The position numbers and the translations under genes were made by a program. Shown in pieces: positions 1 to 64,000 of a stretch of DNA of 64,000 nucleotides. The DNA comes from a virus. The notes beneath the pieces were generated by a model. That model saw only the letters and a list, made by a program, of their open reading frames with translations, was not told the DNA's origin and did not search any database. The stretch lies in the IMG/VR virus record IMGVR_UViG_3300010399_000001, positions 1 to 64,000 of that record. The stretch is one strand, 5' to 3'. Numbering within the stretch: position 1 is the first letter of the stretch; every line of letters starts with the position of its first letter.

Positions 1-1259
1 AGGACCCCGTAGGGGCTCAAGGGGGTACCTCCCACAACGCCATGGGGTGATATGCAGCGGGTGATCATCAGCGCTCGTCTCACGGTCGTGATAACGGCCT
101 ATCACCGAGCGGATATGCAGGGCGTGACATGCGGATATGCAGATCACCACCCCCCCTATGCTCTGCGGGATGGCGCAGCCCACCCCCGCCTGCATAGGGC
201 CCCCCCGCCCCCCTATATCACCCCCGGATTATCAAGGCTGATGCATTGCTAGATGATCCCTCTAGCGAGGATCTTCCACCATAATCGGGATTATGGGGGG
301 CCCTAGATGATCTTGCCCTAGCTGCATCACCCCCTGTATAGCAGCCTCTATAGAGCGCTCTATGGGATCTTGTTTTGGCTGGTCAGGCTCGGTCTCTATG
401 GAAGCTGTGTGCTATAGAGCGCTGTATAGCAGGGGGATTCCATCACGGGGGTGATCTCAGGCCGGCTGATCTCAGAATCCTGATGTGTAGGGGGGTGATG
501 TCACGGCCTCTATGGCAAGTCCTGACGATCAAGACCTTGACGAGGGACCTTGATCCTCCCTTTCGAGCCTCGCATCATGATCCCTCCTGGTTAAGATCCT
601 TTCCCTCAGCGACCAGGCCCTTCATATATAGAGGGTGCCATACAGGCCTCTATAGAGCATCGCAGCCATGATCCTTGATCTTGCCTCGATGATCTTGGTC
701 TGACGGATCTTGGTCTTCCTTGATCGACGATCTTGGTCTCTCATGATCGTCTAGACCTCGATCCCCCGCGCTGCGCGCGGTGATCTCCATCCCTTACCTC
801 TGAGATCTCACGGGGGTGAGGGTTGATCTATAACGATCGTGGGATGCAGCTAAAGCAGCAGGAGCGCCGCTGAGCGCTTGGGAGAGCAGGGGCGGGCGAT
901 TGCTTGCGCGGGGCCAAAGGATCTCGTCTCCGTCGCTCTGAGCGCTTTTGATCAGCTATCGCGGCCCCCCGCGCTGACGCTTTCATGATCAACCCCCGCC
1001 TGGCCGGCGGATCTTGAAGCGAGATCTCGCATAGCTCGGGGGAGCGATGCTGCCCCCTGCCCCCTAGATGGCCCGCAGAGAGGCCCTGAGCGCTTTTGAT
1101 CATGTCTGCGGCGCATCTCCGCCTCGGGCATGGGATCAAGCGGGAGCAGCGCTCTGAGAGCTTTTGATCATGAGCGGATGATCATGGCAAGCAAAGATCC
1201 CCCGCAGCATGATCGCTGGCGGGGGATCTTGGATTGCTTGATCGTTTGGCTCTAGATCA
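1..1259. other. Left-end region without a credible gene
   Basis: I see no reading frame here with a ribosome-binding site and gene-like composition. The sequence is packed with GATC (26 copies by eye in 661-1260). It holds imperfect palindromes around CTATAGAGCGCTNTATAG at about 346-364 and 411-430, with related CTATAGAG repeats near 650. Short repeats of the form GCGCTCTGAGNGCTTTTGATCATG occur near 935, 1085 and 1150. A terminal, packaging or origin-proximal role is possible but is inference. The cluster of short repeats argues against simple decayed coding sequence. Confidence 0.5.
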
Positions 1260-1532
1260 TCACCGGCCCGTGATCATCTTGACGATGCGCGCGATGATCG
1301 ACTGCTTGCGGATCTTGGTCGGCCGCTCGATCGAGCGCAGCGCTTCGGCCATCTCTCGCTCGGCCTGGCCGATGATCACCCAGACCTCATCCGTCATGAT
1401 CCTCATCTGCGCGCGGGCTGCATCGCGCTGAGCGCAGGCCGCCTGCCTGATCTGCTCTGCGGCAATCTCGCGCTGCGAATCCAAGATCCATCCGGCCGCG
1501 CCATCGATGGCCGACTGCGGGATCTGCATCAT
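1260..1532 (-). CDS. Small helical protein, unknown function
   Basis: This 90-residue protein starts at an ATGATG with GAGGAG about 8 nt upstream. It lies just downstream of the conserved promoter at 1572-1584, which rules out longer in-frame starts. It is rich in Ala, Arg, Gln and Ile and looks alpha-helical throughout, with a basic C-terminus (KMITGR). No catalytic motif or family is recognised. It is the last leftward gene before the non-coding left end and forms its own transcription unit. Confidence 0.65.
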   Translation of the reverse strand: MMQIPQSAIDGAAGWILDSQREIAAEQIRQAACAQRDAARAQMRIMTDEVWVIIGQAEREMAEALRSIERPTKIRKQSIIARIVKMITGR

Positions 1533-1571
1533 GATCGTCTCCTCTGCTCTGCGCTCTCTCTGAGCGCATGA

Positions 1572-1584
1572 GAGCATCGTAGCG
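1572..1584 (-). promoter_or_regulatory. Conserved extended -10 promoter
   Basis: On the minus strand this reads CGCTACGATGCTC. A GCTCTC/GAGAGC-type hairpin and the ribosome-binding site of the gene at 1260-1532 follow. It is one of 28 matches in the window. Confidence 0.65.
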
Positions 1585-1675
1585 CTATGCAGGGTCAAAG
1601 CAAGCAGCCGACCAAGATCATCGACCAGTCGGTATCGAGCTGGGATCTGATCTTGGTCGGCTGCTGCTGATCTTG

Positions 1676-2224
1676 CTAGAGGATCTCCCCTTCAAGATCA
1701 CCGCAATCGTGAGCGGTCTGAGCCCAGACCTTGATCTCAACCTCCTGCGATGCATCGCTCAGCGCGCGGTAGAGCACTTCTTCGTCATCGCCTTCCATGC
1801 TGCCGACGCGCTCGTAGGCCTCTTCCACCATCATCTCACCGATCTTGGTAAGACCGTCCAACGAGCTGGAGGGTGCTCCCATGATCACCCGCAGATCATC
1901 GACGATCATCAGCCAGGCCATCGGGCCGATGACCGCGACCTCGACGGTAAGGGCCTGATCAATCACCCCGTGCATCAGCATGCGACCATTAGCCCGCTCA
2001 TCGAAGATGGCCATATCAGCGCCCGACCGCTCGATGCTGCTCTCGAAAAGGATCTTGGGTGAGCGGTTGAGATCCCGAAGCGCGGCCTCGCTCAGCTTAT
2101 CGCGCAGCGCATTGCGCTCCTCCGTCACCGCCGTGATGATCGCGCCCTGACGCGCGATGGTCTCGCGCGCCTCGGCCATCGCGCGCTCCAACCGGAGGAT
2201 CTCGCGCTGCTTGCGGATGATCAT
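1676..2224 (-). CDS. Coiled-coil protein, unknown function
   Basis: This protein has 182 residues. The start was placed after the promoter at 2271-2283, at the first ATG following a GAGAGCGAG stretch. The first ~55 residues (RKQREILRLERAMAEARETI and onward) have strong heptad character and should form a coiled coil. The C-terminal half is acidic and mixed alpha/beta (VAVIGPMAWLMIVDDLRVIM), ending in an acidic tail. No family is recognised. The coiled coil suggests an oligomeric or structural accessory protein, which is inference. Confidence 0.65.
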   Translation of the reverse strand: MIIRKQREILRLERAMAEARETIARQGAIITAVTEERNALRDKLSEAALRDLNRSPKILFESSIERSGADMAIFDERANGRMLMHGVIDQALTVEVAVIGPMAWLMIVDDLRVIMGAPSSSLDGLTKIGEMMVEEAYERVGSMEGDDEEVLYRALSDASQEVEIKVWAQTAHDCGDLEGEIL

Positions 2225-2270
2225 CTCATGCTCGCTCTCTGCTCTCTCGCGCTCGCCGATCGAGCGCTGA

Positions 2271-2283
2271 GAGCAGCGTAGCG
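2271..2283 (-). promoter_or_regulatory. Conserved extended -10 promoter
   Basis: It reads CGCTACGCTGCTC on the minus strand, followed by a GCTCTC...GAGAGAGC hairpin and the gene at 1676-2224. Confidence 0.65.
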
Positions 2284-2499
2284 CAGAGCGAGAGCAGCGC
2301 GAGCAGTCGACCATGATCCGCCGACGAGCGGTATCTATTCGGTATGCAGAGCGAGAGAGCAGCGCGAGGCCTCTGCGCGCGATGACCCCTCAAACGCTCT
2401 CAGAGCGCTCCTAACAAGATCGAAGGGCAGGGCCCATCTCATCTATCGCCCCCCATCGGGATCATGCGGGAGGAGCGATTTTGCCAGCGCTAACCCTTC

Positions 2500-2553
2500 G
2501 GCCTGCATATCAAGGGCTGGCGATCGAAACCGCTCAGGCCTTGATATGCAGGC
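2500..2553. repeat. 16-bp inverted repeat
   Basis: Arms GGCCTGCATATCAAGG and CCTTGATATGCAGGCC flank about 22 nt. The arms are perfect, and there is no T-run after the hairpin, so it is less typical of a terminator. Hairpin RNA or a protein-binding site are both possible. Confidence 0.7.
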
Positions 2554-2587
2554 CGTGATCCCGCATAGCGACGAGAGCGCAACGCAG

Positions 2588-2623
2588 AGCAGCCCCCCTC
2601 GGATGATCCCGAGGGGGGCTGCT
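2588..2623 (-). terminator. GC-rich terminator-like hairpin
   Basis: An inverted repeat with arms GCAGCCCCCCTC / GAGGGGGGCTGC lies about 20 nt downstream of the Lsr2-like gene. There is no clear U-tract, as at most terminator-like hairpins in this genome. Confidence 0.55.
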
Positions 2624-2640
2624 CTATCGAAGGGAGCTGA

Positions 2641-3189
2641 TCAGGCCTTCGCAGAGGCCTTCGGCTGAGCGGCCTTGCGCGCGGCCTGCGGCTTGGGCGC
2701 GGGGGTCTCGGCCTGCGCGCTCTGCTCGGCCGGGGCCGCGCTCTGCTCGGCCTGCGCGGTCGGGGCCTTCTCTGCGGCCTCTTCTTCGGCCAGCATGCGG
2801 CTGAGCGTCGGGGGCACATAGTGCGGGCCCGCCAGGCGGAGCACGCCCTCGTCATCGACGCGAAGGAAGCCCATGACGTTATTGGCCTTGGCCCACGCCT
2901 CGTCCTTCGTCGCAACCCACTTACGAACCTCGGCCTTGGTGACGTTCGCACCGCTGCTGGGGTGGGTGATGGAACCCCCGTTACCCGCGCTGCGCTGACC
3001 GCTACCGGTGCGGCGGGTGCTGGCGATCTGGCCCGCCTCAACCCACTTCGACAGGTCAGCCTGCGCCTCGGCGAAGTGGGTGTCGTTCAGGTCGAGCTTG
3101 AAGGCCGTGCCATCGATCACGAGGGTGATCTCGTGCGTCGCCTCGGTGGTCGGGTCGAGGTCGTCGGTCTTGATCGTCTTGAGCGCCAT
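2641..3189 (-). CDS. Lsr2-like nucleoid-associated protein (copy 1)
   Basis: This 182-residue protein is organised like Lsr2, the actinobacterial H-NS analogue that bridges AT-rich DNA and silences foreign genes. Residues 1-60 (ALKTIKTDDLDPTTEATHEI, then VIDGTAFKLDLNDTHF and SKWVEAGQ) match the N-terminal beta-hairpin/helix dimerisation domain. Residues ~75-130 (EVRKWVATKDEAWAK and onward) match the helix-turn-helix DNA-binding half. The usual RGR AT-hook is not evident. The last ~45 residues form an Ala/Pro/Gln/Lys-rich tail. The start (ATG at 3189) follows promoter 3239-3251. A second paralogue lies at 18244-18678. Likely roles are shaping the phage nucleoid or countering host Lsr2 silencing, which is inference. 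Confidence 0.8.
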   Translation of the reverse strand: MALKTIKTDDLDPTTEATHEITLVIDGTAFKLDLNDTHFAEAQADLSKWVEAGQIASTRRTGSGQRSAGNGGSITHPSSGANVTKAEVRKWVATKDEAWAKANNVMGFLRVDDEGVLRLAGPHYVPPTLSRMLAEEEAAEKAPTAQAEQSAAPAEQSAQAETPAPKPQAARKAAQPKASAKA

Positions 3190-3238
3190 GATCTTGCTCT
3201 CTCTCTGCTCTGCGCCGCGCCTCTTGCTCGGCCGCTGA

Positions 3239-3251
3239 GAGCAGCGTAGCG
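3239..3251 (-). promoter_or_regulatory. Conserved extended -10 promoter
   Basis: It reads CGCTACGCTGCTC on the minus strand and drives the Lsr2-like gene at 2641-3189. Confidence 0.65.
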
Positions 3252-3638
3252 CAATGCAGCGCTGCCCGCACCTCGCGATTGACCTGCGCTCATGCGGCTG
3301 CGAGAGCGCATGAGAGCAGCGCTCAGCGCTGCTCTGAGCGCTCATGCGGCCGATCAGCCAGGCCGCTCTCACCGCGCGCAGAGCGCGAGCGCGCGCAATT
3401 AGCGCAAGATCCGTCATTGCGCACCCCCTTCGGGCAAGATCTTTTAGGGGCCGGCCTGGCATGATCAACTGCCGGCCAGGCTGCTATCGTCGAGCCTTCA
3501 TCCGCCAGATCATCGTCTTCACCCCTTCGTCTAACCCGTTCGATATCACGAGCCTGATGGCTCGGTCGTCGACCCCTTCGATCGTGGGAGCGGTCCCACG
3601 GGGTCGGTTTACCAAGATCGTCGGCGGGCTGGGTTCAT

Positions 3639-3720
3639 GATCAACAGTCGACTGCCGGCCTCTACGCGGCCGGGAGGGAGGTGGTCGGCGTCTATATATA
3701 GGTCGGCCAGCGTGTTTTTC
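3639..3720. repeat. Repeat block copy 1 (TATATATAG / CCAGCGTGTTTT)
   Basis: Ordered motifs GATCAACAGTCGACT, CGGCCGGGAGGG, GTGGT, TATATATAG and CGGCCAGCGTGTTTT recur in the same order and spacing at 9334-9414. A partial third copy (CTATATAAGGGTCACCAGCG) follows at 3731-3757. Both full copies are in intergenic DNA. An origin, early promoter or att-type role is possible but unproven. Confidence 0.7.
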
Positions 3721-3787
3721 GTTTTGGCGGCTCTATATAAGGGTCACCAGCGTGTTTTCGGATTTGCCTGCGTCGCCAGCGCTCTGC

Positions 3788-3834
3788 GCAATGCCCCCTA
3801 GAGCAGCCGCAGAGCGCTCTAGGGGGCATTGGAT
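3788..3834 (-). terminator. 16-bp perfect hairpin
   Basis: Arms CAATGCCCCCTAGAGC and GCTCTAGGGGGCATTG flank 11 nt, about 90 nt downstream of the small gene at 3922-4098. It is a probable terminator or mRNA-stabilising hairpin. Confidence 0.55.
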
Positions 3835-3921
3835 CATGAGTTGCGGGGCGATGCCCGCAAGGCTCGGGATCAAGCGGGAGGCTCGCTCTGCGAGCTTTGG
3901 ATCTTGCTCAGTGGATCTTCG

Positions 3922-4098
3922 TCAGATGACCATGATCATCTTGCAGTCGATCACCAGCACCGACTCCTCGTCCATGGTGATGATCTGAAACGATCCGCCC
4001 CTGCTCTGCCCCTCGTACGCCAGCTTCCAGCGCCCTCCCTGCTCGTCGATCGCGTAGTCGTTACCCTGCTCGTCTTCATGCCACTTGACGGTGCCCAT
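3922..4098 (-). CDS. 58-residue protein, unknown function
   Basis: This short gene encodes 58 residues starting MGTVKWHEDEQGNDYAIDEQ. The ATG at 4098 follows AAAGGGCTGACC (a weak Shine-Dalgarno). The promoter at 4141-4153 lies 40 nt upstream, and a 16-bp hairpin lies downstream, so it forms a complete small transcription unit. The composition alternates charged and beta-prone residues (GGSFQIITMDEESVLVIDCK), suggesting a compact beta fold. The function is unknown. Confidence 0.7.
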   Translation of the reverse strand: MGTVKWHEDEQGNDYAIDEQGGRWKLAYEGQSRGGSFQIITMDEESVLVIDCKMIMVI

Positions 4099-4140
4099 GG
4101 TCAGCCCTTTATCGTCGTGCGCCCGCTGATCGAGCGCTGA

Positions 4141-4153
4141 GAGCAGCGTAGCG
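4141..4153 (-). promoter_or_regulatory. Conserved extended -10 promoter
   Basis: It reads CGCTACGCTGCTC on the minus strand, followed by a GCGCTC-type inverted repeat. It drives the 58-residue gene. Confidence 0.65.
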
Positions 4154-4200
4154 CTATGCGGGCGAGGGACACAAAGGTCGTACTTGTCCCACCCAACGCA

Positions 4201-4230
4201 AAAGACCCCCGACCGCAGCCGGGGGTCTTT
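4201..4230 (-). terminator. Rho-independent terminator
   Basis: Arms AAAGACCCCCG / CGGGGGTCTTT are followed by TTGCG on the minus strand. It lies 10 nt downstream of the gene at 4241-4933. Confidence 0.8.
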
Positions 4231-4240
4231 CGATTGATGG

Positions 4241-4933
4241 TCAGTCGGTACCGTAGATCCCGCCGGGCCTGATGCACTCGGCGGGCGAGAGGGTCAGACC
4301 GTCACCCTGGACCATGATCTTCAGTTGCGGCATGAGCGACTGCGCGTAGACCAGGATCTTGACCAGCTCGTCCTCCAGGTCATCGACGCAGCCGCGACCG
4401 ATTAGATCGGCCACGTCCAGATCGTTCAACTCGATGCAGGTCGCGACCACACGCACCAGATCCGCATCGTCGCAGACCATGATCCCGGCGTTGCCGATGG
4501 GCTCGCGGATCATGTGCAGGTCGCCGCTCGACTCGATCTTGACGTCGATGGCGGGCTGACTCACGTGCCTGGTCCAGTCCTCGATGCCGTCGATGATCGG
4601 CTGCGCCAACCATGCGAGCGTGACGACCACCTCGCGCGGCTCCTGGGGGTTGAGAACGTAGTTGGTGACCCAGGAGTTGGCCTGCCCGGTCTCGATCCCC
4701 TTCGGCAGCGAGCCATAGTAGACGATCTTGGTGCCGACGAAGATCGTGATGCGACCCTTGAGCAGTTCGAGTTCGGCGGTGACCTGCTCACCACCGATGC
4801 ACAGCGGCTTGGCGTCCTTCAGGCTGGTCGCACCGGGGAAGTTGGGCTCCAGGTGAATGGTGCCGGGCTTGCGCGGGGCAACGTCACTGCTCAGGATGTC
4901 GTAGCCGCGCTCGTCGATGTACTCGGTCTGCAT
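4241..4933 (-). CDS. 230-residue protein, unknown function
   Basis: The ATG at 4933 follows AGAGAGGCGAGGCT and lies downstream of promoter 4977-4989. The protein is acidic, with beta-rich stretches (LELLKGRITIFVGTKIVYYG, VVVTLAWLAQPIIDGI) and no transmembrane segment or signal peptide. It ends in an acidic helical region (DDLEDELVKILVYAQSLMPQ). No motif allows a family call. It is transcribed alone, with its own promoter and terminator. Confidence 0.7.
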   Translation of the reverse strand: MQTEYIDERGYDILSSDVAPRKPGTIHLEPNFPGATSLKDAKPLCIGGEQVTAELELLKGRITIFVGTKIVYYGSLPKGIETGQANSWVTNYVLNPQEPREVVVTLAWLAQPIIDGIEDWTRHVSQPAIDVKIESSGDLHMIREPIGNAGIMVCDDADLVRVVATCIELNDLDVADLIGRGCVDDLEDELVKILVYAQSLMPQLKIMVQGDGLTLSPAECIRPGGIYGTD

Positions 4934-4976
4934 AGCCTCGCCTCTCTGGTCTGCGCTGCTCTCATGCGCGCGCTGA

Positions 4977-4989
4977 GAGCAGCGTAGCG
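4977..4989 (-). promoter_or_regulatory. Conserved extended -10 promoter
   Basis: It reads CGCTACGCTGCTC on the minus strand. The hairpin GCTCTCAGCGCGCGCATGAGAGC follows in the predicted 5' UTR. Confidence 0.65.
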
Positions 4990-5028
4990 CATGCATCCAG
5001 GGGGCACACCCCGCGCAGGCAGACGAGA

Positions 5029-5060
5029 GGGACCTCCGCGCAGTCTCACGCGGAGGTCCC
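5029..5060 (-). terminator. Terminator-like hairpin
   Basis: Arms GGACCTCCGCG / CGCGGAGGTCC lie 11 nt downstream of the small Cys-rich gene that ends the operon 5072-6751. Confidence 0.65.
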
Positions 5061-5071
5061 CTCGGTTGCGC

Positions 5072-5161
5072 CTATCTACCGCCGCATCCTGCATGGCCGC
5101 AGCCACCGCACCACCCGCCGCTGTTGCATGCGCACGGGCAGGGCTTGGGTCGACCCTTCAT
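5072..5161 (-). CDS. 29-residue cysteine-rich peptide
   Basis: This tiny gene has a strong ribosome-binding site (GAAGGAGA, 6 nt before ATG). It encodes MKGRPKPCPCACNSGGWCGG and nine more residues, with seven Cys plus a His. The CPCAC and CGGCGHAGCGG arrangement suggests metal binding or a disulfide/lasso-like peptide. It is the last gene of the operon starting at 6751. Longer in-frame starts lack a ribosome-binding site and add low-complexity sequence. Confidence 0.65.
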   Translation of the reverse strand: MKGRPKPCPCACNSGGWCGGCGHAGCGGR

Positions 5162-5178
5162 CTCAGTCTCCTTCCCAT

Positions 5179-5622
5179 TCACCAGGACAGGTTGCGCCTG
5201 CGCAGTTCCGCCTGGATCGCCTCCAGGTCGCGCTCTCTCTCGTCGGCCTCCTGCCAGTTGTTGCACTTGCGCCTGGCTGCTGCGTCGTAGAGGTCGAGCA
5301 GATCTTGATCCTGCACCACCTCGACCCGTCGATCGGTCTTCATGTCAGCCCCCTTCTCGTCTAAGGCGATCTGCCGTCTCGAATCACGCTCGGTCATCCT
5401 CGGCTCGAAGCGTTTTAGCGGCGGTCCCAGGTTGCGCCCCACCTCGACGTTAAACCTCTGCCGCCACTTGACTATGCTCGGCAGGGAGTAGCCGGTCATG
5501 GCCGCAATGTCCCTGGAGGGCTCGTTACGCGTCGCATTGATCAGGTGCTCCCAGTCGCGGTAGCCGCACTCGCGCGCCTTCGCATTGCGGACTTCCTCGC
5601 CGCGAATTGAGTTCTGGCTCAT
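5179..5622 (-). CDS. Helix-turn-helix DNA-binding protein
   Basis: This protein has 147 residues. Residues ~38-60 (SRDIAAMTGYSLPSIVKWRQ) form a clear helix-turn-helix. The N-terminal NAKARECGYRDWEHLINATR helix and a C-terminal charged helix (EADERERDLEAIQAELRRRN) flank it. The start at 5622 lies 10 nt after the upstream gene, so the two are co-transcribed. It is probably a sequence-specific regulator or a homing-type DNA-binding protein; the target is unknown. Confidence 0.7.
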   Translation of the reverse strand: MSQNSIRGEEVRNAKARECGYRDWEHLINATRNEPSRDIAAMTGYSLPSIVKWRQRFNVEVGRNLGPPLKRFEPRMTERDSRRQIALDEKGADMKTDRRVEVVQDQDLLDLYDAAARRKCNNWQEADERERDLEAIQAELRRRNLSW

Positions 5623-5632
5623 GGCCGACCTC

Positions 5633-6751
5633 TCAGTCGCCGATGTCGTACCAGTCGTCCCGACCGCACTCGGGGTTGTCACAGGTGGTGCGGTCACCGT
5701 ACGCCTCCTGCTTGTAGATGGTGCTACCGGTGTGGCACTTGGCGCAGTGGTTCTGACCCTCGAATCCGCAGGTCTGGCAGCGCGGGAAGGTCCAGCCCAA
5801 ACTGTGATCCCACGGGCCGGTCCCGTCCGCATGGCGGATTCCGTCGAGATGGTGATCCTCGTTGATCTGCCCGATGGTGACGCAGCCGGGCATCTGGTTC
5901 GACCAGCGGTAGAAGATGCGCAGAACGGGCTTCATGCACTTGTCGTTCCGGTCGGGGATGTAACCGGCGCAGTGCTCCTCATGCTTGACCAGCCGCACAC
6001 CCTCGAAGATCTCCCAGCCGCGCAGGAATGGGGTGAGCTTGCGCAGGATGACCACCGACAGGGTTTCGATACCGCCGGGGTACACCCCACCGCCAGCGAC
6101 GCGGTGCGTGAGCGGCTGGAAGTCCACGTCTGCAACCCAGCCGGAAACGTCGTTCTTGTAAAGTGCGACGATCCGCCCGACCTGCTGGTGGGGGTTGCGG
6201 CAGCGGTTGCGGTTCTCCTTGGGGTCGGGACTCTCCTTGTAGCAGTCCGGCTCCTGCGCCAGGCTATGCAGGCCGACGTGCACCCAGTCGCCGATCACCA
6301 GCGAGGTCTCGACTATGCGCATGGGAATCGCAGCGGCGCTGCCACCCCGGTAAGAGTGGTGCAGGTAGTACCCAGCCGCCTCCTCACCACCGCCTCGGTG
6401 CACGAACTCGACCTTGTGGTTACTGGGGATGCCGTGGAGGTCTCGCGCGAGTCGGCCTGCATAGCTGCGGGCGGTGGACAATGTCGCCCACTGTGCGTGA
6501 TCGGTCGCTTCGGCGTGGCCCGATTGGGCATTGACCGCGAGAGACTGGACCTGGAACAGGCGCAGCGGCTTGGGACCGTACTTCTCGGTCTCGTCTTCGG
6601 TGTACGGGTTGTGGTGCGAGCACAGCACCTTGCCGTCGATCTCGTACGCCGCCGGAGCGGTGCGCTTCTTGCCGTGGTAAGTGGTCTCCTTGTCGCAGCC
6701 CGGGAAGGTGCAAGCCAGCCCGAGCCCTCGGATGCTGATGATCGTGGTCAT
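5633..6751 (-). CDS. Large zinc-finger protein, unknown function
   Basis: This 372-residue protein starts at the ATG at 6751, downstream of promoter 6790-6802. It has three Cys/His clusters: near the N-terminus (CTFPGCDKET then CSHHNPYT), a CRNPHQQVGR stretch in the middle, and a C-terminal double knuckle (CQTCGFEGQNHCAKCHTG then CDNPECGRDD). These should bind several zinc ions. The central part has many aromatic and Gly residues. Nucleic-acid binding is plausible, but no family is recognised. Confidence 0.7.
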   Translation of the reverse strand: MTTIISIRGLGLACTFPGCDKETTYHGKKRTAPAAYEIDGKVLCSHHNPYTEDETEKYGPKPLRLFQVQSLAVNAQSGHAEATDHAQWATLSTARSYAGRLARDLHGIPSNHKVEFVHRGGGEEAAGYYLHHSYRGGSAAAIPMRIVETSLVIGDWVHVGLHSLAQEPDCYKESPDPKENRNRCRNPHQQVGRIVALYKNDVSGWVADVDFQPLTHRVAGGGVYPGGIETLSVVILRKLTPFLRGWEIFEGVRLVKHEEHCAGYIPDRNDKCMKPVLRIFYRWSNQMPGCVTIGQINEDHHLDGIRHADGTGPWDHSLGWTFPRCQTCGFEGQNHCAKCHTGSTIYKQEAYGDRTTCDNPECGRDDWYDIGD

Positions 6752-6789
6752 GGTCGCCTCTCGTCTCGCCGCGCTCTCTGCGCGCATGT

Positions 6790-6802
6790 GAGCATTGTAG
6801 CG
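6790..6802 (-). promoter_or_regulatory. Conserved extended -10 promoter
   Basis: It reads CGCTACAATGCTC on the minus strand with the hairpin GCTCACATGCGCGCAGAGAGC after it. Confidence 0.7.
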
Positions 6803-6959
6803 CTATGCGCGCTGAGCGCACCTGGACCAGTTCGTTGACCTTTGGTTTTGACCAAATGGTTGCCGGCCCAGCCTTTGCGGATCTTGATGCCGCGCGAGCG
6901 GCGGCAGGGATCATGCCCCTTGCGCGCGCTCAGAGCAGCGCTGAGCGCTGTGGATCATG

Positions 6960-7014
6960 CGCCGGGCACAGCGCAGCGCCCCTGCCCGGATCATGCGGGA
7001 GGGGCGCTGCGAGA
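6960..7014. terminator. GC-rich bidirectional hairpin
   Basis: Arms GCAGCGCCCCTCCCG / CGGGCAGGGGCGCTGC flank GATCAT. It lies just downstream of the operon ending at 7029 and has no U-tract. Confidence 0.5.
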
Positions 7015-7028
7015 GCTTTCGATCTTGA

Positions 7029-7346
7029 TCAGCCGGGCAGCTCGACGAGCCGACCTCCTAGTGATGCGATGGTCTCGACCAGCCTGGCCTGAGCCCCGGC
7101 TGACGCGATGATCCCGCGCGCACCCTCGCGCTCGACTCGGACGATATCGGCTTCGGTGCAGTAGATCTCGTCGGTCAGTTCGCAGTCGACGATCTTGCCG
7201 AGCATCAGCGGCTTACCGGGCTCCCAGCACCGCACGCGGGCGATGCTCTTGCCGCCGAACTCAGCCTCTGCGATCACCAGCCACTCGCGGCCGGACTCGT
7301 CGATGGCCAAGTCCTGACCGAACAGTTCCAACCAGTCAACTCTCAT
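7029..7346 (-). CDS. 105-residue protein, unknown function
   Basis: The start is taken at ATG 7346, after GGGGTAGGGATC. The protein has beta-rich segments (LFGQDLAIDESGREWLVIAE, GKIVDCELTDEIYCTEADIV) ending in a helix. It sits 17 nt after the 35-residue membrane peptide gene and ends the operon beginning at 7921. No family is recognised. Confidence 0.65.
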   Translation of the reverse strand: MRVDWLELFGQDLAIDESGREWLVIAEAEFGGKSIARVRCWEPGKPLMLGKIVDCELTDEIYCTEADIVRVEREGARGIIASAGAQARLVETIASLGGRLVELPG

Positions 7347-7363
7347 GATCCCTACCCCTAGTT

Positions 7364-7471
7364 TCACGAAACGGTCAGAACACTGAAGATCACCAGGGCG
7401 ACCGCGCTGAGCGCAGACGCGAAGCGGATCATGGCCGCGACTCGATCAGCGGCGCGCAGAACGGTCTTCAT
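7364..7471 (-). CDS. 35-residue single-pass membrane peptide
   Basis: It starts at ATG 7471 with GAGGGAGTGACC upstream. The sequence starts MKTVLRAADRVAAMIRFASA and continues into a hydrophobic stretch ending VIFSVLTVS. It lies between the genes ending at 7502 and starting at 7346 in the same operon. It is probably a small inner-membrane protein; its role is unknown. Confidence 0.6.
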   Translation of the reverse strand: MKTVLRAADRVAAMIRFASALSAVALVIFSVLTVS

Positions 7472-7501
7472 GGTCACTCCCTCGTGATCGCTGGTCGCTG
7501 C

Positions 7502-7921
7502 TCAGCCGCAGGACCCGCCGAAGATCAGGTGGTCGTCGATGCACAGCATGAACTCGCGGTTACCCTCGTAGTGCTCGACGCCGAAGAAGGTCTTCTCGCC
7601 GCCGAAGATCCAGCCGGTGTCGCCGGGGTTCTTGAACGCGGAGTAGTGCACTCCGGCGGCGACCAGGACCTCCAGGAGCAGGGCCACGGCGATCGCGACG
7701 ACCGTGGCGCGCTCCAGCGAGCGCTGCGACGGCAACAGGCGGCGCAGGGATGCCAGCGGGCGCACGAGCTTCCGCAGGTCGATACCCCGACCGGCCAGGG
7801 GCGCGTGACCGACCCGGCGGTGGGTGGTCGGGATCTTGCTGGCGGCGGCGATCGCATCGCGGGAAGCGGTGAGCGGGTTGAGCGCGCGAGCCTCGGCGAT
7901 GTGAGCGGCGGTGATGGTCAT
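7502..7921 (-). CDS. Membrane protein
   Basis: This 139-residue protein starts at ATG 7921, downstream of promoter 7965-7977. The N-terminal half is basic and cytosolic. A transmembrane helix (VVAIAVALLLEVLVAAGVHY) lies at about residues 88-107. A short external C-terminal domain with two Cys (LCIDDHLIFGGSCG) could form a disulfide. No family is recognised. It is the first gene of a three-gene operon with two other small proteins. Confidence 0.7.
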   Translation of the reverse strand: MTITAAHIAEARALNPLTASRDAIAAASKIPTTHRRVGHAPLAGRGIDLRKLVRPLASLRRLLPSQRSLERATVVAIAVALLLEVLVAAGVHYSAFKNPGDTGWIFGGEKTFFGVEHYEGNREFMLCIDDHLIFGGSCG

Positions 7922-7964
7922 GGTCGTGAGCCTCCCGATCTGTGCGCGCTCTCTGCGCGCTTGT

Positions 7965-7977
7965 GAGCAGCGTAGCG
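7965..7977 (-). promoter_or_regulatory. Conserved extended -10 promoter
   Basis: It reads CGCTACGCTGCTC on the minus strand with the hairpin GCTCACAAGCGCGCAGAGAGC downstream. Confidence 0.7.
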
Positions 7978-7984
7978 CAGAGAG

Positions 7985-8021
7985 CGGCAAAGCGGACCCC
8001 CTTGCGGGTGATCCGCTTTGC
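7985..8021 (-). terminator. Terminator-like hairpin
   Basis: Arms GGCAAAGCGGA / TCCGCTTTGCC lie about 17 nt downstream of the gene at 8038-8997. Confidence 0.65.
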
Positions 8022-8037
8022 CGCGCTGCCTGACCGC

Positions 8038-8997
8038 TCAGAGCAGGTGGGTGACGTGATAGAGGACCACCAGGTCCAGACCGAAGACCCAGTGCAGGAA
8101 GGTGCCGAGGCAGGCCATCACGACTCGCTCGACCCAGATGCCGGAGACCACGCCGAGAACGAAGATGACGATGATCAGATCCCAGCTGACGTGACGCCCC
8201 GGCCGTCCGACTGCGGGCATGATCTGGGTCTGACCGTCATTCGACGCGGCCTCCACCAGTCGCAGCACGTACTGCTCCATGCCCGGCTGGTCGTCGTCGG
8301 TCATCTCGCGATAGCGCGCCACCACGTCGTTGATGGCGTCCTCGACCGTGGTCTCCAGCAGGTCGGCGTAGATGCGCACCCTCTGCGGCAGATCGTCGGA
8401 CGTTGCGACCACGGCGCTGGCGGCCTGCTCCAGCGCCTCGGCGCGGGCGGTGACCAGCCTGGGGTCTACCGGCTCCAGGAGGGTCAGGATCGCATCAACC
8501 TGCTCGGCGCGAGGTTCGTCGATGACCGGGACCTCGCCATCGGTGTAACGGGAGTGCGGCTGGTCTTCGACACCCCACGCGGCGATGATCCGCTCGGCCA
8601 CCGCGACGATCTGAGAGTAGCGGCCGTCCTCGACCTCGGACCAGCGACCGTGGGTGACGTGGAACTCACCGTGCTCCTCGGTCACCGCGCTAGGCCAAGC
8701 CTGAACCAAGATCCCGACGACACCCTCGCTCGGGACGATCAAGATGTCGCCGTCCTTGACATCATCGTCGTACTGCGAGATGTCGTAGGCGTCGCGAGTC
8801 GAGTTGTAGAGCCGCGCGACGACTTCGCGCTCCACGTAACGGGTGACCGTCTTGGCGGGGTCGAAGTCTTCGCTGAACTCGAACTCCTTGTGCGTCAGCA
8901 CAGCGCCGACCGAAAGGCGGATCTCGGGCACGCTGCCGTTGATCGCCGCACGGATCTCCGCCACGATGTTGTCGACCTTGGTGTCGGTCTCGGTCAT
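8038..8997 (-). CDS. Tail-anchored membrane protein, unknown function
   Basis: This 319-residue, strongly acidic protein starts at ATG 8997 with GAAAGG upstream. The long N-terminal part is soluble, mixed alpha/beta and helical after residue ~165 (DPRLVTARAEALEQAASAVV). The C-terminal ~50 residues hold two hydrophobic segments (LIIVIFVLGVVSGIWVERVV, then TFLHWVFGLDLVVLYHVTHL), so it should be anchored to the membrane by its C-terminus. It is transcribed alone from promoter 9039-9051. Function is unknown. Confidence 0.75.
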   Translation of the reverse strand: MTETDTKVDNIVAEIRAAINGSVPEIRLSVGAVLTHKEFEFSEDFDPAKTVTRYVEREVVARLYNSTRDAYDISQYDDDVKDGDILIVPSEGVVGILVQAWPSAVTEEHGEFHVTHGRWSEVEDGRYSQIVAVAERIIAAWGVEDQPHSRYTDGEVPVIDEPRAEQVDAILTLLEPVDPRLVTARAEALEQAASAVVATSDDLPQRVRIYADLLETTVEDAINDVVARYREMTDDDQPGMEQYVLRLVEAASNDGQTQIMPAVGRPGRHVSWDLIIVIFVLGVVSGIWVERVVMACLGTFLHWVFGLDLVVLYHVTHLL

Positions 8998-9038
8998 GAT
9001 CGCCAGCCTTTCTCGTCGCGCGCCCCTTGCGCGCTAGC

Positions 9039-9051
9039 GAGCATCGTAGCA
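9039..9051 (-). promoter_or_regulatory. Conserved extended -10 promoter
   Basis: It reads TGCTACGATGCTC on the minus strand and drives the gene at 8038-8997. Confidence 0.7.
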
Positions 9052-9333
9052 TACGGCGCGATGCCTGCGGACCCCGGCAGGCCAAGATCTTTGCGACCCG
9101 GCGCGCGAGGCAGCTTTAAATGCACGCATGCGCGCGATAGCAGATCCGCCCCCGCGCATGCACGAGGCTCCCTCAAGATCTTTACCACTCATGATCCACA
9201 GCGACCAAACGCCGTGATGATCTAGTCGTAGCAGGTTGAGACTGTAAGTCGCCGGCCCCTTACGTCACTGTCTTTAGTTAACGGCAAGCCGGCCGGTTCT
9301 CGACGCACAAGATCAACTGGCAACCGAGTCCAA

Positions 9334-9414
9334 GATCAACAGTCGACTCTCTATGCGCCCACTCGGCCGGGAGGGGTGGTGGTGTTTATATATAGAGGGC
9401 GGCCAGCGTGTTTT
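9334..9414. repeat. Repeat block copy 2 (TATATATAG / CCAGCGTGTTTT)
   Basis: It shares GATCAACAGTCGACT, CGGCCGGGAGGG, GTGGT, TATATATAG and GCGGCCAGCGTGTTTT with 3639-3720, in the same order over about 80 bp. A degenerate CTACCAGCGTG follows at 9423. Confidence 0.7.
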
Positions 9415-9450
9415 CAAAATGGCTACCAGCGTGCAGCTCCTGGCATGGCG

Positions 9451-9483
9451 ACAGCCCCGGACGGGGGGGAAGACCGGGGCTGT
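9451..9483 (-). terminator. Terminator-like hairpin
   Basis: Arms ACAGCCCCGG / CCGGGGCTGT lie 65 nt downstream of the last gene of the operon 9549-12597. Confidence 0.6.
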
Positions 9484-9548
9484 CCAAGTAGCGCAGGGAG
9501 CGCCTTGCCATCCGGCCCGAGGGGTTTAAGCCGGATGGCCTCAGCGTA

Positions 9549-9995
9549 CTAGAACGGTTTCCACTCTTCTACTGGCGTCCGAACCCGCCAGCCATGGGAG
9601 CTGGCTATCTTCACCAGCATCTCCAGATCGTCCAGACCAACCTCTACGCGGCCCGGACGCAGCAGGCGGACGAATGAGCTGAGGTTGTCGCCGATCACTA
9701 CTCGCAGATCATCCAGTTTGTCGCCGTCGCGTGCACCGATCGGCATCACCGCGTCGGGATCTGCGATGTACCGTCTACCGGCTTCGGTGATCGTGTAGTA
9801 CGTACGGAGCGGACGCTTGAGGCCAGGCTGATCCTTCTCCTGGCGCTTGGTTATGAATCCCGCGTCCAGCAGGCGCTCGACGGTCGGATACAGCGATCCG
9901 GTTGCCACGTTCAGGGCCCGGCAGATCTCGCGGCCATACTGTTCTCCGTGTACTAGTTGGCCTAGCACCCGCCTTGGGAGCGTGCTTGCGCTCAT
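9549..9995 (-). CDS. PadR-family transcriptional regulator
   Basis: This protein has 148 residues. Residues ~5-75 carry the PadR winged helix (LGQLVHGEQYGREICRALNV, ATGSLYPTVERLLDAGFITK, then RTYYTITEAGRRYI in the wing/third helix). PadR proteins bind promoter DNA as dimers and usually respond to small molecules. The C-terminal ~60 residues are not the usual dimerisation helix and have no obvious ligand site. The ATG at 9995 overlaps the stop of the upstream winged-helix gene (ATGA), so the two regulators are translationally coupled. Confidence 0.85.
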   Translation of the reverse strand: MSASTLPRRVLGQLVHGEQYGREICRALNVATGSLYPTVERLLDAGFITKRQEKDQPGLKRPLRTYYTITEAGRRYIADPDAVMPIGARDGDKLDDLRVVIGDNLSSFVRLLRPGRVEVGLDDLEMLVKIASSHGWRVRTPVEEWKPF

Positions 9996-10453
9996 CGTAC
10001 TGACCCCTTGATCGCCAGCTGCATCAGCCTGTCGAGGATGTCGACGGGTACCATGGCCCACTCCGAGTGCAGGTCCCCCACCCATCGAACGTGCTCGCCA
10101 GCCTCGAAGCCGATGAGGGCGAGCGCCTCGTTGAACTGGTTGATCCTCTCCTCTGGCAGCAGCGCCTCCTCGTCCACCCCCCACTTGGCCAACTGCGTGC
10201 GGCCCTTCTCGGTGATCTCGTACACGAAGGTGCGGTCAACCTTCTCGCGGGTGACCAGGCCGTTCTGCGCAAAGCCGACCATGACGCGCGAGACGGTGAT
10301 CGGGCTCGGCCCGGACTTGCCGTTCCGCAGCGCCATGGCGATCTGTGCGGCGTATACCGGCTCTCTGGACTTGGCCAACAGCGTCAGCGCCGAGAGGCTG
10401 ATGTTCGTGCGGTAGTGGCCGCGCCCGTTCGGATAACGCTCACTCTCACTCAC
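9992..10453 (-). CDS. Winged helix-turn-helix regulator
   Basis: This protein has 153 residues. Residues ~18-85 form a winged helix (LSALTLLAKSREPVYAAQIA, then ITVSRVMVGFAQNGLVTREK and YEITEKGRTQLAKWG), related to PadR or MarR-like domains. The C-terminal part is unlike known ligand domains. It begins with ATG in an ATGA overlap with the preceding gene and is followed directly by the PadR gene. Two adjacent and different regulators could form heteromers or act at separate sites; this is inference. Confidence 0.75.
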   Translation of the reverse strand: MSESERYPNGRGHYRTNISLSALTLLAKSREPVYAAQIAMALRNGKSGPSPITVSRVMVGFAQNGLVTREKVDRTFVYEITEKGRTQLAKWGVDEEALLPEERINQFNEALALIGFEAGEHVRWVGDLHSEWAMVPVDILDRLMQLAIKGSVR

Positions 10454-10665
10454 GTTCGTTCTCTCGCTTCTGCGACCAGGCCCTTGACGAAGCCCTGGTA
10501 CGCCTTGGGATGCGTCTCGCGCACGTACTGGACGAAGGACTGTATGACTCCAGGCCGACCAGTCATGTTCGCGGACGCTTCCTGGATCAGCTTCTGAACC
10601 AGGACAGACTCGGGACTGGGCGCTTTATCCTTGCCGCCTGCGTGTTTCTCAGTGCTTGCTTGCAC
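10450..10665 (-). CDS. 71-residue basic protein, unknown function
   Basis: This short protein has a Lys/Ser-rich start and a helical body (VLVQKLIQEASANMTGRPGV, then FVQYVRETHPKAYQGFVKGL). It overlaps both neighbours in the operon 9549-12597. No family is recognised. Its coupling to the two winged-helix genes suggests a regulatory accessory role, but nothing in the sequence proves it. Confidence 0.65.
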   Translation of the reverse strand: MQASTEKHAGGKDKAPSPESVLVQKLIQEASANMTGRPGVIQSFVQYVRETHPKAYQGFVKGLVAEARERT

Positions 10666-10885
10666 GCTCGGCCTCCCTGGCTTCCCGCCTGCGGTGGAAA
10701 TCTTTCAGTTCCACCAACATCGTCACGGTCTTCAGGTGGAGGGCGTCCAGATCCTTCGGGAAGAACATCTGAGGCCGCCATCCGGAGTCATGCGACTCGA
10801 TGAACCAGGCCACGAGGTATTCCATCTGATCCGCCGACAGGTCGGCGAAGATGGCGCGGCGGTTGCGCTCGATGCGCTCAGCCAT
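10649..10885 (-). CDS. 78-residue helical protein, unknown function
   Basis: The start at ATG 10885 overlaps the end of the gene at 10878-11663 by 8 nt. The protein is helical and charged (MAERIERNRRAIFADLSADQ, then LVELKDFHRRREAREAERAS). Its C-terminal codons overlap the next gene by 17 nt. No family is recognised. Confidence 0.65.
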   Translation of the reverse strand: MAERIERNRRAIFADLSADQMEYLVAWFIESHDSGWRPQMFFPKDLDALHLKTVTMLVELKDFHRRREAREAERASKH

Positions 10886-11663
10886 TGCGGTACGACTTGC
10901 TTGGACCGCCGGAGCCGTCGATGGCCAGGCGTGCGGCCTGGATGGCGCTGATGATCCGCCCGGCCTCGGTGGGCGGAGCGGTGCCGAAACCGTTCCAGCC
11001 GTCGATGTTCGCCTCGACGGTCTCGTTCCACAGGTCCAGCTCCTCGCTGATGCGGTCCAGATCCGCCAGCTGCCCGTTCTTGGCCTTGTTGCGCCCGGCC
11101 TGCGGGTCCTCGAACCGCAGCATGACTCTGCGGTGGATGTTTCGATACTGCCTCCACGCCTCCTCCCCGAGGCTGTGGGTGCTTGCATACGACCTGCTGA
11201 ACGCGCCGGAGATCGCCTTTGCCGCCTTCTTGCTGCGAACCGTGCTACAGATGATGGTGTTGTCCGGCATGCAGATACGCAGACTCCAGGAGCCGGTCCC
11301 GAGCCGGTCGATGAAGTAGTCGATCCCTCTACACTGCGACGCTAGGTAGACGCGATCGCCAATACCGATCATCTTGACCCACTGCAACGCACACAGGTCC
11401 GCAGCGCGATCCTTGGCCACGGTGATGCGGTTGGGGATCGGACCGGCCTTCTCGTACTCGCGCGCCGTAGTCTGCGCCAGATCCAGCGCCGCGAGGTACT
11501 CGGTGAAGTTGGCGCCCGTTCTGCGTCCATCGCCGTGGTAGATGTCCAGCCGGTAGCTGGAAGTGCCCATCGGATCGATGACGTAGAAGTGATCCCTCCC
11601 CTGCGCCTCATAGCTACGGCCGTGCGCGGCGGTATCGGGGCCTTCCTTGAACTTCACGGTCAT
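10878..11663 (-). CDS. 261-residue protein, unknown function
   Basis: It starts MTVKFKEGPDTAAHGRSYEA at 11663, with an ATGA overlap with the upstream gene. The N-terminal two thirds are mixed alpha/beta (YRLDIYHGDGRRTGANFTEY, RITVAKDRAADLCALQWVKM) and contain several Cys. The C-terminal third is helical. No family or active site is recognised. It is part of the operon driven by promoter 12633-12645. Confidence 0.65.
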   Translation of the reverse strand: MTVKFKEGPDTAAHGRSYEAQGRDHFYVIDPMGTSSYRLDIYHGDGRRTGANFTEYLAALDLAQTTAREYEKAGPIPNRITVAKDRAADLCALQWVKMIGIGDRVYLASQCRGIDYFIDRLGTGSWSLRICMPDNTIICSTVRSKKAAKAISGAFSRSYASTHSLGEEAWRQYRNIHRRVMLRFEDPQAGRNKAKNGQLADLDRISEELDLWNETVEANIDGWNGFGTAPPTEAGRIISAIQAARLAIDGSGGPSKSYRNG

Positions 11664-12220
11664 ACTCCCATCAGCAGATAGTTGGTGGTCCCCAGGCGCA
11701 GCGGATACTCCTCGTCGGCGTGCTCCAGGTCGAAACACCACCACATCCCTGCGGCCTGCTGGGAGCTGGATACCGGATGGCCGCACTCCGGTAGCAGGCC
11801 ATCGGCCAGCACGTGCGCGTAGTGGACGTACATGCGCGCCTTGCGCCATCTGGCCTGCGCTACCTTCAGCGCCTCACGCGCGGAGGAGCCCGGCTGGGAG
11901 CCGAACGCATAGGACTCCGCACTGGCGCGATGGCGCTCGGCGGTAAGGACTATGCCCTCTGCGTGATCGAGCAGGATCATGCGCCCATGGCGCTCCCTGG
12001 CGTCCTCGCCTGCGCCGTAGATCTTCTCCAGGTCATCGACCGGATGCGAGGTCATTCCCTCGCCCAGCCACATCACGTCGGCCGCAACTTCCTCCGGGAA
12101 GTCTCCGCAGATGTCGTAGCCGACGCGACTGACCTCACCAAACGATCGGCTGCGGGTGATGGTGCCGCCGCGCCGCAGGATTACCAGATCGTTCTTGCGC
12201 AGACCGAGTTCGTCGATCAT
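11660..12220 (-). CDS. 186-residue protein, unknown function
   Basis: The start is taken at ATG 12220, just after the stop of the gene at 12223-12597; a GTG 9 nt earlier is an alternative. The sequence begins MIDELGLRKNDLVILRRGGT, a small beta-barrel-like start, followed by helical Ala-rich stretches (ALKVAQARWRKARMYVHYAH). It contains a CGHPVSSS and WWCFDLEH segment. No family is recognised. Confidence 0.65.
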   Translation of the reverse strand: MIDELGLRKNDLVILRRGGTITRSRSFGEVSRVGYDICGDFPEEVAADVMWLGEGMTSHPVDDLEKIYGAGEDARERHGRMILLDHAEGIVLTAERHRASAESYAFGSQPGSSAREALKVAQARWRKARMYVHYAHVLADGLLPECGHPVSSSQQAAGMWWCFDLEHADEEYPLRLGTTNYLLMGV

Positions 12221-12222
12221 GG

Positions 12223-12597
12223 CTACCACACCTCGTGCTTGAGGCCGCCATGGGATGTCAGATCCCAGCCGACGATGTGCACCGGCGAGTAAAGCTCCAG
12301 TACCTCGGGCATCACCACGTCCACGATGTCGCAGGCAGAGTGCTCGGGATCACCGTCCGCCGCCTTCCACCTATCCAGCGACCCGTGCCGGGAGATCAGG
12401 CCCGCCAGCATGCCGACGACGAACAGGTTGTCGCACGCCAGCAGGATGTTTCCGCCCTCGTCGCACAGGGCTACCAGGTGCTCGGTCTCCTCGTCGATGT
12501 TCATGACGAACAGGTCGCTACCCAGCGGCGAGGGTGCGCTCCAGCCGGGATAGTCAGCCAAGGCTCTCGCCTCTACACCCACCGTCAGTGTGGTCAT
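12223..12597 (-). CDS. 124-residue protein, unknown function
   Basis: This is the first gene of the operon 9549-12597, with a strong Shine-Dalgarno (GAGGAGGGGCT) and promoter 12633-12645. It is acidic, with alternating beta strands (DLFVMNIDEETEHLVALCDE, GNILLACDNLFVVGML) and a C-terminal VMPEVLELYSPVHIVGWDLT. No family is recognised. Confidence 0.7.
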   Translation of the reverse strand: MTTLTVGVEARALADYPGWSAPSPLGSDLFVMNIDEETEHLVALCDEGGNILLACDNLFVVGMLAGLISRHGSLDRWKAADGDPEHSACDIVDVVMPEVLELYSPVHIVGWDLTSHGGLKHEVW

Positions 12598-12632
12598 AGC
12601 CCCTCCTCATCTCTCGCGCGCTCTGCGCATGC

Positions 12633-12645
12633 GAGCATCGTAGCA
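12633..12645 (-). promoter_or_regulatory. Conserved extended -10 promoter
   Basis: It reads TGCTACGATGCTC on the minus strand, followed by GCATGCGCAGAGCGCGC and the ribosome-binding site of 12223-12597. It heads a seven-gene operon with two winged-helix regulators. Confidence 0.7.
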
Positions 12646-12661
12646 TGTGCGCGCAAGCAAA

Positions 12662-12693
12662 GGCACCCCCGACCGTGATCGATCGGGGGTGCC
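12662..12693 (-). terminator. Terminator-like hairpin
   Basis: Arms GGCACCCCCGA / TCGGGGGTGCC lie 13 nt downstream of the operon ending at 12706. Confidence 0.65.
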
Positions 12694-12705
12694 CTCTAGG
12701 GTTTG

Positions 12706-12891
12706 CTATTGCCTGTGACGGACCTCATCGACCATCCGGTAGATGATCTGGAAGCGCTGTGCTGCGAACGTCGCAGTGATGGCGATGCACAGCGATGAGG
12801 TCACATCGCGCGTCACCATCACCGCCGCCCCGGCGCTCAGGAAGCCGGTGCCGAGTTGGCCGAGGGCCGGTAGCAGCCGGGGGGTGTCCAC
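12706..12891 (-). CDS. 61-residue membrane protein
   Basis: A GTG start at 12891 lies 1 nt after the stop of the zinc protein at 12893-13270. The protein has two hydrophobic stretches (LLPALGQLGTGFLSAGAAVM, then SLCIAITATFAAQRFQIIYR) and a basic end. The ribosome-binding site is weak, so translation is probably coupled to the upstream gene. Confidence 0.5.
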   Translation of the reverse strand: MDTPRLLPALGQLGTGFLSAGAAVMVTRDVTSSLCIAITATFAAQRFQIIYRMVDEVRHRQ

Positions 12892-12892
12892 C

Positions 12893-13270
12893 TCACACCT
12901 GGCTGTACTTCTGGCGCGGCTGGCGCAGCAGGGTGATGCGCTTGCGGTAGGACTCCAGGTCCATCTGAACTGCTGGGGACAGTTCGCCGAAGGTGACATC
13001 CAGCCATGAGCAGCCGTGATTCTCACCGCCGCAGGAGCACTCACAGTCGGGTCCGACTGCCATCATGCAGGTCGGGTCGCACGGGATGACCTCGTCGACC
13101 TGAGCGCTCACCCGCGTGAGCTGGACCGGTTTGGCGCAGTTCGGGCAACGCACGCGCCTGAAGTTGCCCTGCCATTCCACGTCACGCGCAACCGGGAGGA
13201 TGCAATCTTCGCAGCGCCCGAGGAACCTGTTGGTAGTGGCGAAAGTTCGCGGGAGCATCAGGGTGCCCAT
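12893..13270 (-). CDS. Cysteine-rich zinc-binding protein
   Basis: This 125-residue protein starts at ATG 13270 (AGAGGAG upstream). It has two Cys clusters: a zinc ribbon (CEDCILPVAR then RCPNCAKPVQ) and a second set (CDPTCMMAVGPDCECSCGG, then ENHG). The C.C.C.GG.NHG signature recurs in actinobacteriophage proteins of unknown function, from memory. Zinc or iron-sulfur binding is likely. The role is unknown. Confidence 0.7.
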   Translation of the reverse strand: MGTLMLPRTFATTNRFLGRCEDCILPVARDVEWQGNFRRVRCPNCAKPVQLTRVSAQVDEVIPCDPTCMMAVGPDCECSCGGENHGCSWLDVTFGELSPAVQMDLESYRKRITLLRQPRQKYSQV

Positions 13271-13301
13271 GTGGATCAACTCCTCTCTAAAGGGATGCTG
13301 A

Positions 13302-13314
13302 GAGCATTGTAGCG
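13302..13314 (-). promoter_or_regulatory. Conserved extended -10 promoter
   Basis: It reads CGCTACAATGCTC on the minus strand and drives the zinc protein and the small membrane gene 12706-13270. Confidence 0.7.
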
Positions 13315-13326
13315 CATGCGCGCACA

Positions 13327-13364
13327 GCAGCACACCCCCGCATCGATTGACGCGGGGGCACTGC
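13327..13364 (-). terminator. Terminator-like hairpin
   Basis: Nested arms GCAG/CTGC and CCCCCGC/GCGGGGG lie just downstream of the small gene at 13375-13500. Confidence 0.6.
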
Positions 13365-13374
13365 TTAGGTCTAT

Positions 13375-13500
13375 TCAGTTATCTTGCCGTGTGTCGCGGG
13401 TCATGTCGTCATGCAGACGCGCCATGCCGCGACCTAGACGCCAGAGGAACGCACCGAAGGCGAGGCATGATGTGGTTCCGATGGCGATTGCGGTGATCAC
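13375..13500 (-). CDS. 41-residue membrane peptide
   Basis: The GTG start at 13500 overlaps the TGA of the preceding gene (GTGA), so it should be translationally coupled. One transmembrane segment (ITAIAIGTTSCLAFGAFLWR) is followed by a charged tail ending in DDMTRDTRQDN. It is the last gene of the operon from 15236. Role unknown. Confidence 0.55.
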   Translation of the reverse strand: MITAIAIGTTSCLAFGAFLWRLGRGMARLHDDMTRDTRQDN

Positions 13501-13775
13501 GCTGATGGTGGCAGGCCAGTGCCCAGGCAGCCGCGCCGCCTGTCCCCCTCGTCGTTATAACGGGACTTGTGCACCTCTTTCGAGGGGTGCCACATGACCA
13601 TCCCGTCTGCGTCCAGGAGCTTCTCCTCGCCGCACTTCAAGCACGATCCGATACCACCGGTCGGCTCGACCAGGCTCTTGGGGATGCCGAGCAGGATGTC
13701 GACCTTTCCGCGAGTTGGCTGCCCGTCGATACTCTTGCTGCCGGGATGCGGATCTACCCACGTGTCGAAGCCCAT
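13497..13775 (-). CDS. 92-residue protein with a CxxC pair
   Basis: It starts MGFDTWVDPHPGSKSIDGQP with a strong Shine-Dalgarno (GAGGAGGGGCTG). A CLKCGEEKLLDADG segment at residues ~48-61 may form a zinc knuckle half-site. The rest is polar with a basic C-terminus. It overlaps both neighbours by a few nucleotides. No family is recognised. Confidence 0.65.
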   Translation of the reverse strand: MGFDTWVDPHPGSKSIDGQPTRGKVDILLGIPKSLVEPTGGIGSCLKCGEEKLLDADGMVMWHPSKEVHKSRYNDEGDRRRGCLGTGLPPSA

Positions 13776-14194
13776 CAGCCCCTCCTCGATTCGATGGCGC
13801 GCTCCGGATGCCACAGCGGCCACACCCACGTCTCGCAGCTATCGTGAATCCGATAGCCGAAGTACTCGCGCCACCCGGCACCCTTGTAGTCGATCGCATC
13901 GGCCGCATAGGAGCCGCAGATGCAGCACTGGAAGTGATCGGGCGGCCAGACTCGTGGAGTCTTGGACTGCTCCACCTCGACCAGCCCCACGCGCCGCGTA
14001 CGAGCCAGCGCGATACCGATACTGCCGGTGGCTAGGACGGTGAACAGCCACCCCATAGCGGCTGGCATCCCGAAGATGAAGATGATCGCCGCCATCGCCG
14101 CGTACAGGATGGCGTATGCCGCGTCCCTGCGGGCTTGGGTACGCATCATGTCGAGGCCGTGGCGATCGACGATCTTGGGGTTGAACCCGCTCAT
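13775..14194 (-). CDS. Two-pass membrane protein with a Cys motif
   Basis: This 139-residue protein begins MSGFNPKIVDRHGLDMMRTQ. Two hydrophobic helices (YAILYAAMAAIIFIFGMPAA and WLFTVLATGSIGIALAR) form a hairpin. The cytosolic C-terminal domain contains CCICGSYAADAIDYKG and DSCETWVWPLW. It has ATGA-type overlaps on both sides. Function is unknown. Confidence 0.65.
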   Translation of the reverse strand: MSGFNPKIVDRHGLDMMRTQARRDAAYAILYAAMAAIIFIFGMPAAMGWLFTVLATGSIGIALARTRRVGLVEVEQSKTPRVWPPDHFQCCICGSYAADAIDYKGAGWREYFGYRIHDSCETWVWPLWHPERAIESRRG

Positions 14195-14493
14195 TTTCCA
14201 CCTCCCGTCTTGCATGACTTCCAGATGACAGTACGAACGAACCGCCCCTCCACCGTCTCCACCTCGGTAATGCGGTCACCTGTCGCACGCGTGGCGGTGA
14301 TGGGATGGGTGATCATGACGACCTCCTCCAGGATCGCCTTATCCGCCAGCTTCACGTAGACGGTCGCCTCCACCGCGCCGGTCCGCTCCGTCTCGCGCAG
14401 GTGCTTGATCAGAACCGACTCGTCTCCAGCCATGATGCCGCCCGCTGCGGCGACTACGTACTGATCTTCGCCCTCGAATACCGCGAAGCTCAT
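14191..14493 (-). CDS. 100-residue protein, unknown function
   Basis: It begins MSFAVFEGEDQYVVAAAGGI and has a regular beta/alpha pattern (VLIKHLRETERTGAVEATVY, then EEVVMITHPITATR). It is overlapped by the following gene and overlaps the preceding one. No motif supports a family call. Confidence 0.6.
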   Translation of the reverse strand: MSFAVFEGEDQYVVAAAGGIMAGDESVLIKHLRETERTGAVEATVYVKLADKAILEEVVMITHPITATRATGDRITEVETVEGRFVRTVIWKSCKTGGGK

Positions 14494-15236
14494 TCCTCTC
14501 CAACCTCCCACTCCAGTTCGCCGATGACCTGGCGCTTGTAGATCTCGCGGATTGCAGTCCAGTGCAGCGTCTGCCGCATCCCGTCGATGGTGACCATGAT
14601 GGCGCTGTGCTTGATCGCGTGCAGGATCATCTGCTTGCGTCCGCCGTTGCGGTACTTCAGCATGATCTCCATGCCGTCCTGCACCTCGGACTCGTCTAGC
14701 GGGATATGGGCGACCAGCTTGGACTTCGCCATCCTCGGCTTGAGGTCGCCCTTCCCATCTACCACCGTCTCGGTGATGAACGTCTGAAACGGTGTGACAT
14801 GACCGGGGAGAAGAACCCAGATCGCGTCGTCTTCAGAGCCGGGCTCGTCGGTGAGCCAGAAGATCCTACGCATATAGCTGACCAGCTCGTCGGTGCTCAG
14901 CATGCGCGGAGCGAGGACCGGAGAGGTCAGCAGGAATCTGGTCTGCGCGCTGCCGACTCCGGAGTATGACAGCAGTGGGTAGATCCGTGCCGGGACGACG
15001 TGCGTCGGAGCGCCCTCGCGATCGGGGCGAATGCAGATGGTCGAAGGCACCAGGGCCTCGCCATCCTCGTAGAACAGGTGGCCGCGTGGCGTCCAGTCCG
15101 TGACCTTCCCCATGGCCGCCGGGATCTGCTTGACCAGCTCGGCCTCGGCGAACTTCTTTGCGTCCGCCTCCCTCAAGCCCTCCGCGAGCTTGCTCATGCC
15201 GTTGAATACCGAGAACTTGTCGTCGGTCGGGTTCAT
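14490..15236 (-). CDS. 248-residue protein, unknown function
   Basis: This is the first gene of the operon 13375-15236, downstream of promoter 15271-15283. It begins MNPTDDKFSVFNGMSKLAEG. The protein is soluble, with long beta-rich stretches (LFYEDGEALVPSTICIRPDR, DAIWVLLPGHVTPFQTFITE) and no obvious catalytic motif. Function is unknown. Confidence 0.7.
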   Translation of the reverse strand: MNPTDDKFSVFNGMSKLAEGLREADAKKFAEAELVKQIPAAMGKVTDWTPRGHLFYEDGEALVPSTICIRPDREGAPTHVVPARIYPLLSYSGVGSAQTRFLLTSPVLAPRMLSTDELVSYMRRIFWLTDEPGSEDDAIWVLLPGHVTPFQTFITETVVDGKGDLKPRMAKSKLVAHIPLDESEVQDGMEIMLKYRNGGRKQMILHAIKHSAIMVTIDGMRQTLHWTAIREIYKRQVIGELEWEVGEE

Positions 15237-15270
15237 CAGCCCTCCAGTCTCTTGCGCGCTCTCTGCGCGC

Positions 15271-15283
15271 GAGTAGCGTAGCA
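15271..15283 (-). promoter_or_regulatory. Conserved extended -10 promoter
   Basis: It reads TGCTACGCTACTC on the minus strand and lies upstream of the operon starting at 15236. Confidence 0.65.
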
Positions 15284-15349
15284 TGCTCCCCTATGCCGGG
15301 ATCACGCTCTCAGAAGCGCTGAGAGCAGCGCTCCCCCATGATCACCAGC

Positions 15350-15380
15350 GCAGCGCTGCCCCGGCGCGGGGCAGCGCTGG
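15350..15380 (-). terminator. Terminator-like hairpin
   Basis: Arms CAGCGCTGCCCC / GGGGCAGCGCTG flank a GCGC-type loop, 30 nt downstream of the gene at 15411-16316. Confidence 0.6.
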
Positions 15381-15410
15381 CAAGCGCTCAGCAGCGCTCT
15401 GCGCGCTCGC

Positions 15411-16316
15411 TCACGGTCGAACGAGCTTGCGCACCAGCTCCCGAGCCAGACCCTCTACCTCATCCGAGACAAGCTCGATGGCCTCCAGCGACTGCGGGAA
15501 GCCGCCGCTCTCGGTCTTGTCGATGGCCTCCAGCCAGGCCACCAGATCGACGAACATCTGCGGCTCGGTGCGCGGCATATCCCGCAGTACGTAGGTACCG
15601 AGCGAGTCCATATAGGTGCGCAGGTCACCTCCTCCGCGCTCCGTGGCGAGCAGGTTGGCGCACAGCACCACGAACACGCCGATCAGCTGACCCCTGCGCA
15701 GGTCGGGATTGGACGGGTCCTCGCCGCCGTGTATGAACTCCTCTTTGACGCTCATCGCGGTCTGGAAGGCGGCGTCCAGCAGGCACTCACCGCCGTCGTC
15801 GTGGCACGCGCGCCACTTGGGCTGCCACTCGGGCGTGATCGCCAGGAACATCGCCCGCGCGGCTTCCACGTCGCCGTAGTTGCTGGCAGCGCCATCGTTG
15901 AGTTCGATCAGGTAGGTGTGATCGCGTTTGCACGGACTGGTCCGCAGCATGGTTTCCCTCGCCTCTGTGAATGCGTATATCCACGCCGGTCTCCCGGAAT
16001 CGGAAAGCCGGTCCCTCTGCGCCAGTTCATCGATGATCGCCGTGGCGATCAGTATTCGCATGGCCTCGCGCCACGCGCGGTACTTGTCCTTCCCCCTCTC
16101 GGTGTTGGTGGGTCTGGTTCTACCGCGCTCCCAGTCGCTGAGGCCGGAGAATGAGACCGTCCTGCCGAGCAGCTGCCTCATGACCTTCGCGACTTCTGTC
16201 AGCGGTATGTTGTGCCGTGCGCGCAGTTGCCTTGCCCAGACGAACTCAGGTTCCGGTTTGCCGGTTGCAACCTTGACGTACTTCCACGTCGATCCGGCCC
16301 TGCTGCGGGGTAGCAT
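15411..16316 (-). CDS. Helix-turn-helix protein, possible XRE-type regulator
   Basis: This protein has 301 residues, from ATG 16316 with AGGAGGTCGG upstream. Residues ~27-70 (ARQLRARHNIPLTEVAKVMR, then FSGLSDWERGRTRP) match an XRE-type DNA-binding domain. The remaining ~230 residues are helical with no recognised ligand or catalytic domain. It directly follows the SARP gene (8-nt gap) and ends that operon. Because two DNA-binding regulators are encoded together, a shared regulatory circuit is likely (inference). Confidence 0.7.
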   Translation of the reverse strand: MLPRSRAGSTWKYVKVATGKPEPEFVWARQLRARHNIPLTEVAKVMRQLLGRTVSFSGLSDWERGRTRPTNTERGKDKYRAWREAMRILIATAIIDELAQRDRLSDSGRPAWIYAFTEARETMLRTSPCKRDHTYLIELNDGAASNYGDVEAARAMFLAITPEWQPKWRACHDDGGECLLDAAFQTAMSVKEEFIHGGEDPSNPDLRRGQLIGVFVVLCANLLATERGGGDLRTYMDSLGTYVLRDMPRTEPQMFVDLVAWLEAIDKTESGGFPQSLEAIELVSDEVEGLARELVRKLVRP

Positions 16317-16324
16317 CCGACCTC

Positions 16325-17095
16325 CTAGATCTCTGCGCCATTGGACATCTTGTCGTTCAGGGCCAGGAACTCCTGGCCCATCTTCAGGCCCATCTCGTCG
16401 ACGATCGCGCATGCCTCGGCGAACGCCTTCACGGCCCGATCGCGCATGCCAGCGCGCCAGTAGGCGGTGACCAGCTTGACCCGCAACGACTCGCGCGTCG
16501 GATCGAGCGCGATCAGTTGCAGCAACTGGGTGATCGCGCCCTCGTTGTCACCGCGAGCAAGCAGAGCGCCGACCAGGGTCTCCTGCATCTCCGAGCGCAC
16601 CTGGGTGTAGTGTTCGGCCGCTGCGGTCAGGACCGGGCCTACGGCCATGCCCATCAGGAACGTGCCACGCCAGAGTGAGAGGGCGTCGGTTGCGGCTCGC
16701 TGGACCTGGGCCCAGTGACCATTGGCCTGGGCGATGCGCGCATGTGCGGCCAGGGTGGCGAACTGCTTGATGTCCGTGTCGGAGTCGCCCAGGTCTAGGC
16801 GGTGACCGCCAGATACCGTCCTGATCATCTCGCGAGGCAGGCCGATCTCCATCAGACCGGTGCGCAGATGATGGATGTAGACCTGCATCGCCGTCCGATA
16901 AGAGGATGGCACCTCATCCGGAGTCCACAGCTCTGGACGAACCTCCTCGCGCGCCACGTTCTCACCGGCTCTAATGGTCAGAAGTCCCAGCACGAGTTGC
17001 TGGTGGCGTGAGGTCGGTTCCCAGACCCGAAGACCGCGCGTCACGCGCATCGGTCCCAGCACCTCGAAACTCGCTCTCGTGTTAACGGTATTCAT
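16325..17095 (-). CDS. SARP-family transcriptional activator
   Basis: This 256-residue protein matches the Streptomyces antibiotic regulatory protein plan. Residues 8-95 form an OmpR-type winged helix (FEVLGPMRVTRGLRVWEPTS, RHQQLVLGLLTIRAGENVAR, MQVYIHHLRTGL). Residues ~105-250 form the bacterial transcriptional activation domain of TPR-like helices (AARAEH-like DALSLWRGTFLMGMAVGPVL, ALLARGDNEGAITQLLQLIA). SARPs bind direct heptameric repeats near -35 and recruit RNA polymerase to secondary-metabolite promoters. The ATG at 17095 follows GGAGTAGAG and lies 2 nt after the preceding gene. A phage copy could redirect host polymerase to phage or host promoters; this is inference. Confidence 0.85.
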   Translation of the reverse strand: MNTVNTRASFEVLGPMRVTRGLRVWEPTSRHQQLVLGLLTIRAGENVAREEVRPELWTPDEVPSSYRTAMQVYIHHLRTGLMEIGLPREMIRTVSGGHRLDLGDSDTDIKQFATLAAHARIAQANGHWAQVQRAATDALSLWRGTFLMGMAVGPVLTAAAEHYTQVRSEMQETLVGALLARGDNEGAITQLLQLIALDPTRESLRVKLVTAYWRAGMRDRAVKAFAEACAIVDEMGLKMGQEFLALNDKMSNGAEI

Positions 17096-17097
17096 CT

Positions 17098-17418
17098 CTA
17101 CTCCGGTAACTCCTTGACCAGCTCGTCGAGTACGCGTGCAAGCAGGGGTGGCATGCCGCGTGCACCCTCGTATAGGTGGCTGCGCGAGCCCTTTCCGGTC
17201 GCTCTCGGTCCGCCCACCTCGACCGTCGTGCACCGCCAGATCGGCTCGTTCGGCGTGCGGGTGAAGGTGGCGTCGATATAGTCCGGTCTGATGGTGATCT
17301 CGGCGTACTCTCCCCGATACGCACTCGGGAAGGTGATCGTCGCCGTACCATCCAGGGGTGCGCGCAAGATCTCGATACTGCGCTTCTCGACATCGCCGAT
17401 GGTTATCTCGTGGCGCAT
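17098..17418 (-). CDS. 106-residue protein, unknown function
   Basis: Its ATG at 17418 overlaps the upstream stop by one nucleotide (TGATG). It begins MRHEITIGDVEKRSIEILRA and continues with beta strands (TATITFPSAYRGEYAEITIR), then a helical C-terminus. It sits between the gene at 17418-18113 and the SARP gene, so all are co-expressed. No family is recognised. Confidence 0.65.
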   Translation of the reverse strand: MRHEITIGDVEKRSIEILRAPLDGTATITFPSAYRGEYAEITIRPDYIDATFTRTPNEPIWRCTTVEVGGPRATGKGSRSHLYEGARGMPPLLARVLDELVKELPE

Positions 17419-18113
17419 CAGATCTCCCGACTTCCGCGAATGCCGTCCCAGACTTCCCGCTCGTAGAGCGTCGCCGATGCAGCCTTGACCAGGCTGTCCC
17501 TTGCGAACGCGAGCCTGGCGTCGATCTCGGCGCTCCACGCGCTGCGCTCCAACTGCTGCGCATCCGGGGTCAGAGTGATCGAGTCGATCAGGCGCATACC
17601 AGCCACGGTTGCGGCGAAGAATGCCGCAGCCCCCAGTGCGGCGTGCACTGGCCCGTTGTCCAGCATCAGCTGGAAGTCGTCGATGGTGTCATCCCCCCCG
17701 TCGCCACCGCCCGACCCGTCCGCGCTCTCGACCAGAAATCTGATCTCGTCGGCGATGCGCTCCTGCCTGCGGCAGAGGTTGTCTAGACCAGCCATGATGA
17801 TCTCGTGCATGCCGTCCGGGCCGAATGCGACGCCGAGTTTGATGGCCCAGAACAGTCCCTGCCCGTAGAACAGGGACGCGCCGCCATCCTCACCCGGCAG
17901 CGAGCCGCAGATCTCGTCTGTAGCCGACATCAGCACGCCAGCCAGGACCGCGCGCCTCTGTGGGCCGGGTAGCGTCAGGTCGCCTTCGACCTTCCGCGCG
18001 GCGAGGCTCGCCACTCCACCGAGCGATCCGAGGGCGAACATGATGTCCTCGTCGCTCGGTACCTCGCTCGGTTCGCTGGAGCCTTCCGGCTCGCTGGTCT
18101 CGTCGGAATCCAT
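17418..18113 (-). CDS. 231-residue helical protein, unknown function
   Basis: This is the first gene of the SARP operon, downstream of promoter 18151-18163. The first ~25 residues are acidic and disordered (DSDETSEPEGSSEPSEVPSD). The rest is Ala/Leu-rich and helical (FALGSLGGVASLAARKVEGD, HAALGAAAFFAATVAGMRLI), some of it hydrophobic enough for membrane contact. No family is recognised. Confidence 0.65.
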   Translation of the reverse strand: MDSDETSEPEGSSEPSEVPSDEDIMFALGSLGGVASLAARKVEGDLTLPGPQRRAVLAGVLMSATDEICGSLPGEDGGASLFYGQGLFWAIKLGVAFGPDGMHEIIMAGLDNLCRRQERIADEIRFLVESADGSGGGDGGDDTIDDFQLMLDNGPVHAALGAAAFFAATVAGMRLIDSITLTPDAQQLERSAWSAEIDARLAFARDSLVKAASATLYEREVWDGIRGSREI

Positions 18114-18150
18114 GACCGCTCCTACTCTCGCGCGCTCTCTGCGCGCATGA

Positions 18151-18163
18151 GAGCAGCGTAGCA
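18151..18163 (-). promoter_or_regulatory. Conserved extended -10 promoter
   Basis: It reads TGCTACGCTGCTC on the minus strand with the hairpin GCTCTCATGCGCGCAGAGAGC. It heads the SARP operon. Confidence 0.7.
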
Positions 18164-18196
18164 TAATTTCCGCATAAGGGCACCGAGAGCGCAGAT

Positions 18197-18226
18197 GGAG
18201 CGGTACCCGCTCACGGGTACCGCTCC
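18197..18226 (-). terminator. Terminator-like hairpin
   Basis: Arms GGAGCGGTACCCG / CGGGTACCGCTCC lie 17 nt downstream of the second Lsr2-like gene. Confidence 0.65.
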
Positions 18227-18243
18227 AGTCTCACCAGGAGTGC

Positions 18244-18678
18244 CTACTCCTGATCGTCGGACTCCTCTTCGGGCTCGCTCTCACCTGCCTTACCCTCCAG
18301 GAGGGCGACCAGGTGATCGCGGTACTCCTCCAGCACGGACGGGCCCACGAAGAAGCCGATCTTCGGATAGCCGTTGTCCTTCGCCCACATCCGCGCGGCA
18401 TCCTTGTCGATCGGAGTGCCGTCCGGCATGGTGATGACGATCTTGCCTGTCGGCTCGGACCCGGAGCGCTTCTTCGGTGCGGTCGTGGTAGCCGCCTTGC
18501 GCTGACGCTCCTTCTTGGCGTCGGCCAGATCGAGGTACTTCTTGATGTCGGTCTGGAAGGTAACGAAGTTTGCATCCCCGAGGTCCAGGTTGCAGCGCGA
18601 ACCATCCACGATGATCGACACCTGATGTGTTGCATCGGTGCCGTCGATGTCGTCTGTGCGCACCACCTTGGTCGCCAT
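18244..18678 (-). CDS. Lsr2-like nucleoid-associated protein (copy 2)
   Basis: This 144-residue protein resembles the copy at 2641-3189 from the start (ATKVVRTDDIDGTDATHQVS, then IIVDGSRCNLDLGDANF). The C-terminal half (DAARMWAKDNGYPKIGFFVG, then VLEEYRDHLVALLEG) matches the Lsr2 DNA-binding helices. The linker is basic (AKKERQRKAATTTAPKKRSG) and the tail is acidic (EEESDDQE). It has its own promoter (18723-18735) and terminator, so it should be expressed independently of copy 1. Two Lsr2-like proteins on one phage may form heterodimers with each other or with host Lsr2. Confidence 0.8.
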   Translation of the reverse strand: MATKVVRTDDIDGTDATHQVSIIVDGSRCNLDLGDANFVTFQTDIKKYLDLADAKKERQRKAATTTAPKKRSGSEPTGKIVITMPDGTPIDKDAARMWAKDNGYPKIGFFVGPSVLEEYRDHLVALLEGKAGESEPEEESDDQE

Positions 18679-18722
18679 GTAAAGCCCCTTCCCGTCGCTC
18701 TCTCAGCGCTTAGCGCGCTAGA

Positions 18723-18735
18723 GAGCATCGTAGCA
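18723..18735 (-). promoter_or_regulatory. Conserved extended -10 promoter
   Basis: It reads TGCTACGATGCTC on the minus strand; the hairpin GCTCTCTAGCGCGC...GAGAGAGC follows. It drives the second Lsr2-like gene. Confidence 0.7.
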
Positions 18736-18751
18736 TGTGCGCGCTCTGTGA

Positions 18752-18967
18752 TCAATCATCACTATCAGGGCTGTTCAGATCCAGGCGTGGCCTATCTCTA
18801 TGAAGTGGCGTTCTGAACAGCCGCTCCAGACTGCCGTACAAGTCGATCAGGCCATCTAGTACGGTCGGGTAGTCCAACCCGGTTGCCGATTTCCATCCCG
18901 GGAGCGGATCGGCAGTGGCACTTCTTTTTAGAAGGTCGACCAGCGTGTCTTCATTCGGTCTGGTCAT
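18752..18967 (-). CDS. 71-residue protein, unknown function
   Basis: It begins MTRPNEDTLVDLLKRSATAD and overlaps the preceding gene by 17 nt. It is the last gene of the operon 18752-21651. It is mostly helical with a polar C-terminus (HRDRPRLDLNSPDSDD). No family is recognised. Confidence 0.6.
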   Translation of the reverse strand: MTRPNEDTLVDLLKRSATADPLPGWKSATGLDYPTVLDGLIDLYGSLERLFRTPLHRDRPRLDLNSPDSDD

Positions 18968-19409
18968 CCCAGGTCTCCACCAGGTTCATCAAGGCATCCA
19001 CCTCCGAGCCGCCATAGCCGGTCTTGCCTGTTGGGATGTGAGTGACCTTCTTGTAGTGCGCGCTGTTGGGTGTCGTCTGGAAGCGAAGATCCCCGCTTCT
19101 ACCGAGAGACGCGAGCAGCGCCAGGAGGCCGGGTCGCTTCTGATAGTCGATCCGCTCGGCTTCTGCGAACTCGGGCGACGGTGGCCAGATATTGCTGACC
19201 CGACCCGCATCTACACGCGAATCAACCAGCCATCGGTTATGTAGATCAGCGATGTGCGATGCGGTCTTCTCGTCCATGAAGCAGCCGACCTCATGCATCA
19301 CCTCACCCTGGGTGATCTCATCCGCCTCGGCGGGAGTCGCATCGATCGTCATGATGCACCACCCGCCTATCAGATCGTTCGACTTCGCATGCCAGGGCGC
19401 GTTCAGCAT
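18951..19409 (-). CDS. 152-residue protein, unknown function
   Basis: The start is taken at ATG 19409 (GAAGAG upstream), overlapping the preceding gene by 7 nt. It begins MLNAPWHAKSNDLIGGWCIM and contains polar, mixed alpha/beta sequence (EVGCFMDEKTASHIADLHNR) and a KVTHIPTGKTGYGGSEV stretch near the end. No family is recognised. It belongs to a run of short genes with overlapping ends. Confidence 0.6.
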   Translation of the reverse strand: MLNAPWHAKSNDLIGGWCIMTIDATPAEADEITQGEVMHEVGCFMDEKTASHIADLHNRWLVDSRVDAGRVSNIWPPSPEFAEAERIDYQKRPGLLALLASLGRSGDLRFQTTPNSAHYKKVTHIPTGKTGYGGSEVDALMNLVETWDDQTE

Positions 19410-19708
19410 CTCTTCGATGTCGACCTTCGGATATCCCTGCGCATCAGGCGCAGATCGTCCAGCCTCTCCCAGATCTCCGGGTCCTGGTGATCCAGCATCC
19501 ATGAGCACTCCTTGCGATAGTCGTGGAGATCGGCCATCCCTCGCACATCGCCACCCTGAGCGAACCCCTCACCCTTGCGCCATATCGGCCGCCAGTCGAA
19601 GTAGTGGCGCTTGGTGTGGATTCGCAGGCCGATCGGACTACCCCAGAGTCGCCTGTCGACGCTCCAGGGCCAGGTGAAGAACACCTTCACCCACCGGGTG
19701 TTGATCAC
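19403..19708 (-). CDS. 101-residue basic protein, unknown function
   Basis: A GTG start overlaps the preceding stop (GTGA). The protein is rich in Trp, Arg and Lys (INTRWVKVFFTWPWSVDRRL, HYFDWRPIWRKGEGFAQGG) and has a helical C-terminus. Nucleic-acid or membrane contact is possible. No family is recognised. Confidence 0.55.
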   Translation of the reverse strand: MINTRWVKVFFTWPWSVDRRLWGSPIGLRIHTKRHYFDWRPIWRKGEGFAQGGDVRGMADLHDYRKECSWMLDHQDPEIWERLDDLRLMRRDIRRSTSKRC

Positions 19709-20169
19709 AGGATCTCCTGGAGGCAGTCCTCTGGATCGTAGCCAGCCTCATCTGGAAATCTGTTACCCCTGTCCGGCCACATCACCTGCCAAGCCTTCGG
19801 ATAGTCACCGTAGAGGCGCTTGGCGACGCCGAGGAGCGCCTTATCGGTAATCTCCCGCAGCTTGACGTTGTAGCCGCCACTGATGATCCCCTCGATGATC
19901 AAACCGTCCATCGGTTTGATGCCGCGATTGGTGATGGCGATCGGCAGGTCGTTGAGCAGATGGTGGGACTGATGGGGGGAGAGCCCGGACTGCATGATCT
20001 CGTAGCCGAACCTCTCGTCAGCCGTGAGTCCAACGGTGTAGGAGAAGTTCTGCTCGCGCCCCTCCCCCGCACCCACGTAGATGATCGCGTGACCGCACTT
20101 CTCGATCGTGGCCATCAGGTCGAGCATGAACTCGTCCTCACCCTTCTCGCACATGTCGCACATCGTCAT
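19705..20169 (-). CDS. DUF4262-domain protein
   Basis: This 154-residue protein matches the DUF4262 pattern: residues ~21-80 (TIEKCGHAIIYVGAGEGREQ, NFSYTVGLTADERFGYEIMQ, SGLSPHQSHHLLNDL) and a C-terminal WPDRGNRFPDEAGY. DUF4262 proteins occur in actinobacteria and phages, and their function is unknown. Two Cys at the N-terminus (MTMCDMCEKG) are extra. It has an ATGA overlap with the zinc protein upstream. Confidence 0.8.
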   Translation of the reverse strand: MTMCDMCEKGEDEFMLDLMATIEKCGHAIIYVGAGEGREQNFSYTVGLTADERFGYEIMQSGLSPHQSHHLLNDLPIAITNRGIKPMDGLIIEGIISGGYNVKLREITDKALLGVAKRLYGDYPKAWQVMWPDRGNRFPDEAGYDPEDCLQEIL

Positions 20170-20432
20170 TCACTCCATTCGACTGTCTCGTACTCGTGAT
20201 TGCAGGCGGGTCTGCGCTTGCGAACCAGCCGCCCCTCATCTCGGGACTTGATCACGCATTCGTCGCACAGGTTGATCTCAAGATGCGTCCGATCCATCAG
20301 ATCGAACACCTCCGAGCCGTAGTTGCCGCTGGCGGAGAACATCACCCCGCAGTCCGGCTGCAATGGCGCATAGGCGGGATCGACCGGCTCTAGCGCCTTA
20401 CCGCACCTGATGCACGGCAATGGTGCACTCAT
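20166..20432 (-). CDS. Small zinc-finger protein
   Basis: This 88-residue protein begins MSAPLPCIRCGKALEPVDPA. Cys pairs at CIRC and CDEC, with a third Cys-His (CNHEYETVEW), should bind zinc. It overlaps both neighbours (ATGA). Such zinc knuckle proteins are common in actinophage accessory regions; the specific role is unknown. Confidence 0.65.
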   Translation of the reverse strand: MSAPLPCIRCGKALEPVDPAYAPLQPDCGVMFSASGNYGSEVFDLMDRTHLEINLCDECVIKSRDEGRLVRKRRPACNHEYETVEWSE

Positions 20433-20926
20433 GACGCCTCCGCATGCGTCTTGCAGAACCACTCGCCGCCACGGATCACCCAACCGCCGCCAAGGAGGGC
20501 CTTGGCTGCGTTCTCGTTGATGCTGCGGCTGTTATCGGACCACTTCTCGGCTGCCTGGCATGTCGGGCTCGGGCACCGCAGCAGGTGCTCGTAGAGGTTG
20601 CGGGACGCATGTCCCGGCGGGTCGTCTGGAAACCTATCCGGTGGAATATCTCTCGGCATCAGGTCCGGATATGCAGACCTACGCATACCACGCCTCACCT
20701 CGATCCATGGCTTGTACTCGCCATCCTTCAGGACGAAGACAGTCAGATCGCACGTAAAGATGCCATCGACTACCTTCTGGTATGAATTGACGCGCGGATC
20801 AAAGCGGATGCGCTGACCTACTGCGGACTTGACCAGGCCAAGAGTGCTGTGCGACTTGAACTCAGGCTTGCGGCCGGGAATCCTCGTCGCATAGGGCTTC
20901 GGCTTGAACTCTATAGGCTTAGTCAC
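20429..20926 (-). CDS. 165-residue protein, unknown function
   Basis: It has a GTG start in a GTGA overlap. It begins MTKPIEFKPKPYATRIPGRK, is basic in the N-terminal half, and has a Cys pair late (RCPSPTCQAAEKWSDNSR) plus FCKTHAEAS at the end. The Cys/His spacing (two CP-type Cys and a terminal C..H) could make a zinc site. No family is recognised. Confidence 0.6.
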   Translation of the reverse strand: MTKPIEFKPKPYATRIPGRKPEFKSHSTLGLVKSAVGQRIRFDPRVNSYQKVVDGIFTCDLTVFVLKDGEYKPWIEVRRGMRRSAYPDLMPRDIPPDRFPDDPPGHASRNLYEHLLRCPSPTCQAAEKWSDNSRSINENAAKALLGGGWVIRGGEWFCKTHAEAS

Positions 20927-21651
20927 TTTTTCCCCTTGCTGAGCTTCTCCAGCTTTTCCATCGCGTAGGCGTAGCGCACCGAGCCTGGTGAGGATTGCGC
21001 CGCCATATGCTCGTAGTGGTATTCATCGCTCTCCCACATATGCGTCATGTCTCGCATGCGCAGGCCAGAACCGGGAAGGAATAGACGATCAATGCATCTC
21101 CTACAGTGGCATCCCGGAATCGTATTGGTGCGATCATCCAGATCTATCTCGCGCCACTGGCGCTTGCGGTCGCATGCCTCGCACTCGGGAACCGGATAGG
21201 AGTCGTGCTTACCGGCCTTATGGTCTCCGTCATAGATCTCTTCTGCCGTTGGCTCGTACGGGCAGGTGATCACGCATGACCAGTGGGCGTCGCGCTCCCC
21301 CCACTTCTGTATATAACGGTCAATGCCGGTCAGCTCTAGAAAGGCGTCCTTGTAGCGATACTCGGCCAAGTCACTGATGCCGCAGACGGGGCACTGGTCG
21401 ATCGACGGGGAACGGGTGTAGGGCTGCATCTTCGCCGCTATCGGCTTCGGCTTCACCGTCCCGATCGGCGCGTAGGACACCCCGTAGAGCATCCCGCCAA
21501 TGGCGCTTGGGATCAGAGCGAAAGGGAGGGTGCTCCAGTGAATCATTCCGACGTTGGCCAGGATGATGCAGACGACGAGAAGGATGCCGGAGTATGCGAT
21601 CTCATGCCTGCCCACCCTGCGCAGCGTCGAGCGCGTCGACTCTCTCATCAT
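20923..21651 (-). CDS. Membrane protein with cytosolic zinc domain
   Basis: This 242-residue protein starts at ATG 21651 (GAGGGGAC upstream) as the first gene of its operon. Two transmembrane helices (GILLVVCIILANVGMIHWST, FALIPSAIGGMLYGVSYAPI) occupy residues ~20-65. A Cys-rich soluble part follows (CPVCGISDLAEYRY, CVITCPYEPTAEE, CEACDRKRQW, CHCRRCID). At least two zinc sites are likely. No family is recognised. Confidence 0.65.
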   Translation of the reverse strand: MMRESTRSTLRRVGRHEIAYSGILLVVCIILANVGMIHWSTLPFALIPSAIGGMLYGVSYAPIGTVKPKPIAAKMQPYTRSPSIDQCPVCGISDLAEYRYKDAFLELTGIDRYIQKWGERDAHWSCVITCPYEPTAEEIYDGDHKAGKHDSYPVPECEACDRKRQWREIDLDDRTNTIPGCHCRRCIDRLFLPGSGLRMRDMTHMWESDEYHYEHMAAQSSPGSVRYAYAMEKLEKLSKGKK

Positions 21652-21675
21652 GTCCCCTCGGGTATCTCAAGCTAT

Positions 21676-21688
21676 GAGCATTGTAGCA
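21676..21688 (-). promoter_or_regulatory. Conserved extended -10 promoter
   Basis: It reads TGCTACAATGCTC on the minus strand and heads the operon 18752-21651. Confidence 0.7.
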
Positions 21689-21689
21689 T

Positions 21690-21709
21690 GTGCCCTCGCG
21701 CGAGGGCAC
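21690..21709 (-). terminator. Palindromic hairpin between operons
   Basis: GTGCCCTCGCGCGAGGGCAC is a perfect 20-bp palindrome ending the operon 21795-28264. It abuts the next promoter. Confidence 0.55.
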
Positions 21710-21794
21710 GAGGGCACCGCTAGTTCAGAGGTCAAAGATCGCGCTGAGTATCGCTACGATCAGATCGCCGATCACCTCGAAGCAGCCATCGCCG

Positions 21795-21998
21795 TCAGGA
21801 AGCGAGATCGTCTTCTTCGATCTCTTCTTCGAGATCTTCGAGTTCCGCTTCCAGCCCATCCGGCTCTCCATTCAGCCCCAGCATGTCGATCAGCAGGTCG
21901 GCGTCGGGCTGAGTCATGCATCGCTCGATCATCGCCTCGCGCACCTGCGAGGTGACATTTACCGGTCCGCTATCCAGCCCCCTCTTGCGCGCGCTCAT
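21795..21998 (-). CDS. 67-residue acidic protein, unknown function
   Basis: It begins MSARKRGLDSGPVNVTSQVR at 21998, in an ATGA overlap with the preceding gene. It ends in a highly acidic helix (LEAELEDLEEEIEEDDLAS), which could act as a DNA mimic or binding tail, though this is speculative. It is the last gene of a long operon. Confidence 0.55.
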   Translation of the reverse strand: MSARKRGLDSGPVNVTSQVREAMIERCMTQPDADLLIDMLGLNGEPDGLEAELEDLEEEIEEDDLAS

Positions 21999-22396
21999 AC
22001 CTGCGGATCGATCAGTCCGGGCAGGTCTGCCAGCCCCTGCTCCAGCAGTTCGTAGGCCACCGCGATCCTTGCACTGCCGGGATCGTTCGGGTGCTTGTCG
22101 ATCCACCCCTTGAGCCAGGTCATCACCTGGCGGTGCCCCTCGCTGATCACCGATAGCTGGGACTTCAGGGCGTTCAGGTTGCCGTGTGCGTCTTCACTGA
22201 GTTCACGCGCATTGTCAGCGCGCTCCCGCCACTGCTCAGTGAATCCCAGGTTCTCGTCGTGCAGCTTGAGCAGGTCGGTGGTCGCCTGCTGCCAGAAGTC
22301 GCGCTGGGCGATCAGGTGCCCGACGAATCCCTGTTCGATGGCCTGACGGATCTCGGTGATCCGGTCCGGCTTCTCCTCTACGGTCTGCTCGATCAC
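21995..22396 (-). CDS. 133-residue helical protein, unknown function
   Basis: GTG start (TAGTG overlap). The sequence is helical with coiled-coil character in the middle (ERADNARELSEDAHGNLNAL, KSQLSVISEGHRQVMTWLKG). No family is recognised. It is co-transcribed with the genes at 22396-28264. Confidence 0.6.
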   Translation of the reverse strand: MIEQTVEEKPDRITEIRQAIEQGFVGHLIAQRDFWQQATTDLLKLHDENLGFTEQWRERADNARELSEDAHGNLNALKSQLSVISEGHRQVMTWLKGWIDKHPNDPGSARIAVAYELLEQGLADLPGLIDPQV

Positions 22397-23283
22397 TACT
22401 CACCCTCCTGTGCTGTAGAACCGTGCGCCCACTCGCTGCGGGGCAGCAGGTTGCCGAAAGCGTCGTGCGTGTCATACCAACTCGCAAGCTCTGCGATCTG
22501 AGCTGCGTCCAGCCATGGGTCCTTGCTGTCACAGATGACCCGGTCGTTGCCGTAGACGGTATGAAGACAGATGGCAGCCACGATGATCGCCTGCTCGAAG
22601 CTGTCACCGCCGCAGTTCAGATCCGTGTCATGGAAGTGCGCGTCGCGCAGCGAGTGCTCATCGATCGGCTTGCTGGTCGGCCACTCCCACTTGCCCATCT
22701 CCACCCATACCTGAGTGTGGGTGTTGAGAGCGTCATCATCCTCGGCGTGACGGGTGATCGGGTCTACCTTCACCACCGCGATATCGACCGATCGGGTTAT
22801 GCCGTGATCGCGCATCAGCCTTCGGTGGTGGATGCGCTCCTGCGGCGTCTGGGAGCGATCGCCGTCGAACTGCCAGAAGGCGGGATGGCCGTCAAGAAAG
22901 TGCCACGCGTTGTAGAAGTCGAGCGGATTGCTCTCGAAGGCCCGAACTGTCTCCCTCCACTCCTTATCGTGGATGCCCTGAACGTCGGCGAACAGCTCAC
23001 CCCAGGTGCCATCTTCGCGACCCTCATCCTGGGCCCAGGACTCGCGGATGCGCTCGTCGTTGCAAGGAATAACGGGCAGGACGATCGGCTTCTCCTCAAG
23101 GCGCTTCTGGCTGCGGTCATACACCACGGCCTTGACGATCTGATATGCGGTATCTTCCGTCAGCGCGCGCCACCCCTCGATCTCCTCCCCGTGTTGCTCG
23201 GTGGGCAGGCGGCGAAGGCGTTCACGCAGGCTGTCCTGGTCGTGCTTGGTGAGCTTGTCGGCCCACTCGGGCATCTCAGTCAC
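22396..23283 (-). CDS. 295-residue acidic protein, unknown function
   Basis: Starts at GTG 23283 or ATG 23274 and overlaps the preceding gene by 8 nt. It is rich in Asp, Glu, Trp and His (SWAQDEGREDGTWGELFADV, FYNAWHFLDGHPAFWQFDGD). It contains DAHFHDTDLNCGGDSFEQAI, which has a metal-site look but no known signature. No family is recognised. Confidence 0.6.
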   Translation of the reverse strand: MTEMPEWADKLTKHDQDSLRERLRRLPTEQHGEEIEGWRALTEDTAYQIVKAVVYDRSQKRLEEKPIVLPVIPCNDERIRESWAQDEGREDGTWGELFADVQGIHDKEWRETVRAFESNPLDFYNAWHFLDGHPAFWQFDGDRSQTPQERIHHRRLMRDHGITRSVDIAVVKVDPITRHAEDDDALNTHTQVWVEMGKWEWPTSKPIDEHSLRDAHFHDTDLNCGGDSFEQAIIVAAICLHTVYGNDRVICDSKDPWLDAAQIAELASWYDTHDAFGNLLPRSEWAHGSTAQEGE

Positions 23284-23530
23284 GGTAGGTCTCCGGGTTC
23301 AGTAGCGCGATCAGGACGATGAGAAGCAGTAGCGGTAGCCATAGCACCCATGAGAGGACGAGGACGATGAACGTCAGACCCCAGATGCGTGAGTGCGTCA
23401 GTGCGTCCAGTCGCGGCTTGCCCTCGCAGTACAGCGAGAGCAGCGGCATGCCGATGAAGAACCCAGCCAGCGCGTACGCGCACCCGGCCAGTATCTTCAG
23501 CATGGTCATCAGGTGAATGGTGATAGTCAC
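23276..23530 (-). CDS. Two-pass membrane protein
   Basis: It has 84 residues from a GTG in a GTGA overlap. Two hydrophobic segments (MLKILAGCAYALAGFFIGMP, then LTFIVLVLSWVLWLPLLLLI) cover most of the protein. Function unknown. Confidence 0.65.
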   Translation of the reverse strand: MTITIHLMTMLKILAGCAYALAGFFIGMPLLSLYCEGKPRLDALTHSRIWGLTFIVLVLSWVLWLPLLLLIVLIALLNPETYRD

Positions 23531-23976
23531 TCGCGCTCCCTCATTACATTCAGCGCGTGGGTGGCGGACGCGACGATCTGAGTCACGGTGAGACTCAGCA
23601 GATCCTCACCGCCAGCGGCGCACGCTTCAAATAGGGCGATGAACATCGAGTCATCGCCGTTACCCACCGCAGCCACCATCTGACCCGCTCTGGCTACGTG
23701 CGTAGGGACCTCATCAGAGTCCTTGATCTGCTCGGTTGCGAAGTGCAGGAACTTCGGCATCATCACCTGCCCCCGCGCCTTGCGCTCCTCCCAGTCGGGG
23801 ACCTGCTCCTCCAGGATCATTTCGCACATGGTGCCCACCATCGCCATGAGGGGCGCGCGGTGCTCACTGAGCTTCGCGACCAAATCGGCGATCTTCGCAT
23901 GATCACGGTCATACATGGCCGCCATGAGTTGCTTGAATAGCGCGCCATGCCTAAGCAGGTCATCGAACGAGGTCAC
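23527..23976 (-). CDS. Helical paralogue family member A
   Basis: This 149-residue protein starts at GTG 23976 in a GTGA overlap. It is all-helical and shares a pattern with the next upstream gene (23973-24410) and with 37457-37936: an N-terminal DLL....L...M.....A, a central LVAKLSEHRAPL-type helix, then ARAGQMVAAVGNGDDSMFIA and a C-terminal FEACAAGGEDLL. Two adjacent copies suggest tandem duplication. The family is not recognised. A role as a small helical adaptor is speculation. Confidence 0.65.
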   Translation of the reverse strand: MTSFDDLLRHGALFKQLMAAMYDRDHAKIADLVAKLSEHRAPLMAMVGTMCEMILEEQVPDWEERKARGQVMMPKFLHFATEQIKDSDEVPTHVARAGQMVAAVGNGDDSMFIALFEACAAGGEDLLSLTVTQIVASATHALNVMRERE

Positions 23977-24410
23977 TTCGCAGCCTCCTGAATCGTTTTC
24001 ATCGCACGCGTCACCAGCTCGGCCATGAAGTCGGTGAACATGTCCGAACCGAGCTTGACTGCTGAGTTGAATATGGCGATCTCCATCGCCATATCGTTGT
24101 TGGCCACCGCCGTTATCATCTGACCAGCCAAGGCGATGCATGGTGGCAGCTCTGACACTTCCAGCGGGTCACCGCGCTTGGAGAACAGCGGGCTGAAGAA
24201 CGCCCCTTCGGGAGCGTTCTGAAACGCCTCGCCGACCTTCGCCATACCGATGATGCCTGCGAGGGCCGTCGCTGTCGCAAACCCGGCCTCGTAGCCTCTA
24301 CCGAGCTGCAAGCTGAGCGCGTTGCTCACCGCATGCATATCGCCAGACCTCATAGCCCCATATAGGTCATCGAAGCCTTCTAGTGCACCCGCAAGGCCAT
24401 CGTCACTCAC
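23973..24410 (-). CDS. Helical paralogue family member B
   Basis: This 145-residue protein starts at GTG 24410 (8-nt overlap). ALAGQMITAVANNDMAMEIA aligns with ARAGQMVAAVGNGDDSMFIA of member A and AGRFGIAYANRDPDACIALF of member C (37457-37936). PEGAFFSP also matches PEGAFYGF of member C. The residues upstream are helical and Ala/Gly-rich. Function unknown. Confidence 0.65.
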   Translation of the reverse strand: MSDDGLAGALEGFDDLYGAMRSGDMHAVSNALSLQLGRGYEAGFATATALAGIIGMAKVGEAFQNAPEGAFFSPLFSKRGDPLEVSELPPCIALAGQMITAVANNDMAMEIAIFNSAVKLGSDMFTDFMAELVTRAMKTIQEAAK

Positions 24411-25005
24411 CGAATCCCTCCCTCTCTGACAGATCTGCCGATCCGTCCTTGCCCACGCCAAGCGACTTGGGTCGCTTTGGCTCCTGCTTATAGCCGGGGC
24501 ATCGCATATGACCCTTGCCCGGTACCTGATGAGAGCGCATCGTGCCGTCCAAGCGCAGGGCGCGGCTATGGCCGCAGCCTGGGCATATCGCGCGCCTGCC
24601 GATGCCGGGCAGCTTGCCGTCCTTGAGCATCGCCAGCGCCGCCAGAGCCTTCCCGGCCCGCAGGTAGCAGTAATCGCATGGAACCGGGTCGCTGACGTTC
24701 TGGTGCATGTGCAGCGACTCGTTCGCATGCAGGTACTGCGCGATGATCTCGACTTCGACTTCCTTGCCGCCAGCCAGCCCGTAGGCGTGCTGACGGGTAT
24801 CCTCTCGCGACACTTCGCCCTCCGGGTTCGGATATTCGACCCGCCATGTCGGATGGGCTACGCCTATCGAGCGGTCATCGTCGAAACGGATTCGCAGGTA
24901 TGCGTATCTCGCTCCGACGATGACCCCAGCGCGCCCATCCACCGCTACACGCATGCCGCGCTTGGCGGGCACCGCGTAAGAACGGCGGATGTACGCCATG
25001 TTCAC
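24403..25005 (-). CDS. Zinc-knuckle protein, unknown function
   Basis: This 200-residue protein starts at GTG 25005 (GTGA overlap) or ATG 24999. The N-terminal ~60 residues are basic and beta-rich (RRSYAVPAKRGMRVAVDGRA). The C-terminal half has CDYCYLRAGKALA and CPGCGHSRALRLDGTMR, plus GHMRCPGYK, which together fit one or two zinc knuckles. Nucleic-acid binding is plausible. Confidence 0.6.
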   Translation of the reverse strand: MNMAYIRRSYAVPAKRGMRVAVDGRAGVIVGARYAYLRIRFDDDRSIGVAHPTWRVEYPNPEGEVSREDTRQHAYGLAGGKEVEVEIIAQYLHANESLHMHQNVSDPVPCDYCYLRAGKALAALAMLKDGKLPGIGRRAICPGCGHSRALRLDGTMRSHQVPGKGHMRCPGYKQEPKRPKSLGVGKDGSADLSEREGFGE

Positions 25006-25406
25006 TCCGATGTACCGCCCTCAGCGAGGACCTCTTCGAGAATTGCGTTGATCTTCTCGTCAGACACGCCGTTCTCGAATGCCTCCAGTGCGATGACCAG
25101 CTTCATGTGATCCGAGAGTGGTACCTCTCTGGCGGTCAGATCGGCCATCAGGGCTGCCATGGCACCCCAGATGGACCTGAAATGCGTGTAGAAGACCGCA
25201 GCAGACGGCAACCTGCCAGCGGTCTGTGGGTCCTTGCTGAACTGCTCGCGCACTCTGCGCATGATCTCCGTGGGGCCGATCTCGCGCCATGGCAGATCAC
25301 CCTCGTCGATCAGCCTGTGCAGTTCGTCCAGGATGGCCTGACGCACCCGCTTGCCGCGCTCGCCCAGGGCCTTGCCGTTGCGGTCGGTGATCTGCTTCTC
25401 GCTCAT
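25002..25406 (-). CDS. 134-residue helical protein, unknown function
   Basis: It begins MSEKQITDRNGKALGERGKR and contains a helical hairpin (EIMRRVREQFSKDPQTAGRL then AVFYTHFRSIWGAMAALMAD) with a C-terminal acidic helix. It could be a DNA-binding helical bundle, but no clear helix-turn-helix signature is seen. It has ATGA overlaps on both sides. Confidence 0.6.
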   Translation of the reverse strand: MSEKQITDRNGKALGERGKRVRQAILDELHRLIDEGDLPWREIGPTEIMRRVREQFSKDPQTAGRLPSAAVFYTHFRSIWGAMAALMADLTAREVPLSDHMKLVIALEAFENGVSDEKINAILEEVLAEGGTSE

Positions 25407-26008
25407 GCCGGTGCCAGTTCGCTAGGGGAAGGATCGGGGACTTTCTCGGTCTCGCTACCGCCACGACCGTGACCGCAGTGCTCGCACCACGGCTGAAGCT
25501 TGCTATGGGTAGCGAAGATGCGACCGAACCAGTAGGGCTGTGGGGCCATGGTGATCGTGATCAGCACGTTGTCCCAAAACCGGCTAAGGCCCGCACGCTC
25601 ACCGAAAAAGCTGGCCAGGAAGTACGCGATGATGGCGGCGTAGAGCAGCTTGACGCGAAAGTGCGCCGAGTACAGCTGCTTCTTGCGTCTCGAAGCCATC
25701 GCCGGACCATCCAGCGGGAACTTGCCGATGCACCTCTCGCACAGGAAGTGCGAGTGATACAGCCCGCCCAGCATCAGCACCATCCAGACCGTCGAGCCGA
25801 TGAAGGTGGCGACATCCTGCCAGGCGCTGTGGGACTTGGGCAGCCAGTTCGACGCGATGATGACGATCAGTGCGATCGGCATACCCTCGTGCGCATAGTG
25901 CGCCAGGCGCGGGTAGCGGTTCCACACGCCCGGCCTCGGGTTGGGGCGCGACATCCGCCGTCCGATGTCCGCGATCTTCTCGCGAAGACGCCCGAATGCG
26001 GCCCTCAC
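25403..26008 (-). CDS. Multi-pass membrane protein
   Basis: This 201-residue protein starts at GTG 26008 in a GTGA overlap. Hydrophobic segments (MPIALIVIIASNWLP, VWMVLMLGGLYHSHFLCERC, LLYAAIIAYFLASFFGERAG, NVLITITMAPQPYWFG) give about four transmembrane helices. The cytosolic ends hold CERC and CEHCGHG pairs, possibly zinc-binding. Function unknown. Confidence 0.65.
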   Translation of the reverse strand: MRAAFGRLREKIADIGRRMSRPNPRPGVWNRYPRLAHYAHEGMPIALIVIIASNWLPKSHSAWQDVATFIGSTVWMVLMLGGLYHSHFLCERCIGKFPLDGPAMASRRKKQLYSAHFRVKLLYAAIIAYFLASFFGERAGLSRFWDNVLITITMAPQPYWFGRIFATHSKLQPWCEHCGHGRGGSETEKVPDPSPSELAPA

Positions 26009-26400
26009 GCGAACACCAGCTCCCAACCGTTCTTCGAGCACACCTTCATCGTCTCGGTGATCTGCTCGCCGAAGCCGATGATCCGATCGGTCACACCCTC
26101 CGGAGCGTCGCGCCTCCAGCCCTCGACGATGCGCTCCATCGTCGGGTAGACCGCGAAGCATTCCAGGGGTCCGATCGAGCCGTCGTCGTCCTCGTGGTTC
26201 AGGAACGGCTTCAGTGGGCTTTCCACCTCATCCCACGGGCGTTCGCCGTCACCGAACCCCTCCATCTGCATAAGGTCGAAACCCTCGGTCTCGGCTAGAG
26301 CCCGTCGCAGGACGGCCAGCTCCGCATAGCCGAGCCTGATCGTCGCTCCCTTGGCCTCCCAGAAGCCGGATTCGGTCTTCTCGCCGGGGTAGATCATCAT
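26005..26400 (-). CDS. 131-residue protein, unknown function
   Basis: It begins MMIYPGEKTESGFWEAKGAT. Mixed alpha/beta sequence with an acidic central loop (DGERPWDEVESPLKPFLNHE) and a C-terminal MKVCSKNGWELVFA. It starts 16 nt after the membrane protein at 26417-26740. No family recognised. Confidence 0.6.
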   Translation of the reverse strand: MMIYPGEKTESGFWEAKGATIRLGYAELAVLRRALAETEGFDLMQMEGFGDGERPWDEVESPLKPFLNHEDDDGSIGPLECFAVYPTMERIVEGWRRDAPEGVTDRIIGFGEQITETMKVCSKNGWELVFA

Positions 26401-26416
26401 CTTCGGTTCACTCCCT

Positions 26417-26740
26417 TCATCTCATAACGGGTGCGGCTCGTCGCACCGGCTTGAACTTGCGCGCCAGCTTGCGCAGCTTGCGCTTGGTGCCGTTACCGCC
26501 ACCCTTGTTCCACCAGGCCCAGATGAAGATGGCATCGATCGCCGCTATGACCGATGTGAAGAACGTCGGCAGATGAAGTAGCACGTATCCGACTATCTCG
26601 ATAGCGCCGCCTATCGCGCCGACGCCAAAAGCCTGATGGATCGGCGCACCGCCTATGATGATGGTCATGATCGCGTATATGATCATGGCGAACGCGACCA
26701 CTAGCAGGCCAAGGCCCAGCGCCTCAGCCGGACTGGGCAT
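26417..26740 (-). CDS. Membrane protein with basic tail (paralogue 1)
   Basis: This 107-residue protein starts at ATG 26740 (AGGAAA upstream). Three hydrophobic helices are followed by a strongly basic C-terminus (KRKLRKLARKFKPVRRAAPV). The last 32 residues resemble those of 33511-33819 nearly position for position (WWN.GGG..T...L.KLARKF.PVRRAAP), so these two genes are paralogues or share a targeting tail. Function unknown. Confidence 0.7.
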   Translation of the reverse strand: MPSPAEALGLGLLVVAFAMIIYAIMTIIIGGAPIHQAFGVGAIGGAIEIVGYVLLHLPTFFTSVIAAIDAIFIWAWWNKGGGNGTKRKLRKLARKFKPVRRAAPVMR

Positions 26741-27050
26741 CGTACTTTTTCCTGGCGTGGTCATGCCACTTCTCGTCGGTCCAGGTCTCATCGATGTCCA
26801 GCATGTAGATCTCGGCGCGGGACACCTCGAATCGACTGGCGAGGTAGTCGATCACCATATCGGTGGCCATGATGCCAGCCCAGCCCTGGAACCTCTTGCG
26901 CTCGATCTGAGTGAAGCCGACGTTGTGGATCTCGACGGAGCGCACGCGGGAGAACCTGCCATCGGGTCCCCAGACAGTGACCTGGAGCGGCCTGCCAGAT
27001 TCCCTGACTGCGGCCAGCAGCTCCTCAAGCGTCTCGTAACGGTTTTCCAT
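26724..27050 (-). CDS. 108-residue protein, unknown function
   Basis: ATG 27050 overlaps the upstream stop (TGATG). It begins MENRYETLEELLAAVRESGR and shows alternating helices and strands (PLQVTVWGPDGRFSRVRSVE, TDMVIDYLASRFEVSRAEIY). No family recognised. Confidence 0.6.
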   Translation of the reverse strand: MENRYETLEELLAAVRESGRPLQVTVWGPDGRFSRVRSVEIHNVGFTQIERKRFQGWAGIMATDMVIDYLASRFEVSRAEIYMLDIDETWTDEKWHDHARKKYDAQSG

Positions 27051-27244
27051 CAGCTCTGATGCCTCCTGCGCTTGCGGTGGCCGATGTGATACTTGCCGCA
27101 CCATCGGCATCTATAGACCTCCAGGGACCTGCGGCGAGCCCCCTTGTTGCGCATGAGCGAGAACAGGTGATCCTGGGCGGCCCTCCGGGTCTCATGGGCC
27201 TGCTTCGGATGATCCTGCGACCCGTGCTCGCGCTGCCTGGTCAT
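27050..27244 (-). CDS. Small basic zinc-finger protein
   Basis: This 64-residue protein begins MTRQREHGSQDHPKQAHETR. Its C-terminal YRCRWCGKYHIGHRKRRRHQ contains a CxxC plus two His, a compact zinc knuckle with a basic surface, typical of nucleic-acid binders in phage early regions. ATGA overlap with the preceding gene. Confidence 0.65.
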   Translation of the reverse strand: MTRQREHGSQDHPKQAHETRRAAQDHLFSLMRNKGARRRSLEVYRCRWCGKYHIGHRKRRRHQS

Positions 27245-27780
27245 GGGTTGATGCTCAGGCAGAGCGGCTTATGGAAGGACATGCACAGCGGACACAGGTC
27301 GCACTCCTTGCGCATCTCCTCGACGCACTCATCGCACGGACCGTCAAACCAGGTGCGCATGTTCCTGCCCGGGAAGATGACGACCGTCCCGAGCAGCCTC
27401 GGTAGCACGAAGATCAGGCTGCGATTGCAGTGCTCGTCAGCGCTGGCATCCCAGCGCGAATTCCACGGCTCCGTCGTCTTCCAGGGAGCCCAGTACTGGA
27501 AGCGCTTGCCGTAGTAGCATCCACCGCGCCATCCGGACTCGTCCCAGATATCGCATGGGTCATATCCGATGTCCGCGATGAACCGGTCCCACGCCTCGTT
27601 GAAGTGCTCCTGCGTGTAGGTCGGCATGTACCCGCAGCGGGTCATGTTGCGCACGCTGGCGCGGAAAGCCAGCGTCTTATAGGCGCACAGAGTCGCTTCC
27701 GGCAGGGTCTGGGAGCTGATCTCACGCGCCTGCGGCGAGCCGAACGAGGAACGCTCTAGGAGGCGATCAAAGAACGCCAT
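27241..27780 (-). CDS. 179-residue Cys-rich protein, unknown function
   Basis: ATG 27780 (GGAAGGTGG upstream) overlaps the preceding gene by 14 nt. The C-terminal third holds CDECVEEMRKECDLCPLCMS and CLSINP, several Cys in CxxC spacing that fit a zinc or iron-sulfur site. The middle is aromatic (ESGWRGGCYYGKRFQYWAPW). No family recognised. Confidence 0.6.
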   Translation of the reverse strand: MAFFDRLLERSSFGSPQAREISSQTLPEATLCAYKTLAFRASVRNMTRCGYMPTYTQEHFNEAWDRFIADIGYDPCDIWDESGWRGGCYYGKRFQYWAPWKTTEPWNSRWDASADEHCNRSLIFVLPRLLGTVVIFPGRNMRTWFDGPCDECVEEMRKECDLCPLCMSFHKPLCLSINP

Positions 27781-28264
27781 CGAGGCCACCTTCCACTTCG
27801 GTCGCCTCGCCGCTTTCCGGATCGATCTGAACGATCGTGGTGTTCTCGGCGATGCGCGCATACACAGCCTTCAAATCCGCCTGAGACATGCCCTCCAGCG
27901 CATCGATCGCGTCGCGCCACTTCTTCGACATGTCGACCGGCTCCTGCATCAACTCGGCGAGCATGTCGCGCGCCCACTCCGGAGCGCGGAAGTAGAAGGT
28001 CGCATACGTTCTGTCGAACTCGTCGTCCGCATCTCGCAGGTAATGCGGGTTGGACTGCATGCTCTCGATGGCCTCGGCCTGATCTTCGCGATTCGGCCCG
28101 CCGTTGCGGGTGTAGATCGCGATGACCGGCTCGCCGTCGTGGTTCTCCACCCAGATGTCGCGGAATCTACCGACGAAAGCCGGTTGCTCGAACACCGGCA
28201 GAATCTTGGCCGCGCGCAACATCTCGTTGCCGTCACCGAGGACCGCGTTATAGAAACCACCCAT
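27767..28264 (-). CDS. 165-residue protein, unknown function
   Basis: This is the first gene of the operon 21795-28264, with TGGAGGTGACTC before ATG 28264. No conserved promoter is seen directly upstream. It begins MGGFYNAVLGDGNEMLRAAK and contains beta strands (AFVGRFRDIWVENHDGEPVI) then helical acidic sequence. No family recognised. Confidence 0.65.
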   Translation of the reverse strand: MGGFYNAVLGDGNEMLRAAKILPVFEQPAFVGRFRDIWVENHDGEPVIAIYTRNGGPNREDQAEAIESMQSNPHYLRDADDEFDRTYATFYFRAPEWARDMLAELMQEPVDMSKKWRDAIDALEGMSQADLKAVYARIAENTTIVQIDPESGEATEVEGGLDGVL

Positions 28265-28306
28265 GAGTCACCTCCAGTCATGCTCGCAGACATAGGGGTG
28301 GTGCGT

Positions 28307-28351
28307 GCCTGCGGGAGACCCCGAGAGGATTACTCTCCCGATCCCGCAGGC
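28307..28351 (-). terminator. Nested hairpin terminator
   Basis: Outer arms GCCTGCGGGA / TCCCGCAGGC and inner GGGAGAG/CTCTC lie about 60 nt downstream of the vWA gene ending at 28410. Confidence 0.65.
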
Positions 28352-28409
28352 TTTAGGCGATGCCGTGTCGTCGACCATCGCCAGGGCCGCGCACCCGGCC
28401 CGAACTAGG

Positions 28410-29117
28410 TCACTTGCCGATCAGGGCAAGCAGCGAGCGCGCGATGATCAGCGGGTTGGTCACCGAGTCGAAGGTGAGCAGCCGCACGTGGCTGTTGTTC
28501 TTCGCGATGTCGGTGTACTGCTTGACGGTGCGCTCGTACGCCTTGCCGTGGCCGATGACGGCGACCACGATGTACGTGCGCTTGCCCTGCTTGGCCAGCA
28601 GCTCGGCGAAGAGGTCGCCGTCCTCCGCCGCGCCGTCCGTGATGATCAGACCCGCCAGGTGCGGCTGGTCCTGGATCGGCCGGTCGCCGAACTCGTCGTC
28701 GTAGTGCCCGGCGATGGCGTTCCAGCCGCCGACGATGACGGTGCCGCCGCCAGCCCTGGATCGGATCTCGGCGCGCTTGCTGGCGACGTTCTTCGAGTTC
28801 AGGTCCTTGAAGTCGAAGATCTGGTCGGAGAAGCCGATGGTGTAGATGCCACCCTCATCCTCCTCCTCCGGGTTCTCCTCGTGCTCGGAGTCCTCACCCT
28901 CCAGCGCCTCGACGATCGTCGGCAGCGCTTCGAGAACCACGTCGATCTTGCGCGGGGAGTTGTCGTCGGCCGACGCGCCCTCCATGACCATCGAGCCGGA
29001 CAGGTCGAGCAGGAGCATCGGCTCGACCTTGCCCTGCGTCAGGGGCGTCACGTCGTTGAGCGCCGCGATCTCCTCGCGGGTGGGCTCGTGGTAGTCCTGG
29101 ATATCGGTGTCGATCAT
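28410..29117 (-). CDS. von Willebrand factor A-domain protein (vWA-1)
   Basis: This 235-residue protein starts at ATG 29117, downstream of promoter 29181-29193. The MIDAS metal site is intact: DLSGS at residues 38-42 and a TDG loop (LIITDGAAEDG) around residue 155. The long acidic insert EGEDSEHEENPEEEDEGG is unusual. vWA domains bind metal and a partner acidic residue, often with an AAA+ ATPase. It is the first of three linked genes (vWA-1, vWA-2, AAA+), which suggests a shared complex. Confidence 0.85.
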   Translation of the reverse strand: MIDTDIQDYHEPTREEIAALNDVTPLTQGKVEPMLLLDLSGSMVMEGASADDNSPRKIDVVLEALPTIVEALEGEDSEHEENPEEEDEGGIYTIGFSDQIFDFKDLNSKNVASKRAEIRSRAGGGTVIVGGWNAIAGHYDDEFGDRPIQDQPHLAGLIITDGAAEDGDLFAELLAKQGKRTYIVVAVIGHGKAYERTVKQYTDIAKNNSHVRLLTFDSVTNPLIIARSLLALIGK

Positions 29118-29180
29118 GTCGACCCTCTCGTCATCAGGGAGGGGGCTGCAATGCCCCCTTGCGCGCTCATGCGCGCTTGT

Positions 29181-29193
29181 GAGCATTGTAGCA
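29181..29193 (-). promoter_or_regulatory. Conserved extended -10 promoter
   Basis: It reads TGCTACAATGCTC on the minus strand and drives vWA-1. Confidence 0.7.
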
Positions 29194-29244
29194 CATGCTT
29201 AGGGAACCTCGCGAGGGCAGCGCCTGCGCCGATTTCGAGACCCC

Positions 29245-30258
29245 CTACTTGAGGATCAGCAGTTTCGTACCGGCGATCAGCTTGCGGTTGGGCGCGGTGG
29301 ACTGGACGAACGTGATGTACTTCTTGTTCGGGTCCGGCTTCGCCCTCACCTGCACATCCGGCAGGCCGATCAGGTCGCGGGCCTGCTTGCCGTTGTAGAC
29401 CTTGCCGGTGGTCACCTCCAGGAGCGCCACATCCTTCTGCGGCTGGATGGTCTCGGTCTTCATCAGCTGGTAGTAGTACTTGCCCAGCCTGAACTTCAGG
29501 CCGAGGTCCTCTACCGTCTCCTTGATCGGACCATCCTTGATGATCGGCACCAGGTCATACTTGGAGGGAGGAACCGGCTTGAGGCCAGCGGCCTTCACGG
29601 TGGTGGCGTTCACCTTGTCCTCGCCGGTCGCGAACAGGTTCTGACTGCTGCGCACACCGGCCGCGCGGTTGGTCATGTACGTCTTGGTGGCCGCGCGGAT
29701 CGCCTGACCGGCATCCTCGACGCCGCGATCGGAGTTCGGACTCCACACCGCGACGTTCTGTGCCGGGAAGCCGAAGCTCTTGGCGGTGAACACCCCGGAG
29801 GCGTCCGGCACCAGAGCGCCGATGGTCCAGTTGTCCGGCAGCTTGCCGAGGCGCAGGGACAGCGCGGGCGGCCCATACTTGCGGCTCATGTTCTCCCGGC
29901 CATCGGTCAGGATGTAGGCCAGGAAGGCGTGGTCGCCGTAGCGCTGCGGGAACTCGCTCATGTCGTCGAGCGCCTGCATCGTGGCGTCGATCAGCGCGGT
30001 GTTGCCGCACGGCGAGTACACCGTGGCGATCGACGGCAGGCGCAGCACGTCCTTGTCGTAGATCACGCAGCGCACGTCGTCGGCGAAGGTGTAGACCGTG
30101 ACCCGGGTCTCCTGATTCAGGGTCTTGGACAGCTCCGCGAGGTCCGCGATCAGCGCGTCCGCGACCTTGATCACGGTATCGGTACGGATGTACATCGACG
30201 ACGATGCGTCGAGGATCAGGCCGATGTGGTTGATGTAGTTCTGGGTGCGATCGCCCAT
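29245..30258 (-). CDS. von Willebrand factor A-domain protein (vWA-2)
   Basis: This 337-residue protein begins with the vWA domain: MIDAS DASSS at 17-21, the GNTAL threonine loop at 85-89 and TDGRE at 118-122. The C-terminal ~150 residues are a separate domain without a recognised family (GLKFRLGKYYYQLMKTETIQ, TGKVYNGKQARDLIGL). It differs from vWA-1 in its C-terminus and lacks the acidic insert. It lies 70 nt downstream of the AAA+ ATPase gene and ends about 130 nt before vWA-1. Confidence 0.85.
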   Translation of the reverse strand: MGDRTQNYINHIGLILDASSSMYIRTDTVIKVADALIADLAELSKTLNQETRVTVYTFADDVRCVIYDKDVLRLPSIATVYSPCGNTALIDATMQALDDMSEFPQRYGDHAFLAYILTDGRENMSRKYGPPALSLRLGKLPDNWTIGALVPDASGVFTAKSFGFPAQNVAVWSPNSDRGVEDAGQAIRAATKTYMTNRAAGVRSSQNLFATGEDKVNATTVKAAGLKPVPPSKYDLVPIIKDGPIKETVEDLGLKFRLGKYYYQLMKTETIQPQKDVALLEVTTGKVYNGKQARDLIGLPDVQVRAKPDPNKKYITFVQSTAPNRKLIAGTKLLILK

Positions 30259-30290
30259 TTCTCACTCCCTTGCCAGTATTCGACGGACAC

Positions 30291-30320
30291 CGCCCGCCCC
30301 GGTGAAGGCCGGGGCGGGCG
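30291..30320 (-). terminator. GC-rich hairpin after the AAA+ gene
   Basis: Arms CGCCCGCCCCGG / CCGGGGCGGGCG lie 8 nt downstream of the AAA+ ATPase. It may attenuate rather than fully stop transcription, because vWA-2 follows without its own conserved promoter. Confidence 0.6.
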
Positions 30321-30327
30321 GGTACTG

Positions 30328-31833
30328 CTAGACCGCCTCGGGGACGATCAGGTCGAACATCTTGTCGCCGTAGTTGTCGTGCACCTCGACGTTGCCGATG
30401 CGCTCGTCCAGCAGCTTGGCCAGAGCCGTCTCGATCTCCGGCTCGGGGATGCCCTCGGAGGCCTTGCGCAGCAGTTCGAGCTGCGGGTGCAGGGACTGCG
30501 CGGCGCTCACCAGGTCCTTGGTGGTCAGCACGTAGTCCGGCTTACCCTCGGCCCGAGTCAGGGCGAAGGTCTTGGCGCGATCCGCCGTCGCGCGGACGAA
30601 GGCGGGCTCGAACTTCTCCATGTTCTTGTAGACCTCATCGAAGTCCACGGTCGGGTCGAGCTTGCCGGGAGCGACCACGGCGCGCACAAGGCGCTCGGTG
30701 CCGTTGCGATCCAGCGCGGCGATCTCCACCACGAAGTCCAGCCGACCGGGCCGCATCATGCCCGCATGGATCTGATCCACGTGGTTGGTCGTCATGACCA
30801 GCATGACCTCGGTGCCCTTGGCGGTGATGCCGTCGAAGGACTCCAGCAGTTCGGAGACCTCCTGCGGCTTGCTGGTCGAGGACTGGGTGTCGATGTCCTC
30901 GACGAACACGACGGCGGGCTGGTAGAGCTTCGCCGTGCGCAGCACGTCCTTGACCTTGTCGCGGCCGGTGCGCGCCATCAGGAACGTCCAGCCGTTGGAC
31001 TCGGCCACCTGCGCCGTCATGTTGCCGATCGACGACTTGCCGGTGCCGTAGGGGCCGTAGAGCAGGAGCGAGCGCTTCAGCGGGATGCCGTCCTGGCGGA
31101 ACTCGGGCGAGAACTTGAGCGCACCGAACAGACCGGCGTTGAGCGTGGCGGTCACCTCGTCCGAGAAGACGATCTTGTTCGCGTCGAAGGTGGAGGTGTC
31201 CAGAAACTCCAGCTCGTCCGCGCCGACCAGAGCCTTACCCCGGTAGATCGAGTTGTCCTTGAGGTACAGGTCGATCTCGTCGAACAGACCCTCGATCTCC
31301 GTCTTGTGCTTCTTCGGGCTGGAGACCACCACCGCGAAGACCGGGCCGTAGTCCGGGTCCATCGTGCTGGTCAGGGTGATGTCCGCACCCTCCAGGATGG
31401 GGATGCCGATCTTCTCCCACGGCACCTGCTTGGTCTTGTTGTGCGCGACCTGGATGGTGCGGATGACCGGCGGGCGGGTGCCGAACATCATCTGAGTGCT
31501 CTTGCCGATGGTCAGCCCGTAGCGGCTCTTGAGCACCTCGGCGGCGGCGTTCGCGCCGTCGTCCGGACGGAACCGGAAGATCCGCTGGAAGCTGATGACG
31601 GTGTTCTCCTCCTTCCGCTTCGCCTCCAGGATCTCGATGGCGCGGGTGTAGGTGGTGCCCTCCGGGAAGGTCATCCAGGGGAACTGGTGGAACTTGACCT
31701 CTTCGCCGGTGATCACGTCACCCTTCAGGCCGAGGTTCTGCGAAGCCAGGGCCAGCATCAGCATCTCGTTGGAGATGCCACCGTTCTTGTCCAACTCAAC
31801 CCCTAGGTTAATTTTGTTAGTATTTATGTGCAT
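30328..31833 (-). CDS. AAA+ ATPase
   Basis: This 501-residue protein starts at ATG 31833 (GGTGGGGGGCC upstream). Residues 1-230 form a domain with no recognised family. The AAA+ core follows: Walker A YGPYGTGKS (259-267), Walker B VVFVEDID (308-315), sensor 1 MTTN (347-350) and the arginine-finger/sensor-2 motif RPGR (361-364), close to the FtsH/CDC48 clade. It should hydrolyse ATP to remodel a protein or RNP. Two vWA genes follow downstream, as in several AAA+/vWA pairs (MoxR/CoxD types). Its substrate is unknown. Confidence 0.85.
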   Translation of the reverse strand: MHINTNKINLGVELDKNGGISNEMLMLALASQNLGLKGDVITGEEVKFHQFPWMTFPEGTTYTRAIEILEAKRKEENTVISFQRIFRFRPDDGANAAAEVLKSRYGLTIGKSTQMMFGTRPPVIRTIQVAHNKTKQVPWEKIGIPILEGADITLTSTMDPDYGPVFAVVVSSPKKHKTEIEGLFDEIDLYLKDNSIYRGKALVGADELEFLDTSTFDANKIVFSDEVTATLNAGLFGALKFSPEFRQDGIPLKRSLLLYGPYGTGKSSIGNMTAQVAESNGWTFLMARTGRDKVKDVLRTAKLYQPAVVFVEDIDTQSSTSKPQEVSELLESFDGITAKGTEVMLVMTTNHVDQIHAGMMRPGRLDFVVEIAALDRNGTERLVRAVVAPGKLDPTVDFDEVYKNMEKFEPAFVRATADRAKTFALTRAEGKPDYVLTTKDLVSAAQSLHPQLELLRKASEGIPEPEIETALAKLLDERIGNVEVHDNYGDKMFDLIVPEAV

Positions 31834-31956
31834 GGCCCCCCACCTATCCGGATAAGTGAGGGCTTTGACGGAAGATCTAGTCCCCCGACCCATGGCCGCA
31901 TGCCCAGCCATGTCAATGCCTTGCTTTCAGCGCTTTGATGTCCTGCGCTTGATGTT

Positions 31957-31969
31957 GAGTAGCGTAGCA
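31957..31969 (-). promoter_or_regulatory. Conserved extended -10 promoter
   Basis: It reads TGCTACGCTACTC on the minus strand. It lies 125 nt upstream of the AAA+ gene and drives the AAA+/vWA-2 pair. Confidence 0.65.
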
Positions 31970-31987
31970 CAATCCTTTGAGCGAGCG

Positions 31988-32434
31988 CTACTCCGCTGCG
32001 CTGAGAAAATTGCCGAGGGCGAACAGTTCTTCGACCAGTGATGAGGTCATCTCGGGTCCCAGCGCATCGCGGATCGACTTATCCAGAACGCGCATCCGCC
32101 CTTCCGCCTGGCGCAGGGCCGCGAGTCCATCGGTCGTGATTTCGACCGAGAGACGGTTGCCAGATCCAGGCGTCCAGGAGCGACTTACAAATCCTGCGCG
32201 CTCTAGTCGGTACATCACCGGCAAGATGCTCTGTGCTGTGACCCTCAGAGTGCGCGCTATCTCCGCTGCGGTGATGTCGCCGACGTGATCGATCAGTTGC
32301 ATAACCTCGAACTGGGCCTGAGTCAGCCCGCAGTCCGTCAGGACCTCATCGCAGCGCACACGCAGAGCGCGAGATGCCTGCATCAGGACGCGCGGCAATC
32401 TACCGCGCGCCGGATCGTATTCGTGCTTGGTCAT
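31988..32434 (-). CDS. MarR-family transcriptional regulator
   Basis: This 148-residue protein fits the MarR winged helix: ALRVRCDEVLTDCGLTQAQF, then DITAAEIARTLRVTAQSILP and RLERAGFVSRSWTPG, with flanking helices for the dimer. MarR proteins usually repress adjacent genes and release DNA on binding small ligands. It has an ATGA overlap with the upstream gene and ends an operon of small proteins, 20 nt before the AAA+ promoter, which it could control (inference). Confidence 0.85.
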   Translation of the reverse strand: MTKHEYDPARGRLPRVLMQASRALRVRCDEVLTDCGLTQAQFEVMQLIDHVGDITAAEIARTLRVTAQSILPVMYRLERAGFVSRSWTPGSGNRLSVEITTDGLAALRQAEGRMRVLDKSIRDALGPEMTSSLVEELFALGNFLSAAE

Positions 32435-32715
32435 CTATAGACCTTTCCGTAGTGCTTCTCGCACAGCCCGTCGTAGACGTGCGTACGCGCACACCGCAAT
32501 CGCCAGCGCTGATATATGCATCTGCCCTGGTTCGCTTCCGACTCGCTCAGGCCTAGCGCCATGTCGTAGCGGCAGCACGCCCAGGAGACGATCGGGCCCG
32601 GCATCAGGTGGATGTTGTGATGCCATCGATGCCGGTAAGCCCTGCGACCTAGACCGGTCGGCTCATAGAGGAAGTGGCTGAGCGAGTCGATGCGGCCCCA
32701 CAGCCTCGCCCTCAC
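32431..32715 (-). CDS. 94-residue basic protein, unknown function
   Basis: GTG start at 32715 in a GTGA overlap. Arg/Trp/His-rich (RARLWGRIDSLSHFLYEPTG, LGRRAYRHRWHHNIHLMPGP) with four Cys in the C-terminal part (CCRYDMALGLSESE, GRCIYQRWRLRCARTH). A metal site is possible. Confidence 0.55.
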   Translation of the reverse strand: MRARLWGRIDSLSHFLYEPTGLGRRAYRHRWHHNIHLMPGPIVSWACCRYDMALGLSESEANQGRCIYQRWRLRCARTHVYDGLCEKHYGKVYR

Positions 32716-32903
32716 GGCTTCAGGCCCGTGCAATGACGAAGGCTGATCAGTCCGATGACGTGGGCCAAGCACGTCTCATACGAGCCGAATCCGACGAACA
32801 CCGGATCTGCTTTGGGGTCATGAGTATCCACCTCAAAGAGATTCCAGTGATAGCCGGGATGGGTCGCGCGGTCCCGGTCATGCTTGATCTGATAGCGCCT
32901 CAT
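32712..32903 (-). CDS. 63-residue protein, unknown function
   Basis: It begins MRRYQIKHDRDRATHPGYHW and starts 3 nt after the preceding stop. Short, with aromatic and His residues (NLFEVDTHDPKADPVFVGFG). No family recognised. Confidence 0.6.
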   Translation of the reverse strand: MRRYQIKHDRDRATHPGYHWNLFEVDTHDPKADPVFVGFGSYETCLAHVIGLISLRHCTGLKP

Positions 32904-32906
32904 GGC

Positions 32907-33227
32907 TCACCCGTACCAAGAGACGATCCACCAGCCGGGCTGGTTCTCACCCTCGGGAGGCTCGATACCGTTGCGCTCCAGCTCCTCCTCCAGCCTGTCC
33001 TCCCAGGCCAGCGGTACGGAAGTGCTCGGTAGCGGCTTGGGATAGCCACGCCACGCAGTCACCTTGCTGTCCTCGATGGCCAGGTAGCGCATGGGTGATG
33101 CATCAGAGCAGTGCCAGCTCCACTCCACACCGTCGATCGGCTTGGTGTTATGACCGGCCTTACGCTGTTCCCCCTCCTCGCCCCAGCAGTAGCCATAGAA
33201 GACGATCGCATCAGTCGAAACGCTCAT
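32907..33227 (-). CDS. 106-residue Trp-rich protein, unknown function
   Basis: It begins MSVSTDAIVFYGYCWGEEGE (ATGA overlap). It has six Trp and two separated Cys. The last residues (GENQPGWWIVSWYG) resemble the terminal aromatic stretch of some beta-grasp proteins. No family recognised. Confidence 0.6.
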   Translation of the reverse strand: MSVSTDAIVFYGYCWGEEGEQRKAGHNTKPIDGVEWSWHCSDASPMRYLAIEDSKVTAWRGYPKPLPSTSVPLAWEDRLEEELERNGIEPPEGENQPGWWIVSWYG

Positions 33228-33502
33228 TGCAGTTCCTTTCCTAGATAGAAGTGCGCGCCGGTGATCGCCGCCATGTTCACCAGGCCGTTGACTGTCATGC
33301 CGTCGTCGATCATCGATGCGCCGAGGGACGACAGGATGAGCAGAGTCGCACCGATGTGCTCCGGTGGAATACCTTCCAGCTCCTTACTCATCACCTCCAT
33401 GCACGCGCTGCCGATCAGCACTGCACCTGGCTTGGTGGCGCGTTGCAGTGCCAGTTGCTTGTCGGCATGGGTTGCCAGCTGGTCCAGCAGTCCCACATCC
33501 AT
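33224..33502 (-). CDS. 92-residue helical protein, unknown function
   Basis: ATG 33502 follows AGGAG directly after the upstream stop. The protein is Ala/Gly/Met-rich and helical (KPGAVLIGSACMEVMSKELE, SSLGASMIDDGMTVNGLVNM). It has a faint likeness to the helical paralogues at 23527-24410 but no shared motif. Function unknown. Confidence 0.6.
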   Translation of the reverse strand: MDVGLLDQLATHADKQLALQRATKPGAVLIGSACMEVMSKELEGIPPEHIGATLLILSSLGASMIDDGMTVNGLVNMAAITGAHFYLGKELQ

Positions 33503-33510
33503 GTGCGCTC

Positions 33511-33819
33511 CTATGTCAACTGCGGCGCTGCGCGCCGAACGGGTGAGAACTTGCGCGCCAACTTCTTCAGGCGCTTCTTGGTCTTGTCGCCACCGCCACC
33601 GTTCCACCACACCCACAGATAGAAGGCGGTCCAGATCGCATCCCACACTGCGCCCCATCGGTCATGCTCCATGACCGATGCGATCAGGAAGTTGCCACCT
33701 GACAGCGCGTACCAACCGCACGCTCGCCAGAAGCCGAATCTGCGCAGCCATATCAGTAGCCCGATCCACTGGCTGAGCATGCCCGCCCACATGAAGATCC
33801 CTTCTAGGGCATCTTTCAT
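33511..33819 (-). CDS. Membrane protein with basic tail (paralogue 2)
   Basis: This 102-residue protein has two to three hydrophobic helices (FMWAGMLSQWIGLLIWLRRF, VWDAIWTAFYLWVWWNGGGG) and the tail KKRLKKLARKFSPVRRAAPQ, nearly identical to that of 26417-26740. The shared tail suggests a common location or partner. ATGA overlap with the methyltransferase gene. Confidence 0.7.
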   Translation of the reverse strand: MKDALEGIFMWAGMLSQWIGLLIWLRRFGFWRACGWYALSGGNFLIASVMEHDRWGAVWDAIWTAFYLWVWWNGGGGDKTKKRLKKLARKFSPVRRAAPQLT

Positions 33820-34691
33820 GGTTCGACCAGGTCGATCACGACCTTGCGAGATTTGCGACGGTAGATCTCCAGTCGATCGTGCACGCCCCACCAGGACACG
33901 TGGGCAGCGCAGTAGTCCTCCAGCTCCCAGTTCTGCTCCAGCTCGACGAACAGGTCGTCATCGCCGCAGCAGCCCTCCATGCCCTCGCCGATGTAGACGA
34001 AGGTGTCACCCCCGTAGATCTGGAGCGCCTTCGTGGCGTAGTCAGCTTCATACACCGGCCAACTGATCATCAACGCGCGGTCGGGATAGCCCGCAGCGAC
34101 CTGCTGGTCACCATCTTTCACGGGGTGGTAGAGCTTGTGGGTATTGAAGCCGTTTCCTTCACCGGGCGGCCTCGGATCGTAGGCGTCTACCTGCATGCCA
34201 GCTTGGGTCAGCTGCCACGCCCAGTAGCCGGAGCCTGCCCCGACCTCCACTATGTCCTGACCCATGAGCCTGTCCTCCAGCCACTTGATGTCGCCGCTAG
34301 TCGGTATCGCCCAGCTGTAACGGGCGCACAGGTGGAAGCGGGTCAGCCCGGCATTCGCCGCTTCTATCATCGCCTCGGGATGCAGAGTCCAGGACCAGTA
34401 GCCGTCCGGCTCGATCATCGGGTTGAACAGATATGGCCGTCCGGGGATGCGCCGCACGATGTCCCAGTAGGGATTGTCGATGCCATTCGGAATCGGCTGG
34501 TCGAAGTCGGAACGGATGATGGGTTTGTTCTCGTAACGCGAACCTGGTGTGAAAGCACCCAGGAACGAGGTTCGAGAGTCGGCCCGCTCATACGGTGCGC
34601 TGGCCAACCTGTCCGCGAGGCGTATCAGTTGCTCCTCGGGAAGGTAGGCCAGCGGGGTGCCGTCGAGCAGGTAGGGCTCCCCTTCGCTCAT
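33816..34691 (-). CDS. SAM-dependent methyltransferase
   Basis: This 291-residue protein carries the class I methyltransferase motif I, IVEVGAGSGYWAWQL (147-161), followed by an acidic strand end (VDAYDPRPPG), where SAM binds. The catalytic NPPY-type motif is not evident, so a substrate other than an N6/N4 DNA target is possible. The N-terminal ~120 residues are unclassified. It lies in an operon of small genes and has ATGA overlaps on both sides. Confidence 0.8.
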   Translation of the reverse strand: MSEGEPYLLDGTPLAYLPEEQLIRLADRLASAPYERADSRTSFLGAFTPGSRYENKPIIRSDFDQPIPNGIDNPYWDIVRRIPGRPYLFNPMIEPDGYWSWTLHPEAMIEAANAGLTRFHLCARYSWAIPTSGDIKWLEDRLMGQDIVEVGAGSGYWAWQLTQAGMQVDAYDPRPPGEGNGFNTHKLYHPVKDGDQQVAAGYPDRALMISWPVYEADYATKALQIYGGDTFVYIGEGMEGCCGDDDLFVELEQNWELEDYCAAHVSWWGVHDRLEIYRRKSRKVVIDLVEP

Positions 34692-34876
34692 GCCGCCGGA
34701 CACCAGACGACTTCGCACGCGTGACGCACCGGGTCCCAGATCTCAACCTGAGTGCGCAATCCCTGCGCGCACCCCTCCAGGAAGTACTGGTCCTTCACCG
34801 CCTCAGTCTTCGCGACGCGGTGATGGGAGCTATGAGCGCCATCGTCGTACGTGGAGACCATCCAAACCGGGTGCAT
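34688..34876 (-). CDS. 62-residue protein, unknown function
   Basis: ATG 34876 overlaps the upstream stop (TGATG). It begins MHPVWMVSTYDDGAHSSHHR and has two Cys. No family recognised. Confidence 0.55.
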   Translation of the reverse strand: MHPVWMVSTYDDGAHSSHHRVAKTEAVKDQYFLEGCAQGLRTQVEIWDPVRHACEVVWCPAA

Positions 34877-35103
34877 CACAACTCCATTCCACATGGCGCG
34901 ACTTCGAGCATCGCGCTGTCGCCTATGCGCATCACGTACTTACCGCCGGGTAAGCCGCCGGGTACCTCGTCGTCTATGTAGTAGGCCGCAAGGGCTGGGC
35001 AGGGATCGTCCAACGTGCAGCCGCAGTCCGGGTTGGGTCTACCGGCGGACCATCTCTGCCCATCGTCATCGCCGACTTCCAGCTCATGCCACAGACCAGC
35101 CAT
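34876..35103 (-). CDS. 75-residue Cys-containing protein, unknown function
   Basis: ATG 35103 overlaps the preceding stop (TGATG). It begins MAGLWHELEVGDDDGQRWSA and holds CGCTLDDPCPAL, a compact CxC...C site that may bind metal. No family recognised. Confidence 0.55.
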   Translation of the reverse strand: MAGLWHELEVGDDDGQRWSAGRPNPDCGCTLDDPCPALAAYYIDDEVPGGLPGGKYVMRIGDSAMLEVAPCGMEL

Positions 35104-35390
35104 CAATCATCCGTCTCATTGATCAGGCCGTTGTCGTCCAACAGCCAGAAGTCGGTGACCAAATCGGCAATGCGCGCCGCCTTCAGCCCGTCGCAGGTTC
35201 CAGATTCAAGGGCGCGGAGATCTCGGGCCAGTCTTATCCGGCGCACGACGTAGCTCACCGTTCCTAGCCCGTACTCGATGAACAAGACGATCCCCAGGGT
35301 CGCGGTGGCGATGCCGATGCAGGCCAGAAGCCCGATCTCGCCCTTCGTCAAGTGCGCTCCCAGTCTCAGGAAGTAGTAGATCAACGACAT
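35103..35390 (-). CDS. Membrane protein
   Basis: ATG 35390 follows promoter 35417-35429 and CGAGAGCACC. Hydrophobic segments (IYYFLRLGAHLTKG and IGLLACIGIATATLGIVLFI) give one to two transmembrane helices, with a charged cytosolic tail. It heads the operon down to 31988. Confidence 0.65.
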   Translation of the reverse strand: MSLIYYFLRLGAHLTKGEIGLLACIGIATATLGIVLFIEYGLGTVSYVVRRIRLARDLRALESGTCDGLKAARIADLVTDFWLLDDNGLINETDD

Positions 35391-35580
35391 TGGTGCTCTC
35401 GCATGGGTCGGATTTTGAGTATTGTAGCATGTTCCCGAGGGCATGAGCAATGCCCGCGTAACCCATGACGAGCCCGCCGATGATGGCGACCACTGCCACC
35501 GTGATGGTCAGATAGACCATCTGGTGCTGGAAGTTGATGAAGACGCCGTAGTGCCGCACCCTGGGAACCATCTTGATCAC
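35206..35580 (-). CDS. Small membrane protein with overlapping 3' end
   Basis: A GTG start at 35580 follows the lipoprotein gene. The first ~50 residues (VIKMVPRVRHYGVFINFQHQ then VYLTITVAVVAIIGGLVMGY) hold a transmembrane helix and look real. The open frame then runs through the promoter at 35417-35429 and 185 nt of the next gene in another frame, giving an unnatural tail. A frameshift or sequence error near 35430, or genuine overlap, would explain it. Confidence 0.45.
   Translation of the reverse strand: MIKMVPRVRHYGVFINFQHQMVYLTITVAVVAIIGGLVMGYAGIAHALGNMLQYSKSDPCESTNVVDLLLPETGSALDEGRDRASGLHRHRHRDPGDRLVHRVRARNGELRRAPDKTGPRSPRP
35417..35429 (-). promoter_or_regulatory. Conserved extended -10 promoter
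   Basis: It reads TGCTACAATACTC on the minus strand. It heads the operon with the methyltransferase and MarR genes. Confidence 0.7.
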
Positions 35581-35581
35581 G

Positions 35582-36229
35582 TCAGTCGCTGAACAGGGTC
35601 GAACTCTGCGCAACGGATGACGGCTTCGCGCCAGCGGCGAGGTTCAGCTTGACGGTGTTGGACAGGTTCTCCAGGCGCGCGTCCGCATAGAGGACCGGGC
35701 CGTCCCAGTAGATGTACACGCCGTCCGGGGTGAAGAAGAACTTGCCCATGTCACCACCCTCGTTCTTCCCGAACGAGAGGTCGTCACCCGGCAGCTCCAC
35801 CGTGAGGTTGCCGCCGCCGCTGGAGCCAGTCGAGGAGTACACCCCGACAGCGGTGGTCATGGACGACTGGGTGGAGGAGACCTTGCCGAGGACCGGCACC
35901 TCCATGATCAGCTCGCCGTTCGGGCTGAACAGATACGCCCAGCCGGTCTTGGTCTTCTGGTTGAACCGCAGGAGCTTCTCGCGCTGCTGGTGAAGCTCCA
36001 GCGAACTCTTCATCAGCGAGAGCGGGTACGCCTGGCTGGGGTCCGCCTTGACCTGGTTCCACGCCTTGTAGGACAGCTCACCCTGCTGCACTACCAGGTC
36101 GTTGACGCTACCGGCGTTCTGCGTCAGGTCCGTGCCGGTGTTGCCGCCTGACGAGCCAGAGCAGGCTGCGGCTGTACTACCGAGCGCTGCCACCGCTACC
36201 CCGCCGGTCAGAAGCTTGCGACGATCCAT
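35582..36229 (-). CDS. Putative secreted lipoprotein
   Basis: This 215-residue protein begins MDRRKLLTGGVAVAALGSTA with an Arg-Arg start, a hydrophobic core and a lipobox-like Cys at residue 23 (STAAAC-SGSSGG), so it should be exported (possibly via Tat) and lipid-anchored. The mature part is beta-rich with a Ser/Gly-rich loop. No enzyme motif is seen. A surface-exposed phage lipoprotein could block superinfection or modify the envelope; this is inference. Confidence 0.75.
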   Translation of the reverse strand: MDRRKLLTGGVAVAALGSTAAACSGSSGGNTGTDLTQNAGSVNDLVVQQGELSYKAWNQVKADPSQAYPLSLMKSSLELHQQREKLLRFNQKTKTGWAYLFSPNGELIMEVPVLGKVSSTQSSMTTAVGVYSSTGSSGGGNLTVELPGDDLSFGKNEGGDMGKFFFTPDGVYIYWDGPVLYADARLENLSNTVKLNLAAGAKPSSVAQSSTLFSD

Positions 36230-36254
36230 ATTCCCCTCGTTATCCCTGTTGTCG

Positions 36255-36680
36255 TTACTGGCACACGTCGACGCTGAAGCTCGGCGGATCGTCCGCCGGA
36301 CGCCAGTCCTTCATGTTCATGTCGCCAGCATCCTTGTTGTACTCCTCGACCGCCTGAGTGCAGACGCTCTTGTCGAGGGCGAGCTGGGCCCTATCACCGG
36401 TATCGGTCGGCCGATCTCCGAACTGATCCTTGTCCGAGCGGATCTTGATGATGTCGGCGGTGATCTCGCCGTTGAGCTGGTTGAACGCATCCTGCGCCGT
36501 GGCGCGGTTGGTGGCGTCGTTGTTCTGGATCTGCTGCTGAGCCGCACCGCGCGCCGGAGCGAGCGCGGCGTCGATCTTCCAGCCGATCAGAGACAGACCG
36601 CCAGCCACACACATGACCACCACCACCGCGATGATCCATGCGGTCACCACGCCTACGGCGTCACGCAACGCATCGAACAA
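36255..36680 (-). CDS. Membrane-anchored extracytoplasmic protein
   Basis: This 141-residue protein starts at a TTG (GGGGTCAAC upstream). One N-terminal transmembrane helix (WIIAVVVVMCVAGGLSLIGW) is followed by a helical, polar domain (AQDAFNQLNGEITADIIKIR) and two Cys. It precedes the lipoprotein gene, so the two may act together at the envelope. Confidence 0.65.
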   Translation of the reverse strand: MFDALRDAVGVVTAWIIAVVVVMCVAGGLSLIGWKIDAALAPARGAAQQQIQNNDATNRATAQDAFNQLNGEITADIIKIRSDKDQFGDRPTDTGDRAQLALDKSVCTQAVEEYNKDAGDMNMKDWRPADDPPSFSVDVCQ

Positions 36681-37080
36681 GTTGACCCCCTGCTGGTATG
36701 GAAATTCGTTGAGGGACCACGCGGGCGCGTGGTCTCATCCGGTTCGCGATCCTCGCCCGGTCGACCATGATCGACGCCAGCTGAGCGGGACTCACCGAGC
36801 CGATGCCGAGCATGCCCGCGTCGTCGTAGAACCGCTGGACGAACTGTTGCAGTTGAGCCTTGCGCCTCTTCAGCAGCTCCAGCCAGTGCCTGTGGAAGTC
36901 GTACTCGAACTCCAGCAGCCACTCATACACCGGGTGCCCCGGAGCGATCATCTCGCCGCGTACGGTGAAGACCCTGACAGTACTCGGTTCCGCTGATGGC
37001 ACATGCGCCGGGCTAGCGGTACCGTCCTCGGGATGCACGTAGGCATGACGCGCCTGGTGCTTACTGCGTCCCCATCCCAT
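36661..37080 (-). CDS. 139-residue protein, unknown function
   Basis: ATG 37080 follows GAAGGGTGAAAGAA. It begins MGWGRSKHQARHAYVHPEDG and contains a helical core (YEWLLEFEYDFHRHWLELLK, RRKAQLQQFVQRFYDD) with a basic C-terminus (RARVVPQRISIPAGG). It overlaps the next gene by 20 nt. No family recognised. Confidence 0.6.
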   Translation of the reverse strand: MGWGRSKHQARHAYVHPEDGTASPAHVPSAEPSTVRVFTVRGEMIAPGHPVYEWLLEFEYDFHRHWLELLKRRKAQLQQFVQRFYDDAGMLGIGSVSPAQLASIMVDRARIANRMRPRARVVPQRISIPAGGQLVRCVA

Positions 37081-37125
37081 TTCTTTCACCCTTCCAGTCG
37101 ATGCGCCGCTGCGCCCGGAGCCTGC

Positions 37126-37138
37126 GAGCAGCGTAGCA
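37126..37138 (-). promoter_or_regulatory. Conserved extended -10 promoter
   Basis: It reads TGCTACGCTGCTC on the minus strand and heads the operon of envelope proteins 35206-37080. Confidence 0.7.
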
Positions 37139-37178
37139 CATTGCGCGCGCTATGGCACGCTGTTGCTATGCGGCTTTC

Positions 37179-37460
37179 CTAACCCCACAGAGTGCAGACC
37201 CATTCGGGCTTGCTCTGCGTTTTGCCGTTCACCAGGGTGGGGGCGTTGCGCAGTTCGATCTTGATGCAACGCCCCCACGCCGGGTCTGGATGCAGCCGGT
37301 ACCAGGTGCCATACGCGGCCATTGCGATAACGAACGTCATCATCATCACTCCGCCGAGGGCGGCGAAGAACCTGATGCCGATATCCAGGCGGAACGTGAA
37401 GAACGAGCCGATCGCAAGCCACGCGGTACCGACACCGACCAGCACCCAGAACAGGGTCAT
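37179..37460 (-). CDS. Membrane protein
   Basis: This 93-residue protein begins MTLFWVLVGVGTAWLAIGSF in an ATGA overlap. Two hydrophobic helices precede a soluble C-terminus with Cys (RCIKIELRNAPTLVNG, VCTLWG). Function unknown. Confidence 0.65.
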   Translation of the reverse strand: MTLFWVLVGVGTAWLAIGSFFTFRLDIGIRFFAALGGVMMMTFVIAMAAYGTWYRLHPDPAWGRCIKIELRNAPTLVNGKTQSKPEWVCTLWG

Positions 37461-37936
37461 GCGATCTTCACGCCCATGTCCCACAGCGCGCGCAATTGAC
37501 CGGCGGTCATCTTGAACATGGTCGTTATGCATGTCGCGATGTGCTCCGCGCCGCCCTCGACGGCCGCATTGAACAGGGCTATGCATGCGTCCGGATCACG
37601 GTTGGCGTAGGCGATGCCGAAGCGTCCTGCGAACAGGAAGTCCTCGGGCGGGTCGTCCATGGCCTTGCCCGTGGTCGTGTCGACGACGCTCTCGAACCCG
37701 TAGAAGGCACCCTCTGGCAGCTTGCCGATCGTCTGCCTGTAGTACGTCTCGGCGATACTGCCTAGACCGAACAGGCAGATCAGACCCTGGGCGCTGCTGT
37801 CACCCAAGGCCTCAGCCAGTGCGTGACCTCCACCCTCCAGGTTGCCGGATGCCGCCATGGCGACTGCGCGGTGCACCTCGCGGATGCGCTCGCGATAGCC
37901 AGAGACCTTCTCGCACGGGCCGTTCTCGTCACACAT
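37457..37936 (-). CDS. Helical paralogue family member C
   Basis: This 159-residue protein shares the layout of 23527-23976 and 23973-24410: a helical N-terminus, GKLPEGAFYGFESVV, then FAGRFGIAYANRDPDACIAL and a C-terminal helix (VEGGAEHIATCITTMFKMTA). The 14 kb distance from the other copies makes dispersed duplication likely. Function unknown. Confidence 0.65.
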   Translation of the reverse strand: MCDENGPCEKVSGYRERIREVHRAVAMAASGNLEGGGHALAEALGDSSAQGLICLFGLGSIAETYYRQTIGKLPEGAFYGFESVVDTTTGKAMDDPPEDFLFAGRFGIAYANRDPDACIALFNAAVEGGAEHIATCITTMFKMTAGQLRALWDMGVKIA

Positions 37937-38156
37937 CGGCCGCCTCCGATGATGAGGAGCGGCCCAGTACGGCTGTGACCTGGCTACGCGCAGCGCGGTG
38001 CATGGTGCCGAGCCTGTCCTTCAGGACCAGCTTGCCGTCCTCGAACCGCTCGATGATGCAGGTGGTCTCGTGCCGGTCTCCATTGAACTGAACGGAGACC
38101 TTGTCCCCCTGCGTGAGGGATTCCAACTGAGTTGATGAAAGACCGCTCCCCATCAT
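37929..38156 (-). CDS. 75-residue protein, unknown function
   Basis: It begins MMGSGLSSTQLESLTQGDKV and forms strands such as DKVSVQFNGDRHETTCIIER and GKLVLKDRLGTMHR, consistent with a small beta-barrel (SH3/Hfq-like shape). The ribosome-binding site is weak. No family recognised. Confidence 0.55.
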   Translation of the reverse strand: MMGSGLSSTQLESLTQGDKVSVQFNGDRHETTCIIERFEDGKLVLKDRLGTMHRAARSQVTAVLGRSSSSEAADV

Positions 38157-38172
38157 TGGGGCTACTCCCGTT

Positions 38173-38769
38173 CTATCGCTGGGCGCACTGAGCCTGACTG
38201 AAGCGGATGGTGGGACCGAAGTTCTCGATCACCTTCACGCCGTCGTGGAACATGGCCATGTAGATCTTGTACTGGCCGGGCACGCAGTACGCGAATGTTG
38301 TGTAGTGGCTGGTGTCCGGGAATTGCAACGGAGCGCCCGGGATGACCTTGATCGACTCCGGCGCCTCGAACCAGATGGCGTGCGTGACGTTGAAGGTCCA
38401 GATCGACAGCTTGAACGTGACGCCGGTGGGTGGGGTGCCGGTGCAGTATCCGAACACGTCGGCATCCACCTTGCCGCCGCCAGCGATCAGGCCGCTGACG
38501 CTCTCCAGGTAGAGATTGCAGTCGTAGACTCCGACGCCGATGATGATGTGGTTCGGCAGGTTGGGTCGCGGCTCGGCGTCGACCTTGGGACTTGGTGCGG
38601 AATTGCCGCACGGGTTGAAGCTGTAGCCGCAGTCACTGCCGCCCGAACCGCTGTTGCTGCCGCTGTTGCTGCTACCGCTGCCGCTCTTGCTGTCGCAAGT
38701 CGAAGCCATGGTCAGCGGTAAGATCGCGCAGGCTGCGATAGCCGCCAGAGCGCGCTGGTACATCTTCAT
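38173..38769 (-). CDS. Putative secreted protein
   Basis: This 198-residue protein has an N-terminal signal-like segment (MKMYQRALAAIAACAILPLT) followed by a Ser/Gly/Asn-rich linker (SKSGSGSSNSGSNSGSGGSD) and five or more Cys in the mature domain (DCGYSFNPCGN, YDCNLYLE, GYCTGTPPTGV, FAYCVPGQYKIYM, QAQCAQR). It should be exported and disulfide-bonded. Whether it is lipid-anchored is unclear. A phage-encoded cell-surface protein is unusual. Confidence 0.7.
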   Translation of the reverse strand: MKMYQRALAAIAACAILPLTMASTCDSKSGSGSSNSGSNSGSGGSDCGYSFNPCGNSAPSPKVDAEPRPNLPNHIIIGVGVYDCNLYLESVSGLIAGGGKVDADVFGYCTGTPPTGVTFKLSIWTFNVTHAIWFEAPESIKVIPGAPLQFPDTSHYTTFAYCVPGQYKIYMAMFHDGVKVIENFGPTIRFSQAQCAQR

Positions 38770-38795
38770 GGTTCCCTCCTTCTACATGAGTTCGT

Positions 38796-38827
38796 GCGCC
38801 GGGCTCGGGGGAAGGCGAGCCCGGCGC
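38796..38827 (-). terminator. Terminator-like hairpin
   Basis: Arms GCGCCGGGCTCG / CGAGCCCGGCGC lie 10 nt downstream of the gene at 38837-39046. Confidence 0.65.
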
Positions 38828-38836
38828 GTTCGGTCG

Positions 38837-39046
38837 TTACTTCTGCGACTCGGTCTGATCCGCGCCCGACTCGTCGATGAACTTCTTGACGCTCTCGGCC
38901 AGGGCGGTCATCGCAGTCGCGACACCGAGGCCGAACACGGCCGGGTGCTGCTTGTCCTTGACGACCTTGACCAGCCCGAGACCGGTGCTGATCAAAGCCA
39001 CTCCGGCGACGCGGATCAGCTCCAGCGTCTCCCTCTTCTTATCCAC
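38837..39046 (-). CDS. 69-residue membrane protein
   Basis: A GTG at 39046 follows GAGGAGGACC. The protein begins VDKKRETLELIRVAGVALIS, has one hydrophobic stretch (GVALISTGLGLVKVVK) and an Ala-rich second segment, and ends in an acidic tail. It starts 45 nt after the tRNA-Leu gene on the same strand. Confidence 0.65.
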   Translation of the reverse strand: MDKKRETLELIRVAGVALISTGLGLVKVVKDKQHPAVFGLGVATAMTALAESVKKFIDESGADQTESQK

Positions 39047-39090
39047 GGTCCTCCTCAGTTGTGGTGCCACCCGCAGCGGATCGTGCGGGC

Positions 39091-39172
39091 TGGTGCCGGG
39101 GACGGGGTTCGAACCCGCACTGGGGCTGTGGCTTTTGAGACCCGCCGCCTCTGTTAGTTGGGCCACCCCGGC
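39091..39172 (-). tRNA. tRNA-Leu (CAA) with encoded CCA
   Basis: Normal order: acceptor GCCGGGG pairs with CCCCGGC, followed by ACCA. The T-arm GCGGG-TTCGAAC-CCCGT and anticodon loop CTCAAAA (CAA) are clear. The anticodon stem (CGGGT / GCCAC) has mismatches and the variable arm is short for Leu, so it may be partly degenerate. It is one of the few canonical-order tRNAs here, and the only one with encoded CCA. Confidence 0.75.
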
Positions 39173-39179
39173 TGCCTGG

Positions 39180-39521
39180 CTACAGGGCGATGAGGCGCAG
39201 GTTCTCTACCTCGCGACGCAGATGGCCCTTCGCGAACAACTCCGTAGCCAAATCATCATTGGCGAACGTGATGATGAAGTCGCCAGCGCCGAGGCAGCGG
39301 ATGATCCGGATCTCGAAACCGATCGAGAGTTCCTCCATCTCGTCGGCCGTCTCCGGCTCCGGTACCGGCCTACCGTCCGAGTACTCGATGCGCGCCAGCA
39401 CCATGCTGTCGATGGTGCTTGCGGCGTCAGCCCTCGCGAGTAGGGCATTGAGCCAATTGGTGGTGTGCGTGTTGAATCGCTCGGCCAGCACCCTGCGTCG
39501 CAGGCCCATCTCAGCCGCCAT
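39180..39521 (-). CDS. 113-residue protein, unknown function
   Basis: ATG 39521 (GAGAGGGG upstream) follows promoter 39560-39572. It begins MAAEMGLRRRVLAERFNTHT and shows helices and strands (IDSMVLARIEYSDGRPVPEP, IGFEIRIIRCLGAGDFIITF). It precedes the tRNA-Leu by 7 nt. No family recognised. Confidence 0.65.
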   Translation of the reverse strand: MAAEMGLRRRVLAERFNTHTTNWLNALLARADAASTIDSMVLARIEYSDGRPVPEPETADEMEELSIGFEIRIIRCLGAGDFIITFANDDLATELFAKGHLRREVENLRLIAL

Positions 39522-39559
39522 GGAGTACCCCTCTCTCATGAGCGCGCTCGCGCTCTTGC

Positions 39560-39572
39560 GAGCATCGTAGCA
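39560..39572 (-). promoter_or_regulatory. Conserved extended -10 promoter
   Basis: It reads TGCTACGATGCTC on the minus strand and drives 39180-39521 and probably the tRNA-Leu. Confidence 0.7.
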
Positions 39573-39595
39573 TAGCGCTGAGCGGAAGGGCACTG

Positions 39596-39955
39596 CTAGC
39601 GAGCGCGCACGCGGATCTCTATCCCGGTCTTGGGCCAGCGCACTCCCTCGACGTAAGACACCCTCAGCAGGTGTCTGGAGTTATCGTCAGGCAGGACGCC
39701 AGCATCGACTATCCCGTCGATAAGCGGCTTGGCCGAACTGGAGTAGTTGCTCGGGTCCAGACGGCGGGTGCGATTGCCGGGGTGCACGATGACCTCGATC
39801 TCCGCCTTCTCCAGCGGCGGTATCTTGCGCACCTTCGCAAGGGTCATACCCGTAAGGCGCAGAGCTTTGACCCGCTTCATCTTCACCGCCCAGTGCAGCC
39901 TGTCATTGCTGCTCAGCAGCGGCATCTGCGGTACGGCTAGAGTCCACTCACGCAC
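39596..39955 (-). CDS. rusA: RusA-like Holliday junction resolvase
   Basis: This 119-residue protein matches RusA: VPQMPLLSSNDRLHWAVKMK, a beta strand, then RRLDPSNYSSSAKPLIDGIV-DAGVLPDDN, which carries the acidic active-site residues of the family and the downstream DD. RusA resolves Holliday junctions as a dimer. It starts at GTG 39955 (8-nt overlap). It lies just downstream of RecT and YqaJ exonuclease genes, completing a recombination set. Confidence 0.8.
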   Translation of the reverse strand: MREWTLAVPQMPLLSSNDRLHWAVKMKRVKALRLTGMTLAKVRKIPPLEKAEIEVIVHPGNRTRRLDPSNYSSSAKPLIDGIVDAGVLPDDNSRHLLRVSYVEGVRWPKTGIEIRVRAR

Positions 39956-40562
39956 GTATCGCCACCGCCAGGGATAGCCAGCGGTCTTGACCCCATTCCG
40001 TTCCGCAGGTGCGGCAGCGGATAGAGGTCGCATAGGGGCTGGCCCATAGCGGAGTGCCACATGGCTTGCCGCTTACATCCTCCGGGCACAGACCGATCTG
40101 ACGCGAGTCGCCCTTGCCGTCGATCTCGGCACGGCACGTCTGGTGCAGGTCTCGTATCTCGCTGACGAAGTCCTGCGGGGCGGGATGCTTGTCTGCCGCC
40201 CATGGCCAGTTGGCTCGCAGGAACTTGCACGCGCCCACCACGGACTGCTCGATGGTGCCACGGAACGGTCGCCTAGACCAGGCGAGGATCTCGCGCCAGT
40301 CGTCCTCCCAGGAGTGCAGGATCGCAACCATGCTGCCGCCGGATCGCAGGGCGAGAGGGCCGAGGCGAACGGGTAGCGGAGGAGTCTTGGAGCCGGAGAC
40401 CCTATCGCCCGAGCCCGAGCCGGGAGCCAATACGGCTTCGAGAGAACGGTAAAGCTCCGGCAGCTCGGAGATGTTGCGGTCCGTCACCTCGGCGCAGCGG
40501 TTGCAGATGCGAAGCCTGCTCGGGCGAGAACACGAGAGGCAGGAGGTGACCAGTTGGTCCAT
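39948..40562 (-). CDS. Cys-rich protein, unknown function
   Basis: This 204-residue protein has Cys clusters at both ends: CLSCSRPSRLRICNRC near the N-terminus and CRTCGTEWGQDRW near the C-terminus, plus internal Cys. Two zinc sites are likely. It sits between RecT and RusA and may assist DNA handling, though no family is recognised. Confidence 0.65.
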   Translation of the reverse strand: MDQLVTSCLSCSRPSRLRICNRCAEVTDRNISELPELYRSLEAVLAPGSGSGDRVSGSKTPPLPVRLGPLALRSGGSMVAILHSWEDDWREILAWSRRPFRGTIEQSVVGACKFLRANWPWAADKHPAPQDFVSEIRDLHQTCRAEIDGKGDSRQIGLCPEDVSGKPCGTPLWASPYATSIRCRTCGTEWGQDRWLSLAVAIRA

Positions 40563-40564
40563 AA

Positions 40565-40618
40565 GAAAACTCCCCGGTATGGATGACCTCTCACGAGAGT
40601 ACCGCCATACCGGGGAAT
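40565..40618 (-). terminator. Terminator with U-run
   Basis: Arms TTCCCCGGTATGG / CCATACCGGGGA are followed by GTTTTCTT on the minus strand, between the RecT gene and 39948-40562. This is the most typical rho-independent terminator of the recombination block. Confidence 0.8.
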
Positions 40619-40640
40619 ATCTACCAGTTGGTCTCTGGAT

Positions 40641-41522
40641 CTATGCGTCTGGGCTGTATCCGGCATCCTTGGCGAGGTCCTTTGCGGCGGCCTCGGCGGC
40701 TGCCCACGGGTCCTCATCCACGATGTGCTCCTCGACGACCTCGCCCTCCATGGTCTCGGTCACCTCGATAGGATCAGCCTTCGGAGTCAGATCCAGGCGC
40801 ACGCCGCCATCCACGGACATGCCGATCATCAGCTCCGGCGACTTGGGCAGCAGCTTGGCCAGGCGCAGCACCGTGGTCTTCTTGGCCATCTCGTCGAAGT
40901 GGTCGCGCCACGGGCCGAGGATCACGCCCTCCTTGGTCTTGGCCATGGCGAACTTGTCGCGGTGCTTCTCCGCATCGGACTTGCTCAGCACCTCGAACTT
41001 CACGCCGTTCGGATTCATCTGCGCCACCGAGTAGTACGCGATCGGCTCACCGCGATCGCCGAACAGCATCGGCTTGTGCTTGAGCTTCGGCTTGAGACCG
41101 TAGTCCACATCGAACTTGTCGTTGGCGTAGACGGTGTACGCATCCAGGGTCGCGATGCGACTGGAGCGGTACGCCAGCTCCGCATATCCCTGATAGCCGA
41201 TGATCAGCTGAGCCTGGAACGAGCGCGACTTGCCGTTCCATAGCGGCAGCAGCCATGCCTGGCCCAGTACAGCCGGACGCAGGCCGAGCTGCGCGCAGGT
41301 CATCAGGCCACCCATGACACTGGTGGCGTCGCACTGGGCCAGCTTCGGAGTCTTACTCAGGCACGTCAGTGCATCGCGCACAAGCTGCGCTGCCTCGAAT
41401 CCGCGCGGCATCGCGGCCTGGAACTGCTCGGTCATCGTCTGGATCTGCTGACGCAGGGTGATGGTCGGGCGCTGAGCAGGGTCTGACTGAGCCGCCACGC
41501 GAGAGGCGAGATCGGTACCCAT
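40641..41522 (-). CDS. recT: RecT-family single-strand annealing protein
   Basis: This 293-residue protein starts at ATG 41522 (AGGAGGATC upstream). It shows the RecT pattern: EQFQAAMPRGFEAAQLVRDA, TPKLAQCDATSVMGGLMTCA-QLGLRP, GKSRSFQAQLIIGYQGYAEL-AYRS, EPIAYYSVAQMNPNG and KTTVLRLAKLLPKSPE. RecT anneals complementary single strands and works with a partner exonuclease, here the YqaJ gene immediately upstream. The C-terminal acidic tail is variable, as in the family. Confidence 0.9.
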   Translation of the reverse strand: MGTDLASRVAAQSDPAQRPTITLRQQIQTMTEQFQAAMPRGFEAAQLVRDALTCLSKTPKLAQCDATSVMGGLMTCAQLGLRPAVLGQAWLLPLWNGKSRSFQAQLIIGYQGYAELAYRSSRIATLDAYTVYANDKFDVDYGLKPKLKHKPMLFGDRGEPIAYYSVAQMNPNGVKFEVLSKSDAEKHRDKFAMAKTKEGVILGPWRDHFDEMAKKTTVLRLAKLLPKSPELMIGMSVDGGVRLDLTPKADPIEVTETMEGEVVEEHIVDEDPWAAAEAAAKDLAKDAGYSPDA

Positions 41523-41529
41523 GATCCTC

Positions 41530-42546
41530 CTAGATCTTGTGTGCGGGAAGGAAACGTCGCGACCGGAAGGGAGTGACCTGATCGCCTTGGGCAGAGAACA
41601 GCGCCGCCGTGTCCAGCGCGGGGCGAAGGATCGTGTAATGATCCGCGACTTCCGGCAGGGCGGACCGTAGAGATACCTCATCCACGGGGCCTGTATTGCG
41701 CCAGGAGACCACGGGGCGGCTCTGCCATGTACCGATCACGGCATCGCCGAGTTCGGCCGCTACGCGGGCGCGCAGCTCCTCTCTGGCGGCACCGATCTCC
41801 CGCATCTGCCTGGTCATCTTCTTGTACTCCGCCAGAGCGGCATAGGCGTCAGCGGACAGCTCCACCGATGCGTTCGGATCGCCGTGCGGGTGCAGATGGT
41901 CGAGGATCGCGCTGTCCAGCGGATGCGATCCCAGAGGGGGAGGCGTCGCCGTCTCGACCAGAGACCAGAACTCAGCCTCGATCTTGGTCAGGTCATCGAT
42001 CAGGGCCTCGTCACGCTCCACGATGCGCATCTGCGGCTCCTGGCCCCAGATGCCGACCACCACGTAGGCGCGGCGCTTACCGGTAACGGACATGCCGTGC
42101 TGGACCTGAAGTTCGGCATGGTCGGAGACCTTGCCGTCCCCCCATTCCTCGGCGTTCCAAGGGCTGGTGGTCTTGAACTCCACCAGCGAGTCATCCTCGG
42201 CCAGACGGTCGGGGGTGTAAAGCTGCCAGGGCAGGTCGGGGTGGCCGAGCATGCCGCACCGATAGGCGGGAATACCGGTCTGCTCGGTGAACCAGTCCGC
42301 CAGGGGCTGCTCCAGGATGTGACCCCAGCGCATCTGCGGAGTCTCTTCGACCTGCGGAGCATCGGGGTGGCCGACCTTCTCCAGCCATACACCCATGGGG
42401 GAGCGCCACGGGCTGAGACCCGTGACTGCGAGAGCATCGGAGCCTCCGAGTCCCGAGCGGCGCAGCTCCAGCCACGCCGCTCGGTCAGTCTCGGGCTCAC
42501 TCAGGACGCGTACGCCCTGCGGTATGAGAGAGACGGGGTTCGGCAC
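41530..42546 (-). CDS. YqaJ-like recombination exonuclease
   Basis: This 338-residue protein starts at GTG 42546 (GAGGAGTAGT upstream). The YqaJ/lambda-exonuclease fold is evident: WLELRRSGLGGSDALAVTGL (catalytic glycine/serine region), then TPDRLAEDDSLVEFKTTSPW (the D...E.K triad) and HAELQVQHGMSVTGKRRAYV (QxxxxY box). The C-terminal third is helical and variable. It degrades double-stranded DNA ends to load RecT. It is 8 nt upstream of recT. Confidence 0.9.
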   Translation of the reverse strand: MPNPVSLIPQGVRVLSEPETDRAAWLELRRSGLGGSDALAVTGLSPWRSPMGVWLEKVGHPDAPQVEETPQMRWGHILEQPLADWFTEQTGIPAYRCGMLGHPDLPWQLYTPDRLAEDDSLVEFKTTSPWNAEEWGDGKVSDHAELQVQHGMSVTGKRRAYVVVGIWGQEPQMRIVERDEALIDDLTKIEAEFWSLVETATPPPLGSHPLDSAILDHLHPHGDPNASVELSADAYAALAEYKKMTRQMREIGAAREELRARVAAELGDAVIGTWQSRPVVSWRNTGPVDEVSLRSALPEVADHYTILRPALDTAALFSAQGDQVTPFRSRRFLPAHKI

Positions 42547-42554
42547 ACTACTCC

Positions 42555-42779
42555 TCAGTGCCTGGCTGCAAGCTCGACGCGCCTGCGGTGATTCTGTCGC
42601 AGGTCAATGCCGGTTGTCAGCCGGATGTCGCGGATGGTGTTCTGTCGCCATCGCCAGTCACTTGGAGTGTACGGCAGGGTACCGACGCGCCGATCTCCGA
42701 TCCAGAGTCCATAGTGCGTGCCGCCGTCGATGCGCGCGTCTATGCCAGCACCGCGCAGCACTCGTATGAACTGCTTCAC
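42555..42779 (-). CDS. HicA-like small RNA-binding protein
   Basis: This 74-residue protein starts at GTG 42779 (GTAGGAGGAGCGAT upstream). It begins VKQFIRVLRGAGIDARIDGG and contains GGTHYGLWIGDRRVGTLPYT-PSDWRWRQNTIRDIRLTTGI, where the H of THY sits where HicA-type mRNA interferases have their catalytic His. No HicB antitoxin gene neighbours it, so it may not be a toxin. Confidence 0.55.
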   Translation of the reverse strand: MKQFIRVLRGAGIDARIDGGTHYGLWIGDRRVGTLPYTPSDWRWRQNTIRDIRLTTGIDLRQNHRRRVELAARH

Positions 42780-42817
42780 ATCGCTCCTCCTACTCGTGAG
42801 TACCACCTCCTCGGTAG

Positions 42818-42830
42818 GAGCATCGTAGCA
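42818..42830 (-). promoter_or_regulatory. Conserved extended -10 promoter
   Basis: It reads TGCTACGATGCTC on the minus strand; the short 5' UTR holds TACCGAGGAGGTGGTA before 42555-42779. It heads the HicA-like/YqaJ/RecT operon. Confidence 0.7.
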
Positions 42831-42835
42831 TATTG

Positions 42836-43357
42836 CTACTCGGTCTGCACGTTGGGCGTGCTCTTTGGGTTGTTGATGTCCACCCCCTCCCATGCCTCGG
42901 GTCCGAGCCAGCCGAGCTTGGCGGCGCGGGTCGCCGTCTGCGCGTCCGATCCCTTGCGGTCCTTGTGCTTGGCGTAGTACGCGTCGATCTCTTCGTCGCG
43001 GGCCTTGAGTATGTACCGCTTATGGCCGCGCCGCACGTCGCTCATGTACCCCTGCGTCGCCATCGGTATGTCTGCGGCTATGGTTCGCAGGCTGTAGCCC
43101 TGCACTGCGAGGGCCATCAGCTTCCGTCGCGCTCCGGCGGCGGATCGCAGTGCGCCGATCGGCGGCTTCTTGATGGCCAGGATCTTGTCCTGGGTCTCCC
43201 GCAGGATCAGGTCGCGATCACCGCGCTCGATGGCGCGCACGACGGTCGGAGCGACGCCGCACGCGTCCGAGATGGACGTGCTGTTCGCGCCCTGGGCGAT
43301 CAGGTCCTTGATGTGGGCTTGAGTCCTATCCGCCCGGACCGTCTTGGATCTAGCCAT
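42836..43357 (-). CDS. Helix-turn-helix DNA-binding protein
   Basis: This 173-residue protein has two helix-turn-helix candidates: IAQGANSTSISDACGVAPTV at about 20-40 and ALAVQGYSLRTIAADIPMAT at about 82-101. Regions between are basic (AAGARRKLMAL). The C-terminus is acidic. It ends the operon 42836-45925 and lies upstream of the recombination operon, so it could regulate it (inference). Confidence 0.65.
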   Translation of the reverse strand: MARSKTVRADRTQAHIKDLIAQGANSTSISDACGVAPTVVRAIERGDRDLILRETQDKILAIKKPPIGALRSAAGARRKLMALAVQGYSLRTIAADIPMATQGYMSDVRRGHKRYILKARDEEIDAYYAKHKDRKGSDAQTATRAAKLGWLGPEAWEGVDINNPKSTPNVQTE

Positions 43358-44099
43358 TGATCGCTCGCTTCGGCAGGCTCGCCTTGACGCGAGCGACGAC
43401 AGCGGCCAGTGCTTCGAGGGTCAGATGATGCCCTCCCGTTGTAACCATCCTGGCGAAGTCCTCTTCCGTGAAACGATGTCCGCTCTTGGAATGCGCGGGT
43501 TCACCCGTGAACGCGGTCATGTCCCGATCGAACCGGACCTCGCCGTTCGCGACAGTCCAGGTGCCCCACACCCTGCCCATGGTGATCGGGTACTCGTTAT
43601 AGTTCCCGTCATAGAGCATGCTCACCACCTGGCAGTGCAGATCGAGGAACGGGAAGGCCTGCGCTATCGCCTTCCAGTCCTCCGTGATCTCATCGCAGCT
43701 CGGCCACTTGCCGATGTTGTAGTCGGCGCAGCCGATCTTCCCGTTCCAGTCGCACCAGCCATGCGAGCCGCCTATGTAGGAGGTGGCGATGCGGCTGTTG
43801 TCCAGGTAGTGAAGGCGCAGCATGCCCAGCTCATCCATGGACCGATCCTGCCGGTCGAACAGGGAGGAGAGGTAGCCCCTCTCGTCTCGCCGCCCATCGT
43901 CTAGCTCGACGAACGGGTCGAATATCCCCAGAATCTCGCGGGCGGCCTTCTCCCACTCCTGATCGTTGCAGTGCAGGTAGCCGCCGTTGGTTCGGATGAT
44001 GATCTGCTCGGCCTGGTCCCTGGTCACATCCTTGCCATCGACCACGAGGCGTGGCCACTTGTCGTCGTAGTGATCCGGGCGAGCGGGTAATCCGCTCAT
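43350..44099 (-). CDS. 249-residue protein, unknown function
   Basis: ATG 44099 overlaps the preceding stop (TGATG). It begins MSGLPARPDHYDDKWPRLVV and is rich in aromatic, Asp and His residues (YIGGSHGWCDWNGKIGCADY). The C-terminal segment (GHRFTEEDFARMVTTGGHHL, TLEALAAVVARVKASL) is helical. No family recognised. Confidence 0.6.
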   Translation of the reverse strand: MSGLPARPDHYDDKWPRLVVDGKDVTRDQAEQIIIRTNGGYLHCNDQEWEKAAREILGIFDPFVELDDGRRDERGYLSSLFDRQDRSMDELGMLRLHYLDNSRIATSYIGGSHGWCDWNGKIGCADYNIGKWPSCDEITEDWKAIAQAFPFLDLHCQVVSMLYDGNYNEYPITMGRVWGTWTVANGEVRFDRDMTAFTGEPAHSKSGHRFTEEDFARMVTTGGHHLTLEALAAVVARVKASLPKRAING

Positions 44100-44572
44100 C
44101 AGTCCCCCTCCTTCCGGTACGGCCAGTGCGGATCATCGGTGAACAGCACCGAGCCGTACGTTTCGTTACCCCAGATGGTGACGTGCTGCGAGCCGCACCG
44201 GCAGTCGATGATCGAGCCGGTAATGCCGACCACATCATCCTCGCTGGTGATGTGACCCACGCAGTCATTGCGCATATCCCTGTCGTCGCATGGCGTCAGC
44301 TTGAAGCCGCCTTCACGCAGGGTCCGCAGAGCCGCCTTCACCGTCTCCAGCGCGTCCAGGAGGGTCGGCTTCGGCTTCATGGCATAGGTTCGCGCCTGCT
44401 CTAGAGTCAGCCCCGTGATGCACGGACCGCCAGCCTCGTGCCGGATGCGGTAGGTGCCGTAGTCCGGGTGTGAAGGATTGCGCACGCGGCTCTTGTGCAG
44501 GATGTAACCCCTACTGCGCACGAGGCGTCGGATTCGGGCCTCGTGCGCAGTAGGGGAGACGGTCTCAGCCAC
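44099..44572 (-). CDS. 157-residue protein whose mRNA starts with a long hairpin
   Basis: GTG 44572 overlaps the preceding gene by 8 nt. Codons ~6-22 lie in a 19-bp perfect inverted repeat (44508-44556). The protein begins MAETVSPTAHEARIRRLVRS and contains RSRGYILHKSRVRNPSHPDY-type basic sequence, then CRCGSQHVTIWGNE in the C-terminal part. The Cys pair may bind zinc. No family recognised. The hairpin could control its translation. Confidence 0.6.
   Translation of the reverse strand: MAETVSPTAHEARIRRLVRSRGYILHKSRVRNPSHPDYGTYRIRHEAGGPCITGLTLEQARTYAMKPKPTLLDALETVKAALRTLREGGFKLTPCDDRDMRNDCVGHITSEDDVVGITGSIIDCRCGSQHVTIWGNETYGSVLFTDDPHWPYRKEGD
44508..44556 (-). promoter_or_regulatory. 19-bp perfect inverted repeat in coding sequence
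   Basis: Arms CCCCTACTGCGCACGAGGC and GCCTCGTGCGCAGTAGGGG flank 11 nt inside the first codons of 44099-44572. It is far longer than expected by chance in coding DNA. Confidence 0.75.
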
Positions 44573-44924
44573 CGATCGCCTCGCGGATGTTGCTCAGGTC
44601 GGTGAGCAGCTCGTCTCTGACGCGATCGACAAGGCCCACCGTGTCCGCCCCCTTGCGGGCCAGCAGCAGCGCCTTGCCGTAGTAGCGCTGGGTTGCTACA
44701 CCCATCGCCACCGCGAGCGCTGTGGCCACCCGATTGACCTGCGGCTCGTCGGTGTTCAGACCCTCGTCATCGATCCACATATCCAGCTCGTCGTCGAGCT
44801 GAACGCAGTCCAGCAGGCTGCATTCCAGGTAGCCGCGCATAGAGGCGAGCTTGTTGGCCTCCTCTACCTCGACGGTGCTGACCGCATCGAAGTCGAGTGT
44901 CGGATTGATCAGGATGCCCTGCAT
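44565..44924 (-). CDS. 119-residue protein, unknown function
   Basis: ATG 44924 follows GGAGGAACC. It begins MQGILINPTLDFDAVSTVEV and is mostly helical after residue 20 (EEANKLASMRGYLECSLLDC, RVRDELLTDLSNIREAIGG). No family recognised. Confidence 0.6.
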   Translation of the reverse strand: MQGILINPTLDFDAVSTVEVEEANKLASMRGYLECSLLDCVQLDDELDMWIDDEGLNTDEPQVNRVATALAVAMGVATQRYYGKALLLARKGADTVGLVDRVRDELLTDLSNIREAIGG

Positions 44925-44935
44925 GGTTCCTCCAT

Positions 44936-45925
44936 CTAGATGTGTACGTCCACGGCGATGAGGATTGCATCGCCGGGTAGGTTCTCCAGGTACTCGTTGA
45001 CGAACCTGCGGAAAGTCTCGCGACTGTCCTCGGTGTCGCTAGACATGCCCCACCAGCCCATCTTTCCCGCCTCGCGCCAGACGCCATCGGTACCCAGAAG
45101 CGCGAAGCCGGGGACCGCCCCGGTCCTCGCGATGCGCTCATGCTCGTATCGACTGGCGCTGAAGGTGTCCAGCGGGCACTCCAGCCCGTAGTACAACTTG
45201 CGCTCCCTCAGCTCGGCCAGTAGCGGCTGCTCACGGTAGGCCTTGCGCGCCGTATCGATATCCAGCTCGTTGGAGTCGATCATCTTGCGGAAGTGCGACC
45301 AGGGCTTGCTATCCGGGAACTCCCTGGCGACGGCATGGAACTGGTCATACTCCGCAAGCCTCTCGGCGGCTACCCGATCGCGCTGCGCCTCGAAGTCCAG
45401 CAGGCGCCTCGGCCCACCGTCGCAGCGGTAGGGATCGGAGTTCGCCTCGGTCATCAGGCCTGGCGAGCCGTAGATCAGCTCACCGGAGCCCAGTGCGGAC
45501 GGGATGCAGTTGAAGTATCCAGTCCACCGGCCGCCGATGCTCCACCAGTCCCACCGCGCCCCGGCGATGATCCCGCTACCGTCCTCGCTGGGCACGTCAC
45601 GCGGGTAGGTGCTCCAGGTGAAGGCGCGAAGCCCATCCCCAGTCACTTGCAGCCCCTCCTCCGGGTCGTCCTTGCAGTACTCCGAGTTGTACGCCGCCGC
45701 CACCTCGTGCCAGGTCAGCGTGCCGCCACGCAGCTTCCCCGCCTCGCGCAGTTCCTTCACGCACCAGTGGCTGTCCGCAGTCCCGCCCTCGTACTCCTCG
45801 TACTGCTCATCCCGCTTGTTCTCGTCGAACGGCGCGAGCGCCTCGGTGAGACGATCCTCGACGGGAGTGTCGTCATCCTCGTCGGTGACGGGTGGCAGGC
45901 AGACGATGGTCACTGAATGGGACAT
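44936..45925 (-). CDS. 329-residue protein, unknown function
   Basis: It begins MSHSVTIVCLPPVTDEDDDT, with an acidic stretch (DENKRDEQYEEYEGGTADSH) and several Trp clusters (ARWDWWSIGGRWTGYFNCIP, KMGWWGMSSDTEDSRETF). No catalytic motif is evident. It begins right after the gene at 45940-46242. Function unknown. Confidence 0.65.
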   Translation of the reverse strand: MSHSVTIVCLPPVTDEDDDTPVEDRLTEALAPFDENKRDEQYEEYEGGTADSHWCVKELREAGKLRGGTLTWHEVAAAYNSEYCKDDPEEGLQVTGDGLRAFTWSTYPRDVPSEDGSGIIAGARWDWWSIGGRWTGYFNCIPSALGSGELIYGSPGLMTEANSDPYRCDGGPRRLLDFEAQRDRVAAERLAEYDQFHAVAREFPDSKPWSHFRKMIDSNELDIDTARKAYREQPLLAELRERKLYYGLECPLDTFSASRYEHERIARTGAVPGFALLGTDGVWREAGKMGWWGMSSDTEDSRETFRRFVNEYLENLPGDAILIAVDVHI

Positions 45926-45939
45926 GCGGACTCCATTTG

Positions 45940-46242
45940 CTACGTGGCGGGATCACCCGCCTTCAGATAAGGGGTGCCGAGAATCGGCAGTAGCTTGTCC
46001 AGGGATTCACGCAGACCGTCCATCCGTCCGCTCACATTGAGCGCGAGGAGCTGGCCCGTGGTCCTGGTGGGGTTGGCCCTGTTCTGTTCACAGAGCCACA
46101 GATAGTTGACCTTGAGGCGGTTGAATTCCTCGATCAGGTCCCACAGGGTCCTGGCGGTCAGATCTTCGAAGACATCGAAGACGTAGGTCTGGTCGTTGTA
46201 CTCGCTCTCGACCTTGCCGTCCGTAGCAAGCTTGGCGTCCAT
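45940..46242 (-). CDS. 100-residue protein, unknown function
   Basis: ATG 46242 follows GAGGGAGCC and promoter 46274-46286. It begins MDAKLATDGKVESEYNDQTY and is helical in the middle (TLWDLIEEFNRLKVNYLWLC), with coiled-coil-like spacing. It heads the operon 42836-46242. No family recognised. Confidence 0.65.
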   Translation of the reverse strand: MDAKLATDGKVESEYNDQTYVFDVFEDLTARTLWDLIEEFNRLKVNYLWLCEQNRANPTRTTGQLLALNVSGRMDGLRESLDKLLPILGTPYLKAGDPAT

Positions 46243-46273
46243 GGCTCCCTCTCTCGCGCGCTCGCGCTATTGA

Positions 46274-46286
46274 GAGCAGCGTAGCA
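46274..46286 (-). promoter_or_regulatory. Conserved extended -10 promoter
   Basis: It reads TGCTACGCTGCTC on the minus strand with the hairpin GCTCTCAATAGCGCGAGCGC downstream. Confidence 0.7.
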
Positions 46287-46324
46287 TATGCCAAGCGCTT
46301 GACACACGCGAGAGAGGGTCGCCA

Positions 46325-46972
46325 CTAACGACCGCTTCTTGCCGCTTCCATCACCTCGGTCCACAGTCCGAGATCCAGATCATGCTTACCGCCATCCAGG
46401 TCCTTCATGTCGTCATCGGTGAGGTGGGGAAGCTCATCGAAGTCCCAGAAGGCGATCAGCCGAACTGGGTAGTAGCGATCTTCCTCCTCACTTACGTTGC
46501 TCTCCTCTCCGCCGAGGAAGGCGAAGCGACCTGCTGCATGGGGGGTTTTCTGAAAGCCCTTATAGACCTCCAGGATGCGCGCATCGAAGTCGACCAGGTA
46601 TCCCCACTCGCAGAACAGCGAGTCGATCGGGAAGGTGCTGGCGTCCTCGTAGAGACCTGCATCCAGCATCGCCTGCGGATCGCCCTGGGTGTGGCGCAGC
46701 AGTTGGTACCAGCTGATGCGCCCGGTCGGAGTGGGACCTCCGACGCCGGGATCGAGATACTCGTGCAGACACCGAAGCTCCTCGTCGGTCGGTGGGGTCT
46801 CGTCGTCTACGGCGCGCAGGGCTGCCGCCGCGACCTTTGCCTGCGCAAGATCCGCAGTGCGCAGCCATCCCAGTACGTTGCAACCAAGAAAGCTCGGATA
46901 CGAATCGTAGTGGTTGTATGCGATGGAGGTCTTGCCATCGGCCGTGAAGCCTAGGAAACCGCGAGTACCCAT
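46325..46972 (-). CDS. 215-residue protein, unknown function
   Basis: ATG 46972 follows GAGGACTGAT. It begins MGTRGFLGFTADGKTSIAYN and contains HYDSYPSFLGCNVLGWLRTA, then helical acidic sequence (DEELRCLHEYLDPGVGGPTP). It lies directly downstream of the tRNA-like cluster at 47002-47327. No family recognised. Confidence 0.65.
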   Translation of the reverse strand: MGTRGFLGFTADGKTSIAYNHYDSYPSFLGCNVLGWLRTADLAQAKVAAAALRAVDDETPPTDEELRCLHEYLDPGVGGPTPTGRISWYQLLRHTQGDPQAMLDAGLYEDASTFPIDSLFCEWGYLVDFDARILEVYKGFQKTPHAAGRFAFLGGEESNVSEEEDRYYPVRLIAFWDFDELPHLTDDDMKDLDGGKHDLDLGLWTEVMEAARSGR

Positions 46973-47001
46973 ATCAGTCCTCACTCTGGGAGATGTTGCG
47001 C

Positions 47002-47056
47002 GGGCTGGGCAGGACTCGAACCTGCCTAGGCGGGCCGTCGCCCTATTTGGCCACCC
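47002..47056 (-). tRNA. tRNA-like element lacking an anticodon arm
   Basis: A T-arm GCAGG-TTCGAGT-CCTGC is followed by CCAGCCC, which pairs with GGGTGG with one bulge. GGCC...GGCC could form a D-like arm around AAATAGGGCGAC. There is no room for an anticodon arm, so this is a truncated tRNA or tRNA mimic. Confidence 0.5.
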
Positions 47057-47057
47057 T

Positions 47058-47118
47058 GGTAGTGGGGAATCGAACCCCTCCTGCTCGCCGAGAGCACGCC
47101 GGAATCGAACCGGCTACC
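47058..47118 (-). tRNA. Three-hairpin tRNA-like element
   Basis: GGTAG pairs with CTACC and encloses CCGG-TTCGATT-CCGG, TGCTC-TCGGC-GAGCA and GGGG-TTCGATT-CCCC. Two of the hairpins carry TTCGATT loops typical of T-arms. A Pro(CGG)-like anticodon loop (CTCGGCG) can be drawn in the middle arm, but the acceptor stem is only 5 bp. It may be a decayed tRNA or a structured RNA. Confidence 0.45.
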
Positions 47119-47135
47119 TTTCCATTCAGCCCTAG

Positions 47136-47227
47136 AGCCCATGGCAGGATTCGAACCTGCGATGAGGGGTCATGACTTCCCTCTCGGCACCGGGGACCCG
47201 ATGCCCGACCGCCTGCGGTCCATGGGC
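47136..47227 (-). tRNA. tRNA-like element with aberrant arms
   Basis: A 7-bp acceptor (GCCCATG / CATGGGC) and a perfect T-arm (GCAGG-TTCGAAT-CCTGC) are present. The interior has an extra hairpin (GGCATCGG-GTCC-CCGGTGCC) and a GAGGG...CCCTC arm, giving 92 nt. No 7-nt anticodon loop with U33 is evident. It may be a tRNA mimic rather than a decoding tRNA. Confidence 0.5.
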
Positions 47228-47254
47228 GTGAATGCGCGCTGTTTCTGCACACCG

Positions 47255-47327
47255 CGCTCCTGGCGGGATTTGAACCCGCGGCCACCGCCGTGACAGGGCG
47301 GCGCTCTGACCTCTGAGCTACAGGAGC
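47255..47327 (-). tRNA. tRNA-Asp (GUC)
   Basis: A full cloverleaf: acceptor GCTCCTG/CAGGAGC, D-arm, anticodon loop CTGTCAC (GUC), T-arm CGGG-TTCAAAT-CCCG, and discriminator G73 as expected for Asp. CCA is not encoded. Confidence 0.9.
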
Positions 47328-47339
47328 AAACCTTTGGGG

Positions 47340-47543
47340 CTACTCGCCATTCATGATGCGCTCGATCTTGGCGGTATCCTCGACGCTCACCCAGTCATCG
47401 CCGAACTTCACGTACATCAGCTTGCCCCTGATGCGGTGCTCGTGATCTCTCGCCGCCTCCTCGATGAACGCACGGGCATCATGACCGGTCCTGCGCTTGC
47501 CCGGCGTGGTCGCGTTGGGCGTCGATTTGTTCTTTCCGAACAT
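47340..47543 (-). CDS. 67-residue basic protein, unknown function
   Basis: It begins MFGKNKSTPNATTPGKRRTG and is helical in the middle (ARAFIEEAARDHEHRIRGKL), with a strand (MYVKFGDDWVSVED). It lies 13 nt upstream of the tRNA-Asp on the same strand. No family recognised. Confidence 0.65.
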   Translation of the reverse strand: MFGKNKSTPNATTPGKRRTGHDARAFIEEAARDHEHRIRGKLMYVKFGDDWVSVEDTAKIERIMNGE

Positions 47544-47546
47544 AGT

Positions 47547-47930
47547 TCACCTCCTGCCAGCGTTGCATGGCACTTCCAAATGGTCGGTCAGATCCCACGC
47601 ATGGGTCCGATCACCCTCACGGGCCATCGGGTCGCGCTCACACGCCTCGATGACTTTGTGATAGCGCGTCATAGCCTCGACGCGCGAGTCGAATGCAACG
47701 ATGATCGTCTCGTGCTTGCCAGCCCCGAGGGCGACCAGGGCGTAGCCGGGACCGAAGCCCGAGTCGAAGAACGGATGAACCCGCAGATCCGCATAGACGT
47801 GGCCGCTGGCCTGGTCGAATGTGACGCTGCGGGCTATCGGTGAGGTCCTGCCGACCGACAGCATGATCCACTGCCTCTCGACTCCATCGATATCCGGGGG
47901 CACGTTGGGGTGCGATATCAAGCGCTCCAT
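47547..47930 (-). CDS. 127-residue protein, unknown function
   Basis: ATG 47930 follows AAGGAGC, downstream of promoter 47968-47980. It begins MERLISHPNVPPDIDGVERQ and shows strands and helices (ARSVTFDQASGHVYADLRVH, ETIIVAFDSRVEAMTRYHKV). No family recognised. Confidence 0.65.
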   Translation of the reverse strand: MERLISHPNVPPDIDGVERQWIMLSVGRTSPIARSVTFDQASGHVYADLRVHPFFDSGFGPGYALVALGAGKHETIIVAFDSRVEAMTRYHKVIEACERDPMAREGDRTHAWDLTDHLEVPCNAGRR

Positions 47931-47967
47931 GTCAAGCTCCTTGCATCTGCGAGGCTTTCCTGCATGT

Positions 47968-47980
47968 GAGCATCGTAGCA
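47968..47980 (-). promoter_or_regulatory. Conserved extended -10 promoter
   Basis: It reads TGCTACGATGCTC on the minus strand. It heads the transcription unit 46325-47930 with the tRNA-like cluster. Confidence 0.7.
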
Positions 47981-47998
47981 CATGCGCGCGAGAGAGCG

Positions 47999-48373
47999 CT
48001 ACTCCCAGAGCGCTTTGTATGAGCCCTCGGATGTAAGGAGCCTGAAACCCTTGCCGTGGATACGGGCAGGTATGGCTCGTGAGTCCTGACCTGAATAAAG
48101 AAGGTAACCGTCCTGGTATGCCTGACTCCTGTTGGATTCCAGAGCGCCATGGCAGCCGGTGGTACCGCTGCCGCATACCAGCATCAGGTTGGAGGGATCA
48201 TTGATCATAGGATCGGACGTGCCGCCCATCCTTCGCGGCTTGCGATGGTGGACGGAGACCATACCGATGTTCACGTCCTTGCCGCATATCTCGCAGCACC
48301 CCATCGCGCGTCCCCATACAGACGAGCGCACCACCTGACTCGGCCCTGTGGGTGCCTTGCGACGCCTCAGCAT
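47999..48373 (-). CDS. HNH endonuclease
   Basis: This 124-residue protein carries the HNH fold: CCEICGKDVNIG (zinc Cys pair), VHHRKPRRMGGTSD (catalytic HH), NLMLVCGSG (Asn and second metal), and CHG with the closing Cys-His. HNH enzymes nick or cut DNA and appear in homing, packaging and restriction contexts. Here it overlaps the WhiB gene by 7 nt, and no intron or terminase is adjacent, so a free-standing homing or host-attack nuclease is likely. Confidence 0.85.
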   Translation of the reverse strand: MLRRRKAPTGPSQVVRSSVWGRAMGCCEICGKDVNIGMVSVHHRKPRRMGGTSDPMINDPSNLMLVCGSGTTGCHGALESNRSQAYQDGYLLYSGQDSRAIPARIHGKGFRLLTSEGSYKALWE

Positions 48374-48651
48374 GCGGTCACCGCGCGAGTGCCGCCCTTG
48401 CGCTCGCTACCGCGCCATATGTGACCGCCAGCTATCCCCTCGAAAGCGCGGTCGGCCTTGGCCCAGGCGTAGCACTCCCTGCGCACTTCGCAACGCGAAC
48501 ACATCTCGCGCGCCTGGACGTACATCGAATCGGTCTTACAACTCGGTACATCGAACATCTCCGGATAGGCGATGCCCGCGCACGCCGCTCTCTCGCGCCA
48601 GTAGGTTCCGGTCATTACTGTCGCAACCTGGTCGCGGGATAGCGCGTGCAT
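48367..48651 (-). CDS. WhiB-family transcriptional regulator
   Basis: This 94-residue protein has the WhiB iron-sulfur pattern: RAACAGIAYPEMFDVPSC, then EMCSRCEVRRECYAWA, giving four Cys (24, 51, 54, 60) for a [4Fe-4S] cluster, and the G.(V/I)AGG..W turn (EGIAGGHIWRG). The basic C-terminus (RKGGTRAVTAC) should contact DNA or sigma. WhiB proteins are confined to actinobacteria and their phages. They bind the principal sigma factor region 4, and phage copies can inhibit host WhiB activity. Confidence 0.9.
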   Translation of the reverse strand: MHALSRDQVATVMTGTYWRERAACAGIAYPEMFDVPSCKTDSMYVQAREMCSRCEVRRECYAWAKADRAFEGIAGGHIWRGSERKGGTRAVTAC

Positions 48652-48659
48652 GAGTTCTC

Positions 48660-48932
48660 CTAGGCCGTGTACCGCATCTGCCTCTTCGCGCCGCGCACCG
48701 CCTCGCGAGCGGCTGCGGCCATCTGAGAGCGGAAGTACGGATCGGCCACGGAGCCATGCGGCGGGGGCGGGCGGCTATCGCGTGGCAGCGGTACCCGCCA
48801 ACCCTCCGCGCGCATGGCATCGATGATGATGGTCGCCCGTCGACCCGGTTCGTCCACTCCCCATAGATCGTAGACTTCTTCGAGGTGACGAGCTAGAGCG
48901 CCCCATGCGGCCTCTACCTCGGGAGCGCTCAC
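48660..48932 (-). CDS. 90-residue protein, unknown function
   Basis: GTG start in a GTGA overlap. It begins VSAPEVEAAWGALARHLEEV and is helical at both ends, with a Pro-rich middle (RDSRPPPPHGSVADPYF). No family recognised. It lies upstream of WhiB in the same operon. Confidence 0.6.
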   Translation of the reverse strand: MSAPEVEAAWGALARHLEEVYDLWGVDEPGRRATIIIDAMRAEGWRVPLPRDSRPPPPHGSVADPYFRSQMAAAAREAVRGAKRQMRYTA

Positions 48933-49324
48933 ACCATTTCCAGCCCAGCGGACTTCAGTGCGGCCTGATACAGCTGGCCGTATTCGTCGCGGTGGCGCTC
49001 ACGCAGCTCGGCGAGGGCGCGATACTGGGCAGCGGAGCGAGCGGATCGCCGCTCGCGCACTTGATCATCGGTGGCGTACATCGCCACCCGATCGGCTTCC
49101 TTCGCCCGCGTCTTTACGGTGGAGGTAGCCTTCCGGCGGTTGCGCTGGTGCTCCTGCTGGCAGGGGATGCACCACGAGTGACGGCGAACCTGGCCGGTCT
49201 TGCGGTCCTGAATGGTCCTGAACATCTTGAGCGGCTTAGGGTCGCCGCACTTGGTGCACTTCTTCTTCGCGCCCTTACTCTGACTATCAGTCAGATCCTG
49301 GGTGCGATCCAACACTTCGGTCAT
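48929..49324 (-). CDS. Zinc-ribbon protein, unknown function
   Basis: This 131-residue protein starts at ATG 49324 downstream of the promoter at 49355-49367. A zinc ribbon (CTKCGDPKPLKMFRT then SWCIPCQQEHQRNRRK) fills residues ~23-65, followed by a long basic helical region (AREADRVAMY-like KEADRVAMYATDDQVRERRS). This layout is common in actinophage proteins of unknown function; RNA or DNA binding is likely. Confidence 0.65.
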   Translation of the reverse strand: MTEVLDRTQDLTDSQSKGAKKKCTKCGDPKPLKMFRTIQDRKTGQVRRHSWCIPCQQEHQRNRRKATSTVKTRAKEADRVAMYATDDQVRERRSARSAAQYRALAELRERHRDEYGQLYQAALKSAGLEMV

Positions 49325-49354
49325 ACGGCCTCCTCGGCGGTAGGTAGCCCCTCC

Positions 49355-49367
49355 GAGTAATGTAGCT
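49355..49367 (-). promoter_or_regulatory. Variant extended -10 promoter
   Basis: It reads AGCTACATTACTC on the minus strand, a divergent match, upstream of the zinc-ribbon/WhiB/HNH operon. Confidence 0.5.
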
Positions 49368-49401
49368 CATTATGATCTAAGTCCGATATCTACCTTTCGA
49401 T

Positions 49402-50787
49402 CTAGCTCTCTCGGCATACCCGGCAGACCCCACTGGCGGGACCGATGCCGTCTACGAACGGAGCCTCGCACTCCCGGCAGAGAGCGCGAGCCCTAGGAGC
49501 CACGCTGAGGGGCTGGCAGCGCTGCCCCTCGCTATGCCCCGCAATCGCTGCCTTGAAGCGCTCAGCATCGCTCTGAGCCGCTCTCTTGGCAGCAGCGCGG
49601 GCGAGCCTGCGCTCTCGGCAAGCGGTGCAGGATTCGCCGGGGCATCGGCGGGTGTAATCCCACTGGAGCCCGTCTTCGCAGCCCAGGTCTGCGCACCCAT
49701 CAGGGCGGCGAAGGGCGAAGCGCAGGAATCTTGCCAGGCCATCAGCTCCGGGCTTGCGGTACAGCTCTCCGCACTCCAGGCGCAGCACCGCATTGGAGAC
49801 CCGGTAGACCAGGCGTTCCACCGGGGTACCCCGATCGATCTCGCGAGCTATCCAACCGTTCGCGCAGCGCCCCATACCCGCAGCCGCGACCTGCTCCCCG
49901 ATGTTGGCCCCGAATGCGCGGCGAACAGAGGCGACATCCTTGCGATCGATCGATGGCATTGCCCGTTCGCCTCGCGCACGCGTCCGAGAAAGCGCACCTG
50001 CGGTGCGAACGGGACCATCGCATCCATCCTTAGAACGAGAGAGATCATCAGAAGGTGAGATAGAGCTATCTAGGGTGTTGTCTAAGGCTCGTGCACCAGC
50101 TTGCGGCATCTGCGTCTCCACCTGCGCGTTTGCGGGATTATGCTGCGGAATCGAGCTACTAAAAGCGTGGCTAGAAATGTTCTGAGCCCTCATCAGGGCG
50201 GCAAGATCCGAGGCGATCCATCCGCGCTGAGTCATCGATGCCAGGCTCTTGGCGACGGTCGCGGCAGACACGGAGCGACCAGAGCAAGTGCGGGTGAGTG
50301 CCGCCATCGCCTCGCAGTCCAGGGCTGGGGCGCCCGCCAGCTCGCGATGCAGGCCGATGGCCAGAAGAAGATACTCGCGAGGGGTCAGGGCTGGGGCGTC
50401 GTCCGCTCCACCGAGCGGACCGAACGGCAGCGGGCACCAGCGCTCGGTGGAGGCGACGCGCACACCGTCATCGCTGATCTCTACGTAGGGGGAAGCCAGT
50501 GCCGCACGCACCAGGGGAACGGATACCTTCAGCTGCCTTGCGATCTCAGTCGGTGGCAGCGAGCACCAATCACGAATCCACTTGCCGCCGCTGCGGACGA
50601 TGGAGCGCTGACCGATGAGGGCGAAGACCATCAGAGCGCCCTCGGGAAGATCCCGGTCGTAGATCGCAGCGGTCGGAGCCTTCACGAACCGATGCGACTG
50701 GTAGGCGTCCTGACGGTAGCCGCACTTGGAGTACCGGGTCCTGCGGTCACGCAGGATGGACACCCTCCGTGGTCGACTCGCGGCCAC
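49402..50787 (-). CDS. Large winged-helix protein with Cys-rich C-terminus
   Basis: This 461-residue protein probably starts at GTG 50787; no strong ribosome-binding site is seen. The N-terminal ~110 residues form a winged helix with replisome-organiser or RepA-like features (YDRDLPEGALMVFALIGQRS, LPPTEIARQLKVSVPLVRAA). A Ser-rich linker (DNTLDSSISPSDDLSRSKDG) joins a helical, Arg-rich domain and a C-terminal part with CPGESCTACRERRL and CRECEAPFVDG...CRVCRES, two or more zinc sites. A replication initiator is a reasonable guess; other DNA-binding roles are possible. Confidence 0.65.
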   Translation of the reverse strand: MAASRPRRVSILRDRRTRYSKCGYRQDAYQSHRFVKAPTAAIYDRDLPEGALMVFALIGQRSIVRSGGKWIRDWCSLPPTEIARQLKVSVPLVRAALASPYVEISDDGVRVASTERWCPLPFGPLGGADDAPALTPREYLLLAIGLHRELAGAPALDCEAMAALTRTCSGRSVSAATVAKSLASMTQRGWIASDLAALMRAQNISSHAFSSSIPQHNPANAQVETQMPQAGARALDNTLDSSISPSDDLSRSKDGCDGPVRTAGALSRTRARGERAMPSIDRKDVASVRRAFGANIGEQVAAAGMGRCANGWIAREIDRGTPVERLVYRVSNAVLRLECGELYRKPGADGLARFLRFALRRPDGCADLGCEDGLQWDYTRRCPGESCTACRERRLARAAAKRAAQSDAERFKAAIAGHSEGQRCQPLSVAPRARALCRECEAPFVDGIGPASGVCRVCRES

Positions 50788-50890
50788 GGGAATGGATAGT
50801 ACGGCGGGGACTGGAGGTGGAAAGGGTCTGCATGCTAACCTCCGATTACACGTTTGGTTGCGCTCTCCGTTGGGCTCGGACAGTGCGCGG

Positions 50891-50916
50891 AAAGCCCCCT
50901 GGCAATAGGGGGCTTT
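50891..50916. terminator. Bidirectional terminator-like hairpin
   Basis: AAAGCCCCCT and AGGGGGCTTT flank GGCAAT. It lies between the gene at 49402-50787 and the one ending at 51036. Confidence 0.7.
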
Positions 50917-50964
50917 CTGGTGTCTGGAGCCGGAGCGCTAAGCGAGCATAACCCGCTGAGCATC

Positions 50965-51032
50965 AAGGGCGCACTCTCCACCCCCTTCCATGCATTTTCG
51001 CAGGTGGGAGCTTGTTTTGGAGAGTGCGCCCT
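50965..51032 (-). terminator. Long hairpin downstream of the HAD operon
   Basis: Arms AGGGCGCACTCTCCA / TGGAGAGTGCGCCCT enclose about 37 nt, 3 nt after the stop at 51036. The loop is long for a terminator, so it may be an mRNA 3' stabiliser. Confidence 0.6.
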
Positions 51033-51035
51033 AGC

Positions 51036-51536
51036 TTACGCCGCCTCGGCCTCTCGCGCCAGGCCGCGCTCATTCCGGCCATAGACGCGCTGAGACTTCT
51101 TCTTGGCTAATGCCCTTAGCCCATTGGCTAGGACCTCTAGCGCTTCGGACTTGCGGCTTGCGGGGCGGCAGCAGCCGTCGCAGCCGTGGACCTGCCAGAC
51201 ATCGCGCCTGTCGTACCGCGCGAGCCAGTCCAGAGAGTCCGGGTCGGGATGACCCACCCCGTGCGGGCAGATGCGCTCGCTCAGGGTCAGCTTCATCCCG
51301 TTGCGTACCACCTGGCGATCCATGCGGTGAACCAGCGGCCAGTGGTTCATGTGGTGATTGGAGGGATTGTGGATGCAGCATCGCTGCCCCGCGCAGACCG
51401 AGGGGCTGTGGGTGTGCAGGACCGGACGACTATGGATCTCCTGATCCGGACCATCCTTGCCGAGGATGGCGCTGATTTGATAGTCGTCGAAGATCATTGC
51501 ATTGGCGATCCTGATGCCATCCCATGAACCGGACAT
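51036..51536 (-). CDS. 166-residue Cys/His-rich protein, unknown function
   Basis: ATG 51536 follows the preceding stop directly. It contains VCAGQRCCIHNPSNHHMNHW and RICPHGVGHPDPDSLDWLAR, a set recalled from other actinophage proteins of unknown function. The Cys/His could bind zinc. The C-terminus is basic. It may be a nucleic-acid binding protein, but this is inference. Confidence 0.65.
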   Translation of the reverse strand: MSGSWDGIRIANAMIFDDYQISAILGKDGPDQEIHSRPVLHTHSPSVCAGQRCCIHNPSNHHMNHWPLVHRMDRQVVRNGMKLTLSERICPHGVGHPDPDSLDWLARYDRRDVWQVHGCDGCCRPASRKSEALEVLANGLRALAKKKSQRVYGRNERGLAREAEAA

Positions 51537-51538
51537 GC

Positions 51539-52075
51539 TCACTGCCTGCTCCCCTCCGCCCATCGGCGGACGTTGCCGAGGTGCTTATCGGTGATACCGG
51601 TGCGAGGACTGACCGGCTCGTAGAGGGTCGGCGCGATCATACGGTCCCGCATTCCGGCCTCGGTCAGATCCATCGGGGTGAACTCGTCATCCAGCCATGC
51701 GTACGGGCGATGGCGGACATACTCCTCCACGCTCGGCCGCTTCCAGATCCGCAGGGGATCGCCCCGCTGCCACACGCACTCGATGGTCGGTAACTGCGGC
51801 AGACCCAGGATGGGGGCGATCAGCTTGTTTGCCAGATCGTTCCACGCGGTAGCCCAGACTAGATCCACAACGTCGGTCAGCTCAAGAAGCTGCCTGCCGT
51901 GATCGGGATTGAGCCACACCCGGATGCCACCCTTGACCCACGGGCGGCCGAGTGGATCGGTGAATGCCCCGCTGAGCAGGCGGTGCGTCTGGAATCCCGG
52001 CGGCCTGCGGGTCGGCTTGGCCGCGTAGGGGTTGAGCGGACCGTCCACATCGATCAGCAATAGCGGCTTGTTCAT
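51539..52075 (-). CDS. HAD-like hydrolase
   Basis: This 178-residue protein begins MNKPLLLIDVDGPLNPYAAK, the HAD motif I (DVDG) with the nucleophile Asp. VWATAWND fits motif II, and AWLDDE around residue 127 fits the DD of motif III/IV. HAD enzymes hydrolyse phosphate esters. It lies immediately downstream of the polynucleotide kinase-phosphatase and may act on nucleic-acid or nucleotide phosphates. Confidence 0.75.
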   Translation of the reverse strand: MNKPLLLIDVDGPLNPYAAKPTRRPPGFQTHRLLSGAFTDPLGRPWVKGGIRVWLNPDHGRQLLELTDVVDLVWATAWNDLANKLIAPILGLPQLPTIECVWQRGDPLRIWKRPSVEEYVRHRPYAWLDDEFTPMDLTEAGMRDRMIAPTLYEPVSPRTGITDKHLGNVRRWAEGSRQ

Positions 52076-52076
52076 C

Positions 52077-53039
52077 TCAGAAGTCTCCGTACTCGACCTG
52101 GTGGCAGGGCAGCTTGTAGACCAGCCGCCACAGATCGACCACCTGGTTGCGGTCGTCATAGACGGCCTCGACGTTGTAGCGGCCTCGGATGTTCTGCTCG
52201 AACAGCTGCGACTTGACCACGAAGTCCGGCCGCCTGTCCCCAGTGGGGCGCATGTGCAGGTCGCTGTACTTGATGTTGTGGGCTCGCAGCCACGCCTCGG
52301 TCTGCCTGCGGTACTCCTCCTGGCGGCCGGACAGAAGGATGATCTTGATCTCGCCGTCGACGTACGGGTAGATGTCGATCAGATTGGCAACTGCCTCGTT
52401 CAGGCTGTCGGTCTCCAGCTCCTCCAGGTCGTAGGGACCCCTATCCGCATGCTTCGCCAGGGTGCCGTCGATATCGAACAGCACGCACCAGGGCAGATCA
52501 TCGTCGATAACGCAGGGCTGAACTGGGCGGATCAGGTCACGCCACTCGTTCATCCACTCATCGGTCAGCTTCCAGCCGTCCTTGCGGGTGGACTGATGGC
52601 GCTCCCACATACCCCGGATGACCGACTCGCCCACTCGCTCCCCATCGCGCCGCCCGGCGTCCACGGCGATGCACTCCTCGACCGTCATATCAGTCAGGTC
52701 GTGAACCCGGAAGATCACATTGCGGGTGGAGAGGGTCGTGCGGTACCGATTGGGCAGCTTGTAGCCCATGTGGGTGTTGTCGATCACCACGTCGTATCCG
52801 GCGTCCACCGCGCTCATGACGCCGCGCAGCATGGCCTTCTGAACCACCTTCTCGATGGCGTCATCCCATCTGGGGATGCTCATCATCCGGCGGTAGTCGT
52901 CCAGATTGAAGCGCATGGCCGAGATGCTGCGAGCGTACGTGCTCTTGCCAGAGCCGGGCAGGCCGTGCATCACATGGATCACCACCTCCTTACTGGATGG
53001 ATCGTGACGCGGATCAGCCGCGAGATCGTAGACGCGCAT
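52077..53039 (-). CDS. pnk: Polynucleotide kinase-phosphatase (T4 Pnkp-like)
   Basis: This 320-residue protein fuses an N-terminal kinase domain and a C-terminal HAD phosphatase, like T4 Pnkp. The kinase P-loop HGLPGSGKST is at 25-34 and RFNLDDYRRMM follows; VIDNTHMGY matches the lid. The phosphatase nucleophile motif DIDGT is at 189-193, with LLSGRQ and DRNQVVDLWR later. It adds 5'-phosphates and removes 3'-phosphates to heal RNA or DNA ends; T4 Pnkp repairs cleaved tRNA together with ligase. It has its own promoter (53089-53101), and the Ro60 gene lies just upstream. Confidence 0.9.
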   Translation of the reverse strand: MRVYDLAADPRHDPSSKEVVIHVMHGLPGSGKSTYARSISAMRFNLDDYRRMMSIPRWDDAIEKVVQKAMLRGVMSAVDAGYDVVIDNTHMGYKLPNRYRTTLSTRNVIFRVHDLTDMTVEECIAVDAGRRDGERVGESVIRGMWERHQSTRKDGWKLTDEWMNEWRDLIRPVQPCVIDDDLPWCVLFDIDGTLAKHADRGPYDLEELETDSLNEAVANLIDIYPYVDGEIKIILLSGRQEEYRRQTEAWLRAHNIKYSDLHMRPTGDRRPDFVVKSQLFEQNIRGRYNVEAVYDDRNQVVDLWRLVYKLPCHQVEYGDF

Positions 53040-53088
53040 AGGTGTCTCCCGTCAGATGCAAGCGCTAGAGCGCTCCTAGCTTTATATA

Positions 53089-53101
53089 GAGTATTGTAGC
53101 A
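53089..53101 (-). promoter_or_regulatory. Conserved extended -10 promoter
   Basis: It reads TGCTACAATACTC on the minus strand, between the Ro60 gene's terminator and the Pnkp gene. Confidence 0.7.
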
Positions 53102-53127
53102 TGTGCTTTAGATGAAGCTTGGATGTG

Positions 53128-53167
53128 CAGCTGCCCCGCTCTCAGGCCTGCGAGAGCGGGGCAGCTG
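53128..53167 (-). terminator. 16-bp perfect terminator-like hairpin
   Basis: Arms CAGCTGCCCCGCTCTC / GAGAGCGGGGCAGCTG lie 11 nt downstream of the Ro60 gene. It separates the Ro60/Y RNA unit from the Pnkp operon. Confidence 0.75.
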
Positions 53168-53178
53168 TATCAGCTCTG

Positions 53179-54843
53179 TTAGAAAGGCCAGCTACCATCA
53201 CCGGCAGACAGCGAGGCCAGCATCGTGAACACCTTGTCGGAGAACCCGCCGATCTCGTACCGGTTCGGCTTGCTCGTGTCGATGCTGGATGCACCGTAAC
53301 CCGAGGTGTTGATGCCGAACATCGGCACGCGGTCCGGAATGGCCTCCGACACGCTCATACCGCGCACCTTGCCGATCGCATCGTAGTAGCCGACCGAACC
53401 ACCACCGGGGTAGTGGAACGCCTGCATGTCCGAGACGATGACCACCCGATCATGACCGGAGTAGCTGGCCTTGAGGGCGGCGACCGTCTCGGTACCGTGA
53501 CCGACCGAGCCGACGCGCTTGCTGAATCCCTCGATGTCGCGCAGCAGGCTGCCGCCGTTCTTGAGCGGGTACTGGAAGACTCCGTTGGCGAAGCCGACCA
53601 GGTCCACATTCTTCGGACCGCACTTACGCGCGATCGCCACGCCGATCAGAGCGCCGATATCGACATGACGGATGCTCGACTTGGCCGAGACGTTGCTGTG
53701 CATCGATCCGGAGGTGTCTACCAGGACCAGGGTGCGGCCCGGCAGGTTGGGGATGTTGGCGCATGCGTGACCCAGCGCCTCCTCCAGCGGCTGACCCCAG
53801 CGCAGCGAGTTGAGCGAGCGGTAAGCCGACAGGAACCGGTACGGGAACTGGCGGGACTTGGCCACCTGAGCCGGGTCGCTGATGCGCGAGGCGACCTTCT
53901 CGTAGACCTCCTTGCCAAGCTTGGCCTCATCGAAGTTGCGCAGGTTGCGCAGCAGCGCCATGTAACCCATCGACGGGATGATCGCCTCCCAGGCGATGCG
54001 ATCCATCGGGCCCTGGAGCCAGCCGGACAGCGCCTCCCAGGTGATGCCAGCCTCACGCAGCCGCTCCGCTGCACCGGAAGCCTTGACAAAGCTCCGGCGC
54101 TCAGCGAGGGGGAGGGACAGCAGCTCCTTGCGCTTGCGCAGCATCGTCAGCGACTCGGGGATCTCCTTGCCGCGCCCGTGCCTCTCGTCGATGATGTGCT
54201 CGAACAGGTCCCCCTGCTCGGGCGTGACGAATGCGGCGTTGAACCGGTCGACAGGGTGCACCATCTCGATCACGTCGGCGAAGCGCACACTCTTGTCCGG
54301 CGAGTCGTACTTGGAGTACGAGTACTCGCTGTAGAGGCGGCGCACCGCATCACCGGTACCGCGCTTGATCGAGATCGGGATGCGGTTGCGGCCATAGTTG
54401 GCGATCCAGTAGGCCAGCAGCTCCCCCGGCTCGTCGGCGCGAGAGCACGCCAGGGAGATCAGGCGGCGGTTGATGCCGACCGGCACATCGTTGCGGATAT
54501 CGGTCGGAGCCATGAGCGTGCGGGTACGCACCGCCTCGGCGGCGATGACGATAGACGCGGTGCGCATGTTGGCCTCGTTGCGCAGCCACGGGATGAAGCC
54601 CAGCAGCCACTGCGGGTCCTCGCGCGCAACGGCGGCGGCCAGCTCCTTCAGGCGCTTGGCCTGGTCGCTCTTGGACTCGTAGAACTTGTCCTCGCCCATG
54701 TAGGTGACGGCCAGGATGAACAGGTCGCTCTTGGCGTCACGCTTGAACGCCGCCCCACTCTCGAAGGTGGTGGTCTTCTCCCCCGTGGTGCGCACCGGCC
54801 CGAGGGTCGCAGTGCCACCCGAACGCTTGTTGAATCCAGACAT
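53179..54843 (-). CDS. rsr: Ro60/TROVE-domain RNA-binding protein
   Basis: This 554-residue protein is a Ro60 orthologue. Residues ~35-350 form the helical TROVE repeat ring (LFILAVTYMGEDKFYESKSD, LKELAAAVAREDPQWLLGFI, RTASIVIAAEAVRTRTLMAP). Residues 370-550 are the vWA domain with a complete MIDAS: DTSGS at 376-380, T451 in GTET and D472 in SDMQ. Ro60 binds Y RNAs on the ring's outer surface and 3' ends of misfolded RNAs in its hole; bacterial Rsr feeds RNA to PNPase. Seven Y-RNA-like units lie immediately upstream on the same strand. ATG 54843 is preceded by GAGAGGGG, which is part of a terminator-like hairpin. Confidence 0.92.
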   Translation of the reverse strand: MSGFNKRSGGTATLGPVRTTGEKTTTFESGAAFKRDAKSDLFILAVTYMGEDKFYESKSDQAKRLKELAAAVAREDPQWLLGFIPWLRNEANMRTASIVIAAEAVRTRTLMAPTDIRNDVPVGINRRLISLACSRADEPGELLAYWIANYGRNRIPISIKRGTGDAVRRLYSEYSYSKYDSPDKSVRFADVIEMVHPVDRFNAAFVTPEQGDLFEHIIDERHGRGKEIPESLTMLRKRKELLSLPLAERRSFVKASGAAERLREAGITWEALSGWLQGPMDRIAWEAIIPSMGYMALLRNLRNFDEAKLGKEVYEKVASRISDPAQVAKSRQFPYRFLSAYRSLNSLRWGQPLEEALGHACANIPNLPGRTLVLVDTSGSMHSNVSAKSSIRHVDIGALIGVAIARKCGPKNVDLVGFANGVFQYPLKNGGSLLRDIEGFSKRVGSVGHGTETVAALKASYSGHDRVVIVSDMQAFHYPGGGSVGYYDAIGKVRGMSVSEAIPDRVPMFGINTSGYGASSIDTSKPNRYEIGGFSDKVFTMLASLSAGDGSWPF

Positions 54844-54844
54844 G

Positions 54845-54874
54845 AAAAAACCCCTCTCGTCTTGACGGAGGGGA
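54845..54874 (-). promoter_or_regulatory. Terminator/attenuator overlapping the Ro60 ribosome-binding site
   Basis: CCCCTC and GAGGGG form a stem followed by TTTTTT and then CATG, the Ro60 start codon. The 3' arm is the only Shine-Dalgarno. Read as RNA this is both a rho-independent terminator for the Y RNA array and a translation-blocking hairpin. Confidence 0.7.
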
Positions 54875-54881
54875 AAGGCAT

Positions 54882-55032
54882 GGTAGCGCCCGAGATCAGA
54901 AGTCGGTGGCGGTGTTTTCAGTCTTATGCTCTACCTGACTGAGCTACCCCACCCGAAGGCGGGGGCAGGATTCGAACCTGCGACCGTAAGATTAGCAATG
55001 AAGTATCCGTCACCTGCGCTTCGGGCGCTGCC
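54882..55032 (-). ncRNA. Y-RNA-like unit 7 (permuted tRNA-Phe mimic)
   Basis: The ends pair over 12 bp (GGCAGCGCCCGA / TCGGGCGCTACC, one mismatch), with the conserved CCGAAGCGCAG and GATCTCGG strands next to it. The enclosed domain is a permuted tRNA: T-arm GCAGG-TTCGAAT-CCTGC, 3' acceptor CCCCGCC, TTCG cap, 5' acceptor GGTGGGG, D-arm GCTC...GAGC, then CTGAAAA (anticodon GAA). The anticodon stem TAAGA/TCTTA pairs across the two halves. It is the last unit before the Ro60 gene. Confidence 0.8.
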
Positions 55033-55139
55033 AAAACCTTTCCCGAGATCAGTGTGAATGGCGGTATTATGCCTCGAACTACCATGTGAAGGTTATTGAG
55101 AAGTAACCGTCATTCTGCGCTTCGGGATGAAGCCTTTGG
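55031..55139 (-). ncRNA. Y-RNA-like unit 6
   Basis: Closing stem CCAAAGGCTT / AAGGTTTTGG plus TCCCGA / TCGGGA, with the conserved CCGAAGCGCAG and GATCTCGG strands. The enclosed module is short and degenerate (ATGGTAGTTCGAGGCATAAT), with a T-loop-like TTCGAGG but no clear tRNA arms. Confidence 0.65.
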
Positions 55140-55140
55140 T

Positions 55141-64000: not shown

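What the first reader, a model, noticed from the sequence alone, without database searches (positions are those of the whole stretch)
16325..17095. Phage-encoded SARP activator
It has both the OmpR-type winged helix and the TPR-like activation domain of Streptomyces SARPs, which switch on antibiotic clusters. It is encoded with a helix-turn-helix protein in a late position of its operon. A phage could use it to recruit host polymerase to its own promoters, which lack a -35 box, or to trigger host metabolite genes.
Basis: partly seen in the sequence, partly recalled or inferred. Interest (0 to 1): 0.72.

Follow-up and report, generated by a model that had tools for sequence, protein, structure and literature searches.

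The report
Phage-encoded SARP-type transcription activator
A virus of an actinobacterium carries a complete but very divergent copy of the SARP activator that actinobacteria such as Streptomyces use to switch on antibiotic genes; no other bona fide phage example turned up in the collections searched, and its targets are still unknown.

Summary
The gene at 16325-17095 (-) encodes a 256-aa small SARP. It has an N-terminal OmpR-type winged helix and a C-terminal BTAD activation domain, and its high-confidence predicted fold matches AfsR and EmbR over the full length. The record is a real phage: 115 kb with 124-bp terminal repeats, terminase, portal, tape measure and endolysin. WhiB, Lsr2 and actinophage-like genes point to an actinobacterial host.

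No bona fide phage SARP was found in 50,697 phage records or in BFVD. The two apparent phage hits are most likely mislabelled bacterial chromosome fragments. The best bacterial match found is about 35-36% identical. Base composition is phage-like and the branch is the longest in the SARP tree, so it is a long-term phage resident, not contamination.

The mechanism is only partly supported. The phage has 31 near-identical extended -10 promoters with a weak GTG(C) -35 element; one drives the SARP operon. They carry no SARP-type 11-bp repeats beyond chance, so the SARP is probably not their general activator. Several DNA- and polymerase-contact residues differ from AfsR. The likeliest role is an early-made activator that recruits host RNA polymerase to a small set of other promoters (late phage or host genes). 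Untested.

The parts
16325..17095 (-). SARP gene: small SARP, 256 aa, OmpR-type DNA-binding domain plus BTAD
16796..17074 (-). N-terminal OmpR-type winged-helix domain, residues about 8-100
   Evidence: Trans_reg_C 1.1e-5 at residues 32-96; secondary structure of the model; match to AfsR/EmbR
16847..16900 (-). Recognition helix, residues 66-83 (YRTAMQVYIHHLRTGLME); the positions of AfsR base contacts T88 and R92 are V72 and H76
   Evidence: contacts from PMC10936776
16352..16777 (-). C-terminal BTAD activation domain, residues 107-248
   Evidence: PF03704 E 9.6e-24, 2.2e-25 in genome search; seven helices in the model
18148..18163 (-). Extended -10 promoter of the SARP operon: TG-C-TACGCT-GCTCTCA, -10 hexamer at 18155-18160, inferred start site near 18148
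   Evidence: One of 31 near-identical sites; no sigma-70-consensus promoter or terminator in 15200-18300
17418..18113 (-). First gene of the operon, 231 aa, no known family
17098..17418 (-). Second gene of the operon, 106 aa, no known family; its stop is 2 nt before the SARP start
15411..16316 (-). Fourth gene, weak XRE-type helix-turn-helix, 301 aa; its ribosome site AGGAGGT overlaps the SARP stop codon
   Evidence: HTH_3 E 0.0018, below cut-off; no relatives found in phages, plasmids or 296 actinobacterial genomes; sequence

Best explanation
The gene encodes a small SARP that belongs to the phage's regulatory equipment. It is transcribed from an early-class extended -10 promoter together with two unknown proteins and a probable helix-turn-helix protein. 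By analogy with AfsR, two copies would bind side by side on DNA just upstream of a weak promoter and hold host RNA polymerase there through sigma region 4, the beta flap and alpha-CTD. The DNA sequence read probably differs from AfsR's, because both base-contacting residues are changed. The likeliest targets are a small set of promoters outside the 31-member early class: phage genes such as the structural module, which has none of these promoters, or host genes. Shown: gene, domain architecture, predicted fold, phage context, promoter class, lack of detectable SARP operators at that class. Inferred: DNA binding, polymerase recruitment, targets, timing.
For: Both SARP domains and the full-length fold. 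The architecture is complete with nothing extra, so it is a small SARP. Part of the RNAP interface is kept: R42, D60, E61, S95, E202, I231, D233, E234, M235 and L237 align with AfsR R59, E76, E77, S106, E213, L243, D245, E246, L247 and V249. The neighbours are tightly coupled phage genes, and base composition equals the phage average (GC3 0.794 against 0.80 for the phage and 0.89 for bacterial SARPs). The phage has no detectable sigma region 4 domain, so it presumably uses host polymerase. None of the 31 strong promoter sites lies in the 68-106 kb structural module.
Against: No operator was found anywhere: 11-bp-spaced repeats next to a -10 number 9 against 5 expected by shuffling, most overlapping or low-complexity, and late intergenic gaps share no motif beyond chance. 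Some near-constant contact residues are changed (AfsR D71 to P54, K95 to T79, E176 to Q165, D250 to K238), so DNA binding or activation could be weakened or lost. There are no close relatives with which to show conservation of function.
Confidence: 0.5

Rival explanations
1. MotA-like activator of the phage's own early or middle promoters: the SARP binds upstream of the 31 extended -10 promoters and replaces the missing -35 contact.
For: The promoters have TG-C-TAC[GA][AC]T and only a weak -35 region with GTG in 16 of 31 (3.8 expected). AfsR, the model SARP, works at a promoter with poor -35 and -10 elements (PMC10936776). Identity at lag 11 is the highest of 12 lags (0.319), but lags 13 and 16 are close (0.309, 0.306).
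Against: No excess of 11-bp-spaced heptamers (2 against 1.1 expected, p 0.34) and no position-fixed upstream box in -40 to -19. Extended -10 promoters can work without a -35 (own knowledge). The SARP gene itself sits behind such a promoter, so the class must fire before the protein exists.
Confidence: 0.17
2. Host reprogramming: the SARP acts on host promoters, for example to change specialised metabolism or development during infection.
For: All close relatives are actinobacterial SARPs, some beside biosynthetic genes. Phage infection is known to raise actinorhodin in S. coelicolor (PMC10276819).
Against: The reported induction occurs with phages whose paper does not mention a SARP. The host is unknown here. 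The recognition helix differs from AfsR at both base contacts and from most bacterial SARPs at K95 (T79).
Confidence: 0.2
3. Decoy or antagonist: a SARP derivative that still docks on sigma region 4 or pairs with host SARPs but no longer activates, and so blocks host SARP- or -35-dependent transcription while extended -10 phage promoters continue.
For: Longest branch of the SARP tree (2.13 against a median of 0.31). D71, whose mutation impairs AfsR activation, is proline here, and K95, E176 and D250 are also changed. The phage also encodes a WhiB protein; some WhiB proteins bind sigma region 4 (own knowledge).
Against: Contact positions are not more changed than the rest of the protein (9 of 21 against 44 of 108), so there is no specific sign of lost activation. 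The DNA-binding fold and the nearly invariant R78, W57 and P63 are intact.
Confidence: 0.1
4. Artefact: bacterial DNA joined to a phage contig, or a recent passenger gene without function.
For: It is the only SARP found in a bona fide phage record.
Against: The gene lies inside a polarised phage operon with 2- and 8-nt spacings in a record with 124-bp direct terminal repeats. Its GC and GC3 match the phage (z 0.66 and -0.17). Its reading frame is intact and its fold well predicted.
Confidence: 0.03

Closest known systems
AfsR SARP domain (Streptomyces coelicolor; PDB 8hvr, 8jke, 8k60)
   Same: OmpR-type domain plus BTAD, same fold (TM 0.85, 27% identity); several RNAP-contact positions conserved
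   Different: Phage protein lacks the NOD and TPR modules; base-contact residues T88 and R92 are V72 and H76; D71 is P54; one-residue insertion in the HTH loop; sits in a phage operon
EmbR (Mycobacterium tuberculosis; PDB 2fez, 2ff4)
   Same: Same two-domain fold over 253 columns (TM 0.87-0.89), 25% identity
   Different: EmbR has a C-terminal FHA phosphopeptide domain; the phage protein ends after BTAD
Small cluster-situated SARPs (ActII-4, RedD, DnrI type)
   Same: Domain architecture and length; best bacterial matches found are 35-36% identical
   Different: Not next to biosynthetic genes; far more divergent than any bacterial SARP in the tree
Phage-borne actinobacterial regulators (WhiB, Lsr2)
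   Same: Host-type transcription regulators taken over by actinophages (surveyed in PMC8612146); this phage also has a WhiB and an Lsr2-like protein
   Different: SARP and AfsR are not mentioned in the main text of that survey
T4 MotA (functional analogy only, own knowledge)
   Same: Phage-made DNA-binding protein thought to work through host RNA polymerase, in a phage with extended -10 promoters lacking a -35
   Different: Unrelated fold; no equivalent of a MotA box was found at the promoters here

Membership tests
SARP (AfsR/SARP) family | N-terminal OmpR-type winged-helix DNA-binding domain | tested here: met
   Trans_reg_C E 1.1e-5 (25.8 bits, cut-off 26.2), fold match to AfsR and EmbR
SARP (AfsR/SARP) family | Adjacent bacterial transcriptional activation domain (BTAD, PF03704) | tested here: met
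   84.8 bits against a cut-off of 22.1; full-length domain
SARP (AfsR/SARP) family | Whole-chain fold of solved SARPs | tested here: met
   AlphaFold2 pLDDT 95.5; 8k60_J TM 0.85, 2ff4_B TM 0.89
SARP (AfsR/SARP) family | Residues that contact RNA polymerase and DNA in AfsR | tested here: inconclusive
   About half kept, several near-constant ones changed; same degree of change as the rest of the protein
SARP (AfsR/SARP) family | Operator of heptamer direct repeats with 11-bp period near the -10 | tested here: inconclusive
   No excess at the 31-promoter class, weak overall (9 against 5 expected); the true operator sequence is unknown
SARP (AfsR/SARP) family | Activates transcription, typically of antibiotic clusters | not testable with these tools
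   Needs in vitro transcription or expression in a host
EmbR subfamily | C-terminal FHA domain | tested here: not met
   Protein ends at residue 256 after BTAD; no FHA match
AfsR-type large SARP | C-terminal NOD ATPase and TPR modules | tested here: not met
   Absent; 256 aa only

The most novel reading that the evidence does not exclude
An actinophage has turned a host SARP into a phage transcription switch: an early-made sigma-region-4-docking protein that redirects host RNA polymerase to a phage-specific (late) promoter set, or away from host -35-dependent promoters, in a phage whose early promoters are built without a canonical -35.
Probability: 0.3. Interest if true: 0.75.

Novelty: new member of a known kind. 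Interest (0 to 1): 0.48.

Why it matters
SARPs are the standard on-switches of actinobacterial antibiotic clusters and were known from bacterial chromosomes and plasmids. A complete, long-resident SARP in a phage with no integrase found adds a third actinobacterial regulator type, after WhiB and Lsr2, to the tools phages have taken over. It gives a concrete gene for asking whether phages steer host metabolism or reuse the SARP way of grabbing RNA polymerase for themselves.

Tried and rejected
IMG/VR was searched with the protein, with a three-sequence alignment and with a back-translated ALxLWRG pattern (a tighter version found nothing). No relative encoding BTAD was found; all 8 pattern hits failed a profile search. 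The ALxLWRG pattern finds only about a third of SARPs (15 hits against 47 SARPs in two genomes), so absence from IMG/VR is not shown. A second pattern found nothing in those genomes either and is uninformative. The 11-sequence alignment was too divergent for a scan.

The two 'Bacteriophage sp.' hits in the phage collection (MT835530, MT835531) were rejected as phages. They are 70-75% GC, carry large multi-domain SARPs and genes of LexA, ComEC and cation-ATPase type, and no phage structural genes turned up among the 19 proteins tested.

The idea that the 31 promoters are SARP-controlled was tested by period scans, column conservation and a gapped motif search, and not supported. A search for the promoter motif in other viruses gave 33 scattered single hits, in keeping with chance. 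No shared late-promoter motif was found; some of those gaps probably hold genes that the simple gene caller missed. Folding of the neighbouring helix-turn-helix protein failed (pLDDT 39). No tyrosine integrase or serine recombinase was found. The single-subunit RNA polymerase search had no positive control and says nothing.

Full report
WHAT IS THERE. The ORF at 16325-17095 (-) is intact and 256 aa long. BTAD is unmistakable (E 9.6e-24). The OmpR-type domain is weaker by profile (E 1.1e-5, just below the curated cut-off) but clear in pairwise matches that run through both domains: EmbR residues 6-254 and AfsR residues 26-250 in native numbering. AlphaFold2 on a 41-sequence alignment gives pLDDT 95.5 and pTM 0.89, with the expected strand-helix winged domain followed by seven helices. 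Foldseek puts AfsR and EmbR first at TM 0.85-0.89 and separates them from generic TPR proteins by about nine orders of magnitude in E-value. The protein is therefore a small SARP and not a chance winged helix next to TPRs.

IS IT A PHAGE. The window is the first 64 kb of a 115,046-bp IMG/VR virus record whose ends share a direct repeat of about 124 bp, so it is closed or nearly complete. It has terminase, portal, tape measure, endolysin, RecE and RecT. It also has a WhiB, an Lsr2-like protein and an AAA ATPase whose best phage relatives are in Mycobacterium and Gordonia phages at 44-49%. These point to an actinobacterial host, an inference. No tyrosine integrase or resolvase-type recombinase was found, so a lytic life is likely but not shown.

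IS THE GENE PART OF THE PHAGE. It is the third of four genes with gaps of 2 and 8 nt, and the downstream ribosome site overlaps its stop codon. GC 64.1% and GC3 79.4% match the phage genes (means 62.6% and 80.3%), while 40 bacterial SARPs average 71.8% and 89.1%. In a maximum-likelihood tree its branch is 2.13 changes per column against a median of 0.31. The best match in 396 actinobacterial genomes is 35% identical, and 36% was the highest identity seen elsewhere. This fits old acquisition followed by fast change.

HOW RARE. tblastn against 50,697 phage records at E 0.01 gave only two records. Both look like bacterial chromosome pieces (LexA-type, competence, cation ATPase and large STAND-type SARP genes, 70-75% GC). 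BFVD, a library of predicted viral protein structures, has no match at E 0.001, and PHROGs has no family for it. IMG/VR scans gave no relative, but their sensitivity is about one third at best. A survey of transcription factor domains in actinophages does not mention SARP or AfsR in its main text (PMC8612146), and literature searches found no phage SARP. The literature library is open-access only.

PROMOTERS. Recurrent words in intergenic DNA led to a promoter class T[AG]TGC-TAC[GA][AC]T-[GA]CTC with a likely start A seven bases on. There are 31 core sites in the record, and 27 exact matches in the window against 0.05 expected. Most lie about 40-55 bases before gene starts. They are extended -10 promoters. 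The -35 region has only a weak GTG(C): 16 of 31 against 3.8 expected. The SARP operon uses one of them (18160). The 68-106 kb structural module has none.

SARP OPERATORS. AfsR binds two 11-bp direct repeats at -40 to -19 (PMC10936776). At the 31 promoters, 7-mers repeated at 11 bp are not in excess (2 with at least 6/7 identical against 1.1; p 0.34). No upstream box has a fixed place. Lag-11 identity is the highest of 12 lags but barely. Genome-wide, 9 candidate repeats next to a -10 against 5 expected are mostly low-complexity. The general-activator reading is therefore unlikely but not excluded, because this protein's operator is unknown.

CONTACT RESIDUES. The AfsR structure gives the DNA and RNAP contacts. 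Mapped onto the phage protein, both base contacts differ (T88 to V72, R92 to H76), though V and H also occur in other SARPs at these sites. D71 (beta flap and sigma; D or E in 35 of 40 relatives) is proline, K95 is threonine, E176 is glutamine and D250 is lysine. Kept are R59, E76 (as D), E77, S106, E213, D245, E246, the hydrophobic L243/L247/V249 positions, and the nearly constant W74, P79 and R94. Contact columns have changed no more than other columns (9 of 21 against 44 of 108), so loss of activation is not indicated. Changed DNA specificity is likely.

VERDICT. It is a genuine SARP by architecture and fold, encoded and long kept by an actinophage. It most likely works as an activator through host RNA polymerase on a small, unidentified promoter set. 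The finding is a known kind of protein in a new setting, with a testable but unproven function.

Noticed in passing
window 1581, 2280, 3248, 4150, 4986, 6799, 7974, 9048, 12642, 13311, 15280, 18160, 18732, 21685, 29190 and further sites, mostly -: 31 near-identical extended -10 promoters (T[AG]TGC TAC[GA][AC]T [GA]CTC) with a fixed discriminator CTC and weak GTG(C) at -35; the motif was not found as a repeated class in other viral contigs.
   Followed up: partly
leaders just after the promoters, e.g. window 18120-18155 and 4950-4981: Many transcripts would begin with a GC-rich hairpin or palindrome (GCGCGC-AGAGA-GCGCGC or GCTCTC...GAGAGC); mean best arm 4.9 against 3.7 in shuffles. Could be an operator or an RNA element.
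   Followed up: partly
window 48400-48600 (-): WhiB-family protein (E 3.4e-11, over cut-off), so this phage has WhiB, Lsr2-like and SARP regulators together.
   Followed up: no
window 18244-18678 and 2641-3189 (-): Lsr2-like protein at 18244 (Pfam and PHROG matches); the protein at 2641-3189 starts with a similar stretch and may be a second copy (by eye).
   Followed up: no
window 59456-62960 (+): 7-deazaguanine cluster: queuine tRNA-ribosyltransferase-like protein, QueC-like, QueE-like plus probable QueD and FolE by eye; probably DNA modification by the phage.
   Followed up: no
window 53179-54843 (-): Ro60/TROVE RNA-binding protein with a weak VWA match (PF05731 1.8e-14; phrog_850 2.8e-50).
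   Followed up: no
window 9549-9968 (-): PadR-like regulator by weak NCBIfam match (E 1.2e-7, far below cut-off).
   Followed up: no
L005 and L006 (MT835531, MT835530): Public records labelled Bacteriophage sp. that look like actinobacterial chromosome fragments with large SARPs.
   Followed up: partly
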